Made by a program: the position numbers and the translations under genes. The notes beneath the pieces were generated by a model, which was given only the letters and a program-made list of their open reading frames with translations, had not been told where the DNA came from and did not search any database. DNA of 35,992 nucleotides from Alphaproteobacteria bacterium (GTDB taxonomy: Bacteria > Pseudomonadota > Alphaproteobacteria > GCA-2731375): assembly GCA_030746635.1 (NCBI GenBank), contig JASLMH010000030.1, positions 1 to 35,992 of the forward strand. Direction: 5' to 3'. Positions 1 to 35,992 of the stretch are shown in pieces (the stretch's first letter is position 1; each line of letters opens with the position of its first letter).

Positions 1-532
1 TCTCCTGACCTTCCGGGAAGTTCCGGGTGGCGGCCAGGATCGGCATCAGGAAGCAATCGGCCATGGAAAACGCCTCGCCGCCCAGATAACCCGGCGCCAC
101 GGCCGCTTCCAACAGGCCGAACATCTTCGGAAAGCGCTTGATGGCGCGGTCGATCACGGTGCGCACGACGTTGCCGTCGTCGTCCTTGTGGAAGGCGTAC
201 TCGACCACGTATTGCCGCATCAGCAATTGGTCGACCGAGGTGGCCGTGGTGGCGATCCAGCGGTTGACCACCGCCGCCGCTCGGGGCTCGGCCGGGATCA
301 GCGCCGGGCCCTCGAAAGCCTCGTCGATGTAGCGGGCGATGGCTTGGGATTCCGCCAGTTCCAGGCCGTCGTGGCGCATCACCGGGATCAGGCCCAGGGG
401 ATGGATCGCCTTGACCTCGTCGGAATGGGGCATTGCCTTGTTGTGTTCGTAGTCGACGCCCTTCTCGTGCGCCACCATGCGCACGGTGCGGACGAAGTTG
501 GAGCGGGGAAAGCCGATAATCTCAAGGGTCAT
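1..532 (-). CDS. Glutathione S-transferase, C-terminus cut off by window edge
   Basis: The first 177 residues of a cytosolic glutathione S-transferase are present; the rest lies beyond the left edge. The start is ATG at 532-530, with AGGAG seven bases upstream. The N-terminal thioredoxin-like half shows FPRSNFVRTVRM (residues 8-19, with Ser11 where many bacterial GSTs contact the glutathione thiol), the cis-proline segment GLIPV (47-51) and ESQAIARYID (61-70), which binds the gamma-glutamyl part of glutathione. The helical half contains GEAFSMADCF, the S-x-x-D N-capping box of the family. Such enzymes conjugate glutathione to electrophiles or use it as a cofactor in isomerisation or dehalogenation; the substrate cannot be read here. 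It lies downstream of the acyl-CoA carboxylase on the same strand with a 236-base gap, so co-transcription is possible but not shown. Confidence 0.9.
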   Translation of the reverse strand, partial: MTLEIIGFPRSNFVRTVRMVAHEKGVDYEHNKAMPHSDEVKAIHPLGLIPVMRHDGLELAESQAIARYIDEAFEGPALIPAEPRAAAVVNRWIATTATSVDQLLMRQYVVEYAFHKDDDGNVVRTVIDRAIKRFPKMFGLLEAAVAPGYLGGEAFSMADCFLMPILAATRNFPEGQE

Positions 533-647
533 GATAACTCTCCTGGCAGCGGGTATTTCGCGGGCGGGGCCGGCCCGACGGCGCACGAACGCCGCCGGCG
601 GCCGGATACCGGTCACCATTCTTCCCACGTCCTGACGGCTTTGGCCA

Positions 648-670
648 GCCGCCCGGTGATGCCGGGCGGC
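648..670 (-). terminator. GC-rich hairpin in the carboxylase-GST gap
   Basis: A perfect 9-bp inverted repeat, GCCGCCCGG and CCGGGCGGC with a 5-base loop, lies about 100 bases past the carboxylase stop codon. There is no T-run after it on the minus strand, so a factor-independent terminator is not established. It could equally be an mRNA-stabilising hairpin. Confidence 0.3.
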
Positions 671-768
671 CGGTTTGCGCCGAGGTGTGGCCAAGCCCGG
701 GAAACCGCTCGGCGACATGCCCAAGGCCCTTTTGCCGAGGGTTTTGAACGTCGCCGATGGGCCGAAAG

Positions 769-3700
769 TCAGGGCCTGAACTGCAATGCGCGGGGCCCCA
801 GTCGGCCCGGTTGCGAGACCGTCCGGTAGGCGGTCTCGACCCATTCGCAAATCAGCCGACGGGTATCCCTCGGGTCGACCATCTCTTCGATTTCGAACCT
901 GTTGAGGGGGCCGACCGGCCCGCGCGCGGCTTCGATGCGGGCTTCGATCTCCGCCCGCAGCGCCACGGGATCCTCGGCTTCCGCCAACTGACGTTTGTAG
1001 GCCGCTTCGATGCCACCTTCCGGGGGAATGCCGCCGACGTCCGCCGCCGGCCAGGCGACCCGGACGGAAGCCTTTGCCAAGGGCGTTGCGAAGTTGTTGC
1101 CGGCAACGCCAAAGCTGCGTCTGGCGAGGACCGTGAAGATTGGCACCCTGACTTGCGCGAAAGCCACCATCCATTCACCCCCCTTGCGGATGGTGCCCGC
1201 TATCTCGTGCTCGAGGCCGACCGCGAAACCGGGGTTGTCGACCAGATTGAGAACCGGGACGTGGAAGACATCGCACAAATCGATATGGCGTTTCAGCTTG
1301 TCGCAACCATCCGCCGTCATGGCCCCGCCGTTGACGTGCCGGCTGTCCGAGGCAATGACGCCGAGCGGATGCCCGTTGAAGCGTACGAAGCCCGTGATCT
1401 GGTCGGCACCCCACAGCGGCCCGATTTCGAAGAACGTTTCCCTGTCCGCCAGCAACCGGATGACCTTGCGCATGTCGAATGTCGATGTGCGGCTGCGCGG
1501 AATGAGCGTGAACAGTTCTTCCTCGCGCCGGTCCCACGGGTCGTCCGGGTTCGGCGGCAGCACCGGCGGGGCCTCATGGGCGCTCGAGGGCAGGTAGGAG
1601 AGGAACCGACGGGTTATCGCGACCGCGTCCTCCTCGCTCTCCGCCAGGTTGTCGACGGAACCGTTGGTGCAGTGGATGTGCCAGCCGCCAAGCTCTTCCT
1701 TGGTGATGTCGTATCCCATGGCATGGCTGACGACCGGCGGTCCCGCGACAAAAAGCTGCGAGATGTCGCGAACCATCACCGAAAAATGGCCAAGCACCGC
1801 CTTTGCCGCGCCGATGCCGACGACGCTGCCGAGCAGCATGTTGACGACGGGGACCGTGCACAATTGTTCGGTGTACATTTCGCTGCCGAGATGCCCGGGC
1901 AGGAACGAACCGCCGCCGCCGGTGACCCGCGGTCGGCCCGCCTTGATCGCGCCGGCGCTTTCCTTGGCGTCGCTGTCTCCGGATTGCTGCTGCTTCGGCA
2001 CCATGGTGGCGACGCTGCCGCCGCCCGACGAGCCATCGAGCAGCCGGATCGACGGCGCTTGCAGATCAAGCGACAACTGGTCCAGATAGCGGCTTTTGCT
2101 GCCGATGGCACCGTCCGCATGTCCGCCCCGCGAGGTGAAGTCGTCGGCGCAGACAACAGCCGTGCGTCCGGCGATCCTGCCCCAACCGCCGACATGGTTG
2201 GCGGGCGTGAAGGCCGCGACGCCGCCGTCCTCGTCGTAGGTGGCGAAGCCGGCGACACTACCGACCTCGCGGAAGGAGTCGTCATCAAGCAGCAGCTCGA
2301 TGCGTTCCCGGCAGGTCAACTTGCCGCGCGAACGCTGTCTGACCACACCGGGATCCTCGGAACCGGGCGCAAGACGGGCGTTCGCCAGTCGCTGCAGCGT
2401 TTCGACTTCCTCAAGCACGGGTGTCCAGGTCTCGTTGACGTCTCGTTTGGCGAGATCGCGCTGCGCGTCGCCGGCATCCGGCGTGATCTCGGCGACGATC
2501 TGTCCGGCGACGACATTGTCCCCTTCGCGTACGGATTGGATCGCGGTGATGGTGCCGGAGCAGGGTGCCGTGACCGCGGCTTCCATCTTCATGGCACTGA
2601 TCACCAGCAGGGTATCGCCGGCCTCGACGCGCATGCTTTCGACGAGAGAGAGCTCCAGGATGCTGCCGGCCATGGGACATTCAAGACCCGTCGCGCTATC
2701 GGCCAACTGCAGGGGCGGCAGATTGGATTCGAACTGCGCACGATGCTGTCCGGAACCCGGTGCAATGAGGGCGGCCGCCTGTTGCTTGAGGAAATTGACC
2801 GCCTCGCCCCCGGTATGCCGCGCGCCCGCCTCCGACAGATCCGGGTGCTCGGCCATCAGGGTGGTTCGGGCGTCGCCGTCGCCGACCTCCGGTTTCTCCA
2901 GAATGGCCCGCAGTTGCATCAGGTTGGTCGGCAAGCCGCCGATATGGAATTCGTCCAAGGCGGCGAGTGCCCGCTCCACGGCCGAGGCAAGCGTGCCGCC
3001 GGAATTGGACGTACAGATCAGTTTGGCCAGCAACGGGTCGAATTGGGCCGGCGGCACATAGCCGAGATAGCCGCAGGCATCGACGCGTATGCCGGGCCCC
3101 GAAGGTTCCTTGTAGCCGGTGATCGTGCCGTTGCCCTGGGCAACGACGCGGGTTTGAATGGCATGGCCTCTGGGTGCGCCGATCGCGGCCTGGTCGGCAA
3201 GGCCCAGCGAGGCCAGCGAGGCGCCGGCCGCAAGGTGGAATTGCGTTTCCACCAGGTCGATGCCGGTGACCTGCTCGGTGACCGTGTGTTCGACCTGGAT
3301 GCGCGGATTGCACTCGATGAAGTAATAGGCGCCGCTCTCCGGCGAGACCAGGAATTCGACGGTGCCGGCATTGAGGTAGTCGGCCGCCTTGGCGAGCTTG
3401 ATGGCGTCATCGAGCATGTCTTGACGGAGCGATGCGTCGAGACCGGCGGCGGGGGCGATCTCGATGACCTTTTGATTGCGGATCTGCACCGAGCAATCGC
3501 GCTCGTGCAAGTGGACGGTCCGACCCGTGCCGTCGGCCAGTATTTGCACCTCGATATGCCGCGGTCGCTCGATCAGTTTCTCGATGAAGATGGCACCGTC
3601 GCCGAAGGCCGCCGCCGCCTCGCTCTGACAGCGCAGAAAGGCATCCGGCAATTCATCATCGCCCGTTACCGCGCGCATGCCCCGTCCGCCGCCGCCCGCG

Positions 3701-4194
3701 GTGGCCTTCAGCATGACGGGGTAGCCGATACTGTGGGCGATCTCGCGCGCTTCACTGCCGGATTCGAGCGCGGCGGTGCTGCCGGAGACGACGGGAATGC
3801 CGCAGGATTGCGCCAGCGCGCGTGCCGTTACCTTGTCGCCGAACAACTGTAGCGCCGCTGCGGACGGTCCGATGAAGGTGATGCCCTCGGCCGCGCACAT
3901 GGCCGCGAAATTGGCGTTCTCGGCCAGAAAGCCATAGCCGGGATGAATGCAGTCGCAGTGCATTTCCTTGGCGATATCGAGCAGCGCGGCGCCATCCAGA
4001 TAGGCCGCAACGGCATCCTGATGGCCGTCCTGGCCGATTGCTCGCGCCTGCGTCGTCAACCGCGTGTGCAGCGACAGTGCGTCGATGGCTGCGTAGACGG
4101 CGACGGATTCAATGCCCAGCGTCTTGGCGGCCTTGGCGATACGAATGGCTATTTCGCCGCGGTTGGCGATCAAGACACGCTGATGCAGTCCCAT
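769..4194 (-). CDS. Single-chain biotin-dependent acyl-CoA carboxylase
   Basis: A 1141-residue protein carries all activities of a biotin-dependent acyl-CoA carboxylase on one chain. It would carboxylate biotin with ATP and bicarbonate and then transfer CO2 to an acyl-CoA. Residues 1-445 are biotin carboxylase: LIANRGEIAIRIAKA at the N-terminus, the ATP-grasp glycine loop KATAGGGGRGM and IECNPRIQVEHTVTEQ. A biotinyl domain follows, with AMKM and biotin-acceptor Lys536. From about residue 600 comes the carboxyltransferase, with both crotonase-fold halves (RERIELLLDDDSF in the first, VDNPGFAVG in the second). The order matches the long-chain acyl-CoA carboxylase (LCC) architecture rather than two-subunit propionyl-CoA carboxylase. 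ATG at 4194 has the strong site AAGGAGGAG five bases upstream. Acyl chain length is not deducible from sequence alone. Confidence 0.9.
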   Translation of the reverse strand: MGLHQRVLIANRGEIAIRIAKAAKTLGIESVAVYAAIDALSLHTRLTTQARAIGQDGHQDAVAAYLDGAALLDIAKEMHCDCIHPGYGFLAENANFAAMCAAEGITFIGPSAAALQLFGDKVTARALAQSCGIPVVSGSTAALESGSEAREIAHSIGYPVMLKATAGGGGRGMRAVTGDDELPDAFLRCQSEAAAAFGDGAIFIEKLIERPRHIEVQILADGTGRTVHLHERDCSVQIRNQKVIEIAPAAGLDASLRQDMLDDAIKLAKAADYLNAGTVEFLVSPESGAYYFIECNPRIQVEHTVTEQVTGIDLVETQFHLAAGASLASLGLADQAAIGAPRGHAIQTRVVAQGNGTITGYKEPSGPGIRVDACGYLGYVPPAQFDPLLAKLICTSNSGGTLASAVERALAALDEFHIGGLPTNLMQLRAILEKPEVGDGDARTTLMAEHPDLSEAGARHTGGEAVNFLKQQAAALIAPGSGQHRAQFESNLPPLQLADSATGLECPMAGSILELSLVESMRVEAGDTLLVISAMKMEAAVTAPCSGTITAIQSVREGDNVVAGQIVAEITPDAGDAQRDLAKRDVNETWTPVLEEVETLQRLANARLAPGSEDPGVVRQRSRGKLTCRERIELLLDDDSFREVGSVAGFATYDEDGGVAAFTPANHVGGWGRIAGRTAVVCADDFTSRGGHADGAIGSKSRYLDQLSLDLQAPSIRLLDGSSGGGSVATMVPKQQQSGDSDAKESAGAIKAGRPRVTGGGGSFLPGHLGSEMYTEQLCTVPVVNMLLGSVVGIGAAKAVLGHFSVMVRDISQLFVAGPPVVSHAMGYDITKEELGGWHIHCTNGSVDNLAESEEDAVAITRRFLSYLPSSAHEAPPVLPPNPDDPWDRREEELFTLIPRSRTSTFDMRKVIRLLADRETFFEIGPLWGADQITGFVRFNGHPLGVIASDSRHVNGGAMTADGCDKLKRHIDLCDVFHVPVLNLVDNPGFAVGLEHEIAGTIRKGGEWMVAFAQVRVPIFTVLARRSFGVAGNNFATPLAKASVRVAWPAADVGGIPPEGGIEAAYKRQLAEAEDPVALRAEIEARIEAARGPVGPLNRFEIEEMVDPRDTRRLICEWVETAYRTVSQPGRLGPRALQFRP

Positions 4195-4394
4195 GTCTCC
4201 TCCTTCGCGTTCTTTATCCAGACATGGGATTTCTTCTGCCGACCGTCCCCGTTTGGAAGATTTCGCTGAAGTCTAACGTCGCTGAAAATTGCCAGCCACG
4301 CAAATTTGCCTCCCTTGCCTGTCCGCTGCCAACGGCGCACGATTGAGCCCGTGGCAGCGGCACTGGCAAATATATCCAGATAGGAAGGGAGAGC
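4195..4394. promoter_or_regulatory. Divergent promoter region with a 10-bp palindrome
   Basis: This 200-bp gap separates the carboxylase (leftward) from the methyltransferase-like gene (rightward). It contains the perfect palindrome GCAAATTTGC at 4300-4309 and two copies of CGCTGAA at 4264 and 4280, 16 bases apart. These are plausible operator elements by position only. No convincing -35/-10 pair was identified. Confidence 0.3.
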
Positions 4395-5318
4395 ATGGTG
4401 ACGACCCTCGACGAACGTCTGGCCCGCGACGACATCGTCATCATCGACGGCGGCGTCAGCACCGAAATCCAGCGGCGCGGCGTCGGCATGGATGCCAAGG
4501 TCTGGAGCGGCGAGGCCCACATGGCGCGTCCCGATATCGTCCGCGAGGTGCACGAAAGCTACATCCGCGCCGGCGCCGAGGTGATCATCGCCAACACCTT
4601 CGCCACGGCGCGTCATGTGCTCGAGGCCAAGGGGCTGGGCGCGCAGTTCAGGGAGAACAACCGGCGCGCCGTCGAGATCGCGCGGGAGGCCCGCGACCGC
4701 GCCGCCGAGGGCGAGGTCTGGGTCGCCGGTTCGATCTCGAGCATGCCGTCCAGCCACGAACGCGGGTCGACCGCGCGGGGTGAGCAGACCTTGCGGAACT
4801 ACCAAGACCAGGCGGCGATCTTCGCCGAGGCCGGGGCCGACCTGATCGTGCTCGAAATGATGATGGATCTGGAGGGCGCCCTGCCCTGCATGGAGGCGGC
4901 GGTCGCCTCGGGCCTGCCGGTCTGGGTCGGCTTCAGTGCCTCGCTCCACGATGGCGGGGTGATCGGCTACAACGAGGGCGAAACCACCGCGAAGCTGCCG
5001 ATCGTCGATTTCGGCGAACTGGCCGACGCGGTGCTGGCCATCGGCGGCGACGCGGCGGGCATCATGCATAGCGTGACCGATGCGACGGGGCCGGCGCTCG
5101 AGGTCCTCGCCGAGCGCTGGACAGGTCCTAGGCTGGCCTATGCCGAGACCGGTCATTTCGGCGAACCCGACTGGGTCTTCGAGCAGGCCGTCTCGCCGGA
5201 GGACTACGCCGACTTGGTCGAAGGCTGGGTGAAGGACTACGCTGTCCGGATCGTCGGCGGCTGCTGCGGCACCGGTCCCGAACACATCCGGGCACTGAAA
5301 TCGCGATTTGCCGGCTAG
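4395..5318 (+). CDS. Homocysteine S-methyltransferase family protein, one zinc cysteine missing
   Basis: A 307-residue TIM-barrel protein of the homocysteine S-methyltransferase family (PF02574), whose members move a methyl group from betaine, S-methylmethionine or corrinoids to homocysteine. Family marks are the N-terminal IDGGVSTEIQRRG (residues 17-29), EVIIANTFAT (62-71) and the C-terminal zinc motif VGGCCGTGPEHI (287-298, Cys290 and Cys291). The third zinc cysteine, normally in a G-x-N-C motif on strand 6, is absent: the matching stretch reads GIMHSVTDATGPAL (222-235), with His225 and Ser226. Either His serves as ligand or the protein does a different reaction. ATG 4395 follows GGAAGGGAGAGC. 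It is first of four plus-strand genes and divergent from the carboxylase. Confidence 0.85.
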   Translation: MVTTLDERLARDDIVIIDGGVSTEIQRRGVGMDAKVWSGEAHMARPDIVREVHESYIRAGAEVIIANTFATARHVLEAKGLGAQFRENNRRAVEIAREARDRAAEGEVWVAGSISSMPSSHERGSTARGEQTLRNYQDQAAIFAEAGADLIVLEMMMDLEGALPCMEAAVASGLPVWVGFSASLHDGGVIGYNEGETTAKLPIVDFGELADAVLAIGGDAAGIMHSVTDATGPALEVLAERWTGPRLAYAETGHFGEPDWVFEQAVSPEDYADLVEGWVKDYAVRIVGGCCGTGPEHIRALKSRFAG

Positions 5319-5366
5319 GACGCGCTGGCCATCTTCGAGAGCTGGCAAAGAAGCTGAGAGGACGAA

Positions 5367-6308
5367 ATGCGGTTTGGATTCTACCTGCCGACCCGGGGGC
5401 CGCTCGGCAACCCCGACGACATCGCCGAGATCGCCCGGGCCGGCGAGGGCCTGGGCTATGGGACCATCGTCATCGGCGATCATATCGTCTTCCCGATAAA
5501 GGTCGCCTCGCCCTATCCCTATACCGTCGACGGCGGTTTCCCCGGCGTCGGCGACGCCATGGAACAGCTTACCCTGATGTCCTACGTCGCCGGCATCACC
5601 ACGACGCCGCGCCTGGTGACCTCGGTGATGATCCTGCCCCATCGCAACCCGCTGGTGACGGCGAAGATACTGGCCACCATCGACGTCCTCTCCAAGGGCC
5701 GGGTCACGGTCGGCGTCGGCGTCGGCTGGATGCGCGAGGAGTTCGAGGCGCTCGGCGCGCCCGACTTCGACAAACGCGGCGCCGCCAGCAACGAGTATCT
5801 CGAGATCTTCAAGAAATGCTGGACCCGGGACCCGGTCTCCCACGACGGCGAATTCTATGCCTTCAAGGATTTGCACTGCCAACCGCAGCCGGTGCAGAAG
5901 CCCCATCCGCCGATCTGGATCGGCGGCCACAGCCGCGCGGCGCTCCGGCGCGTCGCCAAATACGGCGACGGCTGGCACCCGGTCGGCGCGACCTCGGCTT
6001 CGCCGCTGGCACCCGGGGAGTTTCAGGGCCTACTGGATGAGCTGAAACGATTGGTGGAGGCGGAGGGCCGCGATTTCGCGGCGCTGACGATTTCCTTCAA
6101 GGCGCCGTCCTATGACCCGGGCCTGATCCCCGAGGGCCATGACCGGTTGCTGTTCACCGGCGAGCCCGAGCGCATCGCCGAGGACCTGCGCGCCTATCAG
6201 GCCATGGGCGTCCATGAGGTCGTGTTCGATTTCCGTAGCCCGCCGGCCGCGAAGACCATCGAGAACATGGACCACTTCATGCGGGAGGTTGCCCCCTTGG
6301 TCACCTGA
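5367..6308 (+). CDS. LLM-class flavin or F420-dependent oxidoreductase
   Basis: A 313-residue luciferase-like monooxygenase-fold protein, probably FMN- or F420-dependent. It starts MRFGFYLPTRGPLG, the typical first strand, followed by AGEGLGYGTIVIGDHI, where the conserved Asp-His of the family falls. LVTSVMILPHRNPLVTAKI and GRVTVGVGVGWMREEFEALG (about residues 110-131) are hallmarks of the subgroup usually annotated as LLM class F420-dependent oxidoreductases, as are PPIWIGGHSRAALRRVA and GDGWHPVG. Flavin and F420 users cannot be separated by eye. ATG 5367 has GAGAGGAC just upstream. It lies 48 bases after the methyltransferase-like gene and probably shares its transcript. Substrate unknown. 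Confidence 0.85.
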   Translation: MRFGFYLPTRGPLGNPDDIAEIARAGEGLGYGTIVIGDHIVFPIKVASPYPYTVDGGFPGVGDAMEQLTLMSYVAGITTTPRLVTSVMILPHRNPLVTAKILATIDVLSKGRVTVGVGVGWMREEFEALGAPDFDKRGAASNEYLEIFKKCWTRDPVSHDGEFYAFKDLHCQPQPVQKPHPPIWIGGHSRAALRRVAKYGDGWHPVGATSASPLAPGEFQGLLDELKRLVEAEGRDFAALTISFKAPSYDPGLIPEGHDRLLFTGEPERIAEDLRAYQAMGVHEVVFDFRSPPAAKTIENMDHFMREVAPLVT

Positions 6309-6378
6309 GTAAGGGGCGACCGGCGCGAGGGGCAGCTCGAAACGCCGCTATTGAAAGCATTCGGAATTGGGGAAAGAC

Positions 6379-6819
6379 ATGCCAAAGATCCTGCTCGTTC
6401 AAGGGGCGAACCTGACCTATCTGGGAAAACGCGAGCCGCAGATTTACGGTACGACGACCGCGGCGGAACTCGATGAGCGACTGTACGAGCACGCCCGTCA
6501 GCACGACTACGAACTCGATATCTTCTACAGCAACGTCGAAGGCGAGGCGATCGACAGGATCTACGCGGCGGCGGACGGCGGCGTCGACGGCCTGGTGATG
6601 AATCCCGCCGGTTTCTCCTACGCGGGCTTCGCGCTGAAGGATTGCCTGAAGGGCGCCGCCCTGCCCTATGTCGAGGTTCACATCAGCAACATCGCCACGC
6701 GCGGCATCGACTGCATCTTGTCCGATGTCTCGATCGGGATGGTCACCGGCTTCGGTCTGCATGGCTACGTGATGGGCCTGGAGGCGATGCTGCATATCCT
6801 CGCCGAGGGGCAGGGCTAG
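6379..6819 (+). CDS. Divergent type II 3-dehydroquinate dehydratase-like protein
   Basis: A 146-residue protein, the usual length of type II dehydroquinases (AroQ/QutE fold), which dehydrate 3-dehydroquinate. VQGANLTYLGKREPQIYG (residues 7-24) matches the family motif and keeps the catalytic Arg (18) and Tyr (23). PYVEVHISN (96-104) keeps the catalytic His101, and MVTGFGLHGYVMGLEAML matches the C-terminal helix. The segment that is normally N-P-x-x-x-T-H is NPAGFSYAGFAL (75-86), so the substrate-binding His near position 81 is Tyr. It may act on a related compound. ATG 6379 with GGGGAAAG upstream is preferred to an in-frame TTG at 6367. There are no shikimate genes nearby; the neighbours look catabolic. 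Confidence 0.75.
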   Translation: MPKILLVQGANLTYLGKREPQIYGTTTAAELDERLYEHARQHDYELDIFYSNVEGEAIDRIYAAADGGVDGLVMNPAGFSYAGFALKDCLKGAALPYVEVHISNIATRGIDCILSDVSIGMVTGFGLHGYVMGLEAMLHILAEGQG

Positions 6820-6963
6820 ACACGACGTCTGTCATGGGGCGAGGGGCCGACAGGGTATGGTCGTTGCCGTTGCCCGACAGGCGATGATAGCTTCGCGGGC
6901 ACGATCAATATGGGGGATGTCCGGACAGACAGCCTGGCCCCTACATCCGTTGGGGGATGCACA

Positions 6964-8133
6964 ATGAACGAACATTCCGTTGGCCCGGCGGCGCCGACAC
7001 GGGCGGAGCACGCCGCCGGCATGGCCGAATATCTGCGCCAAGGCGAGCGCCTTGCCCGGGAGGCCGGCAATCGCGGCCCGGTTCGACTTGATGCCCAGGG
7101 CGAGCTCCATCCCAACATTCTCGACGCCTACTGGGAGAAGGGCTTCTACGTCTTCGAAAGGGTCATCGGCCGGTCCGAGCTCGACGAGCTTCGAGCCGAT
7201 GCCGACAACATGATCGAGCGGGCACCGGTGCGGCGCGATGCCGGGATCGACGCCCGGGGCCGGCCCGCGTTGGGCCGGGACTTCGCCCGCGATCCCTATA
7301 CCTTCATCAAACCGTTGTCCGATCCCTGGGGCGGCACGGAGGTTCTCGGCGGCCGGCATCCCAGCCAGATGACCCAGCCGGCGGCGGACACCGACGCGCC
7401 CGAAGACGTGCTGTTTCTGATGCACGGCATGTGCCAGGCGATGCCATCGGGTCTGCGCCTGTATGGCCATCCGGCCCTGCTGGCCATCGCCGAGGCGATC
7501 AACGGCGAGGACTTCGTGCCCTTCAACGATGCGATCTTCGTCAAGCAGCCGGGGCTTGGCGGCTCGGTCGCCTGGCACCAGGACGGTGTCACCCATTGGA
7601 ATTCGCCGAACTGGGACGAGGGCATCCACGGCTTCAATTTCCAGGTCCAGCTGTACCCGAGCACGCCGGGCAACTGCCTCTGGGTGATGCCGGGCACCCA
7701 CAAGGACGGGCACATCGATATCAAGCGTCTGGTCAGGGAGAACGGCGGCAGCGAAAGGTTGCCGGGCGCGGTGCCGCTGACCTGCGGCGCGGGCGACGTG
7801 ACCATGGTAAATCGCCAGGCCTTGCATGGCTCGTTCGCCAATACCTCGCCCGACCTGCGCATCTCCCTCACTTTCGGTTTCCACCGCCGCGCCTCGGTGC
7901 TGGGCCAGAAAGGCGCCCTCAGCATGAAATCGGTGGACGTCTATGACGAGCAACGGATCTTCGACCGCTCCGCCGTCATCGCGGTCGCCATCGACGCGCG
8001 CCGGCGGCACCATCCCGATGAGACGCCCTTCCGTTACCGGCCCTTCGCGGGCCTGGAAGACGATTACCGTATGACCGAGGCGACGTTCGAGCGGGTGATC
8101 CGGGACTACAACCTCAAGGATCTGGCAATTTGA
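6964..8133 (+). CDS. Phytanoyl-CoA dioxygenase (PhyH) family protein
   Basis: A 389-residue Fe(II)/2-oxoglutarate-dependent dioxygenase of the PhyH family. The iron facial triad is visible as His205 and Asp207 in WHQDGVTHW and His288 in NRQALHGS; Arg299 in LRISLTFGFHRR would hold 2-oxoglutarate. YPSTPGNCLWVMPGTHKDGH (231-250) is the usual double-stranded beta-helix core. Family members hydroxylate acyl-CoAs, osmolytes or small natural products; the substrate is not readable. ATG 6964 follows GGGGGATG at good spacing, while ATG 6910 in the same frame has no ribosome-binding site. A 144-bp gap separates it from the dehydroquinase-like gene, so it may have its own promoter. It converges with the pentapeptide gene, 19 bases away. 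Confidence 0.88.
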   Translation: MNEHSVGPAAPTRAEHAAGMAEYLRQGERLAREAGNRGPVRLDAQGELHPNILDAYWEKGFYVFERVIGRSELDELRADADNMIERAPVRRDAGIDARGRPALGRDFARDPYTFIKPLSDPWGGTEVLGGRHPSQMTQPAADTDAPEDVLFLMHGMCQAMPSGLRLYGHPALLAIAEAINGEDFVPFNDAIFVKQPGLGGSVAWHQDGVTHWNSPNWDEGIHGFNFQVQLYPSTPGNCLWVMPGTHKDGHIDIKRLVRENGGSERLPGAVPLTCGAGDVTMVNRQALHGSFANTSPDLRISLTFGFHRRASVLGQKGALSMKSVDVYDEQRIFDRSAVIAVAIDARRRHHPDETPFRYRPFAGLEDDYRMTEATFERVIRDYNLKDLAI

Positions 8134-8152
8134 GGCCCGCGCAACCAAGTCG

Positions 8153-9568
8153 TTAAAACGGCCTTCCGAAAGTCGTCAACACCCACATTGCCACGAGAAA
8201 GACACTGATCAGCGACTGGAGGCCCGAGACCACCCTCACCCAGCCGTGCGCCCGGAGTACGTACTCTTGAGGCTGGATCCTGGAGAGCCAGGTGCCGACG
8301 TTGAGGTCCCGCCAGCCGATGTGAAAGGCGGAAAGCATGGAGAAGTAGAGGGCAAAAGCGACGCTGGCGGGCATGCCGGTGGATAGGCGCTCAACTCGAA
8401 TGTCTTCGGCCGCGGTCATCCCCGTTTTTCCGGGTTCCAAACGTTCTCGCGGCCACACTCGGAAGATGCCATGCGGGTCGGAGGTGACGGCCGGCGGCGT
8501 CGCGATCGGGACGGCGTAGACGACCGCCATTACGACCAAAACACCCAGCATGATCAGCAACGCCCGCTCTGGGTAGAGCCCCCATCCGGTGGTCCATTCA
8601 AAGAAGATCAGCCGGAGCCAGCCGCCCAACACGCGTCCCCAAGAACCGCTCTGCCGGGCATGGCGCGCCTTGCCATGCTCGATGGCGAACGTGGCCTGCC
8701 GCTCCAATTCACGCAGCCCTGCCTTCTTGAGCAACTCGCGAATCCGCACAAGGCCGGTTTGTCCACCCGACGGGAACGAAACACCCGCGAGACCCTCGAT
8801 CCCCTCAAGCTCGCCGCTCGGCGGCGGGGATTCGGTTGCGTAGATAGCTCCATCGAGATTGCTGCGCGCCAGGCGAGCGTTTTCGATGTCTACGTCGGTC
8901 AGGTCGGCCTTTCGGAGGTCTGCGCCCCAGAGGTCGGCCTCCTGGAGGTCGGCGCCCAAGAGCGTGGCCCCCCGGAGATTCGCGTCCGACAGGTCGGCTC
9001 CTTTGAGATTGACCCGAAAGAGCATGGCCCCCTGGAGGTTGGCGAGCCCGAGCTCAGCGCCCTGGAGGTTAGCACCCCAGAGGTTGGCCTCCTGAAGGTT
9101 GGCGTTGAAGAGGTGGGCTTCCCGGAGCTTGGCGACATTCAGGGCTGCCTTCTGCAGGTTGGCCCTCCCGAGGTCGGTCCCCTGGAGGTTGGCATGCCCG
9201 AGATCGGCCTGCTGAAGGTCGGCGTCCCCAAGGTCGCCGCCAGCAATGTTGGCGCCTCCGAGATAAGCCCCTCGTAGGTTGGCCTTCGCGAGATCGACCC
9301 CCTTGAGGTTGGCGTGACAAAGGATCGCCAGACCGGGGATGGTCGGATCCGTCCAACCTTCCTGTTCTACCCAGCGGCCATGGTCCGCCAAAATTTTTCT
9401 CAGCTGCTTCGGCTTCGGCTTCCAGCCCAACTTGCAGGGGCATTGATCGGGCTCTCCGTTCCAGTCCGCCCGAACCGGGCAGACCAAGTCCTCCCGCGTG
9501 GCCGCACCTGCCGCGCCTGACGCGGCCACCGCCAGTACCATCGCCACAAGCAGTGCCCTGATGATCAA
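8153..9568 (-). CDS. Exported pentapeptide-repeat protein with C-terminal membrane helices
   Basis: A 471-residue protein with three parts. Residues 1-22 form a signal peptide ending SGAAGA. About residues 80-235 are tandem A(D/N)LxG-type pentapeptides (such as ANLQGAELGLANLQGAML), predicting a right-handed quadrilateral beta-helix of about seven coils. The C-terminal third has a hydrophobic segment ALLIMLGVLVVMAVVYAV, then FALYFSMLSAFHIGW and the terminal helix GLQSLISVFLVAMWVLTTF. This tail resembles the membrane part of other bacterial pentapeptide proteins, some with a pore-like pattern. Function unknown; nothing marks it as a gyrase-protecting Qnr type. The start is TTG at 9568 with GGAGGGG upstream; no ATG gives a complete signal peptide. 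Confidence 0.8.
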   Translation of the reverse strand: MIIRALLVAMVLAVAASGAAGAATREDLVCPVRADWNGEPDQCPCKLGWKPKPKQLRKILADHGRWVEQEGWTDPTIPGLAILCHANLKGVDLAKANLRGAYLGGANIAGGDLGDADLQQADLGHANLQGTDLGRANLQKAALNVAKLREAHLFNANLQEANLWGANLQGAELGLANLQGAMLFRVNLKGADLSDANLRGATLLGADLQEADLWGADLRKADLTDVDIENARLARSNLDGAIYATESPPPSGELEGIEGLAGVSFPSGGQTGLVRIRELLKKAGLRELERQATFAIEHGKARHARQSGSWGRVLGGWLRLIFFEWTTGWGLYPERALLIMLGVLVVMAVVYAVPIATPPAVTSDPHGIFRVWPRERLEPGKTGMTAAEDIRVERLSTGMPASVAFALYFSMLSAFHIGWRDLNVGTWLSRIQPQEYVLRAHGWVRVVSGLQSLISVFLVAMWVLTTFGRPF

Positions 9569-9731
9569 CGACGGCCCCTCCAGTATCTCAGCTGCCAGGT
9601 GATCGTTGGATACTAAATAAGGGGAGAAACAGTTGGCTAGCTGGTTTGTCTCAATTTCCCCATCACGAATTCAATTCTTTCCGGGCAAGGTCGGCCACGA
9701 AGGATGCAACCGCCATCGCTAGTACCTATTC

Positions 9732-10856
9732 ATGTCGTGCAGTAGCATGGCGATGGGTTGGCGGGGCAGGGATGTGACGCAAGCGGTTGAACGGAAGCTG
9801 ACGACGATCTTCTCGGCCGACGTGAACGGCTTCAGCCGCCTCATGGACGCCGACGAGGTGGCGACGCTCGACACCTTGCGGGACTATCGCGCCACCATGA
9901 CCGGCTTCATCGACCGGCACCGCGGCCGGGTCGTGAACACCGCCGGCGACGGTCTGTTGGCCGAATTCGGCAGCGTCGTCGAAGCGGTCCAATGCGCCGC
10001 CGAAATCCAGACCGAGCTGCAAGCGCGCAACCTCTCGATTCCGGACGAGCGGCGCATGGAGTTCCGCATCGGCATCAACCTCGGCGACGTGATGGTCGAG
10101 GGCGACGACATCTTCGGCGAAGGCGTGAACGTGGCGGCGAGATTGCAGGAGCTGGCGACGCCCGGCGGCATCTCCGTCGCCGGCACGGTGTTCGATCAGG
10201 TCAGGAACAAGCTGACCCTGGGCTACGTCTTCGAGGGTGAAAGATCGGTCAAGAACATCACGGAGCCGGTACCGGTCTATCGGGTGGAACTGGAACCCGG
10301 CGCCGCGACGGATGCCGAGGCGGCCCGACCGCGACGGCAAGCCAACCGACAAGACGACGGTCGTCAAGCGCAAGAGCGATTGAAATTCTACCGCTTTGCC
10401 GCCGGCGGCGGCGTGATCGTCGCCTTTCTGTTCCTCATCGACCTACTCGACGAGTCGGGCAACTGGTGGTTCCAATGGCCGGCCGTGGTGGTCGGCTTCT
10501 TCGTCGCCATCAGGAGTCTCAAGCTGATCGGCGCCGGGCACGGCGCCGGATCGGGCTGGCGTCATGGCCCGACCAGCCGACGGGGAGATATCCCGGGCGA
10601 TGCCGTATTCGCGGAAGACACCACATTCCGCGGCCGGATCGGCGGAAACGCGACGGTGAAGCCGGGCGTGAAGCTTGTCTTGCGGGGCAAGATCCAAGGC
10701 GATCTGATCATCGAACGCGATGCCGTGGTCGAACTCCGCGGCCTAATCGTCGGCGACGTCCGCAACCGCGGCGGCCATCTGGAGCATCGCGGCCGACTGA
10801 AGGGCTCGGAACTGCACGAAGATGTCGGAACGGCCGACCAGGTCGGCCAGCGCTGA
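9732..10856 (+). CDS. Class III nucleotidyl cyclase fused to 2TM domain and bactofilin-like tail
   Basis: A 374-residue fusion. Residues 20-185 are a class III adenylate/guanylate cyclase domain. Metal-binding aspartates are Asp30 in FSADVNGFSRLM and Asp73 in NTAGDGLLAEF; Asn133 and Arg137 in GVNVAARLQ fit the transition-state pair. Residues 216-267 are two membrane helices around a short loop, FYRFAAGGGVIVAFLFLIDL then NWWFQWPAVVVGFFVAI, the pattern of the 2TM domain. Residues 286-358 are short repeats such as RGKIQGDLIIERDAVVELRG, like a bactofilin or similar beta-helix. The cyclase should face the cytoplasm and make cAMP or cGMP. The start is uncertain: ATG 9732, 9747 and 9753 and GTG 9774 are in frame and none has a strong ribosome-binding site. 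Confidence 0.82.
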   Translation: MSCSSMAMGWRGRDVTQAVERKLTTIFSADVNGFSRLMDADEVATLDTLRDYRATMTGFIDRHRGRVVNTAGDGLLAEFGSVVEAVQCAAEIQTELQARNLSIPDERRMEFRIGINLGDVMVEGDDIFGEGVNVAARLQELATPGGISVAGTVFDQVRNKLTLGYVFEGERSVKNITEPVPVYRVELEPGAATDAEAARPRRQANRQDDGRQAQERLKFYRFAAGGGVIVAFLFLIDLLDESGNWWFQWPAVVVGFFVAIRSLKLIGAGHGAGSGWRHGPTSRRGDIPGDAVFAEDTTFRGRIGGNATVKPGVKLVLRGKIQGDLIIERDAVVELRGLIVGDVRNRGGHLEHRGRLKGSELHEDVGTADQVGQR

Positions 10857-11162
10857 TCGCCAACGGAACGGGAGCCCGCCGTACCAGCCGGCGCAACGGC
10901 AGGCGGCAGGCCCTTGATGCCGACCGGCAAATCGAACAGGCCCCCGGCTAGCTGCCATCATGTCCACACTGGTCTGGTTTCCGTCATGGCAAGGGCATCG
11001 GTTGGATGGCCGAGCGTAGTCTTTACCGGAAATCACGCCGGCCTTCTAATCAGGCTCTTTCTTGGCGCCGCTCATACGATTGGGAGGCCAAATCGGAAGC
11101 TGTTGCCCTGGCCTCCAACGCTTTCCAGATGTAGCGCGGTACGATGCATCGTCGCCAATTGT
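10857..11162. other. 306-bp gap between cyclase and PAS gene
   Basis: The left third contains a minus-strand relic of an SMP-30 gene end (listed separately). From 10955 to 11162 I see no convincing reading frame, RNA or repeat. Both flanking genes point toward the gap, so terminators are expected, but no clear hairpin with a T-run was found. Confidence 0.5.
10890..10954 (-). pseudogene. Relic of the 3' end of an SMP-30/gluconolactonase gene
   Basis: Read on the minus strand this gives LAGGLFDLPVGIKGLPP, nearly identical to the C-terminal LAGGLFEVPVGIKGLPP of the intact SMP-30 protein at 13465-14355. At DNA level about 41 of 47 bases match around 10907-10953. The frame is closed just upstream by a TGA, and no further SMP-30 sequence is recognisable on either side. 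It is most simply the decayed tail of a duplicated or lost lactonase gene. Confidence 0.6.
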
Positions 11163-11642
11163 TCAGCCCTGGGCGACCTCTTGGCGGAGATTGACGCTGA
11201 TTAGGCGGTCCACGGTCTCGCCATCGTCGGCCAATGGCAGGATCAATCCGGCCACGCGCACATGCTTGCGATCTTGGATCATCGAATGGCCGTAGAAGCC
11301 AAGGGGCTGTTTCTCCCGCACGACGCGGTTGACGCCTTGGATGAAATAGGCTTGCTGTTCATCTGCCGGGAACGCCTCTTCGAACCACAAACCGGTCAGT
11401 TCGCGCCCGGCCCGCTCCACCAGACCGGTGCCGAACAGGCGAAATTTGAAGCGGTAATCCGCGCCGCTGGGCACCACATCCAGGATCAGCATCCATGGCA
11501 GGATGTTCGGGATTTTGGCGGGCTCCAAATCCTTGCGGCCGGGCAATCGCCCCTCCTGGCAAAGCCCCTGCCAATAGAGCAACATCTCTCTCAGCAAAGG
11601 CATCAGAGGGTGGCGTTCGAAATCGCCAAATAACTCTGCCAT
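11163..11642 (-). CDS. PAS-domain protein (PAS_5 type)
   Basis: A 159-residue protein resembling the PAS_5 family (PF07310), stand-alone PAS-like proteins common in Alphaproteobacteria. The N-terminal helix LLREMLLYWQGLCQEGRLPGRKDLEPAKIPNIL is followed by the PAS core: LILDVVPSGADYRFKFRLFG, GTGLVERAGRELTG and a C-terminal strand pair ending RLISVNLR. The family motif with Asp/Pro near PAKIPNILPWMLILDV is clear. No effector domain is attached, so it may bind a ligand or protein partner; function unknown. The start ATG at 11642 has only a weak ribosome-binding site. It is transcribed toward the cyclase gene. Confidence 0.7.
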   Translation of the reverse strand: MAELFGDFERHPLMPLLREMLLYWQGLCQEGRLPGRKDLEPAKIPNILPWMLILDVVPSGADYRFKFRLFGTGLVERAGRELTGLWFEEAFPADEQQAYFIQGVNRVVREKQPLGFYGHSMIQDRKHVRVAGLILPLADDGETVDRLISVNLRQEVAQG

Positions 11643-11955
11643 AGTCGGATGTTAGGTCAGAATACGTTGTTTTGAAATCTCCCGATTAGCCTTCAAATTC
11701 TTGATCATGCCAACTGCATGAACGAACGTGGCTCAGGATCAATAGCGTCGAAAGCTGAATTCGCCGTGATCGTCGGCGTTTGGTAGCCCCGACGCATCGG
11801 CCACTTTGTGTCGCCTTCCGGCATCGTCCGGGGCATTGTAACGGGCCGTCGTCCGCCGCTGCCGTGGTCGGCCGTCGGCATCCCTTGCCCGTCCATCTCG
11901 AGGCCGAACGATCATCGCCGCCTTCTCCATACGCCAATGGCTGATCCTGCTGACG
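11643..11955. other. 313-bp gap; divergent promoter space and unclear MFS start
   Basis: This region lies between the divergent PAS and MFS genes. The MFS frame stays open back to a TAA at 11839, so part of the gap (from about 11842) may be coding. On the minus strand, 11705-11896 is an open frame of 63 codons beginning MDGQGMPTADHGSGG, without a good ribosome-binding site and without recognised homology. I treat it as unproven. No promoter could be assigned with confidence. Confidence 0.4.
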
Positions 11956-13416
11956 GTGCAGTTCGCCACCATGCTGTTCGGCGCCTCGGTCACCAGCGTG
12001 ACGGTGATCCTGCCGCAGATGAAGGGTGCCCTGTCGGCCACCCAGGACCAGGTCGCCTGGGTCATCACCTTCAACCTGGTGGCCACCGCGATCGCCACGC
12101 CGCTGACCGGCTGGCTGGCATCGAAATTCGGCTGGCGCAACCTGATGGTCGGCGCGATTGCCGGCTTCGCCACCATGTCCGCCTTGTGCGGCACCGTGAC
12201 CTCGCTGGAACCCCTGCTCGGCCTGCGCGTCTTCCAGGGCCTGCTCGGGGCGCCGATCTTCCCTCTCGGCCAGGCCATTCTGCTGGCCAGCTTCTCGCGC
12301 GCCCAGCACCCCTTCATCGTGATGGCGTGGGGCGTCGGCGGGGTCATGGGGCCGATCCTGGGGCCGACCCTGGGCGGCCTGATCGCCGAGCTTTTCAACT
12401 GGCGCTGGGCCTTCTACCTGATTCTGCCGCTGGGCCTGGCCTGCATGCTGCTCGCCTTCATCGCCCTGCCAAACCGGGAGAAAGCCACCGCCCGCCGGTT
12501 CGACGGCCTGGGTTTCGTGTTCATCGCCGTCGCCATCGGCGCCACCCAGCTATTTTTCGACCGCGGCCAGCGGCTCGATTGGTTCGAGTCGCCCGAGATC
12601 ATCGTCGAGGCGGCACTGGCGGGATCGTTCTTCTATCTGTTCGTGGTGCATATCCTGACCAGCGAGCACGCCCTGTTCGAACCGGCCACATTCAGGGACT
12701 GGAACTTCAGCCTGGGCATTACCTTCGCCCTGATCATGGGCATGCTGCAGTACACCCCGATGGTTCTGTTCCCGCCCCTGTTGCAGGAACTGCGCGGCTA
12801 TCCGGACTCCGTCGTCGGTTACCTGATCGCCGCCCGCGGCATGGGCAATTTCCTGAGCTTCTTCATTGTCGTTCAATTCACCCGGCGGAGCCCGAAGCTG
12901 TGCCTATTCACCGGCCTGGCATTACAGGCGGCGGCCGGCATCTGGATGGCCTCGTTCGACCTCAACCTGAGCCGGGCGGATGTGTTCTGGTCCAATTTGC
13001 TGCACGGCTTCGGCTTCGGCTTGGCCTACACGCCAATGGCGGTGCTGACCTTCTCGACCCTGCCGCTGCGCCGGCTGACCCAGGGCAACGCGATCTTCAG
13101 CCTGCTGCGCATGCTCGGCAGCAGCATCTTCATCTCGATCACGCTGCTGGTCTATTTCGACAGCGCGGCGGAGGCCGGCGCCAACCTGTCGAGCCTGGTC
13201 AGCGCCTTCGACCTGACCAACCTGAGCGTCTGGATCGCCACCTTCGGCGAGCCGGGCGGACAAGGCTTGCAGCTGCAGTTGAGTAGCGAAATACATCGCC
13301 AGGCCGCCATGGTCGGCTACGTCAACGCCTTTTATCTGCTGGCCCTGGCCGCCGCCGTTGCCGCCCCCCTGGCCTTCGCCTTCGCGACCCGACGGCCGGT
13401 CGAGGGCACCACCTGA
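11956..13416 (+). CDS. DHA2-type MFS drug/proton antiporter, start uncertain
   Basis: A major facilitator permease of the EmrB/QacA (DHA2, 14-helix) group, 486 residues from the first usual start codon, GTG 11956. Helix 1 reads FATMLFGASVTSVTVILPQM; helix 2 has the typical QVAWVITFNLVATAIATPLTGWLA; motif C, characteristic of antiporters, is GVGGVMGPILGPTLGG. The end is at TGA 13414. GTG 11956 lies inside the predicted first helix (the open frame before it reads RQWLILLTV) and has no ribosome-binding site. The true start is probably upstream, around 11911, where only ATC codons occur, or the start codon has been lost. It would expel drugs or metabolites; no adaptor protein is adjacent. Confidence 0.8.
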   Translation: MQFATMLFGASVTSVTVILPQMKGALSATQDQVAWVITFNLVATAIATPLTGWLASKFGWRNLMVGAIAGFATMSALCGTVTSLEPLLGLRVFQGLLGAPIFPLGQAILLASFSRAQHPFIVMAWGVGGVMGPILGPTLGGLIAELFNWRWAFYLILPLGLACMLLAFIALPNREKATARRFDGLGFVFIAVAIGATQLFFDRGQRLDWFESPEIIVEAALAGSFFYLFVVHILTSEHALFEPATFRDWNFSLGITFALIMGMLQYTPMVLFPPLLQELRGYPDSVVGYLIAARGMGNFLSFFIVVQFTRRSPKLCLFTGLALQAAAGIWMASFDLNLSRADVFWSNLLHGFGFGLAYTPMAVLTFSTLPLRRLTQGNAIFSLLRMLGSSIFISITLLVYFDSAAEAGANLSSLVSAFDLTNLSVWIATFGEPGGQGLQLQLSSEIHRQAAMVGYVNAFYLLALAAAVAAPLAFAFATRRPVEGTT

Positions 13417-13464
13417 GGGCCCGGGCGAAAGCGGCGAAAGCGTCGGATCGTGGCCCACACCGCC

Positions 13465-14355
13465 TCAACCGGCATAGCGGCCGGGCGGCAGGCCCTTTAT
13501 GCCGACCGGCACCTCGAACAGACCGCCGGCCAGCGGCTGATCCCGCAGGGCCGCCTCGCCGAGTCCGATCGCCGCCGTGGTGATGTAGAGGGTTTCCAGG
13601 TCGGATCCGCCGAAGGCGCAGGAGGTGACCTGGCTCACCGGCAGCGGCAGGATGCGCTCCAGGCTGCCGTCGGGGCGGTAGCGGCTGAGCCGCCAGCCGC
13701 CCCAATGAGCCACCCAAAGGTGGCCCTCGGCATCGACGGTCATGCCGTCGGGGTAGCCGGCCTCGGCGGGAATGGTGACGAATGGCCGTTTGTTGTCGAG
13801 CTCGCCGTCGGGCGATAGATCGAAGGCATGGATGGTGCGGGCGAAGGTGTCGGTGTGGTAGAGCCTCCCCCCGTCGGGGCTGAAGGCCGGGCCGTTGGTG
13901 ACCACGTAGCCGTCATCCAGTTCCCGCCAGCTGCGGTCGGCATCGAGGCGGTAGAGGCGGCCGGTCGGCGCCACTTCGTTGTCGTCCATGCTGCCGAACC
14001 AGAGCCGCCCGGCCGCATCCGCCTTGCCATCGTTCAAGCGGTTGTCGGGCAAGTCGGTTTCCGGGCCGCCGAAGGGCTCGATGCGCCCGCCGTCGAGATC
14101 GATCAGGGCCAGGCCACTTTTCAGGCCGCCGATGAAACCGCCGCCACGGCGCGGACACAGAAAACCGATGCGTTCCGGCATCGGCCAGCTTTGGCGCGCG
14201 CCCGTCGCGGGCACCACCCGGTGCACCGCCGGCGCCTTGATGTCGAGCCAATAGAGGGCGCCTTCCTCGGCCAGCCACAGCGGCCCCTCGCCCAGCACCG
14301 CGCCGGCCTCCCACAGGCAGCGGGCCGGCGCTGGGCCGGCCGCCGGCGGCGTCAC
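13465..14355 (-). CDS. SMP-30/gluconolactonase family lactonase
   Basis: A 296-residue six-bladed beta-propeller lactonase of the SMP-30/gluconolactonase/LRE family, which opens sugar-derived lactones to aldonic acids using a divalent metal. The metal ligands are in place: Glu23 in LGEGPLW, Asn154 in TNGPAFSPDG and Asp203 in YPDGMTVD. NRLNDGKADAAGRLWFGSMD (105-124) carries the conserved Asn/Asp substrate contacts. The start is GTG 14355, overlapping the SDR stop codon in GTGA, so it is translationally coupled to the dehydrogenase. Dehydrogenase then lactonase is the classic order of oxidative sugar catabolism: sugar to lactone to aldonate. Which sugar is not shown. Confidence 0.9.
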   Translation of the reverse strand: MTPPAAGPAPARCLWEAGAVLGEGPLWLAEEGALYWLDIKAPAVHRVVPATGARQSWPMPERIGFLCPRRGGGFIGGLKSGLALIDLDGGRIEPFGGPETDLPDNRLNDGKADAAGRLWFGSMDDNEVAPTGRLYRLDADRSWRELDDGYVVTNGPAFSPDGGRLYHTDTFARTIHAFDLSPDGELDNKRPFVTIPAEAGYPDGMTVDAEGHLWVAHWGGWRLSRYRPDGSLERILPLPVSQVTSCAFGGSDLETLYITTAAIGLGEAALRDQPLAGGLFEVPVGIKGLPPGRYAG

Positions 14356-15119
14356 GCCCAGCCCCCGTCGACCAGATAATTCTGGCTGCTGCAGGCGGCG
14401 CTGTCGTCGGCGGCCAGGAACAGCACCATGCGGGCGATGTCCTCGGGCTGCACCTTGATCGGCAGGCTCTGGTGGCGCATCAGGTCGGCCTCGAGTTCCG
14501 GCGTCATCCAGAGCTCCTGCTGCCGCTCGGTCCAGGTGTGGCCGGGCACCACCGAATTGACCCGGATGTTGTGCGGCCCGAGGTCCCGGGCCAGGGAGCG
14601 GGTCAGGCCGGCGACCGCCGCCTTGGCCGTGGTGTAAGCCGGCATGCCGCCGATGCCGAGCATCCAGGAGACCGAGCCAAGATTGACGATACTGCCGCCG
14701 CCGGCCGCGGCCATGCCCCGGTAGACCGCCTGGGCGGCGAAGAACTGGTGGCGCAGGTTCACCGCCATGCGGTCGTCCCAATAATCCGGCGTGACGTCGT
14801 CGATCTGGTGCCGGTCGTCATTGGCGGCATTGTTGACCAGGACGCGGATCGAGCCTAGTTGCTCGACGGCGGTGGTAATGGCCAGCCGCAATTGGCCGAT
14901 GTCGCGCAGATCGCAGTGTTGAAACAACGGCCGCGGCCCGTCCTCTGCGCCGATCTCCTCGCATAGCGCCTGGCTGGTCGCCGTATCGATGTCGACGAAG
15001 GCGACCCGGGCACCCTGGGCGCAGAAGGCCCGCACGATGGCGGCGCCAATGCCGGAGCCGCCGCCGCTGACGAATACCACCCGGTCCCGCAAACTTGGAT
15101 AGCTGGCTGTCTCGACCAT
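14352..15119 (-). CDS. Short-chain dehydrogenase, probably sugar 1-dehydrogenase
   Basis: A 255-residue classical SDR. The NAD(P)-binding motif is SGGGSGIG (residues 18-25), followed by Asp43 in FVDID, which favours NAD. NNAA is at 97-100, Asn121 in VNLRHQ, and the catalytic Ser149, Tyr162 and Lys166 in GSVSWMLGIGGMPAYTTAK. It ends in the usual YLVDGGWA. Genomic pairing with a lactonase suggests oxidation of an aldose or sugar acid to its lactone; that is inference. I chose ATG 15119, with GGAG six bases upstream, over ATG 15125, where the same GGAG touches the start codon. It is first gene of a minus-strand pair starting from the AT-rich divergent promoter. Confidence 0.9.
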   Translation of the reverse strand: MVETASYPSLRDRVVFVSGGGSGIGAAIVRAFCAQGARVAFVDIDTATSQALCEEIGAEDGPRPLFQHCDLRDIGQLRLAITTAVEQLGSIRVLVNNAANDDRHQIDDVTPDYWDDRMAVNLRHQFFAAQAVYRGMAAAGGGSIVNLGSVSWMLGIGGMPAYTTAKAAVAGLTRSLARDLGPHNIRVNSVVPGHTWTERQQELWMTPELEADLMRHQSLPIKVQPEDIARMVLFLAADDSAACSSQNYLVDGGWA

Positions 15120-15251
15120 CTGCATCTCCTGCAAAGGCTATCGCCGGTTTTGATCATATTTAATTTAATATAAAATACGATTTTTTAGTGACAGGCAAGA
15201 CAAAAAATAGTATTAAAAAAGCTCAAAAACCCCTGCCCATGGGAGGCCGCA
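15120..15251. promoter_or_regulatory. AT-rich divergent promoter with putative GntR operator
   Basis: An unusually AT-rich 132-bp gap separates the SDR and isomerase genes. GACAAAAAATAGTATT at 15199-15214 recurs in opposite orientation at 18390-18405 before the GntR gene, with 15 of 16 positions identical; the core AATAGTATT is nearly palindromic. A looser relative, AATACGATTTTTTAGTGAC, lies at 15174-15192. TATAAA-like -10 candidates occur near 15169-15176. I infer binding by the nearby GntR protein. Confidence 0.5.
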
Positions 15252-16307
15252 ATGAAAACCATCAAGGGACCCGCACTGTTTCTGGCGCAGTTTGCCGGTG
15301 ATGAGGCGCCGTTCAACAGCCTCGAGGCGATCGCCGATTGGGCCGCCTCGTGCGGCTATGTCGGGGTCCAGATACCGTCCTGGGACGACCGCCTGTTCGA
15401 CCTGGAAAAGGCGGCGGAAAGCAAGGCCTATTGCGACGAGGTCAAGGGCGTGCTGGCCGACCGGGGGCTGGTCCTGACCGAGCTGTCGACCCATCTGCAG
15501 GGCCAACTGGTGGCCGTGCACCCGGCCTATGACGAGGCCTTCGACGGCTTCGCGGCCGAGCGCGTGCGTGGCAACCCGGCGGCCCGCCAGGATTGGGCGG
15601 TGAACCAGATGCTGGCGGCGGCCAAGGCGTCGCAAAACCTGGGCCTGAGCGATCACGCCACCTTCTCCGGCGCCCTGGTCTGGCCGTTCGTCTATCCCTG
15701 GCCGCAGCGACCGGCCGGCCTGGTGGAGACCGGTTTCGACGAGCTGGCCCGGCGCTGGCGGCCGATCCTGGATGCCTTCGACGCGGCCGGCGTCAACGTC
15801 TGCTATGAAATCCATCCCGGCGAGGACCTCCACGACGGCGTCAGCTTCGAGATGTTCCTGGAGCGGCTCGATGGACATCCGCGCTGCAACATCCTGTACG
15901 ACCCCAGCCATTTCCAATTGCAGCAACTCGACTATCTGGCGTTCATCGACATCTACCATGAGCGGATCAAGATGTTCCACGTCAAGGACGCCGAGTTCAA
16001 CCCGAGCGGCCGGCAGGGCGTCTATGGCGGCTTCCAGCCCTGGGTCGAGCGGGCCGGGCGGTTCCGTTCGCTGGGCGACGGCCAGGTCGATTTCACCGGC
16101 ATCTTCGCCAAGCTGTCGGCCCGCGATTTCGACGGCTGGGCCGTGGTCGAATGGGAATGCTGCCTGAAGCACCCCGAGGACGGCGCCCGGGAAGGCGCCG
16201 AGTTCGTCCACCGCCAGATCATCCGGGTGACGGAAAAGGCCTTCGACGACTTCGCCGACGGCGGCACCGATATCGCCGCCAACCGCCGCATGCTGGGCAT
16301 CGCCTGA
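15252..16307 (+). CDS. Sugar phosphate isomerase/epimerase-like TIM-barrel protein
   Basis: A 351-residue xylose-isomerase-like TIM barrel (AP endonuclease 2 superfamily). Likely metal ligands are Glu186 in VCYEIHPGEDLHDG, Asp217 and His220 in LYDPSHFQLQQ, His243 in MFHVKDAEF and Glu300 in AVVEWECC. FSLEAIA-like N-terminal elements and GYVGVQIPSWD (36-46) fit the first strands. Relatives isomerise or epimerise keto-sugars, inosose or sugar acids. ATG 15252 follows GGAGG at five bases. The next gene, a Gfo/Idh/MocA dehydrogenase, begins 11 bases later. This pairing is common in inositol- and sugar-oxidation loci, where the dehydrogenase makes a keto-sugar and the barrel protein processes it. 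Confidence 0.87.
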   Translation: MKTIKGPALFLAQFAGDEAPFNSLEAIADWAASCGYVGVQIPSWDDRLFDLEKAAESKAYCDEVKGVLADRGLVLTELSTHLQGQLVAVHPAYDEAFDGFAAERVRGNPAARQDWAVNQMLAAAKASQNLGLSDHATFSGALVWPFVYPWPQRPAGLVETGFDELARRWRPILDAFDAAGVNVCYEIHPGEDLHDGVSFEMFLERLDGHPRCNILYDPSHFQLQQLDYLAFIDIYHERIKMFHVKDAEFNPSGRQGVYGGFQPWVERAGRFRSLGDGQVDFTGIFAKLSARDFDGWAVVEWECCLKHPEDGAREGAEFVHRQIIRVTEKAFDDFADGGTDIAANRRMLGIA

Positions 16308-16318
16308 GGGAGGCCGTC

Positions 16319-17509
16319 ATGAGCAGCGAGGGAACCGACACCACCACGGCGCCGCGGCGGCTGCGCCTGGGCATGGTCGGCGGCGGCCGGGACGCCTTCA
16401 TCGGCGGCGTCCATCGCATCGCCGCCCGGCTGGACGATCGCTACGAGCTGGTGGCCGGCGCCTTCTCGGCCGACGCCGCCAAGTCGAAGGCTTCGGCGGC
16501 CGAGTTGAGGGTGGCCCCGGATCGCGCCTACGGCAGCTATCCGGAGATGGCGGCCGCCGAATCGGAGCGGCCCGACGGCATCGACGCGGTCGCCATCGTC
16601 ACCCCCAACCATGTCCATCACGGTCCGGCCAAGATGTTTCTCGAGGCCGGCATCCACGTCATTTGCGACAAGCCGCTGACCACCACCCTGGACGACGCCC
16701 TGGACCTGGCGGCGACGGTGAAGCGCAGCGGCCTGGTGTTCGGCCTGACCCACAATTACACCGGCTATCCCATGGTCCGGCAGGCCCGGGAGATGGTCCG
16801 GGCCGGCGAATTGGGCGCGATAAGGGTGGTGCAGGCCGAGTACCCCCAGGACTGGCTGAGCGAACGGCTGGAGGAGACCGGCCAGAAACAGGCCGCCTGG
16901 CGCACCGATCCGGCCCGGGCCGGGGCCGGCGGCAGCATCGGCGACATCGGCACCCACGCCTTCAACCTGGCCGCCTTCATCACCGGTTTGCAGGCCACGG
17001 AACTGTGCGCCGATCTCAGCACCTTCGTCGATGGCCGGGCCCTTCACGACAACGCCCACGTGCTGTTGCGCTATGACGGCGGCACCCGCGGCATGCTGTG
17101 GTCCAGCCAGGTCGCGCCGGGCAACGAAAACGCCCTGCGCATCCGGGTCTATGGCGAAAAGGGCGGCCTGGAATGGCAGCAGGAGCATCCCAACCAGTTG
17201 CACCACGCGCCGTTTGGCGAACCGCCGCGCCTGATCACCAGGGGCGGGCCGGGCAGCAACGAGGCGGCCGGCCGGGTCACCCGCATCCCGCCGGGCCACC
17301 CCGAAGGCTATCTGGAGGGTTTCGCGAACATCTACGGCGACGTGGCCGAGGCCATCCTGGCTCACCTGGAGGGTCGGACGGCGGAGCCGGCGGCGCTCGA
17401 TTTCCCCGGCGTCGAGGACGGCGTGCGCGGCGTCAAATTCATCGACGCGGTGGTGCAGTCCAGCCGGGCCGGCGGCGTCTGGACCGACGCCACGGTGTCA
17501 TTGCCGTAG
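16319..17509 (+). CDS. Gfo/Idh/MocA family oxidoreductase
   Basis: A 396-residue NAD(P)-dependent dehydrogenase of the Gfo/Idh/MocA family, which oxidises hydroxyl groups of sugars, inositols and related polyols. The nucleotide-binding start is LRLGMVGGGRDAFIGGVHR (residues 15-33). TPNHVHHGPA precedes the catalytic lysine Lys118 in CDKPLTTT. GGSIGDIGTHAFNLA (204-218) supplies Asp209 and His213 of the usual active site. ATG 16319 follows GGGAGG, 11 bases after the isomerase stop, so the two are an operon. It stops at 17509 and converges with the GntR gene 8 bases away. The product remains unknown; a 3-keto sugar or ketoinositol is typical of family members paired with TIM-barrel isomerases. 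Confidence 0.92.
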   Translation: MSSEGTDTTTAPRRLRLGMVGGGRDAFIGGVHRIAARLDDRYELVAGAFSADAAKSKASAAELRVAPDRAYGSYPEMAAAESERPDGIDAVAIVTPNHVHHGPAKMFLEAGIHVICDKPLTTTLDDALDLAATVKRSGLVFGLTHNYTGYPMVRQAREMVRAGELGAIRVVQAEYPQDWLSERLEETGQKQAAWRTDPARAGAGGSIGDIGTHAFNLAAFITGLQATELCADLSTFVDGRALHDNAHVLLRYDGGTRGMLWSSQVAPGNENALRIRVYGEKGGLEWQQEHPNQLHHAPFGEPPRLITRGGPGSNEAAGRVTRIPPGHPEGYLEGFANIYGDVAEAILAHLEGRTAEPAALDFPGVEDGVRGVKFIDAVVQSSRAGGVWTDATVSLP

Positions 17510-17517
17510 GATCGGAT

Positions 17518-18255
17518 TTACTCCGCCGGGTTTTGACCGCGCATGATTTCCCGGCGCCGGGACAGCGTGTTCTTGCCCCGGCGGATGGTCACCCGCATGG
17601 CCCGTTCGGCGGCCCGGCGGTCGCGGTCGCGAATGCCCTCGAACACCCCATAGTGGGACTCAAGGGCTTCCCTGAGCGGTATGCCCGCCTGTTTCTGCAG
17701 GCTGAATCCAATGCTCAGCACCGTGCCGATGATGCTGGCCAGGCGCTGGACCAATTGGTTGTGGCTGGCGTAGAGCACCGCCAGATGGAAATCCCGGTCG
17801 GCGATGTAGAATTTCTCGTAGTCGTCGACCCAGCGTTCCATCCGCAGATACGCCGCCTCGATCCGCGCCAGGTCGTCCGAGGTGGCCCGGCTGGCCGCCA
17901 GTTTGGCCGCCGCCGGCTCGATCAGTTCGCGCAATTCCACCAGATCGGCGGTGAAGGCTTCGCTGATATTTTCGGGTGAATGCCAGGACAGCACGTCCTG
18001 GTCCAACAGGTCCCAATCGGCCCGTGGCCGGACCAGGGTGCCGGCGCGCTGACGGGATTCGATCAGCCCCTTGGTGGTCAGTACCTTGAGTGCCTCGCGC
18101 AGGGCGGTACGGCTGGCCTCGAATCGGGCCATCAGTTCCTTGTCGGCGGGCAACCGCGCGCCGGCCTCCAGCCGGCCGGAAACGATGTCTTCGCCAATGC
18201 CGTGGACGATCCGGCCATGGATGCCTGTATTCGGATACCGGGCGGGGCCGGCCAT
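17518..18255 (-). CDS. FadR-subfamily GntR transcriptional regulator
   Basis: A 245-residue regulator. Residues 12-76 are a GntR winged helix: IVSGRLEAGARLPADKELMA, then FEASRTALREALKVLTTKGL and the wing IESRQRAGTLV. Residues 105-235 are an FCD all-helical ligand domain with ELIEPAAAKLAA, DRDFHLAVLYASHN (Asp155 and His157) and His201. The last metal histidine usual in M-R-x-H-L is replaced: the stretch reads AMRVTIRRG. Such regulators respond to sugar acids or organic acids. ATG 18255 fits the normal N-terminal length, though its ribosome-binding site is weak. A copy of the 16-base element sits about 140 bases upstream at 18390, suggesting autoregulation and control of the isomerase and SDR operons. 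Confidence 0.9.
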   Translation of the reverse strand: MAGPARYPNTGIHGRIVHGIGEDIVSGRLEAGARLPADKELMARFEASRTALREALKVLTTKGLIESRQRAGTLVRPRADWDLLDQDVLSWHSPENISEAFTADLVELRELIEPAAAKLAASRATSDDLARIEAAYLRMERWVDDYEKFYIADRDFHLAVLYASHNQLVQRLASIIGTVLSIGFSLQKQAGIPLREALESHYGVFEGIRDRDRRAAERAMRVTIRRGKNTLSRRREIMRGQNPAE

Positions 18256-18389
18256 CGCGACCGTCGGTTCGGGAATCACCAAAATAAAGATCCTCGCTTC
18301 CGGCCTGATTAACAGGCCATCCTTGCAACGATTCCCCCAAGATATCTCCCTGGCGAAGATAAAAGGTGGCCATTGCATCTGCAATGATA

Positions 18390-18405
18390 AATAGTATTTT
18401 TTGTC
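18390..18405. promoter_or_regulatory. Second copy of putative GntR operator
   Basis: AATAGTATTTTTTGTC is the reverse complement of the 15199 element except at one central base. It lies in the 164-bp gap between the lyase-like gene's stop and the GntR start, within an AT-rich stretch, where an autoregulatory operator would be expected. Binding is inferred. Confidence 0.5.
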
Positions 18406-18419
18406 GAGTTTTATCGAGG

Positions 18420-19295
18420 TTATTCGGTGACTCCCGGCGGCTCCACCGTGCGCCGTTCCACTGCCAGCAGATCTTCCAGGCCGATGGTGTCGTGCAACTC
18501 GTCCTGCAGGCGCTGCCAGTCCGCCACCGGCCGCGAGCGGATGGCGAAGCCATCGGCCAATTCGGCGTAGACCGCGCGCATGGCCTCGTAGGCCGCCAAC
18601 AGCGGCGTCACCGGCGTCACCAGCAGGCAATAGCCGAGGCTGCGCAGTTCCACCGCCGTCAGGTCCAGCGCCGCCACGCCGTGCGCCGGCAGCAGCAGCA
18701 TCAGCGGTTCGGGCAGTCGTTCGCCGATCTGACGTGCCTCCTCGGCAGTGCGCGGGCTCAACAACAGCGCGTCGGCGCCTGCCGCCTTGTAGGCCTCGGC
18801 CCGGCGCAGGGCGTCGTCCAGGTCGGAGGCGCGCACGCCATTGCTGCGGGCGATGATGACGGTCTGGGGATCGCGGCGCACGGCCACGGCCTCCCGCACC
18901 TTCGCGACCATCAATTCCAGAGGCACCATGTGCTCGGTGCCGACATGGTGGTGGGCCCGCTTGGGCAGGATCTGATCCTCGATCTCGATGGCGGCGAAGC
19001 CGGCCGCCTCGGCCATGCCCATGGTGCGATGGATGTGCATGGGATCGCCCCAGCCGGCCGCCGCGTCCAGAATCAGCGGCAGCTCCGAGGCGGCGCGAAT
19101 CTCGATGCCGGCCTGGCACATCTCGGTCAGGCTGAGATTGGCCTCCAGGTGCACCTTCAGGTAGCCCGACGCACCGCCGCCGAGGTAGAGGGCGCGGAAG
19201 CCCGCCTGCTCGGCCATTTTCGCCATCAGCGGGTTGAGCACCAGTGGCGCGCAGACCGGTTCGTCCGCCGCCATCATCGTCCGCAAATCCGTCAT
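18420..19295 (-). CDS. Isocitrate lyase/PEP mutase superfamily protein with altered active site
   Basis: A 291-residue protein of the PEP mutase/isocitrate lyase superfamily, TIM-barrel enzymes that make or break C-C or P-C bonds in 2-oxo and 2-hydroxy acids. Support comes from LYLGGGASGY (36-45), IEIEDQILPKRAHH (103-116) and the later IIARSNG. Two key motifs differ from canonical lyases: D-A-D-x-G is DAAAG (77-81), so one metal-binding Asp is Ala79, and the catalytic loop K-(K/R)-C-G-H is PKRAHH, with Ala114 for the Cys. It is therefore not a standard (methyl)isocitrate lyase. ATG 19295 has GGGAGGA upstream. The RND gene ends 53 bases upstream, with an inverted repeat TTGCCGG/CCGGCAA at 19308-19331 between them. 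Confidence 0.8.
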   Translation of the reverse strand: MTDLRTMMAADEPVCAPLVLNPLMAKMAEQAGFRALYLGGGASGYLKVHLEANLSLTEMCQAGIEIRAASELPLILDAAAGWGDPMHIHRTMGMAEAAGFAAIEIEDQILPKRAHHHVGTEHMVPLELMVAKVREAVAVRRDPQTVIIARSNGVRASDLDDALRRAEAYKAAGADALLLSPRTAEEARQIGERLPEPLMLLLPAHGVAALDLTAVELRSLGYCLLVTPVTPLLAAYEAMRAVYAELADGFAIRSRPVADWQRLQDELHDTIGLEDLLAVERRTVEPPGVTE

Positions 19296-19348
19296 TGCCG
19301 TCCTCCCTTGCCGGTCCGCTCGCGCCGGCAACAGGATGAACGGTCGGA

Positions 19349-22300
19349 TCAGGTCAGCGCAACACCATCGTCGCGCAGCCAGACGTAGATCGCCGGGATC
19401 ACCAGCACCGTCAACAGGGTCGAGGAAGCCAGGCCGAACAACAGCGAGATGGCCAGACCCTGGAAGATCGGATCGGTGAGGATGAAGCCGGCTCCGACCA
19501 TGGCGGTGACGGCGGTCAGGAAGATCGGCTTGAAACGGATGGCGCCGGCCGCCAGCAGGGATTGGCGCAGGGGCATGCCCTCGGCCTGGCGCAGCTTGAT
19601 GAAGTCGACCAGCAGGATGGAGTTGCGCACGATGATGCCGGCCAGGGCGATGAAGCCGATCATCGAGGTGGCGGTGAAGGCGGCCTCGAACAGCCAGTGC
19701 CCCAGCATGATGCCGATCAGGGTCAACGGGATCGGCACCAGCACCAGCAGCGGCACCTTGAAGCCGCCGAACTGGCCGACCACCAGGAAGTAGATGCCGA
19801 CCATGGCGACCATGAAGGCCGCGCCCATGTCGCGGAAGGTGACGTAGGTAATCTCCCATTCGCCGTCCCACAACAACGAGGTCTTGGCCTCGTCCCTGGG
19901 CTGGCCGACCAGCCGCATCTCGGGCGGGCCGTCGGCGCCCCAATCGATCTCCTCGATGGCCCGCTGCACCGCCAGCATGCCGTAGATTGGCGCCTCGAAG
20001 CGGCCGGCCAGTTCGGCCATCACCATTTCGGCGAAACGGCCGTCGCGGCGGAAGATCGGGTACGAGGCCCGTTCGGTCGACAGGCGGACCAGATCGCCCA
20101 CCTCGACTACGCCGCCGGCCTCGGTCGGCACCGGGGTGGACAGCATGCGTTCGCTCAGATGGCGAGCCGAGCGCGGCAGGCCGATGAAGATCTCGATCGG
20201 ATTGGCACCGCCGCCGCGATGGGAATAGCCGACCCGCCGGCCGTTCAGCAGGGTCTGCAGGGTATCGAACAGTTCGCCCTCCTCGACCCGATGGAACTCC
20301 AGGCTTTCCTGATTGGTGGCAATGTGCAGTTGCGGGGCCGGCGCACCAAAGGAATCGTCGGTATCGACGATGAAGTCGATGCTTTCGAACACCTGGCGCA
20401 GTTGCCCGGCCGTGCGCCGGCGGCTCTCGGCGTCCGGGCCATAGACCTCGGCCAGCAGGGTGGCGATCACCGGCGGCCCGGGCGGTACTTCCACCACCTT
20501 GACGGCGGTGCCCGCCGGCACCGGCACCCGGGCGAGGCGCTGGCGCACGTCGAGGGCGATGGCGTGGCTGGCCCGCTCGCGGTCGTGCTTCGCGGCCAGA
20601 CCAAGCTGCAATTCGCCCTGTTCCGGCCGCGAACGCAGATAGCTGTGGCGCACCAGGCCGTTGAAGTTGAACGGCGCGGCGGTGCCGGCATAGGCCTGCA
20701 GGTGTTCCAGTTCCGGCAGGTCGGCCAGGGCCCTGGCCAGGGCCATCAGCGTCCGCTCGGTGCGTTCCAGGCTGTGGCCCTCGGGCAGATCGACCACGAC
20801 CTGCAGTTCCGATTTGTCGTCGAACGGCAAAAGTTTCACGACCACGTCCTGGCTGTAGAACAGGCCCAGCGAGGCCAGGGTGGCAACCGTGACGGCGAGC
20901 AGAAACAGCCGGGCCCGCCAGCGCCCGCGCAACAGCGGCCGGGCCAGCAACAGATAGACCCGCCCCAGCACGCCGCCGGGATCGGGTTCGCCGCCCGCGG
21001 CCTCTTCGTCGCCCGCCGTCTGCGCCGCCGGTCGATGGCCCAGCTTCAGCATCAGCCAGGGCGTGACGATCAGGGCCATCAGCAGCGAGAACAGCATGGC
21101 GGCGCTGGCCACGGCCGGGATCGGGCTCATGTACGGCCCCATCAGGCCGGAGACGAACAGCATCGGCAGCAGCGCCACGATGATGGTGAAGGTGGCGACG
21201 ATGGTCGGATTGCCGACCTCGGCCACGGCGGCGATCGCCGCCTGCACCAGGTCCCCCCGGTTGCCCCGTTGCCAGTGGCGGACGATGTTCTCGACCACGA
21301 CGATGGCGTCGTCGACCAGGATGCCGATGGCGAAGATCAGCGCGAACATGCTGACCCGGTTGATGGTGTAGCCCATCATCCAGGCCGCGAAGAAGGTCAG
21401 CAGGATGGTCGTCGGAATGACGAAGAACACCACCACGCCGGCCCGCCAGCCGAGGAACAGGGTCAGCAGCACGACGATGGACACGGTGGCGCCAAGCAGA
21501 TGGCCCAGCAGTTCGTTGGCCTTCTCGGCCGCCGTCTCACCGTAGTCGCGGGTGATGGTGACCTCGACGCCGTCGGGGATCAGGCGTCGGCGCACGTCGT
21601 CGATCCGTTGCCGCACCGCCTCGGCGATGGCCACCGCGTTGGCGCCCTGGCGTTTGGCGATGGCCAGGCTGACCGCCGGCCGCGGCGTCAGACTACCCTC
21701 GGTACCCGGCCGCATGTGCCAGGCCCGGTGTTCCGCCGTGTCGCCGGCGACCACGATGTCGGCGACGTCGCGCAGATAGACCGGCCGGCCGTCCATCGAG
21801 GTGACCAGCAGCCGGCCGATGTCCGGGCCGCCCTGCAGGGTCTGGCCGGCGACCACCGGCAGCATGCGGTCGGCCTGGCGGACCGCGCGCAGGCGCATGG
21901 CGCGGTTGGCGTTGCCGACCTTCTCGACCAGTTGGTTGAGGGCGATGCCGTAGAGCGCCAGCCGTTCGGGATCGGGCTCGACCCGCAGACGACTGGCCCG
22001 GCCGCCGACGATATAGGTCAGGCCGACCCCGTCCTCCTTGATCACCTCGTGGCGCAGTTCCTCGGCCAGCTCGTACAGGGCGGTGTCGGTCCAGCGGCCG
22101 GCGTTGCCCGCCTCGGGCGACAGGGTGACCACCAGGATCGCCACGTCGTTGATGCCGCGGCCGATGATCAGGGGTTCGGGAATGCCGATGGGGATGCGGT
22201 CGAGGTTGGCCCGCACCTCGGCATGCACCCGCAGGATCGCCGCATCCTCGTCATGGCCGACCAGGAACCGCGCCGTGACCAGCACGCGGTTGTCCTCGGT

Positions 22301-22564
22301 GGACGAGTAGACGTGCTCGACGCCATCGATGCCGTTGATGATGTCCTCCAGCGGCTCGGTCACCAGTTCCACCGCATCGGTGGCCTTCAGGCCGTCGGCC
22401 TGCACCAGGATGTCGACGATGGGAACGCTGATCTGCGGTTCCTCCTCGCGCGGCAGCAGCGCCAGGGCGAGGCCGCCGATGGCCAGCGAGGCCAGCAGCA
22501 ACAGCGGCGTCAGCGGCGATTGGATGAAGGTCCGGGTGACCAGACCGGACAGCCCCAGCTTCAT
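19349..22564 (-). CDS. RND efflux transporter permease
   Basis: A 1071-residue inner-membrane RND pump subunit of AcrB-like layout: an N-terminal helix LTPLLLLASLAIGGLALALL followed by PREEEPQISVP, a large periplasmic loop, six clustered helices, a second loop and six more. Proton-relay aspartates Asp418 and Asp419 lie in GILVDDAIVVVENIV. In the later helix cluster, where AcrB has Lys940, this protein has Arg in GIIVRNSILLVDF. It lacks obvious metal-selective marks of CzcA/CusA, so substrate is open. Its ATG overlaps the adaptor stop codon (ATGA). No outer-membrane TolC-like channel gene is adjacent. It forms an operon with the adaptor and DUF2892 genes behind the ArsR-type regulator. Confidence 0.93.
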   Translation of the reverse strand: MKLGLSGLVTRTFIQSPLTPLLLLASLAIGGLALALLPREEEPQISVPIVDILVQADGLKATDAVELVTEPLEDIINGIDGVEHVYSSTEDNRVLVTARFLVGHDEDAAILRVHAEVRANLDRIPIGIPEPLIIGRGINDVAILVVTLSPEAGNAGRWTDTALYELAEELRHEVIKEDGVGLTYIVGGRASRLRVEPDPERLALYGIALNQLVEKVGNANRAMRLRAVRQADRMLPVVAGQTLQGGPDIGRLLVTSMDGRPVYLRDVADIVVAGDTAEHRAWHMRPGTEGSLTPRPAVSLAIAKRQGANAVAIAEAVRQRIDDVRRRLIPDGVEVTITRDYGETAAEKANELLGHLLGATVSIVVLLTLFLGWRAGVVVFFVIPTTILLTFFAAWMMGYTINRVSMFALIFAIGILVDDAIVVVENIVRHWQRGNRGDLVQAAIAAVAEVGNPTIVATFTIIVALLPMLFVSGLMGPYMSPIPAVASAAMLFSLLMALIVTPWLMLKLGHRPAAQTAGDEEAAGGEPDPGGVLGRVYLLLARPLLRGRWRARLFLLAVTVATLASLGLFYSQDVVVKLLPFDDKSELQVVVDLPEGHSLERTERTLMALARALADLPELEHLQAYAGTAAPFNFNGLVRHSYLRSRPEQGELQLGLAAKHDRERASHAIALDVRQRLARVPVPAGTAVKVVEVPPGPPVIATLLAEVYGPDAESRRRTAGQLRQVFESIDFIVDTDDSFGAPAPQLHIATNQESLEFHRVEEGELFDTLQTLLNGRRVGYSHRGGGANPIEIFIGLPRSARHLSERMLSTPVPTEAGGVVEVGDLVRLSTERASYPIFRRDGRFAEMVMAELAGRFEAPIYGMLAVQRAIEEIDWGADGPPEMRLVGQPRDEAKTSLLWDGEWEITYVTFRDMGAAFMVAMVGIYFLVVGQFGGFKVPLLVLVPIPLTLIGIMLGHWLFEAAFTATSMIGFIALAGIIVRNSILLVDFIKLRQAEGMPLRQSLLAAGAIRFKPIFLTAVTAMVGAGFILTDPIFQGLAISLLFGLASSTLLTVLVIPAIYVWLRDDGVALT

Positions 22565-23526
22565 GGCCGCACCAGGGTGTCACCCGTCTCCAGGCCCGAC
22601 AGTATCTCGATGCCGCCGTCGACGCCGCCGCCGGTCTGCACCACCACCTCGACACCGGATTTCAGCCGCGCGTAGGTCAAGCCGAAGCGGTTGATCAAAT
22701 AGCCGGTCGGGATCACCACGGCATTGCGTGTGCCGGTGGCGACCCAGACCCGGGTGCGTTCGCCGACGAAATAGTCGCCCATGCCCTCGACCGACACATC
22801 GGCGGTGACCCGGCCGCCCTCGATCTCCGGATAGACCTTGGCGATCGTGCCCTGGCGTGGCGTCCTGGGCGCCGTGGCCAGGCCGCGCTCGGCGATCCGC
22901 ACCGGGTCGCCGGCCTTGATGTAACGGGCGTGACGTTCGGGGATGCGGATGCGCAGGATGTAGCGATCGGCGGCGATCACCGCGATCACTTCGCCCGGCT
23001 GCACCACGCTGCCCTCGGTGACGGCGACTTGCAGCACCCGGCCGCCGGCCGGGGCCCGGATGTCGCCCTCCCGTTCCTGCTGCACCAGCACCGCCCGTTC
23101 GGCCTTCAGGGCCGCCAGTTCGGCGACGACCACGTCATGGTCGGTCTGCGCCTCGTCCAGGCGGGCTCGGCTCAAGGCGCCCTTCTTGCGCAATTCCTTG
23201 GTGCGATCGAGCACCGTGCGCGTCAACTTGCGCTGGGCCAACAGAGAGGTTCGGCGGGCGTCGAGGGCGGCCAGCTTCAGGCGCAGCTTGCGATCGACGA
23301 TGGTGGCCAGGATCTGCCCGGCCCGCACGGCACTGCCCTCGTCAATGCCGAGGTTGCGGACGGTACCGCCCAGGCGGGCCCGGGCCAGGGTTCGGTCGAC
23401 GCTGGACACCACCCCGAACACCGCCTTGTGATCCTGCAAGGCCCGCTGTTCGACCACGTGGCTCTGTGCCAGCGCCGACGCCGCCGACAGCAGCAACACC
23501 AGGGACAAGCCGATCAAACGCACCAT
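22561..23526 (-). CDS. RND periplasmic adaptor (membrane fusion protein)
   Basis: A 321-residue HlyD/AcrA-type adaptor linking the RND permease to an outer-membrane channel. Residues 1-20 are a signal peptide ending ASALA. A split lipoyl domain follows (GTVRNLGIDEGSAVRAGQIL and DIRAPAGGRVLQVAVTEGSV) around a helical hairpin of about residues 85-150 rich in Lys, Arg, Leu and Glu. The beta-barrel region contains RIRIPERHARYIKAGDPV. There is no lipobox cysteine, so it is probably anchored by its partners or free in the periplasm. ATG 23526 has the strong site GGGGGAGGAGG. Its last four bases overlap the permease start. Confidence 0.92.
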   Translation of the reverse strand: MVRLIGLSLVLLLSAASALAQSHVVEQRALQDHKAVFGVVSSVDRTLARARLGGTVRNLGIDEGSAVRAGQILATIVDRKLRLKLAALDARRTSLLAQRKLTRTVLDRTKELRKKGALSRARLDEAQTDHDVVVAELAALKAERAVLVQQEREGDIRAPAGGRVLQVAVTEGSVVQPGEVIAVIAADRYILRIRIPERHARYIKAGDPVRIAERGLATAPRTPRQGTIAKVYPEIEGGRVTADVSVEGMGDYFVGERTRVWVATGTRNAVVIPTGYLINRFGLTYARLKSGVEVVVQTGGGVDGGIEILSGLETGDTLVRP

Positions 23527-23560
23527 TGCCTCCTCCCCCGATTGTTCGCCGCCTTGCGCC

Positions 23561-23764
23561 CTAGTTGAAGGCGTTACCGGGCTTTGCGCCGACATGCTTG
23601 AGGATCCGCGCCAGCGGGCAGAAGCCGGTAAACGCGGCCTGGAACATGTTAAGGCCGACGAACAGGGTGAAGAACAGCCAATAGGGATGCACGTAGTGGG
23701 CCAGGGCCAAGCTGAGGGTGATGAAGACACCGGCGAAAGCGAAAACCATGCGGTCGATGGACAT
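23561..23764 (-). CDS. Small two-helix membrane protein, DUF2892 type
   Basis: A 67-residue membrane protein of the DUF2892/YgaP-like transmembrane family (PF11127). Two hydrophobic stretches, [20 protein letters not shown] and [20 protein letters not shown], flank a short loop, then the family ending [15 protein letters not shown] with its Cys-Pro. In other bacteria such segments are fused or linked to rhodanese domains and sulfur metabolism (known for YgaP). It is the first gene after the divergent promoter; ATG 23764 has AAGGAG upstream, and the adaptor starts 34 bases after its stop. The association supports a link between the RND pump and reactive sulfur. Confidence 0.88.
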
Positions 23765-23830
23765 TTCAGACTACTCCTTTTGCAGTTTTCCACCGCTTGG
23801 GAGATCACTCGCGAAACCGGCGGGAATTAT

Positions 23831-23941
23831 ATTCATAACTTCGTAATTCCGAATATATGTATTTTCGTAGATACGTCAACCGCCGCGCGGAGAGAATCTT
23901 GACAACCCACTGCATAATTTCTTATATACGAAGGTATGAAT
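23831..23941. promoter_or_regulatory. Repeated operator-like sites in the ArsR/efflux divergent promoter
   Basis: The AT-rich space between the DUF2892 and ArsR genes holds ATTCATAACTTCGTAAT at 23831-23847 and its inverted relative at 23925-23941, which reads ATTCATACCTTCGTATA on the minus strand (14 of 17 identical). A weaker version with TTTCGTA lies at 23855-23871. TATATTC at 23828 also pairs with GAATATA at 23851. The right-hand site covers the ArsR start codon, fitting autorepression. Confidence 0.55.
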
Positions 23942-24262
23942 ATTGAAGACATGCAGGAATCAGCCCAGGCGGCCAGCAATCTGCTGGACGCCATGTCCAA
24001 CGAGAACCGGCTGATGATCCTCTGCCAACTCTCCGACGGCGAAAAATCGGTCGGCCAACTGGCCGAGCTGATCGGCGCCCGCCAGGTCGCGGTATCGCAG
24101 CAACTGGCGATCCTGCGCCGGGAGGGACTGGTGCGGCCCCGGCGCCAGGCCCAGACGGTCTTTTACTCCCTGGCCAGCGACGCCGCCCGCCAGGTGATCG
24201 AGACCCTGTACGCGATCTATTGCGGCCCGGCCGCCGACAAAGCCGAGAAACCCGCCGCCTAG
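23936..24262 (+). CDS. ArsR-family repressor, BigR/SqrR-like persulfide sensor
   Basis: A 108-residue ArsR/SmtB winged-helix repressor. The core is LLDAMSNENRLMILCQL, then VGQLAELIGARQVAVSQQLAILRREGLV as the DNA-binding helices. It has exactly two cysteines, Cys30 in MILCQL and Cys96 in YAIYCG, 66 residues apart. BigR (Cys42/Cys108) and SqrR (Cys41/Cys107) have the same spacing and surroundings and form a di- or tetrasulfide bridge when reactive sulfur rises, releasing DNA. No arsenic- or zinc-type motif is present. ATG 23936 has GAAGG almost touching it, so an in-frame ATG at 23951 is a possible alternative. It converges with the methyltransferase gene, stop codons overlapping in CTAG. Confidence 0.88.
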   Translation: MNIEDMQESAQAASNLLDAMSNENRLMILCQLSDGEKSVGQLAELIGARQVAVSQQLAILRREGLVRPRRQAQTVFYSLASDAARQVIETLYAIYCGPAADKAEKPAA

Positions 24263-24879
24263 CTATCCGGCTTCACCGCCACTAGGTCGACCAGGGCCGA
24301 CATGCCCTCGTGGCCGTCGCCCTCGTGCACCACGCTGTCGTGTTCCCGCAGATGCCGGATCTCCAACGCCGCGAAGGCTTCCCGCAGCATCGCGGCGGTG
24401 TACATCCTTTCGGCCTCGGGCGGGCCACCGGTACCGTATTCCAACTGCTCGGGCCGGTAGCCCTGCATCAGCAGCACGCCGCCGGGCCGCAGCGCCTGTT
24501 GCAGGCCGGCGAAGATCTCGGCCCGCAGCGGCGGCGCGGCGAACTGGAAGAAGATCGCCGCGATCACGTCGAAATCCTCGGCCGCCCAGTCCCAGGCGGC
24601 GATGTCGGCCTGGCGGGTCTCGATCCTAACGCCGCGCGCCGCCGCCAGCCGCTGCGCCTTGGCCTGGGCCACCGGCGAGAAATCGATCGACAGCACATCC
24701 AGCCCCTGCTCGGCCAGCCAGACGCCGTTGCGGCCCTCGCCGTCGGCAATCGACAGGGCCCGCTGGCCGGGCCGCAGAAGCTGCCCCTGGTCGGCCAGAA
24801 AGCCGTTCGGCGCCGTGCCGAACAGGTAGTCATCGCCTTGGTACCGCTGGTTCCAGCGTTCGCGGGCCGGGTTGGTCAT
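24259..24879 (-). CDS. Class I SAM-dependent methyltransferase, TehB-like
   Basis: A 206-residue Rossmann-fold methyltransferase. Motif I is ALSIADGEGRNGVWLAEQG (residues 41-59), followed by VLSIDFSPVAQAKA; the acidic loop at the end of strand 2 is Asp66. QADIAAWDW and FDVIAAIFFQFA are motifs II and III, and LRPGGVLLMQGYRP is the strand-5 region. The overall pattern resembles small tellurite/thiol-type methyltransferases (TehB-like), but the substrate is not determined. ATG 24879 overlaps the racemase-family stop (ATGA), and GGAG lies seven bases upstream. Its stop overlaps that of the ArsR gene on the other strand by four bases. Confidence 0.85.
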   Translation of the reverse strand: MTNPARERWNQRYQGDDYLFGTAPNGFLADQGQLLRPGQRALSIADGEGRNGVWLAEQGLDVLSIDFSPVAQAKAQRLAAARGVRIETRQADIAAWDWAAEDFDVIAAIFFQFAAPPLRAEIFAGLQQALRPGGVLLMQGYRPEQLEYGTGGPPEAERMYTAAMLREAFAALEIRHLREHDSVVHEGDGHEGMSALVDLVAVKPDS

Positions 24880-25664
24880 CCAGGGTCTCCATCTCGCATT
24901 CGCGGATCGGGTAGGTCGGTCGGGAAGGACCGGGGCAGCAGGCCGGATTGGAACCACTGCACGAAGGAATAGATGCTGTACACCGGCAGCCCCAGGGCGC
25001 GGCGCAGATCGGCCTGATAGGGCACCATGTTGGTGCATTCGAGCACCACGGCGCCGACCTCGGGGTGCGCGGCCAACAGCGCCCGGCCGGCCGCCAGGTT
25101 GTCCCGCCGGGCGGCCGCCACGTCCAGTTGGGGCTCGTCATCCAGCACCGCGCGGGTGAATTCCTCGCCGTCGTCGGTGCCGACCACGGGGATATCGGCA
25201 TCGACCCCGGCGGCGGTCAGATGCCCTTCGCTCAGGGCCGCCTGGCAGATGGTGATCACCCCGACCCGGCGGCCCGGCGGCAGGGTCCGTTGCACCAGCG
25301 GCACCTGCATCAGGGAGGAGGCCGCCACCGGCACCCCGGCAGCCGCCGCCAGTTCGGCCTGGAACAGCGAGAGGAAACCACAGGTGGTGGTGATGCCGTC
25401 GGCACCCTGCTCGACCAGGTCCCGCGCCGCCTCGATGAAGGCGTCCAGGCAGCCCTCGGCGCCCTGGCGCACCACCCGATCGGGCGTCGCCCCGCGTACC
25501 GTGCGGTAGAGCACCGGGAACGGCCAGGTGGCGGCGTTGCCCATGTCGCCGGGGATGCGCGGGAAGCGGCTGTCCAGCATCAGGATGCCGACGGCAGCGC
25601 CGAACACGGTCTTGCCGCCCGCCGTCACCTGCCGAGGCCGATCGCCCTTCGTATCGTCAGCCAT
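24876..25664 (-). CDS. Aspartate/glutamate racemase superfamily protein
   Basis: A 262-residue protein of the Asp/Glu/hydantoin racemase superfamily, cofactor-free enzymes with two active-site cysteines. Cys95 lies in GITTTCGFLSLFQ and Cys210 in VVLECTNMVPYQ, the expected mirror positions; VPVAASSLMQVPLV links the halves. Relatives include amino acid and hydantoin racemases, maleate isomerase and arylmalonate decarboxylase, so racemisation is not certain. ATG 25664 follows GGGAGAG. It is translationally coupled to the methyltransferase downstream (ATGA). Divergent from the alkylsulfatase-like gene across a 94-bp gap. Confidence 0.82.
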   Translation of the reverse strand: MADDTKGDRPRQVTAGGKTVFGAAVGILMLDSRFPRIPGDMGNAATWPFPVLYRTVRGATPDRVVRQGAEGCLDAFIEAARDLVEQGADGITTTCGFLSLFQAELAAAAGVPVAASSLMQVPLVQRTLPPGRRVGVITICQAALSEGHLTAAGVDADIPVVGTDDGEEFTRAVLDDEPQLDVAAARRDNLAAGRALLAAHPEVGAVVLECTNMVPYQADLRRALGLPVYSIYSFVQWFQSGLLPRSFPTDLPDPRMRDGDPG

Positions 25665-25758
25665 TGCTCTCCCTTGCCTTGGCCGGTGTTGCGGTTCAGC
25701 CTAGAAGGAATTCTCCGCCCTGGCCATGTGGGCGGACCGCGAACCAGGAGGACCCCCC

Positions 25759-27690
25759 ATGAGCCCATCCGACCGGCCGGAGCCGATCATGCCCAAGGAC
25801 GCCGAGCCGGCGACCCGAGCGGCCAACGACAAGGTGGCGGCGAGCCTGCCGTTCGACGACGTCGAGGATTTCACCGATGTGCGGCGCGGCTTCATCGGCA
25901 CCCTCGACGGCGGCAAGATCACCTCCGATAGCGGCACCCCGGTCTGGAACCTGACCCTGTACGACTTCCTGGCGGATGAAGAACCGCCGGCCACGGTGAA
26001 CCCCAGCCTGTGGCGGATCGCCCGCCTGAACATGGCCCATGGCCTGTTCAAGGTGGTCGACCGGGTCTACCAGGTTCGCGGCCTGGACATCGCCAACATG
26101 ACCATCATCGAGGGCGATAGCGGCCTGATCATCGTCGATCCCCTGACGGCGGCGGAGACCGCTCGCGCCGCCCTGGCCCTCTACCACGCCCACCGGCCGG
26201 AAAAGCCGGTGCTGGCGGTGATCTACAGCCACAGCCACGTCGACCACTACGGCGGCGTCAAGGGCGTCTTGACCGACGAGGCGGTGCGCAGCGGCGAAGC
26301 CCAGGTGTTCGCTCCCGACGGCTTCATGGAGGCGGTGGGCGGCGAGAACGTCCTCGTCGGCAACGCCATGCTGCGGCGGGCGCAGTTCCAGTTCGGCGCC
26401 CTGGTGGCGCCGGGACCGCGCGGCCAGGTCGACGCCGGCCTGGGCAAGGGGGTGGCCCGCGGCAACGTCGGCCTGATCCCGCCAACCGTGGTGATCGAGC
26501 AGCCGGTGGAAACCCACGTCATCGACGGCGTCGAAATGGTCTTCCACTTGGCGCCCGAGACCGAGGCGCCGGCCGAGATGCACATGTACCTACCGCGGTT
26601 CGCGGTGCTGAACATGGCCGAGAACGCCACCCGGCACCTGCACAATTTCTGTCCCCTGCGCGGCTCGGTGGTGCGCGACCCGCGCATGTGGTCGCATTAT
26701 CTGTCCGAGGCCAGCGAGATGTTCGGCGACCGCACGGAGGTGCTGATCGGCCAGCACCACTGGCCGACCTGGGGCCGGGAAAAGATCGGCGAGTTCCTGA
26801 CCAAGCAGCGTGATCTCTACAAGTACGTACACGACCAGACGGTGCGGCTGATGAATTTGGGCTACCGCCCGGCGGAGATCGCCGAGGTGCTGGACCTGCC
26901 GCCCGAACTGTCGGCCGAATGGTCGGTGCGCGGCTACTACGGCACCATCAGCCACAATTCCAAGGCGGTCTATCAGCGCTATCTCAGTTGGTACGACGGC
27001 AACCCGACCAACCTGAACCCGCTGCCCCCCGTGGAGACGGCCAGGAAGACCGTCGAATACATGGGCGGGGCCGAGCCCATGCTGACCCGGGCCCGGACGG
27101 ACTTCGGCAACGGCGAATTCCGCTGGGTGGCCCAGGCCATGCAGCATCTGGTGTTCGCCGAGCCGGACAACAGAGCCGCCCGGGAGCTGGGCGCCGATGC
27201 CCTGGAGCAACTCGGCTACCAGGCGGAATCGGCGACCTGGCGCAACGCCTTCCTCTACGGCGCCCAGGAACTGCGCAACGGCGTGCTGCAATTGCCGCCC
27301 CGGCCGATCCTGCCGCCCGATCTGCTGAACGGCATCGACACCGAGACCCTGTTCGATTTCATCGCCGTGCGCCTGAACGCCGGCGAGGTGATGGGCCGCC
27401 GCTTCCGCATCAACTGGCACATCACCGACAGCGACGAGAGGCTGCTGCAGAACCTGGAGAACAGCGCCCTGACCCAGGTCATGGGCAAGCAAGCCGAGGA
27501 TGCCGATGCCAGCGTCGCCACCGACCGGGCGACCCTGGTCGCCCTGTGCATCCGCCGCACCACGGTGGCCGAGGCGATCGCCGACGGCCGGTTGACGGTA
27601 ACGGGCGACGATGGGGTGGTGGCGACGCTGTTCGAGCTGCTCGACGATTTCCCCCTGCAGTTCGAGATCCTGACGCCGGGGGACCGCTGA
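25759..27690 (+). CDS. Alkylsulfatase-like metallo-beta-lactamase (SdsA type), no signal peptide
   Basis: A 643-residue homologue of SdsA-type linear alkylsulfatases, which hydrolyse alkyl sulfates such as dodecyl sulfate to alcohol and sulfate with two zinc ions. The zinc motif is IYSHSHVDHYGG (His158, His160, Asp162, His163). Glu273 in EAPAEMHMYLP, Glu288 in NMAENATRHLHN and a histidine in LIGQHHWPTWGR complete the family pattern. The middle alpha-helical part (GYRPAEIAEVLDLP) and the C-terminal SCP2-like domain are both present. Characterised SdsA1 is exported, but here the N-terminus MSPSDRPEPIMPKD has no signal peptide, suggesting a cytoplasmic enzyme. ATG 25759 has AGGAGG upstream, better than ATG 25726. 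Confidence 0.9.
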   Translation: MSPSDRPEPIMPKDAEPATRAANDKVAASLPFDDVEDFTDVRRGFIGTLDGGKITSDSGTPVWNLTLYDFLADEEPPATVNPSLWRIARLNMAHGLFKVVDRVYQVRGLDIANMTIIEGDSGLIIVDPLTAAETARAALALYHAHRPEKPVLAVIYSHSHVDHYGGVKGVLTDEAVRSGEAQVFAPDGFMEAVGGENVLVGNAMLRRAQFQFGALVAPGPRGQVDAGLGKGVARGNVGLIPPTVVIEQPVETHVIDGVEMVFHLAPETEAPAEMHMYLPRFAVLNMAENATRHLHNFCPLRGSVVRDPRMWSHYLSEASEMFGDRTEVLIGQHHWPTWGREKIGEFLTKQRDLYKYVHDQTVRLMNLGYRPAEIAEVLDLPPELSAEWSVRGYYGTISHNSKAVYQRYLSWYDGNPTNLNPLPPVETARKTVEYMGGAEPMLTRARTDFGNGEFRWVAQAMQHLVFAEPDNRAARELGADALEQLGYQAESATWRNAFLYGAQELRNGVLQLPPRPILPPDLLNGIDTETLFDFIAVRLNAGEVMGRRFRINWHITDSDERLLQNLENSALTQVMGKQAEDADASVATDRATLVALCIRRTTVAEAIADGRLTVTGDDGVVATLFELLDDFPLQFEILTPGDR

Positions 27691-27703
27691 CGGCCGGCAA
27701 AAG

Positions 27704-27726
27704 ATTGCCGGGTCAAGCCCGGCAAT
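27704..27726. repeat. REP-like hairpin 1
   Basis: Perfect 9-bp stem ATTGCCGGG/CCCGGCAAT with loop TCAAG, 14 bases after the alkylsulfatase stop. This sequence type is dispersed in many alphaproteobacterial genomes. Between convergent genes it may also act as a transcription-ending or mRNA-protecting hairpin. Confidence 0.7.
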
Positions 27727-27735
27727 GACGAATTA

Positions 27736-27758
27736 TATGATAGTCATGCCCGGACTTG
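27736..27758. repeat. REP-like hairpin 2
   Basis: Perfect 9-bp stem ATGCCCGGA/TCCGGGCAT with loop CTTGA, 9 bases after hairpin 1. Its spurious translation MPGLDPGIH is a familiar artefact in alphaproteobacterial annotations. The pair fills the gap between convergent genes. Confidence 0.7.
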
Positions 27759-27805
27759 ATCCGGGCATCCATTGGCGGCGCCGACAGAAGCCTTCCGTCC
27801 CAGCC

Positions 27806-28204
27806 CTATTCGCCGGCGCCGAGGATACCCCAGGCCTCGATCTCGACCAGCAGGCCGGGCAGCGCCAGGGCCGCCACCTCGACCAGGGTCGAGCAGGGGA
27901 AATCGCCACTGAAGAACTCGCGCCGGGCCCGCCAGACCTCCTCGCGCTGGGTGATGTCGGTGACGAAGATGGTGACCTTGATGATGTCGGCCATCTTGCC
28001 GCCGGCGGCGTCCATCAGGTGGCTGATCTTCTCGAAGATCAGCCGGGCCTGTTCGTACATGTCGTCACCGCCGGCGATCACGCCGTCCCGGTAGCCCGAG
28101 ACCATGCCGGAAATCTGCACGAAGTCGCCGGCCACCTTGCAGTTCGACCAGGTCTCCGGCTGCGGCTCGGCCACGTGCTCGCTGGTGATCCGTCGCATTT
28201 TCAT
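27806..28204 (-). CDS. RidA/YjgF-family protein
   Basis: A 132-residue Rid-family protein, small trimers of which the archetype RidA hydrolyses reactive enamines and imines. The fold pattern is clear: FVQISGMVSGYRDG, QARLIFEKISHLMDAAGGKM, DIIKVTIFVTDI and the C-terminal LVEVAALALPGLLVEIEAWG. The catalytic arginine of RidA (position 105 in the E. coli protein, P-A-R-S) is missing; the matching residues are PCSTLVEV. It is therefore a different Rid subfamily, possibly a specialised hydrolase or binder. ATG 28204 is preceded by GGGAGA. It is last of three minus-strand genes, 22 bases after the CoA racemase. Confidence 0.85.
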   Translation of the reverse strand: MKMRRITSEHVAEPQPETWSNCKVAGDFVQISGMVSGYRDGVIAGGDDMYEQARLIFEKISHLMDAAGGKMADIIKVTIFVTDITQREEVWRARREFFSGDFPCSTLVEVAALALPGLLVEIEAWGILGAGE

Positions 28205-28226
28205 GGGGAGTCTCCCTGTTTTCCGT

Positions 28227-29366
28227 TCAGGCGATGACGCCTTCGCCTCGTAGTTCCGCGATCGCCCCGGCATCGAAGCCCCAGTCGGCCAGGATCTGTT
28301 CGCTGTGCTCGCCGGGGATCGGCGGCTCGCCCTGGACCTCGGGCGGCGTGCGGTCGAAACGCGGGGCCGGGGCCGGCTGGGTGATGCCGCCGATCTCGAC
28401 GAAAGCGTCCCGGGCCCGGGCGTGGGGATGGCTGGGCGCCTCGGCCATGCTCAACACCGGGGCGAAGCAGACATCGCTGCCCTCCATGATCCGGCACCAT
28501 TCATCCCGGGTCTTCTGCTTGAACAAGGTTGCCAGCTTCTCCTTCATGACCGGCCAGGCGACGCTGTCGCTCCGATCCGGCACCGTTTCGTTCAGGCCGG
28601 CCAGCTCGAACAGCAATTGATGGAACTTCGGCTCCAGCGAGCCCACCGCGACATACTTGCCATCGGCGGTCTCGTAGGTGCCGTAGTTGTGGGCGCCGCC
28701 GTCGAGAACGTTGCTGCCGCGCCGGTCCGACCAGCCGCCGGTGCCGTGCAGGCCATAGATGCTGCTCAGCAACAAGGCCGCGCCATCGACCATGGCGGCG
28801 TCCACCACCTGGCCCTTCCCGGAGCGGCTGGTCTCCAGCAGCGCCGTGACGACGCCGAAACCCAGCAGCATGCCGCCGCCGCCGAAATCGCCGATCAGGT
28901 TCAGGGGCGGCACCGGCGGGCCGTCCTTGGGGCCGATGGCGTGCAGGGCGCCCGACAAGGCGACGTAGTTGATGTCGTGACCGGCCGCCATGGCCAGCGG
29001 GCCGTCCTGGCCCCAGCCGGTCATCCGGCCGTAGACCAGGCGGGGATTGCGCTCCAGGCACACCTCGGGGCCGATGCCCAGGCGCTCGGCCACGCCGGGC
29101 CGGAAGCCCTCGATCAGGGCATCCGCGCCCTCGACCAGGCGCAACACCGTCTCCGCCCCCTTGGGCTGTTTCAGATCCACCGCCAGCGAGCGCCGGCCGC
29201 GATGCAGCACCTGGTGCCGGGGCTCCCGCTGCACGCCCAGGTCGGCCGGCTCGACGCGATCGACGCGGATCACCTCCGCCCCCATGTCGGACAGCAGCAT
29301 GGCGCAGAACGGTCCCGGACCGATGCCGGCGATTTCGATGATCTTGAAACCGGCGAGCGGTCCCAT
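28227..29366 (-). CDS. Alpha-methylacyl-CoA racemase, CaiB/BaiF family
   Basis: A 379-residue family III CoA-transferase-fold protein, best matching alpha-methylacyl-CoA racemase. This enzyme epimerises (2R)- and (2S)-methyl-branched acyl-CoAs so that beta-oxidation can proceed. The N-terminal signature is [20 protein letters not shown]. His130 in [13 protein letters not shown] and Asp160 in [11 protein letters not shown] correspond to the catalytic pair of the racemase; [12 protein letters not shown] is also typical of it rather than of CoA transferases. ATG 29366 has AAGGAG upstream. It begins 24 bases after the acyl-CoA dehydrogenase stop, consistent with one operon for branched-chain or sterol-derived acyl-CoAs. 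Confidence 0.9.
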
Positions 29367-29390
29367 GGCAATTCTCCTTCTTTCAAGACG

Positions 29391-31172
29391 TTACATGGCC
29401 AGGGCGTCGGCCACGCGGTCGGCCGGGGCGCTAGGCTGGTCCAGCAGCAGTTCGGCCGCCCGTCCCTCCAGCGGCCCGTCGTCCAGGCTCATCGGATCGT
29501 GCGGCCGCATCCGTTGGTTGATCACCAGCCGGGCCAGCAGTTGCCGACGGGCATCGCCGGTGGCCTCGGCCATCAGGGCGCCCTCGCGGGCCAGCAACAC
29601 GGCGGTCATGGCATGGTAGAGGGCATTGGTGGCCTGGCGCGAAAAGGATTCGTGCTCGGCCCTGGCGGCAACCTCGGCGGCGAAGCCGGCGGCCCGGTCG
29701 ACCACGCCGGAGAGTTCGCCCCGGAACTGCCCGGGCACGCCATCCGACTCCTCGATGATCTCGTGCAGGCCGTCGGCCAGCGCCTCGTGGGCCAGGTTCT
29801 TCGGCACCGCCCGGGTGGTGACGTCCAGGGCGACGATGGAGGAGGTGCCCTCCCACAGCACGCCGGTATGGGCGTCGCGGACCAGGCGGGCGTTCACCCA
29901 ATCCTCGATGAAGCCGTTGCCGCCCCTCGCCTCCATGGCCGCCGTGGCGACGGGGATGTTGTCGCGGCAGGCCCGGAACTTGATCAGGGGCGTCAGGATG
30001 CGCAGGGTCCGCGCCGCCCCTTCGTCGCCACCGTCCGCCTTTTCCATGGTGGCGGCGGTGTACAGAAAGGCCGAGAGGGCCTGCTCGGTCGGCAACATGA
30101 TCTTCATCAGTTGCCGGCGCATCAGGGGGTGTTTGATCAGGGGCTGGCCGAAGGCCTGGCGGCCATGGGCCACCGCCATGGCCTCGTTCAGGCAGCGGCG
30201 CATCAAGGCCGCCGCCCGGACGCCGTGGGAGAGCCGGCTGAGGTTGACCTGGTCCATGGTCTGGCGCAGGCCGCGCCCCTCCTCGCCCATCAGGTAGCCA
30301 ACGGCGCCCTCGAAGGCGACCTCGCCGGTGGCCATGGAGCGGGTGCCCAGTTTCGGCTTCAGCCGCACCATGCGGTAGGCGTTGCGGCGGCCGTCCTCCA
30401 GCCGCTTGGGCACCAGGAACAGGCTCAGACCCCGGCTGCCCTTGCCTTGGCCGGCCGGGGTGCGGGCGAGGAGCAGGATGACGTCGCTGTCGATGTGGGA
30501 GCAGAACCACTTGTCGCCGTGAATGCGCCAGTTCTCGCCGTCGTGGCGGGCCGCGACCTCCAGGTTGGCGACGTCGGAGCCGCCGGCCCGCTCGGTCATC
30601 AACTGGGTGCCGGTCCACATCTCCTCCCGGCTCGGCGCCAGCATGCGGGGCAGGTAGCGTTCGCGGATCTCCGCCTCGGCATAGCGGCCGACCATGAAGG
30701 CGGCGGTATCGCACAGGCTGATCGGGCACATCAGGCCGAACTCGCCCTGTACGTAGAGGTACTTGACGGCGTATTTGGCCAGCGGGCCCATGGGCTCCGG
30801 CCAGCCCAAGACGCCGCCGCGATGGCTCATGGCATGCAGGCCGAAATCGTCGATGGCGATCTTCTCCATCTCGCGATAGGCGGGGTGGTGCTCGACCCAG
30901 TCGTCGTCGCGGCCATAGCGGTCGCGCGGGTGCAGGATCGGTGCGTGGACGTCGGCCAGCCGGGCCAGCTGGTCGAGCCGGCCGCCGGCGATGCCGCCCA
31001 GGCGATGGAGGTGCGGCTGCAAATGGTCGTGCAGGGCCGGCGCCATGTAGTGCGGCAGGATGGCGCCGAAGGCCGGGTCGAGGTCGTAGAAATTCTCGCC
31101 CTGGCAGTCCGGGGCCAGCCAGTCGGCGCCGGTTCTGTCAGAGGTTTCGGCCGCCGCCGCGCCCTGGGTCAT
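29391..31172 (-). CDS. AidB-like acyl-CoA dehydrogenase family protein
   Basis: A 593-residue flavoprotein of the acyl-CoA dehydrogenase superfamily, in the long AidB-like branch. TGTQLMTERAGGSDVANLEV (first half) and DKWFCSHIDSDVILLLAR match the FAD/substrate middle domain. EARGGNGFIEDW and LWEGTSSIVALDV in the C-terminal helices are the AidB-type versions of the family signatures. It would remove two hydrogens from an acyl-CoA; AidB itself binds DNA and protects against alkylation, so the function is not fixed. The downstream methylacyl-CoA racemase points to acyl-CoA metabolism. ATG 31172 follows GGAG. The 222-bp upstream gap contains a long inverted repeat. Confidence 0.88.
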   Translation of the reverse strand: MTQGAAAAETSDRTGADWLAPDCQGENFYDLDPAFGAILPHYMAPALHDHLQPHLHRLGGIAGGRLDQLARLADVHAPILHPRDRYGRDDDWVEHHPAYREMEKIAIDDFGLHAMSHRGGVLGWPEPMGPLAKYAVKYLYVQGEFGLMCPISLCDTAAFMVGRYAEAEIRERYLPRMLAPSREEMWTGTQLMTERAGGSDVANLEVAARHDGENWRIHGDKWFCSHIDSDVILLLARTPAGQGKGSRGLSLFLVPKRLEDGRRNAYRMVRLKPKLGTRSMATGEVAFEGAVGYLMGEEGRGLRQTMDQVNLSRLSHGVRAAALMRRCLNEAMAVAHGRQAFGQPLIKHPLMRRQLMKIMLPTEQALSAFLYTAATMEKADGGDEGAARTLRILTPLIKFRACRDNIPVATAAMEARGGNGFIEDWVNARLVRDAHTGVLWEGTSSIVALDVTTRAVPKNLAHEALADGLHEIIEESDGVPGQFRGELSGVVDRAAGFAAEVAARAEHESFSRQATNALYHAMTAVLLAREGALMAEATGDARRQLLARLVINQRMRPHDPMSLDDGPLEGRAAELLLDQPSAPADRVADALAM

Positions 31173-31272
31173 GGTTGGTCTCCGCCATCAAATGGACTCA
31201 CGCACTACCGCTTCAACAAGCCAGCACCGGCGCCGGTATGTCAAATCGGCGGGCGCGAGCCGGACGCCATGG

Positions 31273-31358
31273 TTCGAGACGGGCGCTGCGCGCCCTCCTC
31301 ACCATGAGGTTGATTTTCGATCCTCACCTTGAGGAGCCCGCGCAGCGGGCGTCTCGAA
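31273..31358. repeat. Long imperfect inverted repeat
   Basis: Two 37-base arms (31273-31309 and 31322-31358) pair with 7 mismatches around an 11-base spacer. Each arm includes the short palindrome CCTCACC(A/T)TGAGG and a TTCGAGACG end. The motif family is known as a dispersed repeat in Alphaproteobacteria. It lies between the acyl-CoA dehydrogenase start and the dehydratase-like gene's stop, both on the minus strand. Confidence 0.65.
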
Positions 31359-31394
31359 GAGTGACGGGGACGCGCGATGAAATCGCCTTTGGAC

Positions 31395-32579
31395 CTAAAG
31401 CGGCTCTTCGCCCATCTCCAGGTGCAGGGCCTCGCCCTCGTAGGGGTGGGCCAGGGCGACCGCTTCGTTCAGTTCGACGCCGAGGCCCGGTTCGGCGGGC
31501 GGGATGACGTAGCCGTCCTGCCATTGCATCGGCCGGCGCAGGATGTCGGCGTGGAAGCCGCCCCAGGTCCGGATGCTCTCCAGGATCAGGAAGTTGGGAC
31601 TGCAGGTGGCGAGCTGGATGTTGGCGGCGCCCTCGATCGGCCCGCAATAGAGGTGCGGGGCGATCTGGGCGTAACGGGTCTCGGCCATGCCGGCGATCTT
31701 CTTGGCCTCCAGGATGCCGCCGACCCGGCCCAGGGCCATCTGCAGGATCGCCGCCGCCCCGGTGTCCAGCACCCGGGCGAACTCGTACTTGGTGGTCAGC
31801 CGCTCGCCGGTGGCGATGGGGATCGAGGTCTGGCGCGCCACCCGGGCCATCTGCTCGGGCATCTCCGGCGGCGTCGGCTCCTCCAACCACAACGGATCGT
31901 AGGGTTCGAGGCGTTTGGCCAGGCGGATGGCGCCGGCGGCGGTGAACTGGCCGTGAGTACCGAACAGCAGATCGGCCTTGCTGCCGACGGCGTCACGCAA
32001 CTTGCCCATGAAGGCTTCCGAACGCTCCAGGCTTTCCAGGTCCGGTTGTCGGCCATCGTAGACAGTATAGGGCCCGGCCGGATCGAACTTGACGGCGGTG
32101 AAGCCGCGCGCCACCTCCTCCGCCGCCCGCTCCGCCGCCAGGTCCGGGTCGCTGTAGACGTCCGTGGCATCGCCGTCCCTGGGGTAGAGGTAGGTGTAGC
32201 TGCGCAACCGTTCGTGCACCTGGCCGCCGAGCAATTCATAGACCGGCTTGCCCACTTCCTTGCCGATGATGTCCCAACAGGCCATTTCCAGCCCCGACAG
32301 CACCCCCATCAGCGAGACGTCCGGGCGCAGGGTGTAACCGGCGCCGTAGACGCTGCGCCACAATCGCTCGATCTTGAAGGGATCGCGGCCGATCAGGTGG
32401 CGCTGGCCGACGTCCTCGATCATCCGGGCCACGACGTGCGGGCCGAAGCTGGCGGCGTAGACCTCGCCGATACCGGTGACGCCGCCGTCGGTGGTCAGCT
32501 TGACGAAGATGAAATAGCGGCCGCCGAAATGGGGTGGCGGATTGCCCACCACGAAGGTCTGTAGGTCCTGGATCTGCAT
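31395..32579 (-). CDS. Enolase-superfamily (mandelate racemase/muconate lactonizing) enzyme
   Basis: A 394-residue enolase-superfamily enzyme, most like sugar-acid dehydratases of the galactonate/mannonate type, which abstract a proton next to a carboxylate. GRDPFKIERLWRSVYG and GLEMACWDIIGKEVGKPVYE fit the capping domain. In the barrel, Lys164 (TAVKFD), Glu234 (WLEEP), Glu259 (GER) and His309 (APHLYCGP) are in place. The first metal ligand, normally Asp as in D-x-H-G-R, is absent: the stretch reads FGTHGQFT (206-213), with Gly207 at that position. The enzyme may use another ligand or form an uncharacterised subgroup. ATG 32579 follows GAGGG. Divergent from the radical SAM gene. Confidence 0.85.
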   Translation of the reverse strand: MQIQDLQTFVVGNPPPHFGGRYFIFVKLTTDGGVTGIGEVYAASFGPHVVARMIEDVGQRHLIGRDPFKIERLWRSVYGAGYTLRPDVSLMGVLSGLEMACWDIIGKEVGKPVYELLGGQVHERLRSYTYLYPRDGDATDVYSDPDLAAERAAEEVARGFTAVKFDPAGPYTVYDGRQPDLESLERSEAFMGKLRDAVGSKADLLFGTHGQFTAAGAIRLAKRLEPYDPLWLEEPTPPEMPEQMARVARQTSIPIATGERLTTKYEFARVLDTGAAAILQMALGRVGGILEAKKIAGMAETRYAQIAPHLYCGPIEGAANIQLATCSPNFLILESIRTWGGFHADILRRPMQWQDGYVIPPAEPGLGVELNEAVALAHPYEGEALHLEMGEEPL

Positions 32580-32674
32580 CGTCGCCCTCGCACCGCCGGT
32601 TCGTTCGTCGTGGCGAGGATAGCGCAGCCGGCGGGGCCATGGGCGGGTGACTTTCGCCCCGCCTCGAAAACGGG

Positions 32675-32694
32675 TATAATCTAACGATCGTTAG
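32675..32694 (+). promoter_or_regulatory. TATAAT box abutting a perfect 14-bp palindrome
   Basis: TATAAT (32675-32680) is directly followed by CTAACGATCGTTAG (32681-32694), a perfect palindrome 24 bases before the radical SAM start codon. A repressor bound there would cover the start of transcription. Dyads of this kind are typical of TetR-family operators, but no TetR gene is in the window. The -35 element is unclear. Confidence 0.55.
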
Positions 32695-32718
32695 GTGAAG
32701 AACCACCGAAGGCCAATC

Positions 32719-33714
32719 ATGACCGTGCAGCCCGTCCCCGATCCCGACCGCCCCGTCACCGATTTCGGCGACCGGGAGTTCCCCACCGCCCTGGTCAACG
32801 TCACCAACGTCTGCAACCTGGATTGCGCCCATTGCTTCGTGTTCCGCGACGACAACCCGAACGCGCCGCGTGACAAGATGGACGACGCCACCATGCTGCG
32901 TCACCTGGCTGAGCTGCGCGACAAGCACAACATCCGCTCGATGCTGTTCATGGGCGGCGAGCCGATGATCCGCCGCAAGCTGGTGATGGAAGCGGCGAAA
33001 CTGTTCGAGATCCCGGCCATCGTCACCAACGGCACCTACGGCATCCCGGAACTGCCGGGCGGCCTGGTCACCGTCTCCCTGGACGGCCCGGAGGAGGCCA
33101 ACGATAGGATCCGCGGCGAAGGGGTGTTCCGGAAGGTCAAGGCGGCGGTGGCCAAGCGCAACCCCGGCGACGGCACCACGGTGATCCTGCAGATGTCGAT
33201 CACCAAGCAGAACGCCCCCGGCCTGGAGGAGTTCGTCGAGGAGGTCAAGGACTGGCCGGTCAACGGCGTCGCCTTTACCTTCTACGTGCCGCCGAAGAAC
33301 GACCAGAGCGACCTCGCCTGGCAGGACCTGAAGGAGCGCGATCGGGTGATCGACCGGCTGATCGCCCTGAAGAAGCAGTACCCGAGCCTGATCAAGACCA
33401 ACATCGGCGCCATGGAGCTGATGTATTCCGATCGCTGCCTGGACTACACCGGCGAGCAGGGCGAGCACTGCCTGATGCTGAATACCCTGCCCCTCTATAT
33501 GGGCGAGGGCGGCAATTTCGAGCGCACCTTCTGCTGCTACGGCAACGACGTGGATTGCGCGAAATGCGGCGCCTACAGCGTCTTCAACTCCGCCTTCCAC
33601 CAGCAGAAAATGAGCGAGGCCGACCTGGCCGACGGCGACGTCATCCCCGCCCTCGGCCGCAGCCGCCACCAGATGACGGCGGCGATCGCCGAGCCAGGCT
33701 CACCGACAGGCTGA
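32719..33714 (+). CDS. Radical SAM protein with cysteine-rich C-terminus
   Basis: A 331-residue radical SAM protein. The 4Fe-4S motif C-x3-C-x2-C is Cys32, Cys36 and Cys39 in VCNLDCAHCFVF; MLFMGGEPMI (75-84) is the GGEP S-adenosylmethionine-binding motif, and VSLDGPEEANDRIRG fits strand 4. The C-terminal part has six cysteines, Cys240, 251, 272, 273, 280 and 283 (FCCYGNDVDCAKCG), like a SPASM or twitch extension holding auxiliary clusters. Such proteins modify peptides, proteins or cofactors. I find no small precursor peptide nearby, so the substrate is unknown. ATG 32719 has GAAGG upstream; GTG 32695 in frame lies at the operator and is less likely. Confidence 0.88.
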   Translation: MTVQPVPDPDRPVTDFGDREFPTALVNVTNVCNLDCAHCFVFRDDNPNAPRDKMDDATMLRHLAELRDKHNIRSMLFMGGEPMIRRKLVMEAAKLFEIPAIVTNGTYGIPELPGGLVTVSLDGPEEANDRIRGEGVFRKVKAAVAKRNPGDGTTVILQMSITKQNAPGLEEFVEEVKDWPVNGVAFTFYVPPKNDQSDLAWQDLKERDRVIDRLIALKKQYPSLIKTNIGAMELMYSDRCLDYTGEQGEHCLMLNTLPLYMGEGGNFERTFCCYGNDVDCAKCGAYSVFNSAFHQQKMSEADLADGDVIPALGRSRHQMTAAIAEPGSPTG

Positions 33715-33730
33715 CCAGCATCCGCGGGCA

Positions 33731-33799
33731 ATGGCAAATTACAAGATCAGTTGGCTCGACGAACTCATGCCCTGGCGTTACGCCAAAACCTGCGCCTGA
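33731..33799 (+). pseudogene. Relic of an IS66-type transposase C-terminus
   Basis: A 22-codon open stretch reads ANYKISWLDELMPWRYAK and ends at TGA 33797. IS66-family transposases finish with I-A-x-(H/Y)-K-x-x-x-L-D-E-L-(L/M)-P-W, so this looks like the last residues of one. Nothing upstream continues it: the radical SAM gene ends 16 bases before. No terminal inverted repeats were identified. It marks the boundary to the AT-richer right end. Confidence 0.5.
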
Positions 33800-33859
33800 A
33801 CCGGGTTTCCTATCGTCAACTCAACCTAACCGGCCGGGCAGGAGCGATCGTCAGTCGGA

Positions 33860-34720
33860 TCACAGGCAGTTCCTGATATCTTCGAATCCTGAAGCCGGGA
33901 GAACTCCTTTGGCTCTAATTGACTTCCACTCTAGGGTGCGCTTCAGAAAAATGAGCGCCGTACTGAGGCGTGTGACGAGCTCCTCGGCACGGGGCGACTT
34001 CCTGGCAACCATCAAATAGAATGCTTCAGGTTCCTCCTTCATTTTGCTGCAAGCAATGTCCTTTGGCATATCCAGTTCGCCGGTGGCCATTGCTCCCAAT
34101 ACTAGTGAGGGATGGGTTTCCACCAAGTCGCAACGACCCGCCGACAACATTCTAAACAAGCCCTGAAACCCAGCTGAGGTTCTGATGATTTCGTTGGAAC
34201 GAGGGATGCCATGCTCAACATAGTACATTTCGTAGTTCCAGCCCAAAAAGCCGCAAATGCTATAATGCTGCATCTCGTTGATCCATGAAATCACTCTGCC
34301 GGTCTTCTTCGAAAGAGGTCCATCCGGAAACCGCTTGCGGGAATAAAACACGGCCGTGCTAATGGCGTACATCGGGCCCACATAATGGTACTTTTCGGCT
34401 CGCTCTTTGTTGAAGGTCGCGTCTATGGCGATTTCGTGATCACCAGGTTTGGAATAGTTATCAACATAATACATACAGCGTTTCCACGGCATTATGCTGA
34501 AGGTGAATTCCAAGTCGGTTAACTCCGCTAGCAAACGGAAATTCGCCAGATGAGTTCCGGTAACCTCTTTCTTCTTCTGATTGTCACCGCCTGATTCATA
34601 GAGATAGGGCGCCCAGGTTTCACCGCATATCGATACCGGCGCGGCAGCAAAGCCTTTTGTGACCGGCAGAGCCAAGCTAATTGCCAGGGTGAGTAATATT
34701 GATCTGCTCAGGTGTGACAA
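33860..34720 (-). CDS. Periplasmic solute-binding protein, SBP_bac_3-like
   Basis: A 286-residue exported protein resembling family 3 extracellular solute-binding proteins. Residues 5-27 are a signal peptide (SRSILLTLAISLALPVTKG, cleavage after FAA). The mature part has ICGETWAPYLYESGG, FTFSIMPWKRCMYYVDNY, IAIDATFNKERAEKYHYVGP and AVFYSRKRF, the usual hinge-domain order; four or more cysteines suggest disulfides. No ABC permease or ATPase is nearby, so it may be an orphan sensor component rather than a transporter part. The start is TTG 34720, the only usual codon that gives a full signal peptide; its ribosome-binding site is weak. The gene is AT-richer than those to its left. Confidence 0.75.
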   Translation of the reverse strand: MSHLSRSILLTLAISLALPVTKGFAAAPVSICGETWAPYLYESGGDNQKKKEVTGTHLANFRLLAELTDLEFTFSIMPWKRCMYYVDNYSKPGDHEIAIDATFNKERAEKYHYVGPMYAISTAVFYSRKRFPDGPLSKKTGRVISWINEMQHYSICGFLGWNYEMYYVEHGIPRSNEIIRTSAGFQGLFRMLSAGRCDLVETHPSLVLGAMATGELDMPKDIACSKMKEEPEAFYLMVARKSPRAEELVTRLSTALIFLKRTLEWKSIRAKGVLPASGFEDIRNCL

Positions 34721-35095
34721 TTTGGATGGTCCCGATCAAGTGAACCGTTTGACGGCGGATTCAGGATGTATTCCGGTTGCCGATCACGCGGAGAAAGTCC
34801 CTTGTATCATATTTTGGTCTTGTTGGTTCTTTTTGGACGTGAGCAACGCGACGGCCTTGGCCATCATATCCACGGGTCGGTCGGTATCTTCGGCCACGAT
34901 ACGCTGGCGGGTCACCCGGAACAGCCGGTTTGCGTGCGGCATTGCCCGCGCATGCTTTCGTATACGGCCAAGGCATCGTTACGTTTCATCGAATGGTCGC
35001 GGCCTGAATACCCAGCCGCTTCCGTAGACGCGGTTAGTTCGGCCAAGTATTGTTCAACGTTTCAAGTTCAGATTGAGAAATGGACCGGCACTACC
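34721..35095. other. 375-bp divergent gap between binding protein and kinase
   Basis: This should hold promoters for both neighbours, but no clear -35/-10 pair stood out. It includes a possible small minus-strand frame (34784-34942, listed separately). On the minus strand near 34975, the stretch MPWPYTKACA resembles the transposase relic's MPWRYAKTCA, possibly a second decayed copy. Confidence 0.4.
34784..34942 (-). CDS. Possible 52-residue hypothetical protein
   Basis: A short open frame begins MPHANRLFRVTRQRIVAEDT and continues with DRPVDMMAKAVALLTSKK before a Gln/Asn-rich tail. The composition looks protein-like, mixing charged and hydrophobic residues, but the ribosome-binding site is weak and I recognise no family. 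It could also be the end of a decayed gene, since a TAA closes the frame 60 bases upstream of the ATG. Confidence 0.25.
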   Translation of the reverse strand: MPHANRLFRVTRQRIVAEDTDRPVDMMAKAVALLTSKKNQQDQNMIQGTFSA

Positions 35096-35992
35096 GTGGC
35101 AAGCCTCTCTCGAAAATTGGGACTGATAATGGGCGTAAGCGGTTTGGCTTTTGCCCTTGTCAGTTGCTCATTTATTGTTTGGTACGAGGCCCAGTCAAGC
35201 AAACAGGAAATCCTGGAGAAGGTCTCCGAGATCGCTGCCACGGCATCCAATCCTGCGGCGGACGCCATTTTTTATATGAACGACCGGAGTGGAGAAATCA
35301 TCCTGACCGGTCTGTTGTCCCATGATTTCATCATTGAAGCGAAGCTCTACGATGACCGCGGAGAGCTCTTCGTAGATGCCGCATCTCAATACCGTCCAAA
35401 AAAACAGCAGCGCGCACTGTACCGATGGACAATGCGGCAGTTGGCGTTCCCGCAGCACTATAGCATCACCCTGAATAAACCTTCAGCGAAGGAAAGAATA
35501 TCTTTCGGAAGGCTGGAGTTGACGTTGGATAGCTCAAGCTACTACAACAATTTAATCACAACTACCACTCAATTGCTGTTCTTTTACTTCCTGTTTAGTT
35601 TGACGTTTTCGATCATTATTTACGTCAGCGTACACCGGATGATCACCCGACCCTTGGCGCGATTCTCAAATCAGATAGAGCAGTCGCTAACGGTAGAAGA
35701 AGATCTTGGGCAACCGGTCACGGGTTTTGACCGCAGAAACGATGAGATCGGGGAGCTGGCTCAAGTCTACAATCGGCTTATCGTCGGCATGGCCGAACGC
35801 AAGCAACTTGAGGAACAGCTCCGCCAAGCGCAAAAGATGGATGCGGTCGGTCAATTGACCGGTGGTGTGGCGCACGATTTCAACAATGTCCTTGCCGTCA
35901 TCCTGGGCAACCTGGGTCTGGCGCAATCGAAGCTGGAAGCCGGTAGCGATTTGGCGAAGTTCTTGACACCAGCGGTCGCGGCGACGGACCGG
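35096..35992 (+). CDS. Sensor histidine kinase, C-terminus cut off by window edge
   Basis: The first 299 residues of a membrane sensor kinase. TM1 is LGLIMGVSGLAFALVSCSFIVW (residues 9-30, in two overlapping parts), followed by a periplasmic domain of about 130 residues. TM2 is LLFFYFLFSLTFSIIIYVSV (160-179). A HAMP linker follows (ITRPLARFSNQIEQSL and RNDEIGELAQVYNRL), then a coiled-coil and the dimerisation domain with phosphoacceptor His260 in GGVAHDFNNVLAVILGNL. The H-D-F-N-N form is typical of hybrid kinases with a later receiver domain, which would lie beyond the edge. GTG 35096 is chosen because it precedes TM1 closely; ATG 35129 and a longer form from ATG 34952 are alternatives. Divergent from the binding-protein gene, a possible partner. 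Confidence 0.8.
   Translation, partial: MASLSRKLGLIMGVSGLAFALVSCSFIVWYEAQSSKQEILEKVSEIAATASNPAADAIFYMNDRSGEIILTGLLSHDFIIEAKLYDDRGELFVDAASQYRPKKQQRALYRWTMRQLAFPQHYSITLNKPSAKERISFGRLELTLDSSSYYNNLITTTTQLLFFYFLFSLTFSIIIYVSVHRMITRPLARFSNQIEQSLTVEEDLGQPVTGFDRRNDEIGELAQVYNRLIVGMAERKQLEEQLRQAQKMDAVGQLTGGVAHDFNNVLAVILGNLGLAQSKLEAGSDLAKFLTPAVAATDR

Follow-up and report, generated by a model that had tools for sequence, protein, structure and literature searches.

The open reading frame at positions 9732-10856 on the forward strand of the window, i.e. of the whole stretch of 35,992 nucleotides that was analysed, encodes one protein composed of a class III nucleotidyl cyclase domain, a membrane hairpin and a beta-solenoid tail, and it is not the product of an accidental join. 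This domain combination is real, rare and new, although the membrane cyclases in which it arises are of a known kind. We give about an even chance to the reading that it is a membrane-anchored, probably cAMP-forming cyclase whose solenoid serves for clustering or partner docking.

Results

The frame is open over 374 amino acids plus a stop codon. Since the homology of relatives begins only at about residue 17 and codons 1-14 differ in composition from the rest and look non-coding, translation probably begins at the GTG codon at 9774, which follows GGCAGGGA; this would slightly correct the ORF as first described. The merging of two genes by a sequencing error, which the preliminary description had named as a finding that would overturn it, was ruled out: the cyclase and the hairpin are contiguous in dozens of genomes, the second half of the cyclase, the hairpin and the tail share one frame at a homologous locus (L093), and GC3 is 0.75-0.88 across every part of the ORF. 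The proposed anatomy of a cyclase, two membrane helices and a beta-helix tail was borne out by Pfam and AlphaFold2.

The cyclase domain occupies residues 19-188 (9786-10295, forward strand) and was modelled with a pLDDT of ~95. Pfam Guanylate_cyc matched residues 24-160 above the family cut-off (E 1e-13, 51.6 bits against 21.9), sequence matches in the PDB were 3mr7, Ma1120 and Rv1900c, and the closest solved structures found by Foldseek were likewise cyclases (3mr7, E 7e-18). The metal residues Asp30 and Asp73 and the transition-state residues Asn133 and Arg137 are all present, and each of them is at least 90% conserved in relatives. Alignment with solved cyclases placed Asn69 where a lysine is usual, while the substrate aspartate is kept as D126; in Ma1120, the lysine that usually reads adenine is K101 and its partner aspartate D157 (PMC4215837). 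The earlier judgement that the domain looks catalytically complete therefore holds for the four metal and transition-state residues, but not for the usual ATP-specifying lysine. Rv1900c is active with Asn at the substrate-lysine position, it carries this Asn in the same VNTAGDG motif, and its structure 1ybu contains a substrate analogue, which makes an active adenylyl cyclase likely here too. By this analogy the window cyclase is probably active and cAMP-forming, its product being uncertain. The window's genome (G000) contains 36 cyclase-domain matches, several of them fused to a 'DKPSIAVLPF' region, and 11 cyclic-nucleotide-binding domains.

The cyclase is followed by a 2TM domain (PF13239) at residues 212-276 (10365-10559, forward strand), which scored 26.0 bits and, in the genome scan, 29.3 bits, over the curated cut-off of 24.8, and is the sole 2TM domain which that scan found in the genome. 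Model and hydropathy place the helices at residues 203-239 and 245-270, separated by a short acidic loop and flanked outside by basic stretches. According to the positive-inside rule, this charge pattern predicts that the cyclase and the tail, and thus both ends of the protein, lie in the cytoplasm.

The tail, at about residues 280-357 (10569-10802, forward strand), is predicted to fold as a beta-solenoid of five coils of 16-18 residues. The AlphaFold2 model of the tail, built from two sequences only, reached a pLDDT of ~93, with block means of 93-96 at construct residues 11-70, and the full-length model gave the same solenoid; only the C-terminal end (10803-10853, forward strand), where pLDDT drops to ~50 and below, is unstructured. 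A disordered tail, the other finding that would have spoken against the preliminary description, was thus ruled out. In an alignment of eight tail modules invariant glycines recur about every 17-18 residues. Because an autocorrelation test of one sequence was not significant (607/5000 shuffles), the claim of a repeat rests on this alignment and the model. Foldseek found no match of the tail in the PDB at E <= 0.001, the best fold matches being ice-binding beta-helices, the fusolisin beta-helix and the bactofilin TtBac, all at E 0.2-0.5. Accessory regulatory domains are usual in class III cyclases, and the solenoid might accordingly sense a small molecule or a protein by binding it and so gate the cyclase. 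However, regular solenoids are more often assembly or binding surfaces, and neither the Pfam scan of the tail modules nor Foldseek revealed ligand-binding relatives, so we regard a sensor as very unlikely.

The preliminary description had also called the tail bactofilin-like and polymer-forming. The beta-solenoid and the leading Pfam family agree with this: Bactofilin (PF04519) was the best family in each of the six tail modules scanned, but all Bactofilin matches, including that of the whole ORF, stayed at 15.8-20.1 bits, 8-12 bits short of the cut-off of 27.9. Were the tail a true divergent bactofilin domain, it could form filaments or co-assemble with the host bactofilins and place the enzyme on the bactofilin cytoskeleton. 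In favour of this, Bactofilin ranked first in 6/6 modules read forward (15.9-20.1 bits), TtBac was the best, though weak, PDB profile match of the tail, one tail relative is annotated as polymer-forming and the window's genome encodes two genuine bactofilins. Reversed tail sequences, however, still gave Bactofilin matches in two of six cases (14 and 18.6 bits), and in an hhalign comparison with the clade's own bactofilins, which is rough because one bactofilin row (L147) was taken in the wrong frame, the reversed profile (83%) exceeded the forward one (75%). Since the controls thus score nearly as high in some cases and higher in the hhalign comparison, much of the resemblance lies in the repeat pattern. 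The tail as modelled is, like TtBac, a beta-solenoid, yet Foldseek aligned the two with a TM of 0.26-0.35 (E 0.2-0.5). The polymerisation residue F130 of BacA, a hydrophobic aromatic, sits in the C-terminal interface (PMC12448750). Its counterpart would be looked for in the last coil of the tail, and no aromatic is conserved there among the eight tail modules, but the Pfam alignment stops before the C-terminus of the profile. Membership of the tail in the bactofilins is not established and we consider it rather unlikely, although the tail may operate much as they do. About 3.2% of bactofilins carry N-terminal transmembrane helices (PMC12448750), so that a membrane-anchored solenoid is not new in itself.

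Tail-less cyclase-2TM proteins are widespread, occurring in many Alphaproteobacteria and Desulfobacterota; indeed, most 2TM cyclases lack the tail. The survey of the domain order across Alphaproteobacteria that had been suggested as a check showed that the full order recurs, but rarely: besides the window it was found at L048 (Alphaproteobacteria MAG PW3.metabat2.2) and L093 (genome G236), all of them in alphaproteobacterial genomes. The frame is broken at L048 at about position 5640, between cyclase and hairpin and adjoining a run of seven T, and at L093 within the cyclase. These breaks may be assembly errors or may mean that the gene is decaying there. The tail profile matched strongly in just two of the 385 genomes sampled from Alphaproteobacteria, namely that of the window and G236, and a Pseudomonadota-wide sample of 399 genomes contained no additional full-length match to the 2TM-tail profile. 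In a tree of the cyclase domains the three proteins fell among alphaproteobacterial 2TM cyclases without a resolved placement, which does not settle a single origin of the fusion. Among other 2TM cyclases, the protein at L018 2880-4019 carries an unrelated C-terminal domain of ~110 residues that has no Pfam match, and those at L010, L022, L030, L091 and L094 have the cyclase followed by a pair of 2TM-like hairpins rather than a single one; in L091 and L094 the cyclase domain looks degenerate.

Stand-alone relatives of the tail were found as ORFs of 76-110 aa on plasmids of Sphingobium, Sphingomonas, Rhizobium, Sinorhizobium and Burkholderia, as would be expected of a self-standing module. Those at L107 2480-2785 and at related Sphingobium plasmid loci are annotated as hypothetical, and one of them lies on a conjugative plasmid immediately next to a gene for a tyrosine recombinase. 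No tail relatives were found in phages and viral contigs, and the weak profile matches in other genomes (L118-L127) proved to be glycine-rich repeats, autotransporter-like or of other kinds, or to sit in reading frames of doubtful validity.

The cyclase ORF is flanked by genes for a pentapeptide-repeat protein and a PAS protein. The former (8153-9568, reverse strand) is divergently oriented, 163 bases from the cyclase ORF, and encodes a predicted beta-helix with C-terminal hydrophobic segments. A conserved operon was ruled out, no neighbouring gene being common to the window and L048 or L093. This, the rarity of the tail, the presence of the solenoid module on plasmids and the broken frames of both other full-order members would all suit a captured mobile solenoid gene that persists as a passive or decaying add-on and takes no part in the control of the cyclase. 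The tail of the window is nevertheless intact and foldable, and its key glycines are kept across distant members; a passive tail thus seems doubtful to us.

Discussion

In the reading we prefer, that of a clustering or docking module, the two helices would hold the cyclase at the inner membrane with enzyme and tail in the cytoplasm, where the solenoid might act in assembly or docking. Self-association of the solenoid would raise the local concentration of the enzyme and favour the catalytic homodimer; alternatively, the solenoid might tether the cyclase to a partner and so fix its position. The sequence and the models establish the domains, their order, the catalytic residues and the solenoid fold, from which activity, product, topology and the function of the tail are inferred. 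In class III homodimers the active sites form at the dimer interface, and an oligomerising tail could therefore act on activity. Counted against this are the last coil without a conserved aromatic, the many tail-less 2TM cyclases and the broken frames of both other members. Placement or switching of the cyclase by assembly is plausible. The stronger prediction, that cyclase activity depends on self-assembly of the solenoid and that the polymer state or its position at the membrane sets the second-messenger output, is put forward as a speculative one.

In agreement with the initial claim that no described system ties a cyclase to such a scaffold module, the literature searched, which included few subscription papers, describes no cyclase joined to a bactofilin or to a comparable solenoid; this falls short of proving absence. 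Should the solenoid prove to cluster or position the cyclase, the protein would be a compact example, open to experiment, of cyclic-nucleotide signals controlled by a bacterial structural module. Furthermore, the tail modules point to a small family of bactofilin-like solenoids missed by current Pfam cut-offs.

Among known systems, Pycsar cyclases (PycC) have weak class III similarity in common with the window cyclase, but in Pycsar a cyclic-nucleotide-binding effector lies beside the cyclase; no such effector adjoins the present locus, and a role in Pycsar defence was ruled out. The cyclase domain of Rv1900c (LipJ; 1ybt/1ybu) resembles that of the window in its fold and in the VNTAGDG motif; it is, however, part of a lipase-cyclase fusion (LipJ model NF058673) and has His at the position aligned with Asn133. 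The cyclase-2TM (PF13239) proteins of Sneathiella, Roseibium, Desulfobacula and Microvirga share the cyclase, the WFxWP hairpin and their order, but stop after the hairpin or add a second one, a solenoid being present in none of those examined. Bactofilins (PF04519; TtBac, 6ria/6rib; Caulobacter BacA) have a beta-solenoid like the tail and are the best Pfam match of each module, from which the tail differs by its sub-threshold scores, its approximately five coils, the missing conserved aromatic in its last coil and the lack of a significant Foldseek match. Finally, the plasmid-borne solenoid ORFs of Sphingobium, Rhizobium, Sinorhizobium and Burkholderia, although separate small proteins without a cyclase or membrane part, share 32-48% identity with the tail and show the same glycine spacing.

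What the first reader, a model, noticed from the sequence alone, without database searches (positions are those of the whole stretch)
19349..24262. RND efflux pump apparently controlled by a persulfide-sensing ArsR repressor
The divergent regulator has two cysteines 66 residues apart, as in BigR and SqrR, and the first gene of the pump operon is a DUF2892 protein of the YgaP type linked to sulfur. This suggests an efflux system for sulfur species, or for toxic compounds produced under sulfide stress, rather than a generic drug pump.
Basis: partly seen in the sequence, partly recalled or inferred. Interest (0 to 1): 0.6.

Follow-up and report, generated by a model that had tools for sequence, protein, structure and literature searches.

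The report
Sulfide-linked RND efflux pump operon
This is a bacterial export pump, with its own switch gene, that sits among sulfide-handling genes in many related bacteria, so it most likely helps cells deal with reactive sulfur rather than with drugs; what it exports is still unknown.

Summary
In detail: a divergent 108-residue ArsR with Cys30/Cys96 (best PDB match SqrR), then DUF2892, adaptor and RND pump genes in one tight operon. The sulfur reading is well supported by computation. Relatives of this pump lie beside DUF2892 in 19 of 25 and a Cys-pair ArsR in 14 of 25 class loci, and often beside sulfide:quinone oxidoreductase, rhodanese and thioredoxin; 26 loci of another RND clade had none. 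A 22-bp operator (TATATWCG-N6-CGWATATA), learned from eight other loci, picks four sites in this window, all between ArsR and the pump operon, on both promoters; three of six genome-wide matches lie there. The same motif sits near four gene starts of the Paracoccus denitrificans sulfide cluster. The pump has no cysteine, as do 63 of 86 close relatives but 0 of 26 controls. Cargo, sulfide induction and sensor chemistry are untested. That SqrR-type repressors lie near RND pumps is in print (PMC12423496); my searches found no description of this pump clade, its operator, DUF2892 pairing or lack of cysteine. New variant of a known kind.

The parts
23936..24262 (+). ArsR-family repressor of SqrR/BigR type, Cys30/Cys96
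   Evidence: NCBIfam BigR 89.8 bits, below its cut-off of 155
23561..23764 (-). DUF2892 (YgaP-like_TM) small membrane protein with a TGFCP motif (Cys49), first gene of the pump operon
   Evidence: PF11127 44.2 bits; the only PF11127 hit in the own genome
22561..23526 (-). RND periplasmic adaptor (membrane fusion protein), signal-peptide-like start
   Evidence: TIGR01730 112 bits over cut-off 94.9, PF13437; start codon read
19349..22564 (-). RND permease of HAE1 type, Asp418-Asp419 in TM4, no cysteine
   Evidence: PF00873 456 bits; model pLDDT 82, nearest folds OqxB, BpeF, AcrB; Cys count
23923..23944 (.). predicted operator 1, over the -10 and start codon of ArsR
   Evidence: 29.4 bits with a matrix made from 8 other loci; 2 mismatches to the consensus
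23852..23873 (.). predicted operator 2, over the pump-operon promoter
   Evidence: 25.8 bits; 3 mismatches
23836..23857 (.). predicted operator 3, overlapping operator 2
   Evidence: 21.3 bits; 2 mismatches
23828..23849 (.). possible operator 4, overlapping operator 3
   Evidence: 19.2 bits
23852..23879 (-). pump-operon promoter, TTGACG-16-TATATT
   Evidence: 10 of 12 consensus bases
23899..23938 (+). ArsR promoter running into the start codon (leaderless type), TTGACA...TATATACG..ATG
   Evidence: pattern found 9 times in the window plus 105 loci, each time at an ArsR start codon

Best explanation
A dedicated sulfide-response efflux operon. In unstressed cells the SqrR/BigR-type ArsR sits on operator sites over its own promoter and over the divergent DUF2892-adaptor-RND promoter and represses both. 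When sulfane sulfur (persulfide, polysulfide) builds up, Cys30 and Cys96 are bridged by sulfur, the repressor leaves, and the pump is made. The pump, a proton-driven HAE1-type RND trimer with its adaptor and an outer-membrane channel encoded elsewhere, removes sulfur species, or compounds made toxic by them, from the periplasm and inner-membrane surface. The small DUF2892 protein, with its conserved membrane cysteine, works with it. Shown here: genes, Cys pair, conserved synteny, operator prediction. Inferred: repression, sulfur bridging, induction. Not shown: the cargo. My confidence is for the sulfide-response regulation and role; for a cargo that is itself a sulfur species I would say about 0.35.
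For: Cys pair aligned to SqrR, best of 22 PDB matches. Own-class sample: DUF2892 within 6 kb in 19 of 25 loci, ArsR in 15 (14 with the Cys pair), type I SQR in 7, rhodanese in 5; control RND clade 0 of 26 for each. Over 70 loci at 55% identity or more with 4 kb on both sides: DUF2892 53, ArsR 46, SQR 27, rhodanese 19, thioredoxin 16. The gene order differs between loci, so the set is kept through rearrangement. The neighbour SQR is type I, E 9e-148 to A. ferrooxidans SQR. Operator: four window sites, best elsewhere in the window 10.0 bits, 0 of 500 shuffles; 3 of 6 genome-wide matches, including both with 2 mismatches, are here; held-out loci 56 of 76 against control 3 of 25. P. denitrificans: the four best sites in 17 kb lie near the starts of the PDO operon, ArsR, the pump operon and the SQR gene. 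In Azospira suillum an RND-SQR-adaptor operon is a fitness hit and highly expressed during H2S oxidation (PMC5358917, passages).
Against: 14 of those 70 loci have neither ArsR nor DUF2892 within 6 kb. The window locus itself has no SQR, rhodanese or thioredoxin, and no type I SQR was found in the own genome (83% complete) or in three family relatives. The own genome has only distant SQR/FCSD-like hits (28-29%) and a PDO-like frame with one in-frame stop. Some linked ArsRs lack the second Cys (L056, L059 and others). The published SqrR motif ATTC-N8-GAAT is not in the 140-base stretch tested, with N6 to N10 allowed. In Azospira, deleting the whole operon did not slow H2S oxidation, and I could not test whether that pump is a homologue. 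No expression or binding data exist for this window.
Confidence: 0.72

Rival explanations
1. The pump is part of the sulfide response but its cargo is not sulfur: it exports lipids, quinone adducts, metal-sulfide complexes or other molecules damaged or made toxic under sulfide stress.
For: Same synteny and operator evidence; RND pumps usually move amphiphiles (recalled); the authors of PMC5358917 suggest metal-sulfide toxicity for RND induction.
Against: The lack of cysteine and the pairing with SQR, rhodanese and DUF2892 even in distant relatives fit a reactive-sulfur cargo better, but only indirectly.
Confidence: 0.35
2. A generic drug or detergent pump that happens to have a thiol-based ArsR; the neighbouring alkylsulfatase (25726-27690) would make SDS-like detergents the cargo.
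For: HAE1-type fold nearest OqxB, BpeF and AcrB; alkylsulfatase domains PF14863, PF14864 next door.
Against: Neither the alkylsulfatase nor the methyltransferase, racemase or PEP-mutase neighbours recur in any of 25 relative loci, while DUF2892 and ArsR do; NCBIfam drug-pump cut-offs are not reached (401.8 of 1250).
Confidence: 0.1
3. The ArsR senses metals or organotin, and the pump is a metal pump.
For: Classified under HTH_metalloreg, 81 bits over cut-off 55; E. coli ygaVP is known as tributyltin-inducible (title of a reference seen).
Against: Closest solved relatives are SqrR, HlyU, BigR and YgaV, not SmtB or CzrA; the heavy-metal RND model TIGR00914 is not reached (224.6 of 701); neighbours are sulfide genes.
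Confidence: 0.05
4. Exports small oxyanions (sulfite, thiosulfate) made by sulfide oxidation.
For: PDO and sulfurtransferase in the Paracoccus cluster; TauE next to some loci.
Against: TauE-type carriers could fill that role in some of the same loci; the fold is that of pumps for large amphiphiles.
Confidence: 0.08

Closest known systems
SqrR (Rhodobacter capsulatus), BigR (Xylella, Acinetobacter), YgaV (E. coli)
   Same: ArsR fold, both cysteines at the same aligned positions, predicted binding at its own promoter
   Different: Operator TATATWCG-N6-CGWATATA rather than the deduced SqrR site ATTC-N8-GAAT (quoted in PMC9774250); BigR equivalog cut-off not reached; dedicated to a pump operon
ygaVP operon of E. 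coli
   Same: Cys-pair ArsR next to a YgaP-like TM domain
   Different: DUF2892 stands alone without rhodanese, and heads an RND operon
SqrR-related regulators near RND genes reported in PMC12423496 (section 2.1 read)
   Same: The association of sulfane-sulfur ArsRs with RND pumps is stated there
   Different: That section gives no pump clade, operator, DUF2892 pairing or Cys-free property; its Table S1 and Figure S2 could not be seen
Azospira suillum Dsui_3440-3443 (PMC5358917, passages)
   Same: RND, adaptor and SQR in one operon highly expressed during H2S oxidation; a DUF2892 gene elsewhere also induced
   Different: Homology to this pump not tested; no ArsR mentioned (term count 0)
OqxB, BpeF, AcrB (HAE1 RND pumps)
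   Same: Fold, TM-score about 0.8; catalytic Asp pair (role recalled)
   Different: 19-23% identity; stretch APFNFNGLVRH at 630-640, invariant in the 20 sequences of A1 except 633; no cysteine

Membership tests
SqrR/BigR/YgaV persulfide sensors | ArsR/SmtB winged-helix domain | tested here: met
   PF01022 49.8 bits, cut-off 22
SqrR/BigR/YgaV persulfide sensors | Two cysteines at the aligned positions | tested here: met
   C30/C96 over SqrR cysteines, gap-free alignment
SqrR/BigR/YgaV persulfide sensors | Sulfur bridge between the cysteines releases DNA | not testable with these tools
   needs protein chemistry
SqrR/BigR/YgaV persulfide sensors | SqrR operator ATTC-N8-GAAT (known for SqrR only; reported absent from a YgaV site in PMC9774250) | tested here: not met
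   no ATTC-N6-10-GAAT in the 140 bases around the window ArsR start that were scanned; another palindrome is present
BigR proper (NCBIfam NF040642) | score over 155 bits | tested here: not met
   89.8 bits; the Paracoccus member (85.9) and the own-genome paralogue (91) also fall short
HAE1-type RND pump | AcrB-like sequence family, fold and TM4 Asp pair | tested here: met
   PF00873 456 bits; D418-D419 invariant in 20 sequences; OqxB/AcrB fold
HAE1-type RND pump | drug export | not testable with these tools
   no assay
Named NCBIfam multidrug RND families | score over family cut-off | tested here: not met
   best 401.8 of 1250
YgaP | YgaP-like TM domain | tested here: met
   PF11127 44.2 bits
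YgaP | fused rhodanese domain | tested here: not met
   67 aa, TM domain only

The most novel reading that the evidence does not exclude
The pump is a dedicated exporter of zero-valent sulfur itself (polysulfide chains, S8 or organic persulfides) formed at the periplasmic face by sulfide oxidation: the missing exit for SQR-made sulfur. It has shed its cysteines because its cargo attacks thiols, and DUF2892, with its conserved membrane cysteine, hands sulfur to it. In this lineage the pump and switch have outlived the loss of the linked SQR gene.
Probability: 0.25. Interest if true: 0.85.

Novelty: new variant of a known kind. Interest (0 to 1): 0.6.

Why it matters
How cells rid themselves of the sulfane sulfur made by sulfide oxidation is, to my knowledge, poorly understood. 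A widespread pump clade (155 of 398 Pseudomonadota genomes hold a match at E 1e-180 or better; not all of these are sulfur-linked), annotated simply as an efflux RND transporter, would be a candidate for that step. It is present in Paracoccus denitrificans PD1222 and Azospirillum brasilense Sp7, so the question becomes directly testable. It also warns against reading such pumps as antibiotic resistance.

Tried and rejected
Chance palindromes alone were not significant in the window (best-arm scores reached by 16 to 87 of 100 shuffles, depending on arm length); the operator claim rests on the comparative matrix only. ATTC-N8-GAAT: not found. Alkylsulfatase, methyltransferase, racemase and PEP-mutase as partners: no recurrence. 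Adaptor cysteine content: not informative, 76 of 85 relatives and 24 of 26 controls have none. Lack of Cys in the pump as a mark of linkage: it is a clade property, since 15 of 17 unlinked members are also Cys-free; among 30 RNDs of six genomes 2 had none (which replaces the faulty count, where three frames were wrong and some were partial). Four of those 30 also belong to the 26 controls. Positions that separate linked from unlinked distant pumps gave no convincing signature. A shared operator with the own-genome BigR-like paralogue on contig C75: none (best 3.3 bits). Papers that led nowhere: PMC10451225 (no term found), PMC9995734, PMC10128140, PMC9774590.

Cautions on the counts. The ArsR, DUF2892 and neighbour profiles were built from the same loci, so the control is the fair comparison, though it favours near homologues. 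The operator pattern was first drawn up after looking at promoters that included the window's; the matrix then left the window out. The figure drops the eight training loci, and loci with too little upstream sequence.
Full report
What is there. The window (contig C230 of a 5.08-Mb, 83% complete genome) holds a divergent pair: an ArsR gene at 23936-24262 (+) and an operon at 19349-23764 (-) of DUF2892, RND adaptor and RND permease. ArsR has Cys30 and Cys96. Its best solved relative is R. capsulatus SqrR (E 3.9e-26), with HlyU, BigR and YgaV among the closest (organism and entry names partly recalled). It scores 89.8 bits with the BigR model, below its cut-off of 155, so I call it SqrR/BigR-like, not BigR. 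The pump is of HAE1 type by sequence and by predicted fold (pLDDT 82; nearest OqxB, BpeF and AcrB at 19-23% identity), but reaches no named NCBIfam pump family.

Conserved neighbourhood. The pump was found in 27 of 289 genomes sampled from the class, own genome included. I took larger stretches for 25 other full-length cases. The adaptor is adjacent in 25, DUF2892 lies in the stretch in 19, ArsR in 16. The aligned ArsRs keep both cysteines in 16 of 18 rows; L056 and L059 lack the second. With profiles and a 6-kb limit the counts are DUF2892 19, ArsR 15 (14 with the pair), type I SQR 7, rhodanese 5, thioredoxin 2; in 26 loci of another RND clade from the same class all of these are 0, while its adaptor is seen in 25. 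The order and strands of the genes vary between loci. A scan of named genomes kept 80 of 590 confirmed stretches. Over both samples, 70 loci with at least 55% identity and 4 kb on both sides hold DUF2892 in 53, ArsR in 46 (39 with a Cys pair), SQR in 27, rhodanese in 19, thioredoxin in 16, DUF302 in 6 and TauE in 4; 14 hold neither ArsR nor DUF2892. The SQR is type I (E 9e-148 to the A. ferrooxidans enzyme; type and organism recalled from the entry codes).

Distant relatives. At 38-45% identity the link is partial: of 20 loci taken from a phylum sample (155 of 398 genomes matched) 10 have DUF2892 nearby, with Cys-pair ArsR in L225, L227, L231 and L232, and SQR in L225, L236 and L238. Two Nitrospira loci (L125, L140) carry SQR, DUF2892, adaptor, pump and a TolC-like gene, and L140 also a rhodanese. 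A separate distant subfamily of 11 sequences in the tree shows no such neighbours in the stretches held. In that tree of 100 sequences SQR-bearing loci occupy the early branches of the near clade, while the window's branch carries only ArsR and DUF2892. I infer loss of the linked SQR; no ancestral reconstruction was run.

Operator. Regions upstream of 42 Cys-pair ArsRs (window included) are enriched in ATATACGA (8, expected 0.10). A promoter pattern ending at the start codon occurs 9 times in the window and 105 loci, each time at an ArsR start. A symmetrised matrix from the eight other promoters gives four sites in this window, 29.4, 25.8, 21.3 and 19.2 bits, all between ArsR and the operon; the best outside this gap is 10.0, and 0 of 500 shuffles of the region reach the top score. 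They cover the ArsR -10 and start, and the operon promoter TTGACG-16-TATATT. In the whole genome the consensus with up to 3 mismatches has 6 places, 3 of them here, including the only two with 2 mismatches; the backward control has 2. Among loci not used for the matrix, 56 of 76 have a 15-bit site 0.8-2.2 kb upstream of the pump gene, also 23 of 32 without a nearby ArsR, against 3 of 25 controls and 3 of 16 distant relatives. This suggests control in trans where ArsR is not linked.

Named examples. In Paracoccus denitrificans PD1222 (plasmid 1) the cluster runs: PDO-like MBL hydrolase, DUF2892, YeeE-type carrier, DUF6691, sulfurtransferase; ArsR (C36/C102); cytochromes, DUF2892, adaptor, pump; and an SQR-like flavoprotein. 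The hydrolase matches the Blh dioxygenase part (570.6 bits, below the 625 cut-off of the fused model), and the flavoprotein matches mitochondrial-type SQR (E 3.4e-61). The four best operator sites in the 17-kb stretch lie near the starts of these four units; the third (12202) is between the SQR-like gene and a divergent carrier gene. P. pantotrophus is alike. In A. brasilense Sp7 the sites lie by ArsR (21.0 bits) and in the DUF2892/adaptor gap (14.1); in R. leguminosarum the best is only 12.2. Pumps in all four have no cysteine.

Cysteine. The window pump has none. Of 86 near relatives 63 have none (mean 0.36), of 26 controls 0 (mean 2.77); of 30 RNDs from six genomes 2 have none (mean 2.30). 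This is a property of the clade, linked or not, and related sequences are not independent, so I treat it as a hint that the cargo is thiol-reactive, not as proof.

Own genome. Of the eight ArsR-type loci found, one other has the Cys pair, on contig C75 next to a TauE-like carrier and a CcdA-like fragment (the latter read by eye), without the operator. So the window's ArsR looks like a second regulator dedicated to the pump. Type I SQR was not found, while three positive-control genomes rang; distant SQR/FCSD-like genes (28-29%) and a PDO-like frame with one in-frame stop (51%) are present.

Literature. PMC12423496 (section 2.1 read; passages) states that Cys-pair ArsRs lie near RND pumps; its supplements were not seen. 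PMC5358917 (passages) reports an RND-SQR-adaptor operon of Azospira suillum as a fitness hit and highly expressed during H2S oxidation, a DUF2892 gene about 10-fold up, and no change in oxidation rate when the operon was deleted, which would fit tolerance rather than oxidation. PMC9774250 (passages) gives the SqrR site and says YgaV binds at its own polymerase site. PMC7315123 (passages) describes BigR control of a PDO operon in Acinetobacter. Ten paper searches were made; none listed a description of this pump clade or its operator. Absence elsewhere is not shown.

Conclusion. The regulation is well predicted; the cargo is open. A pump for zero-valent sulfur is the boldest reading the evidence allows.

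Noticed in passing
L218 (G000:C75) 1-2075: Second Cys-pair ArsR of the own genome, between a CcdA-like fragment and a TauE-like permease: a BigR-type neighbourhood.
   Followed up: partly
window 25726-27690 (+): Alkylsulfatase with MBL fold (PF14863, PF14864) near the pump; not kept in relatives.
   Followed up: partly
L056, L059, L079, L081, L093, L106, L113 ArsR genes: Regulators near the pump that lack the second cysteine spacing although several of these loci keep strong operator sites (for example L093 34.3 bits, L081 32.8 bits); how they sense is unexplained.
   Followed up: no
L283 (G000:C84:6775-7632): Persulfide-dioxygenase-like frame, 51% identical to the Paracoccus protein, with one in-frame TAG.
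   Followed up: no
L005 (G000:C2): ArsR-type domain fused to a rhodanese-like domain in one frame (fusion read by eye).
   Followed up: no
window 18420-19295 (-): PEP-mutase/isocitrate-lyase family gene about 54 nt downstream of the pump on the same strand; does not recur in relatives.
   Followed up: partly
L044, L045, L049, L052, L069, L070, L091, L116 and window 23899-23938: ArsR promoters end so close to the start codon that the mRNA is probably leaderless.
   Followed up: partly
RND residues 630-640: Nearly invariant APFNFNGLVRH stretch at the place of the switch loop (placement by recall), partly kept in distant relatives, absent from controls; poorly modelled (pLDDT below 50 at 635-642).
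   Followed up: partly
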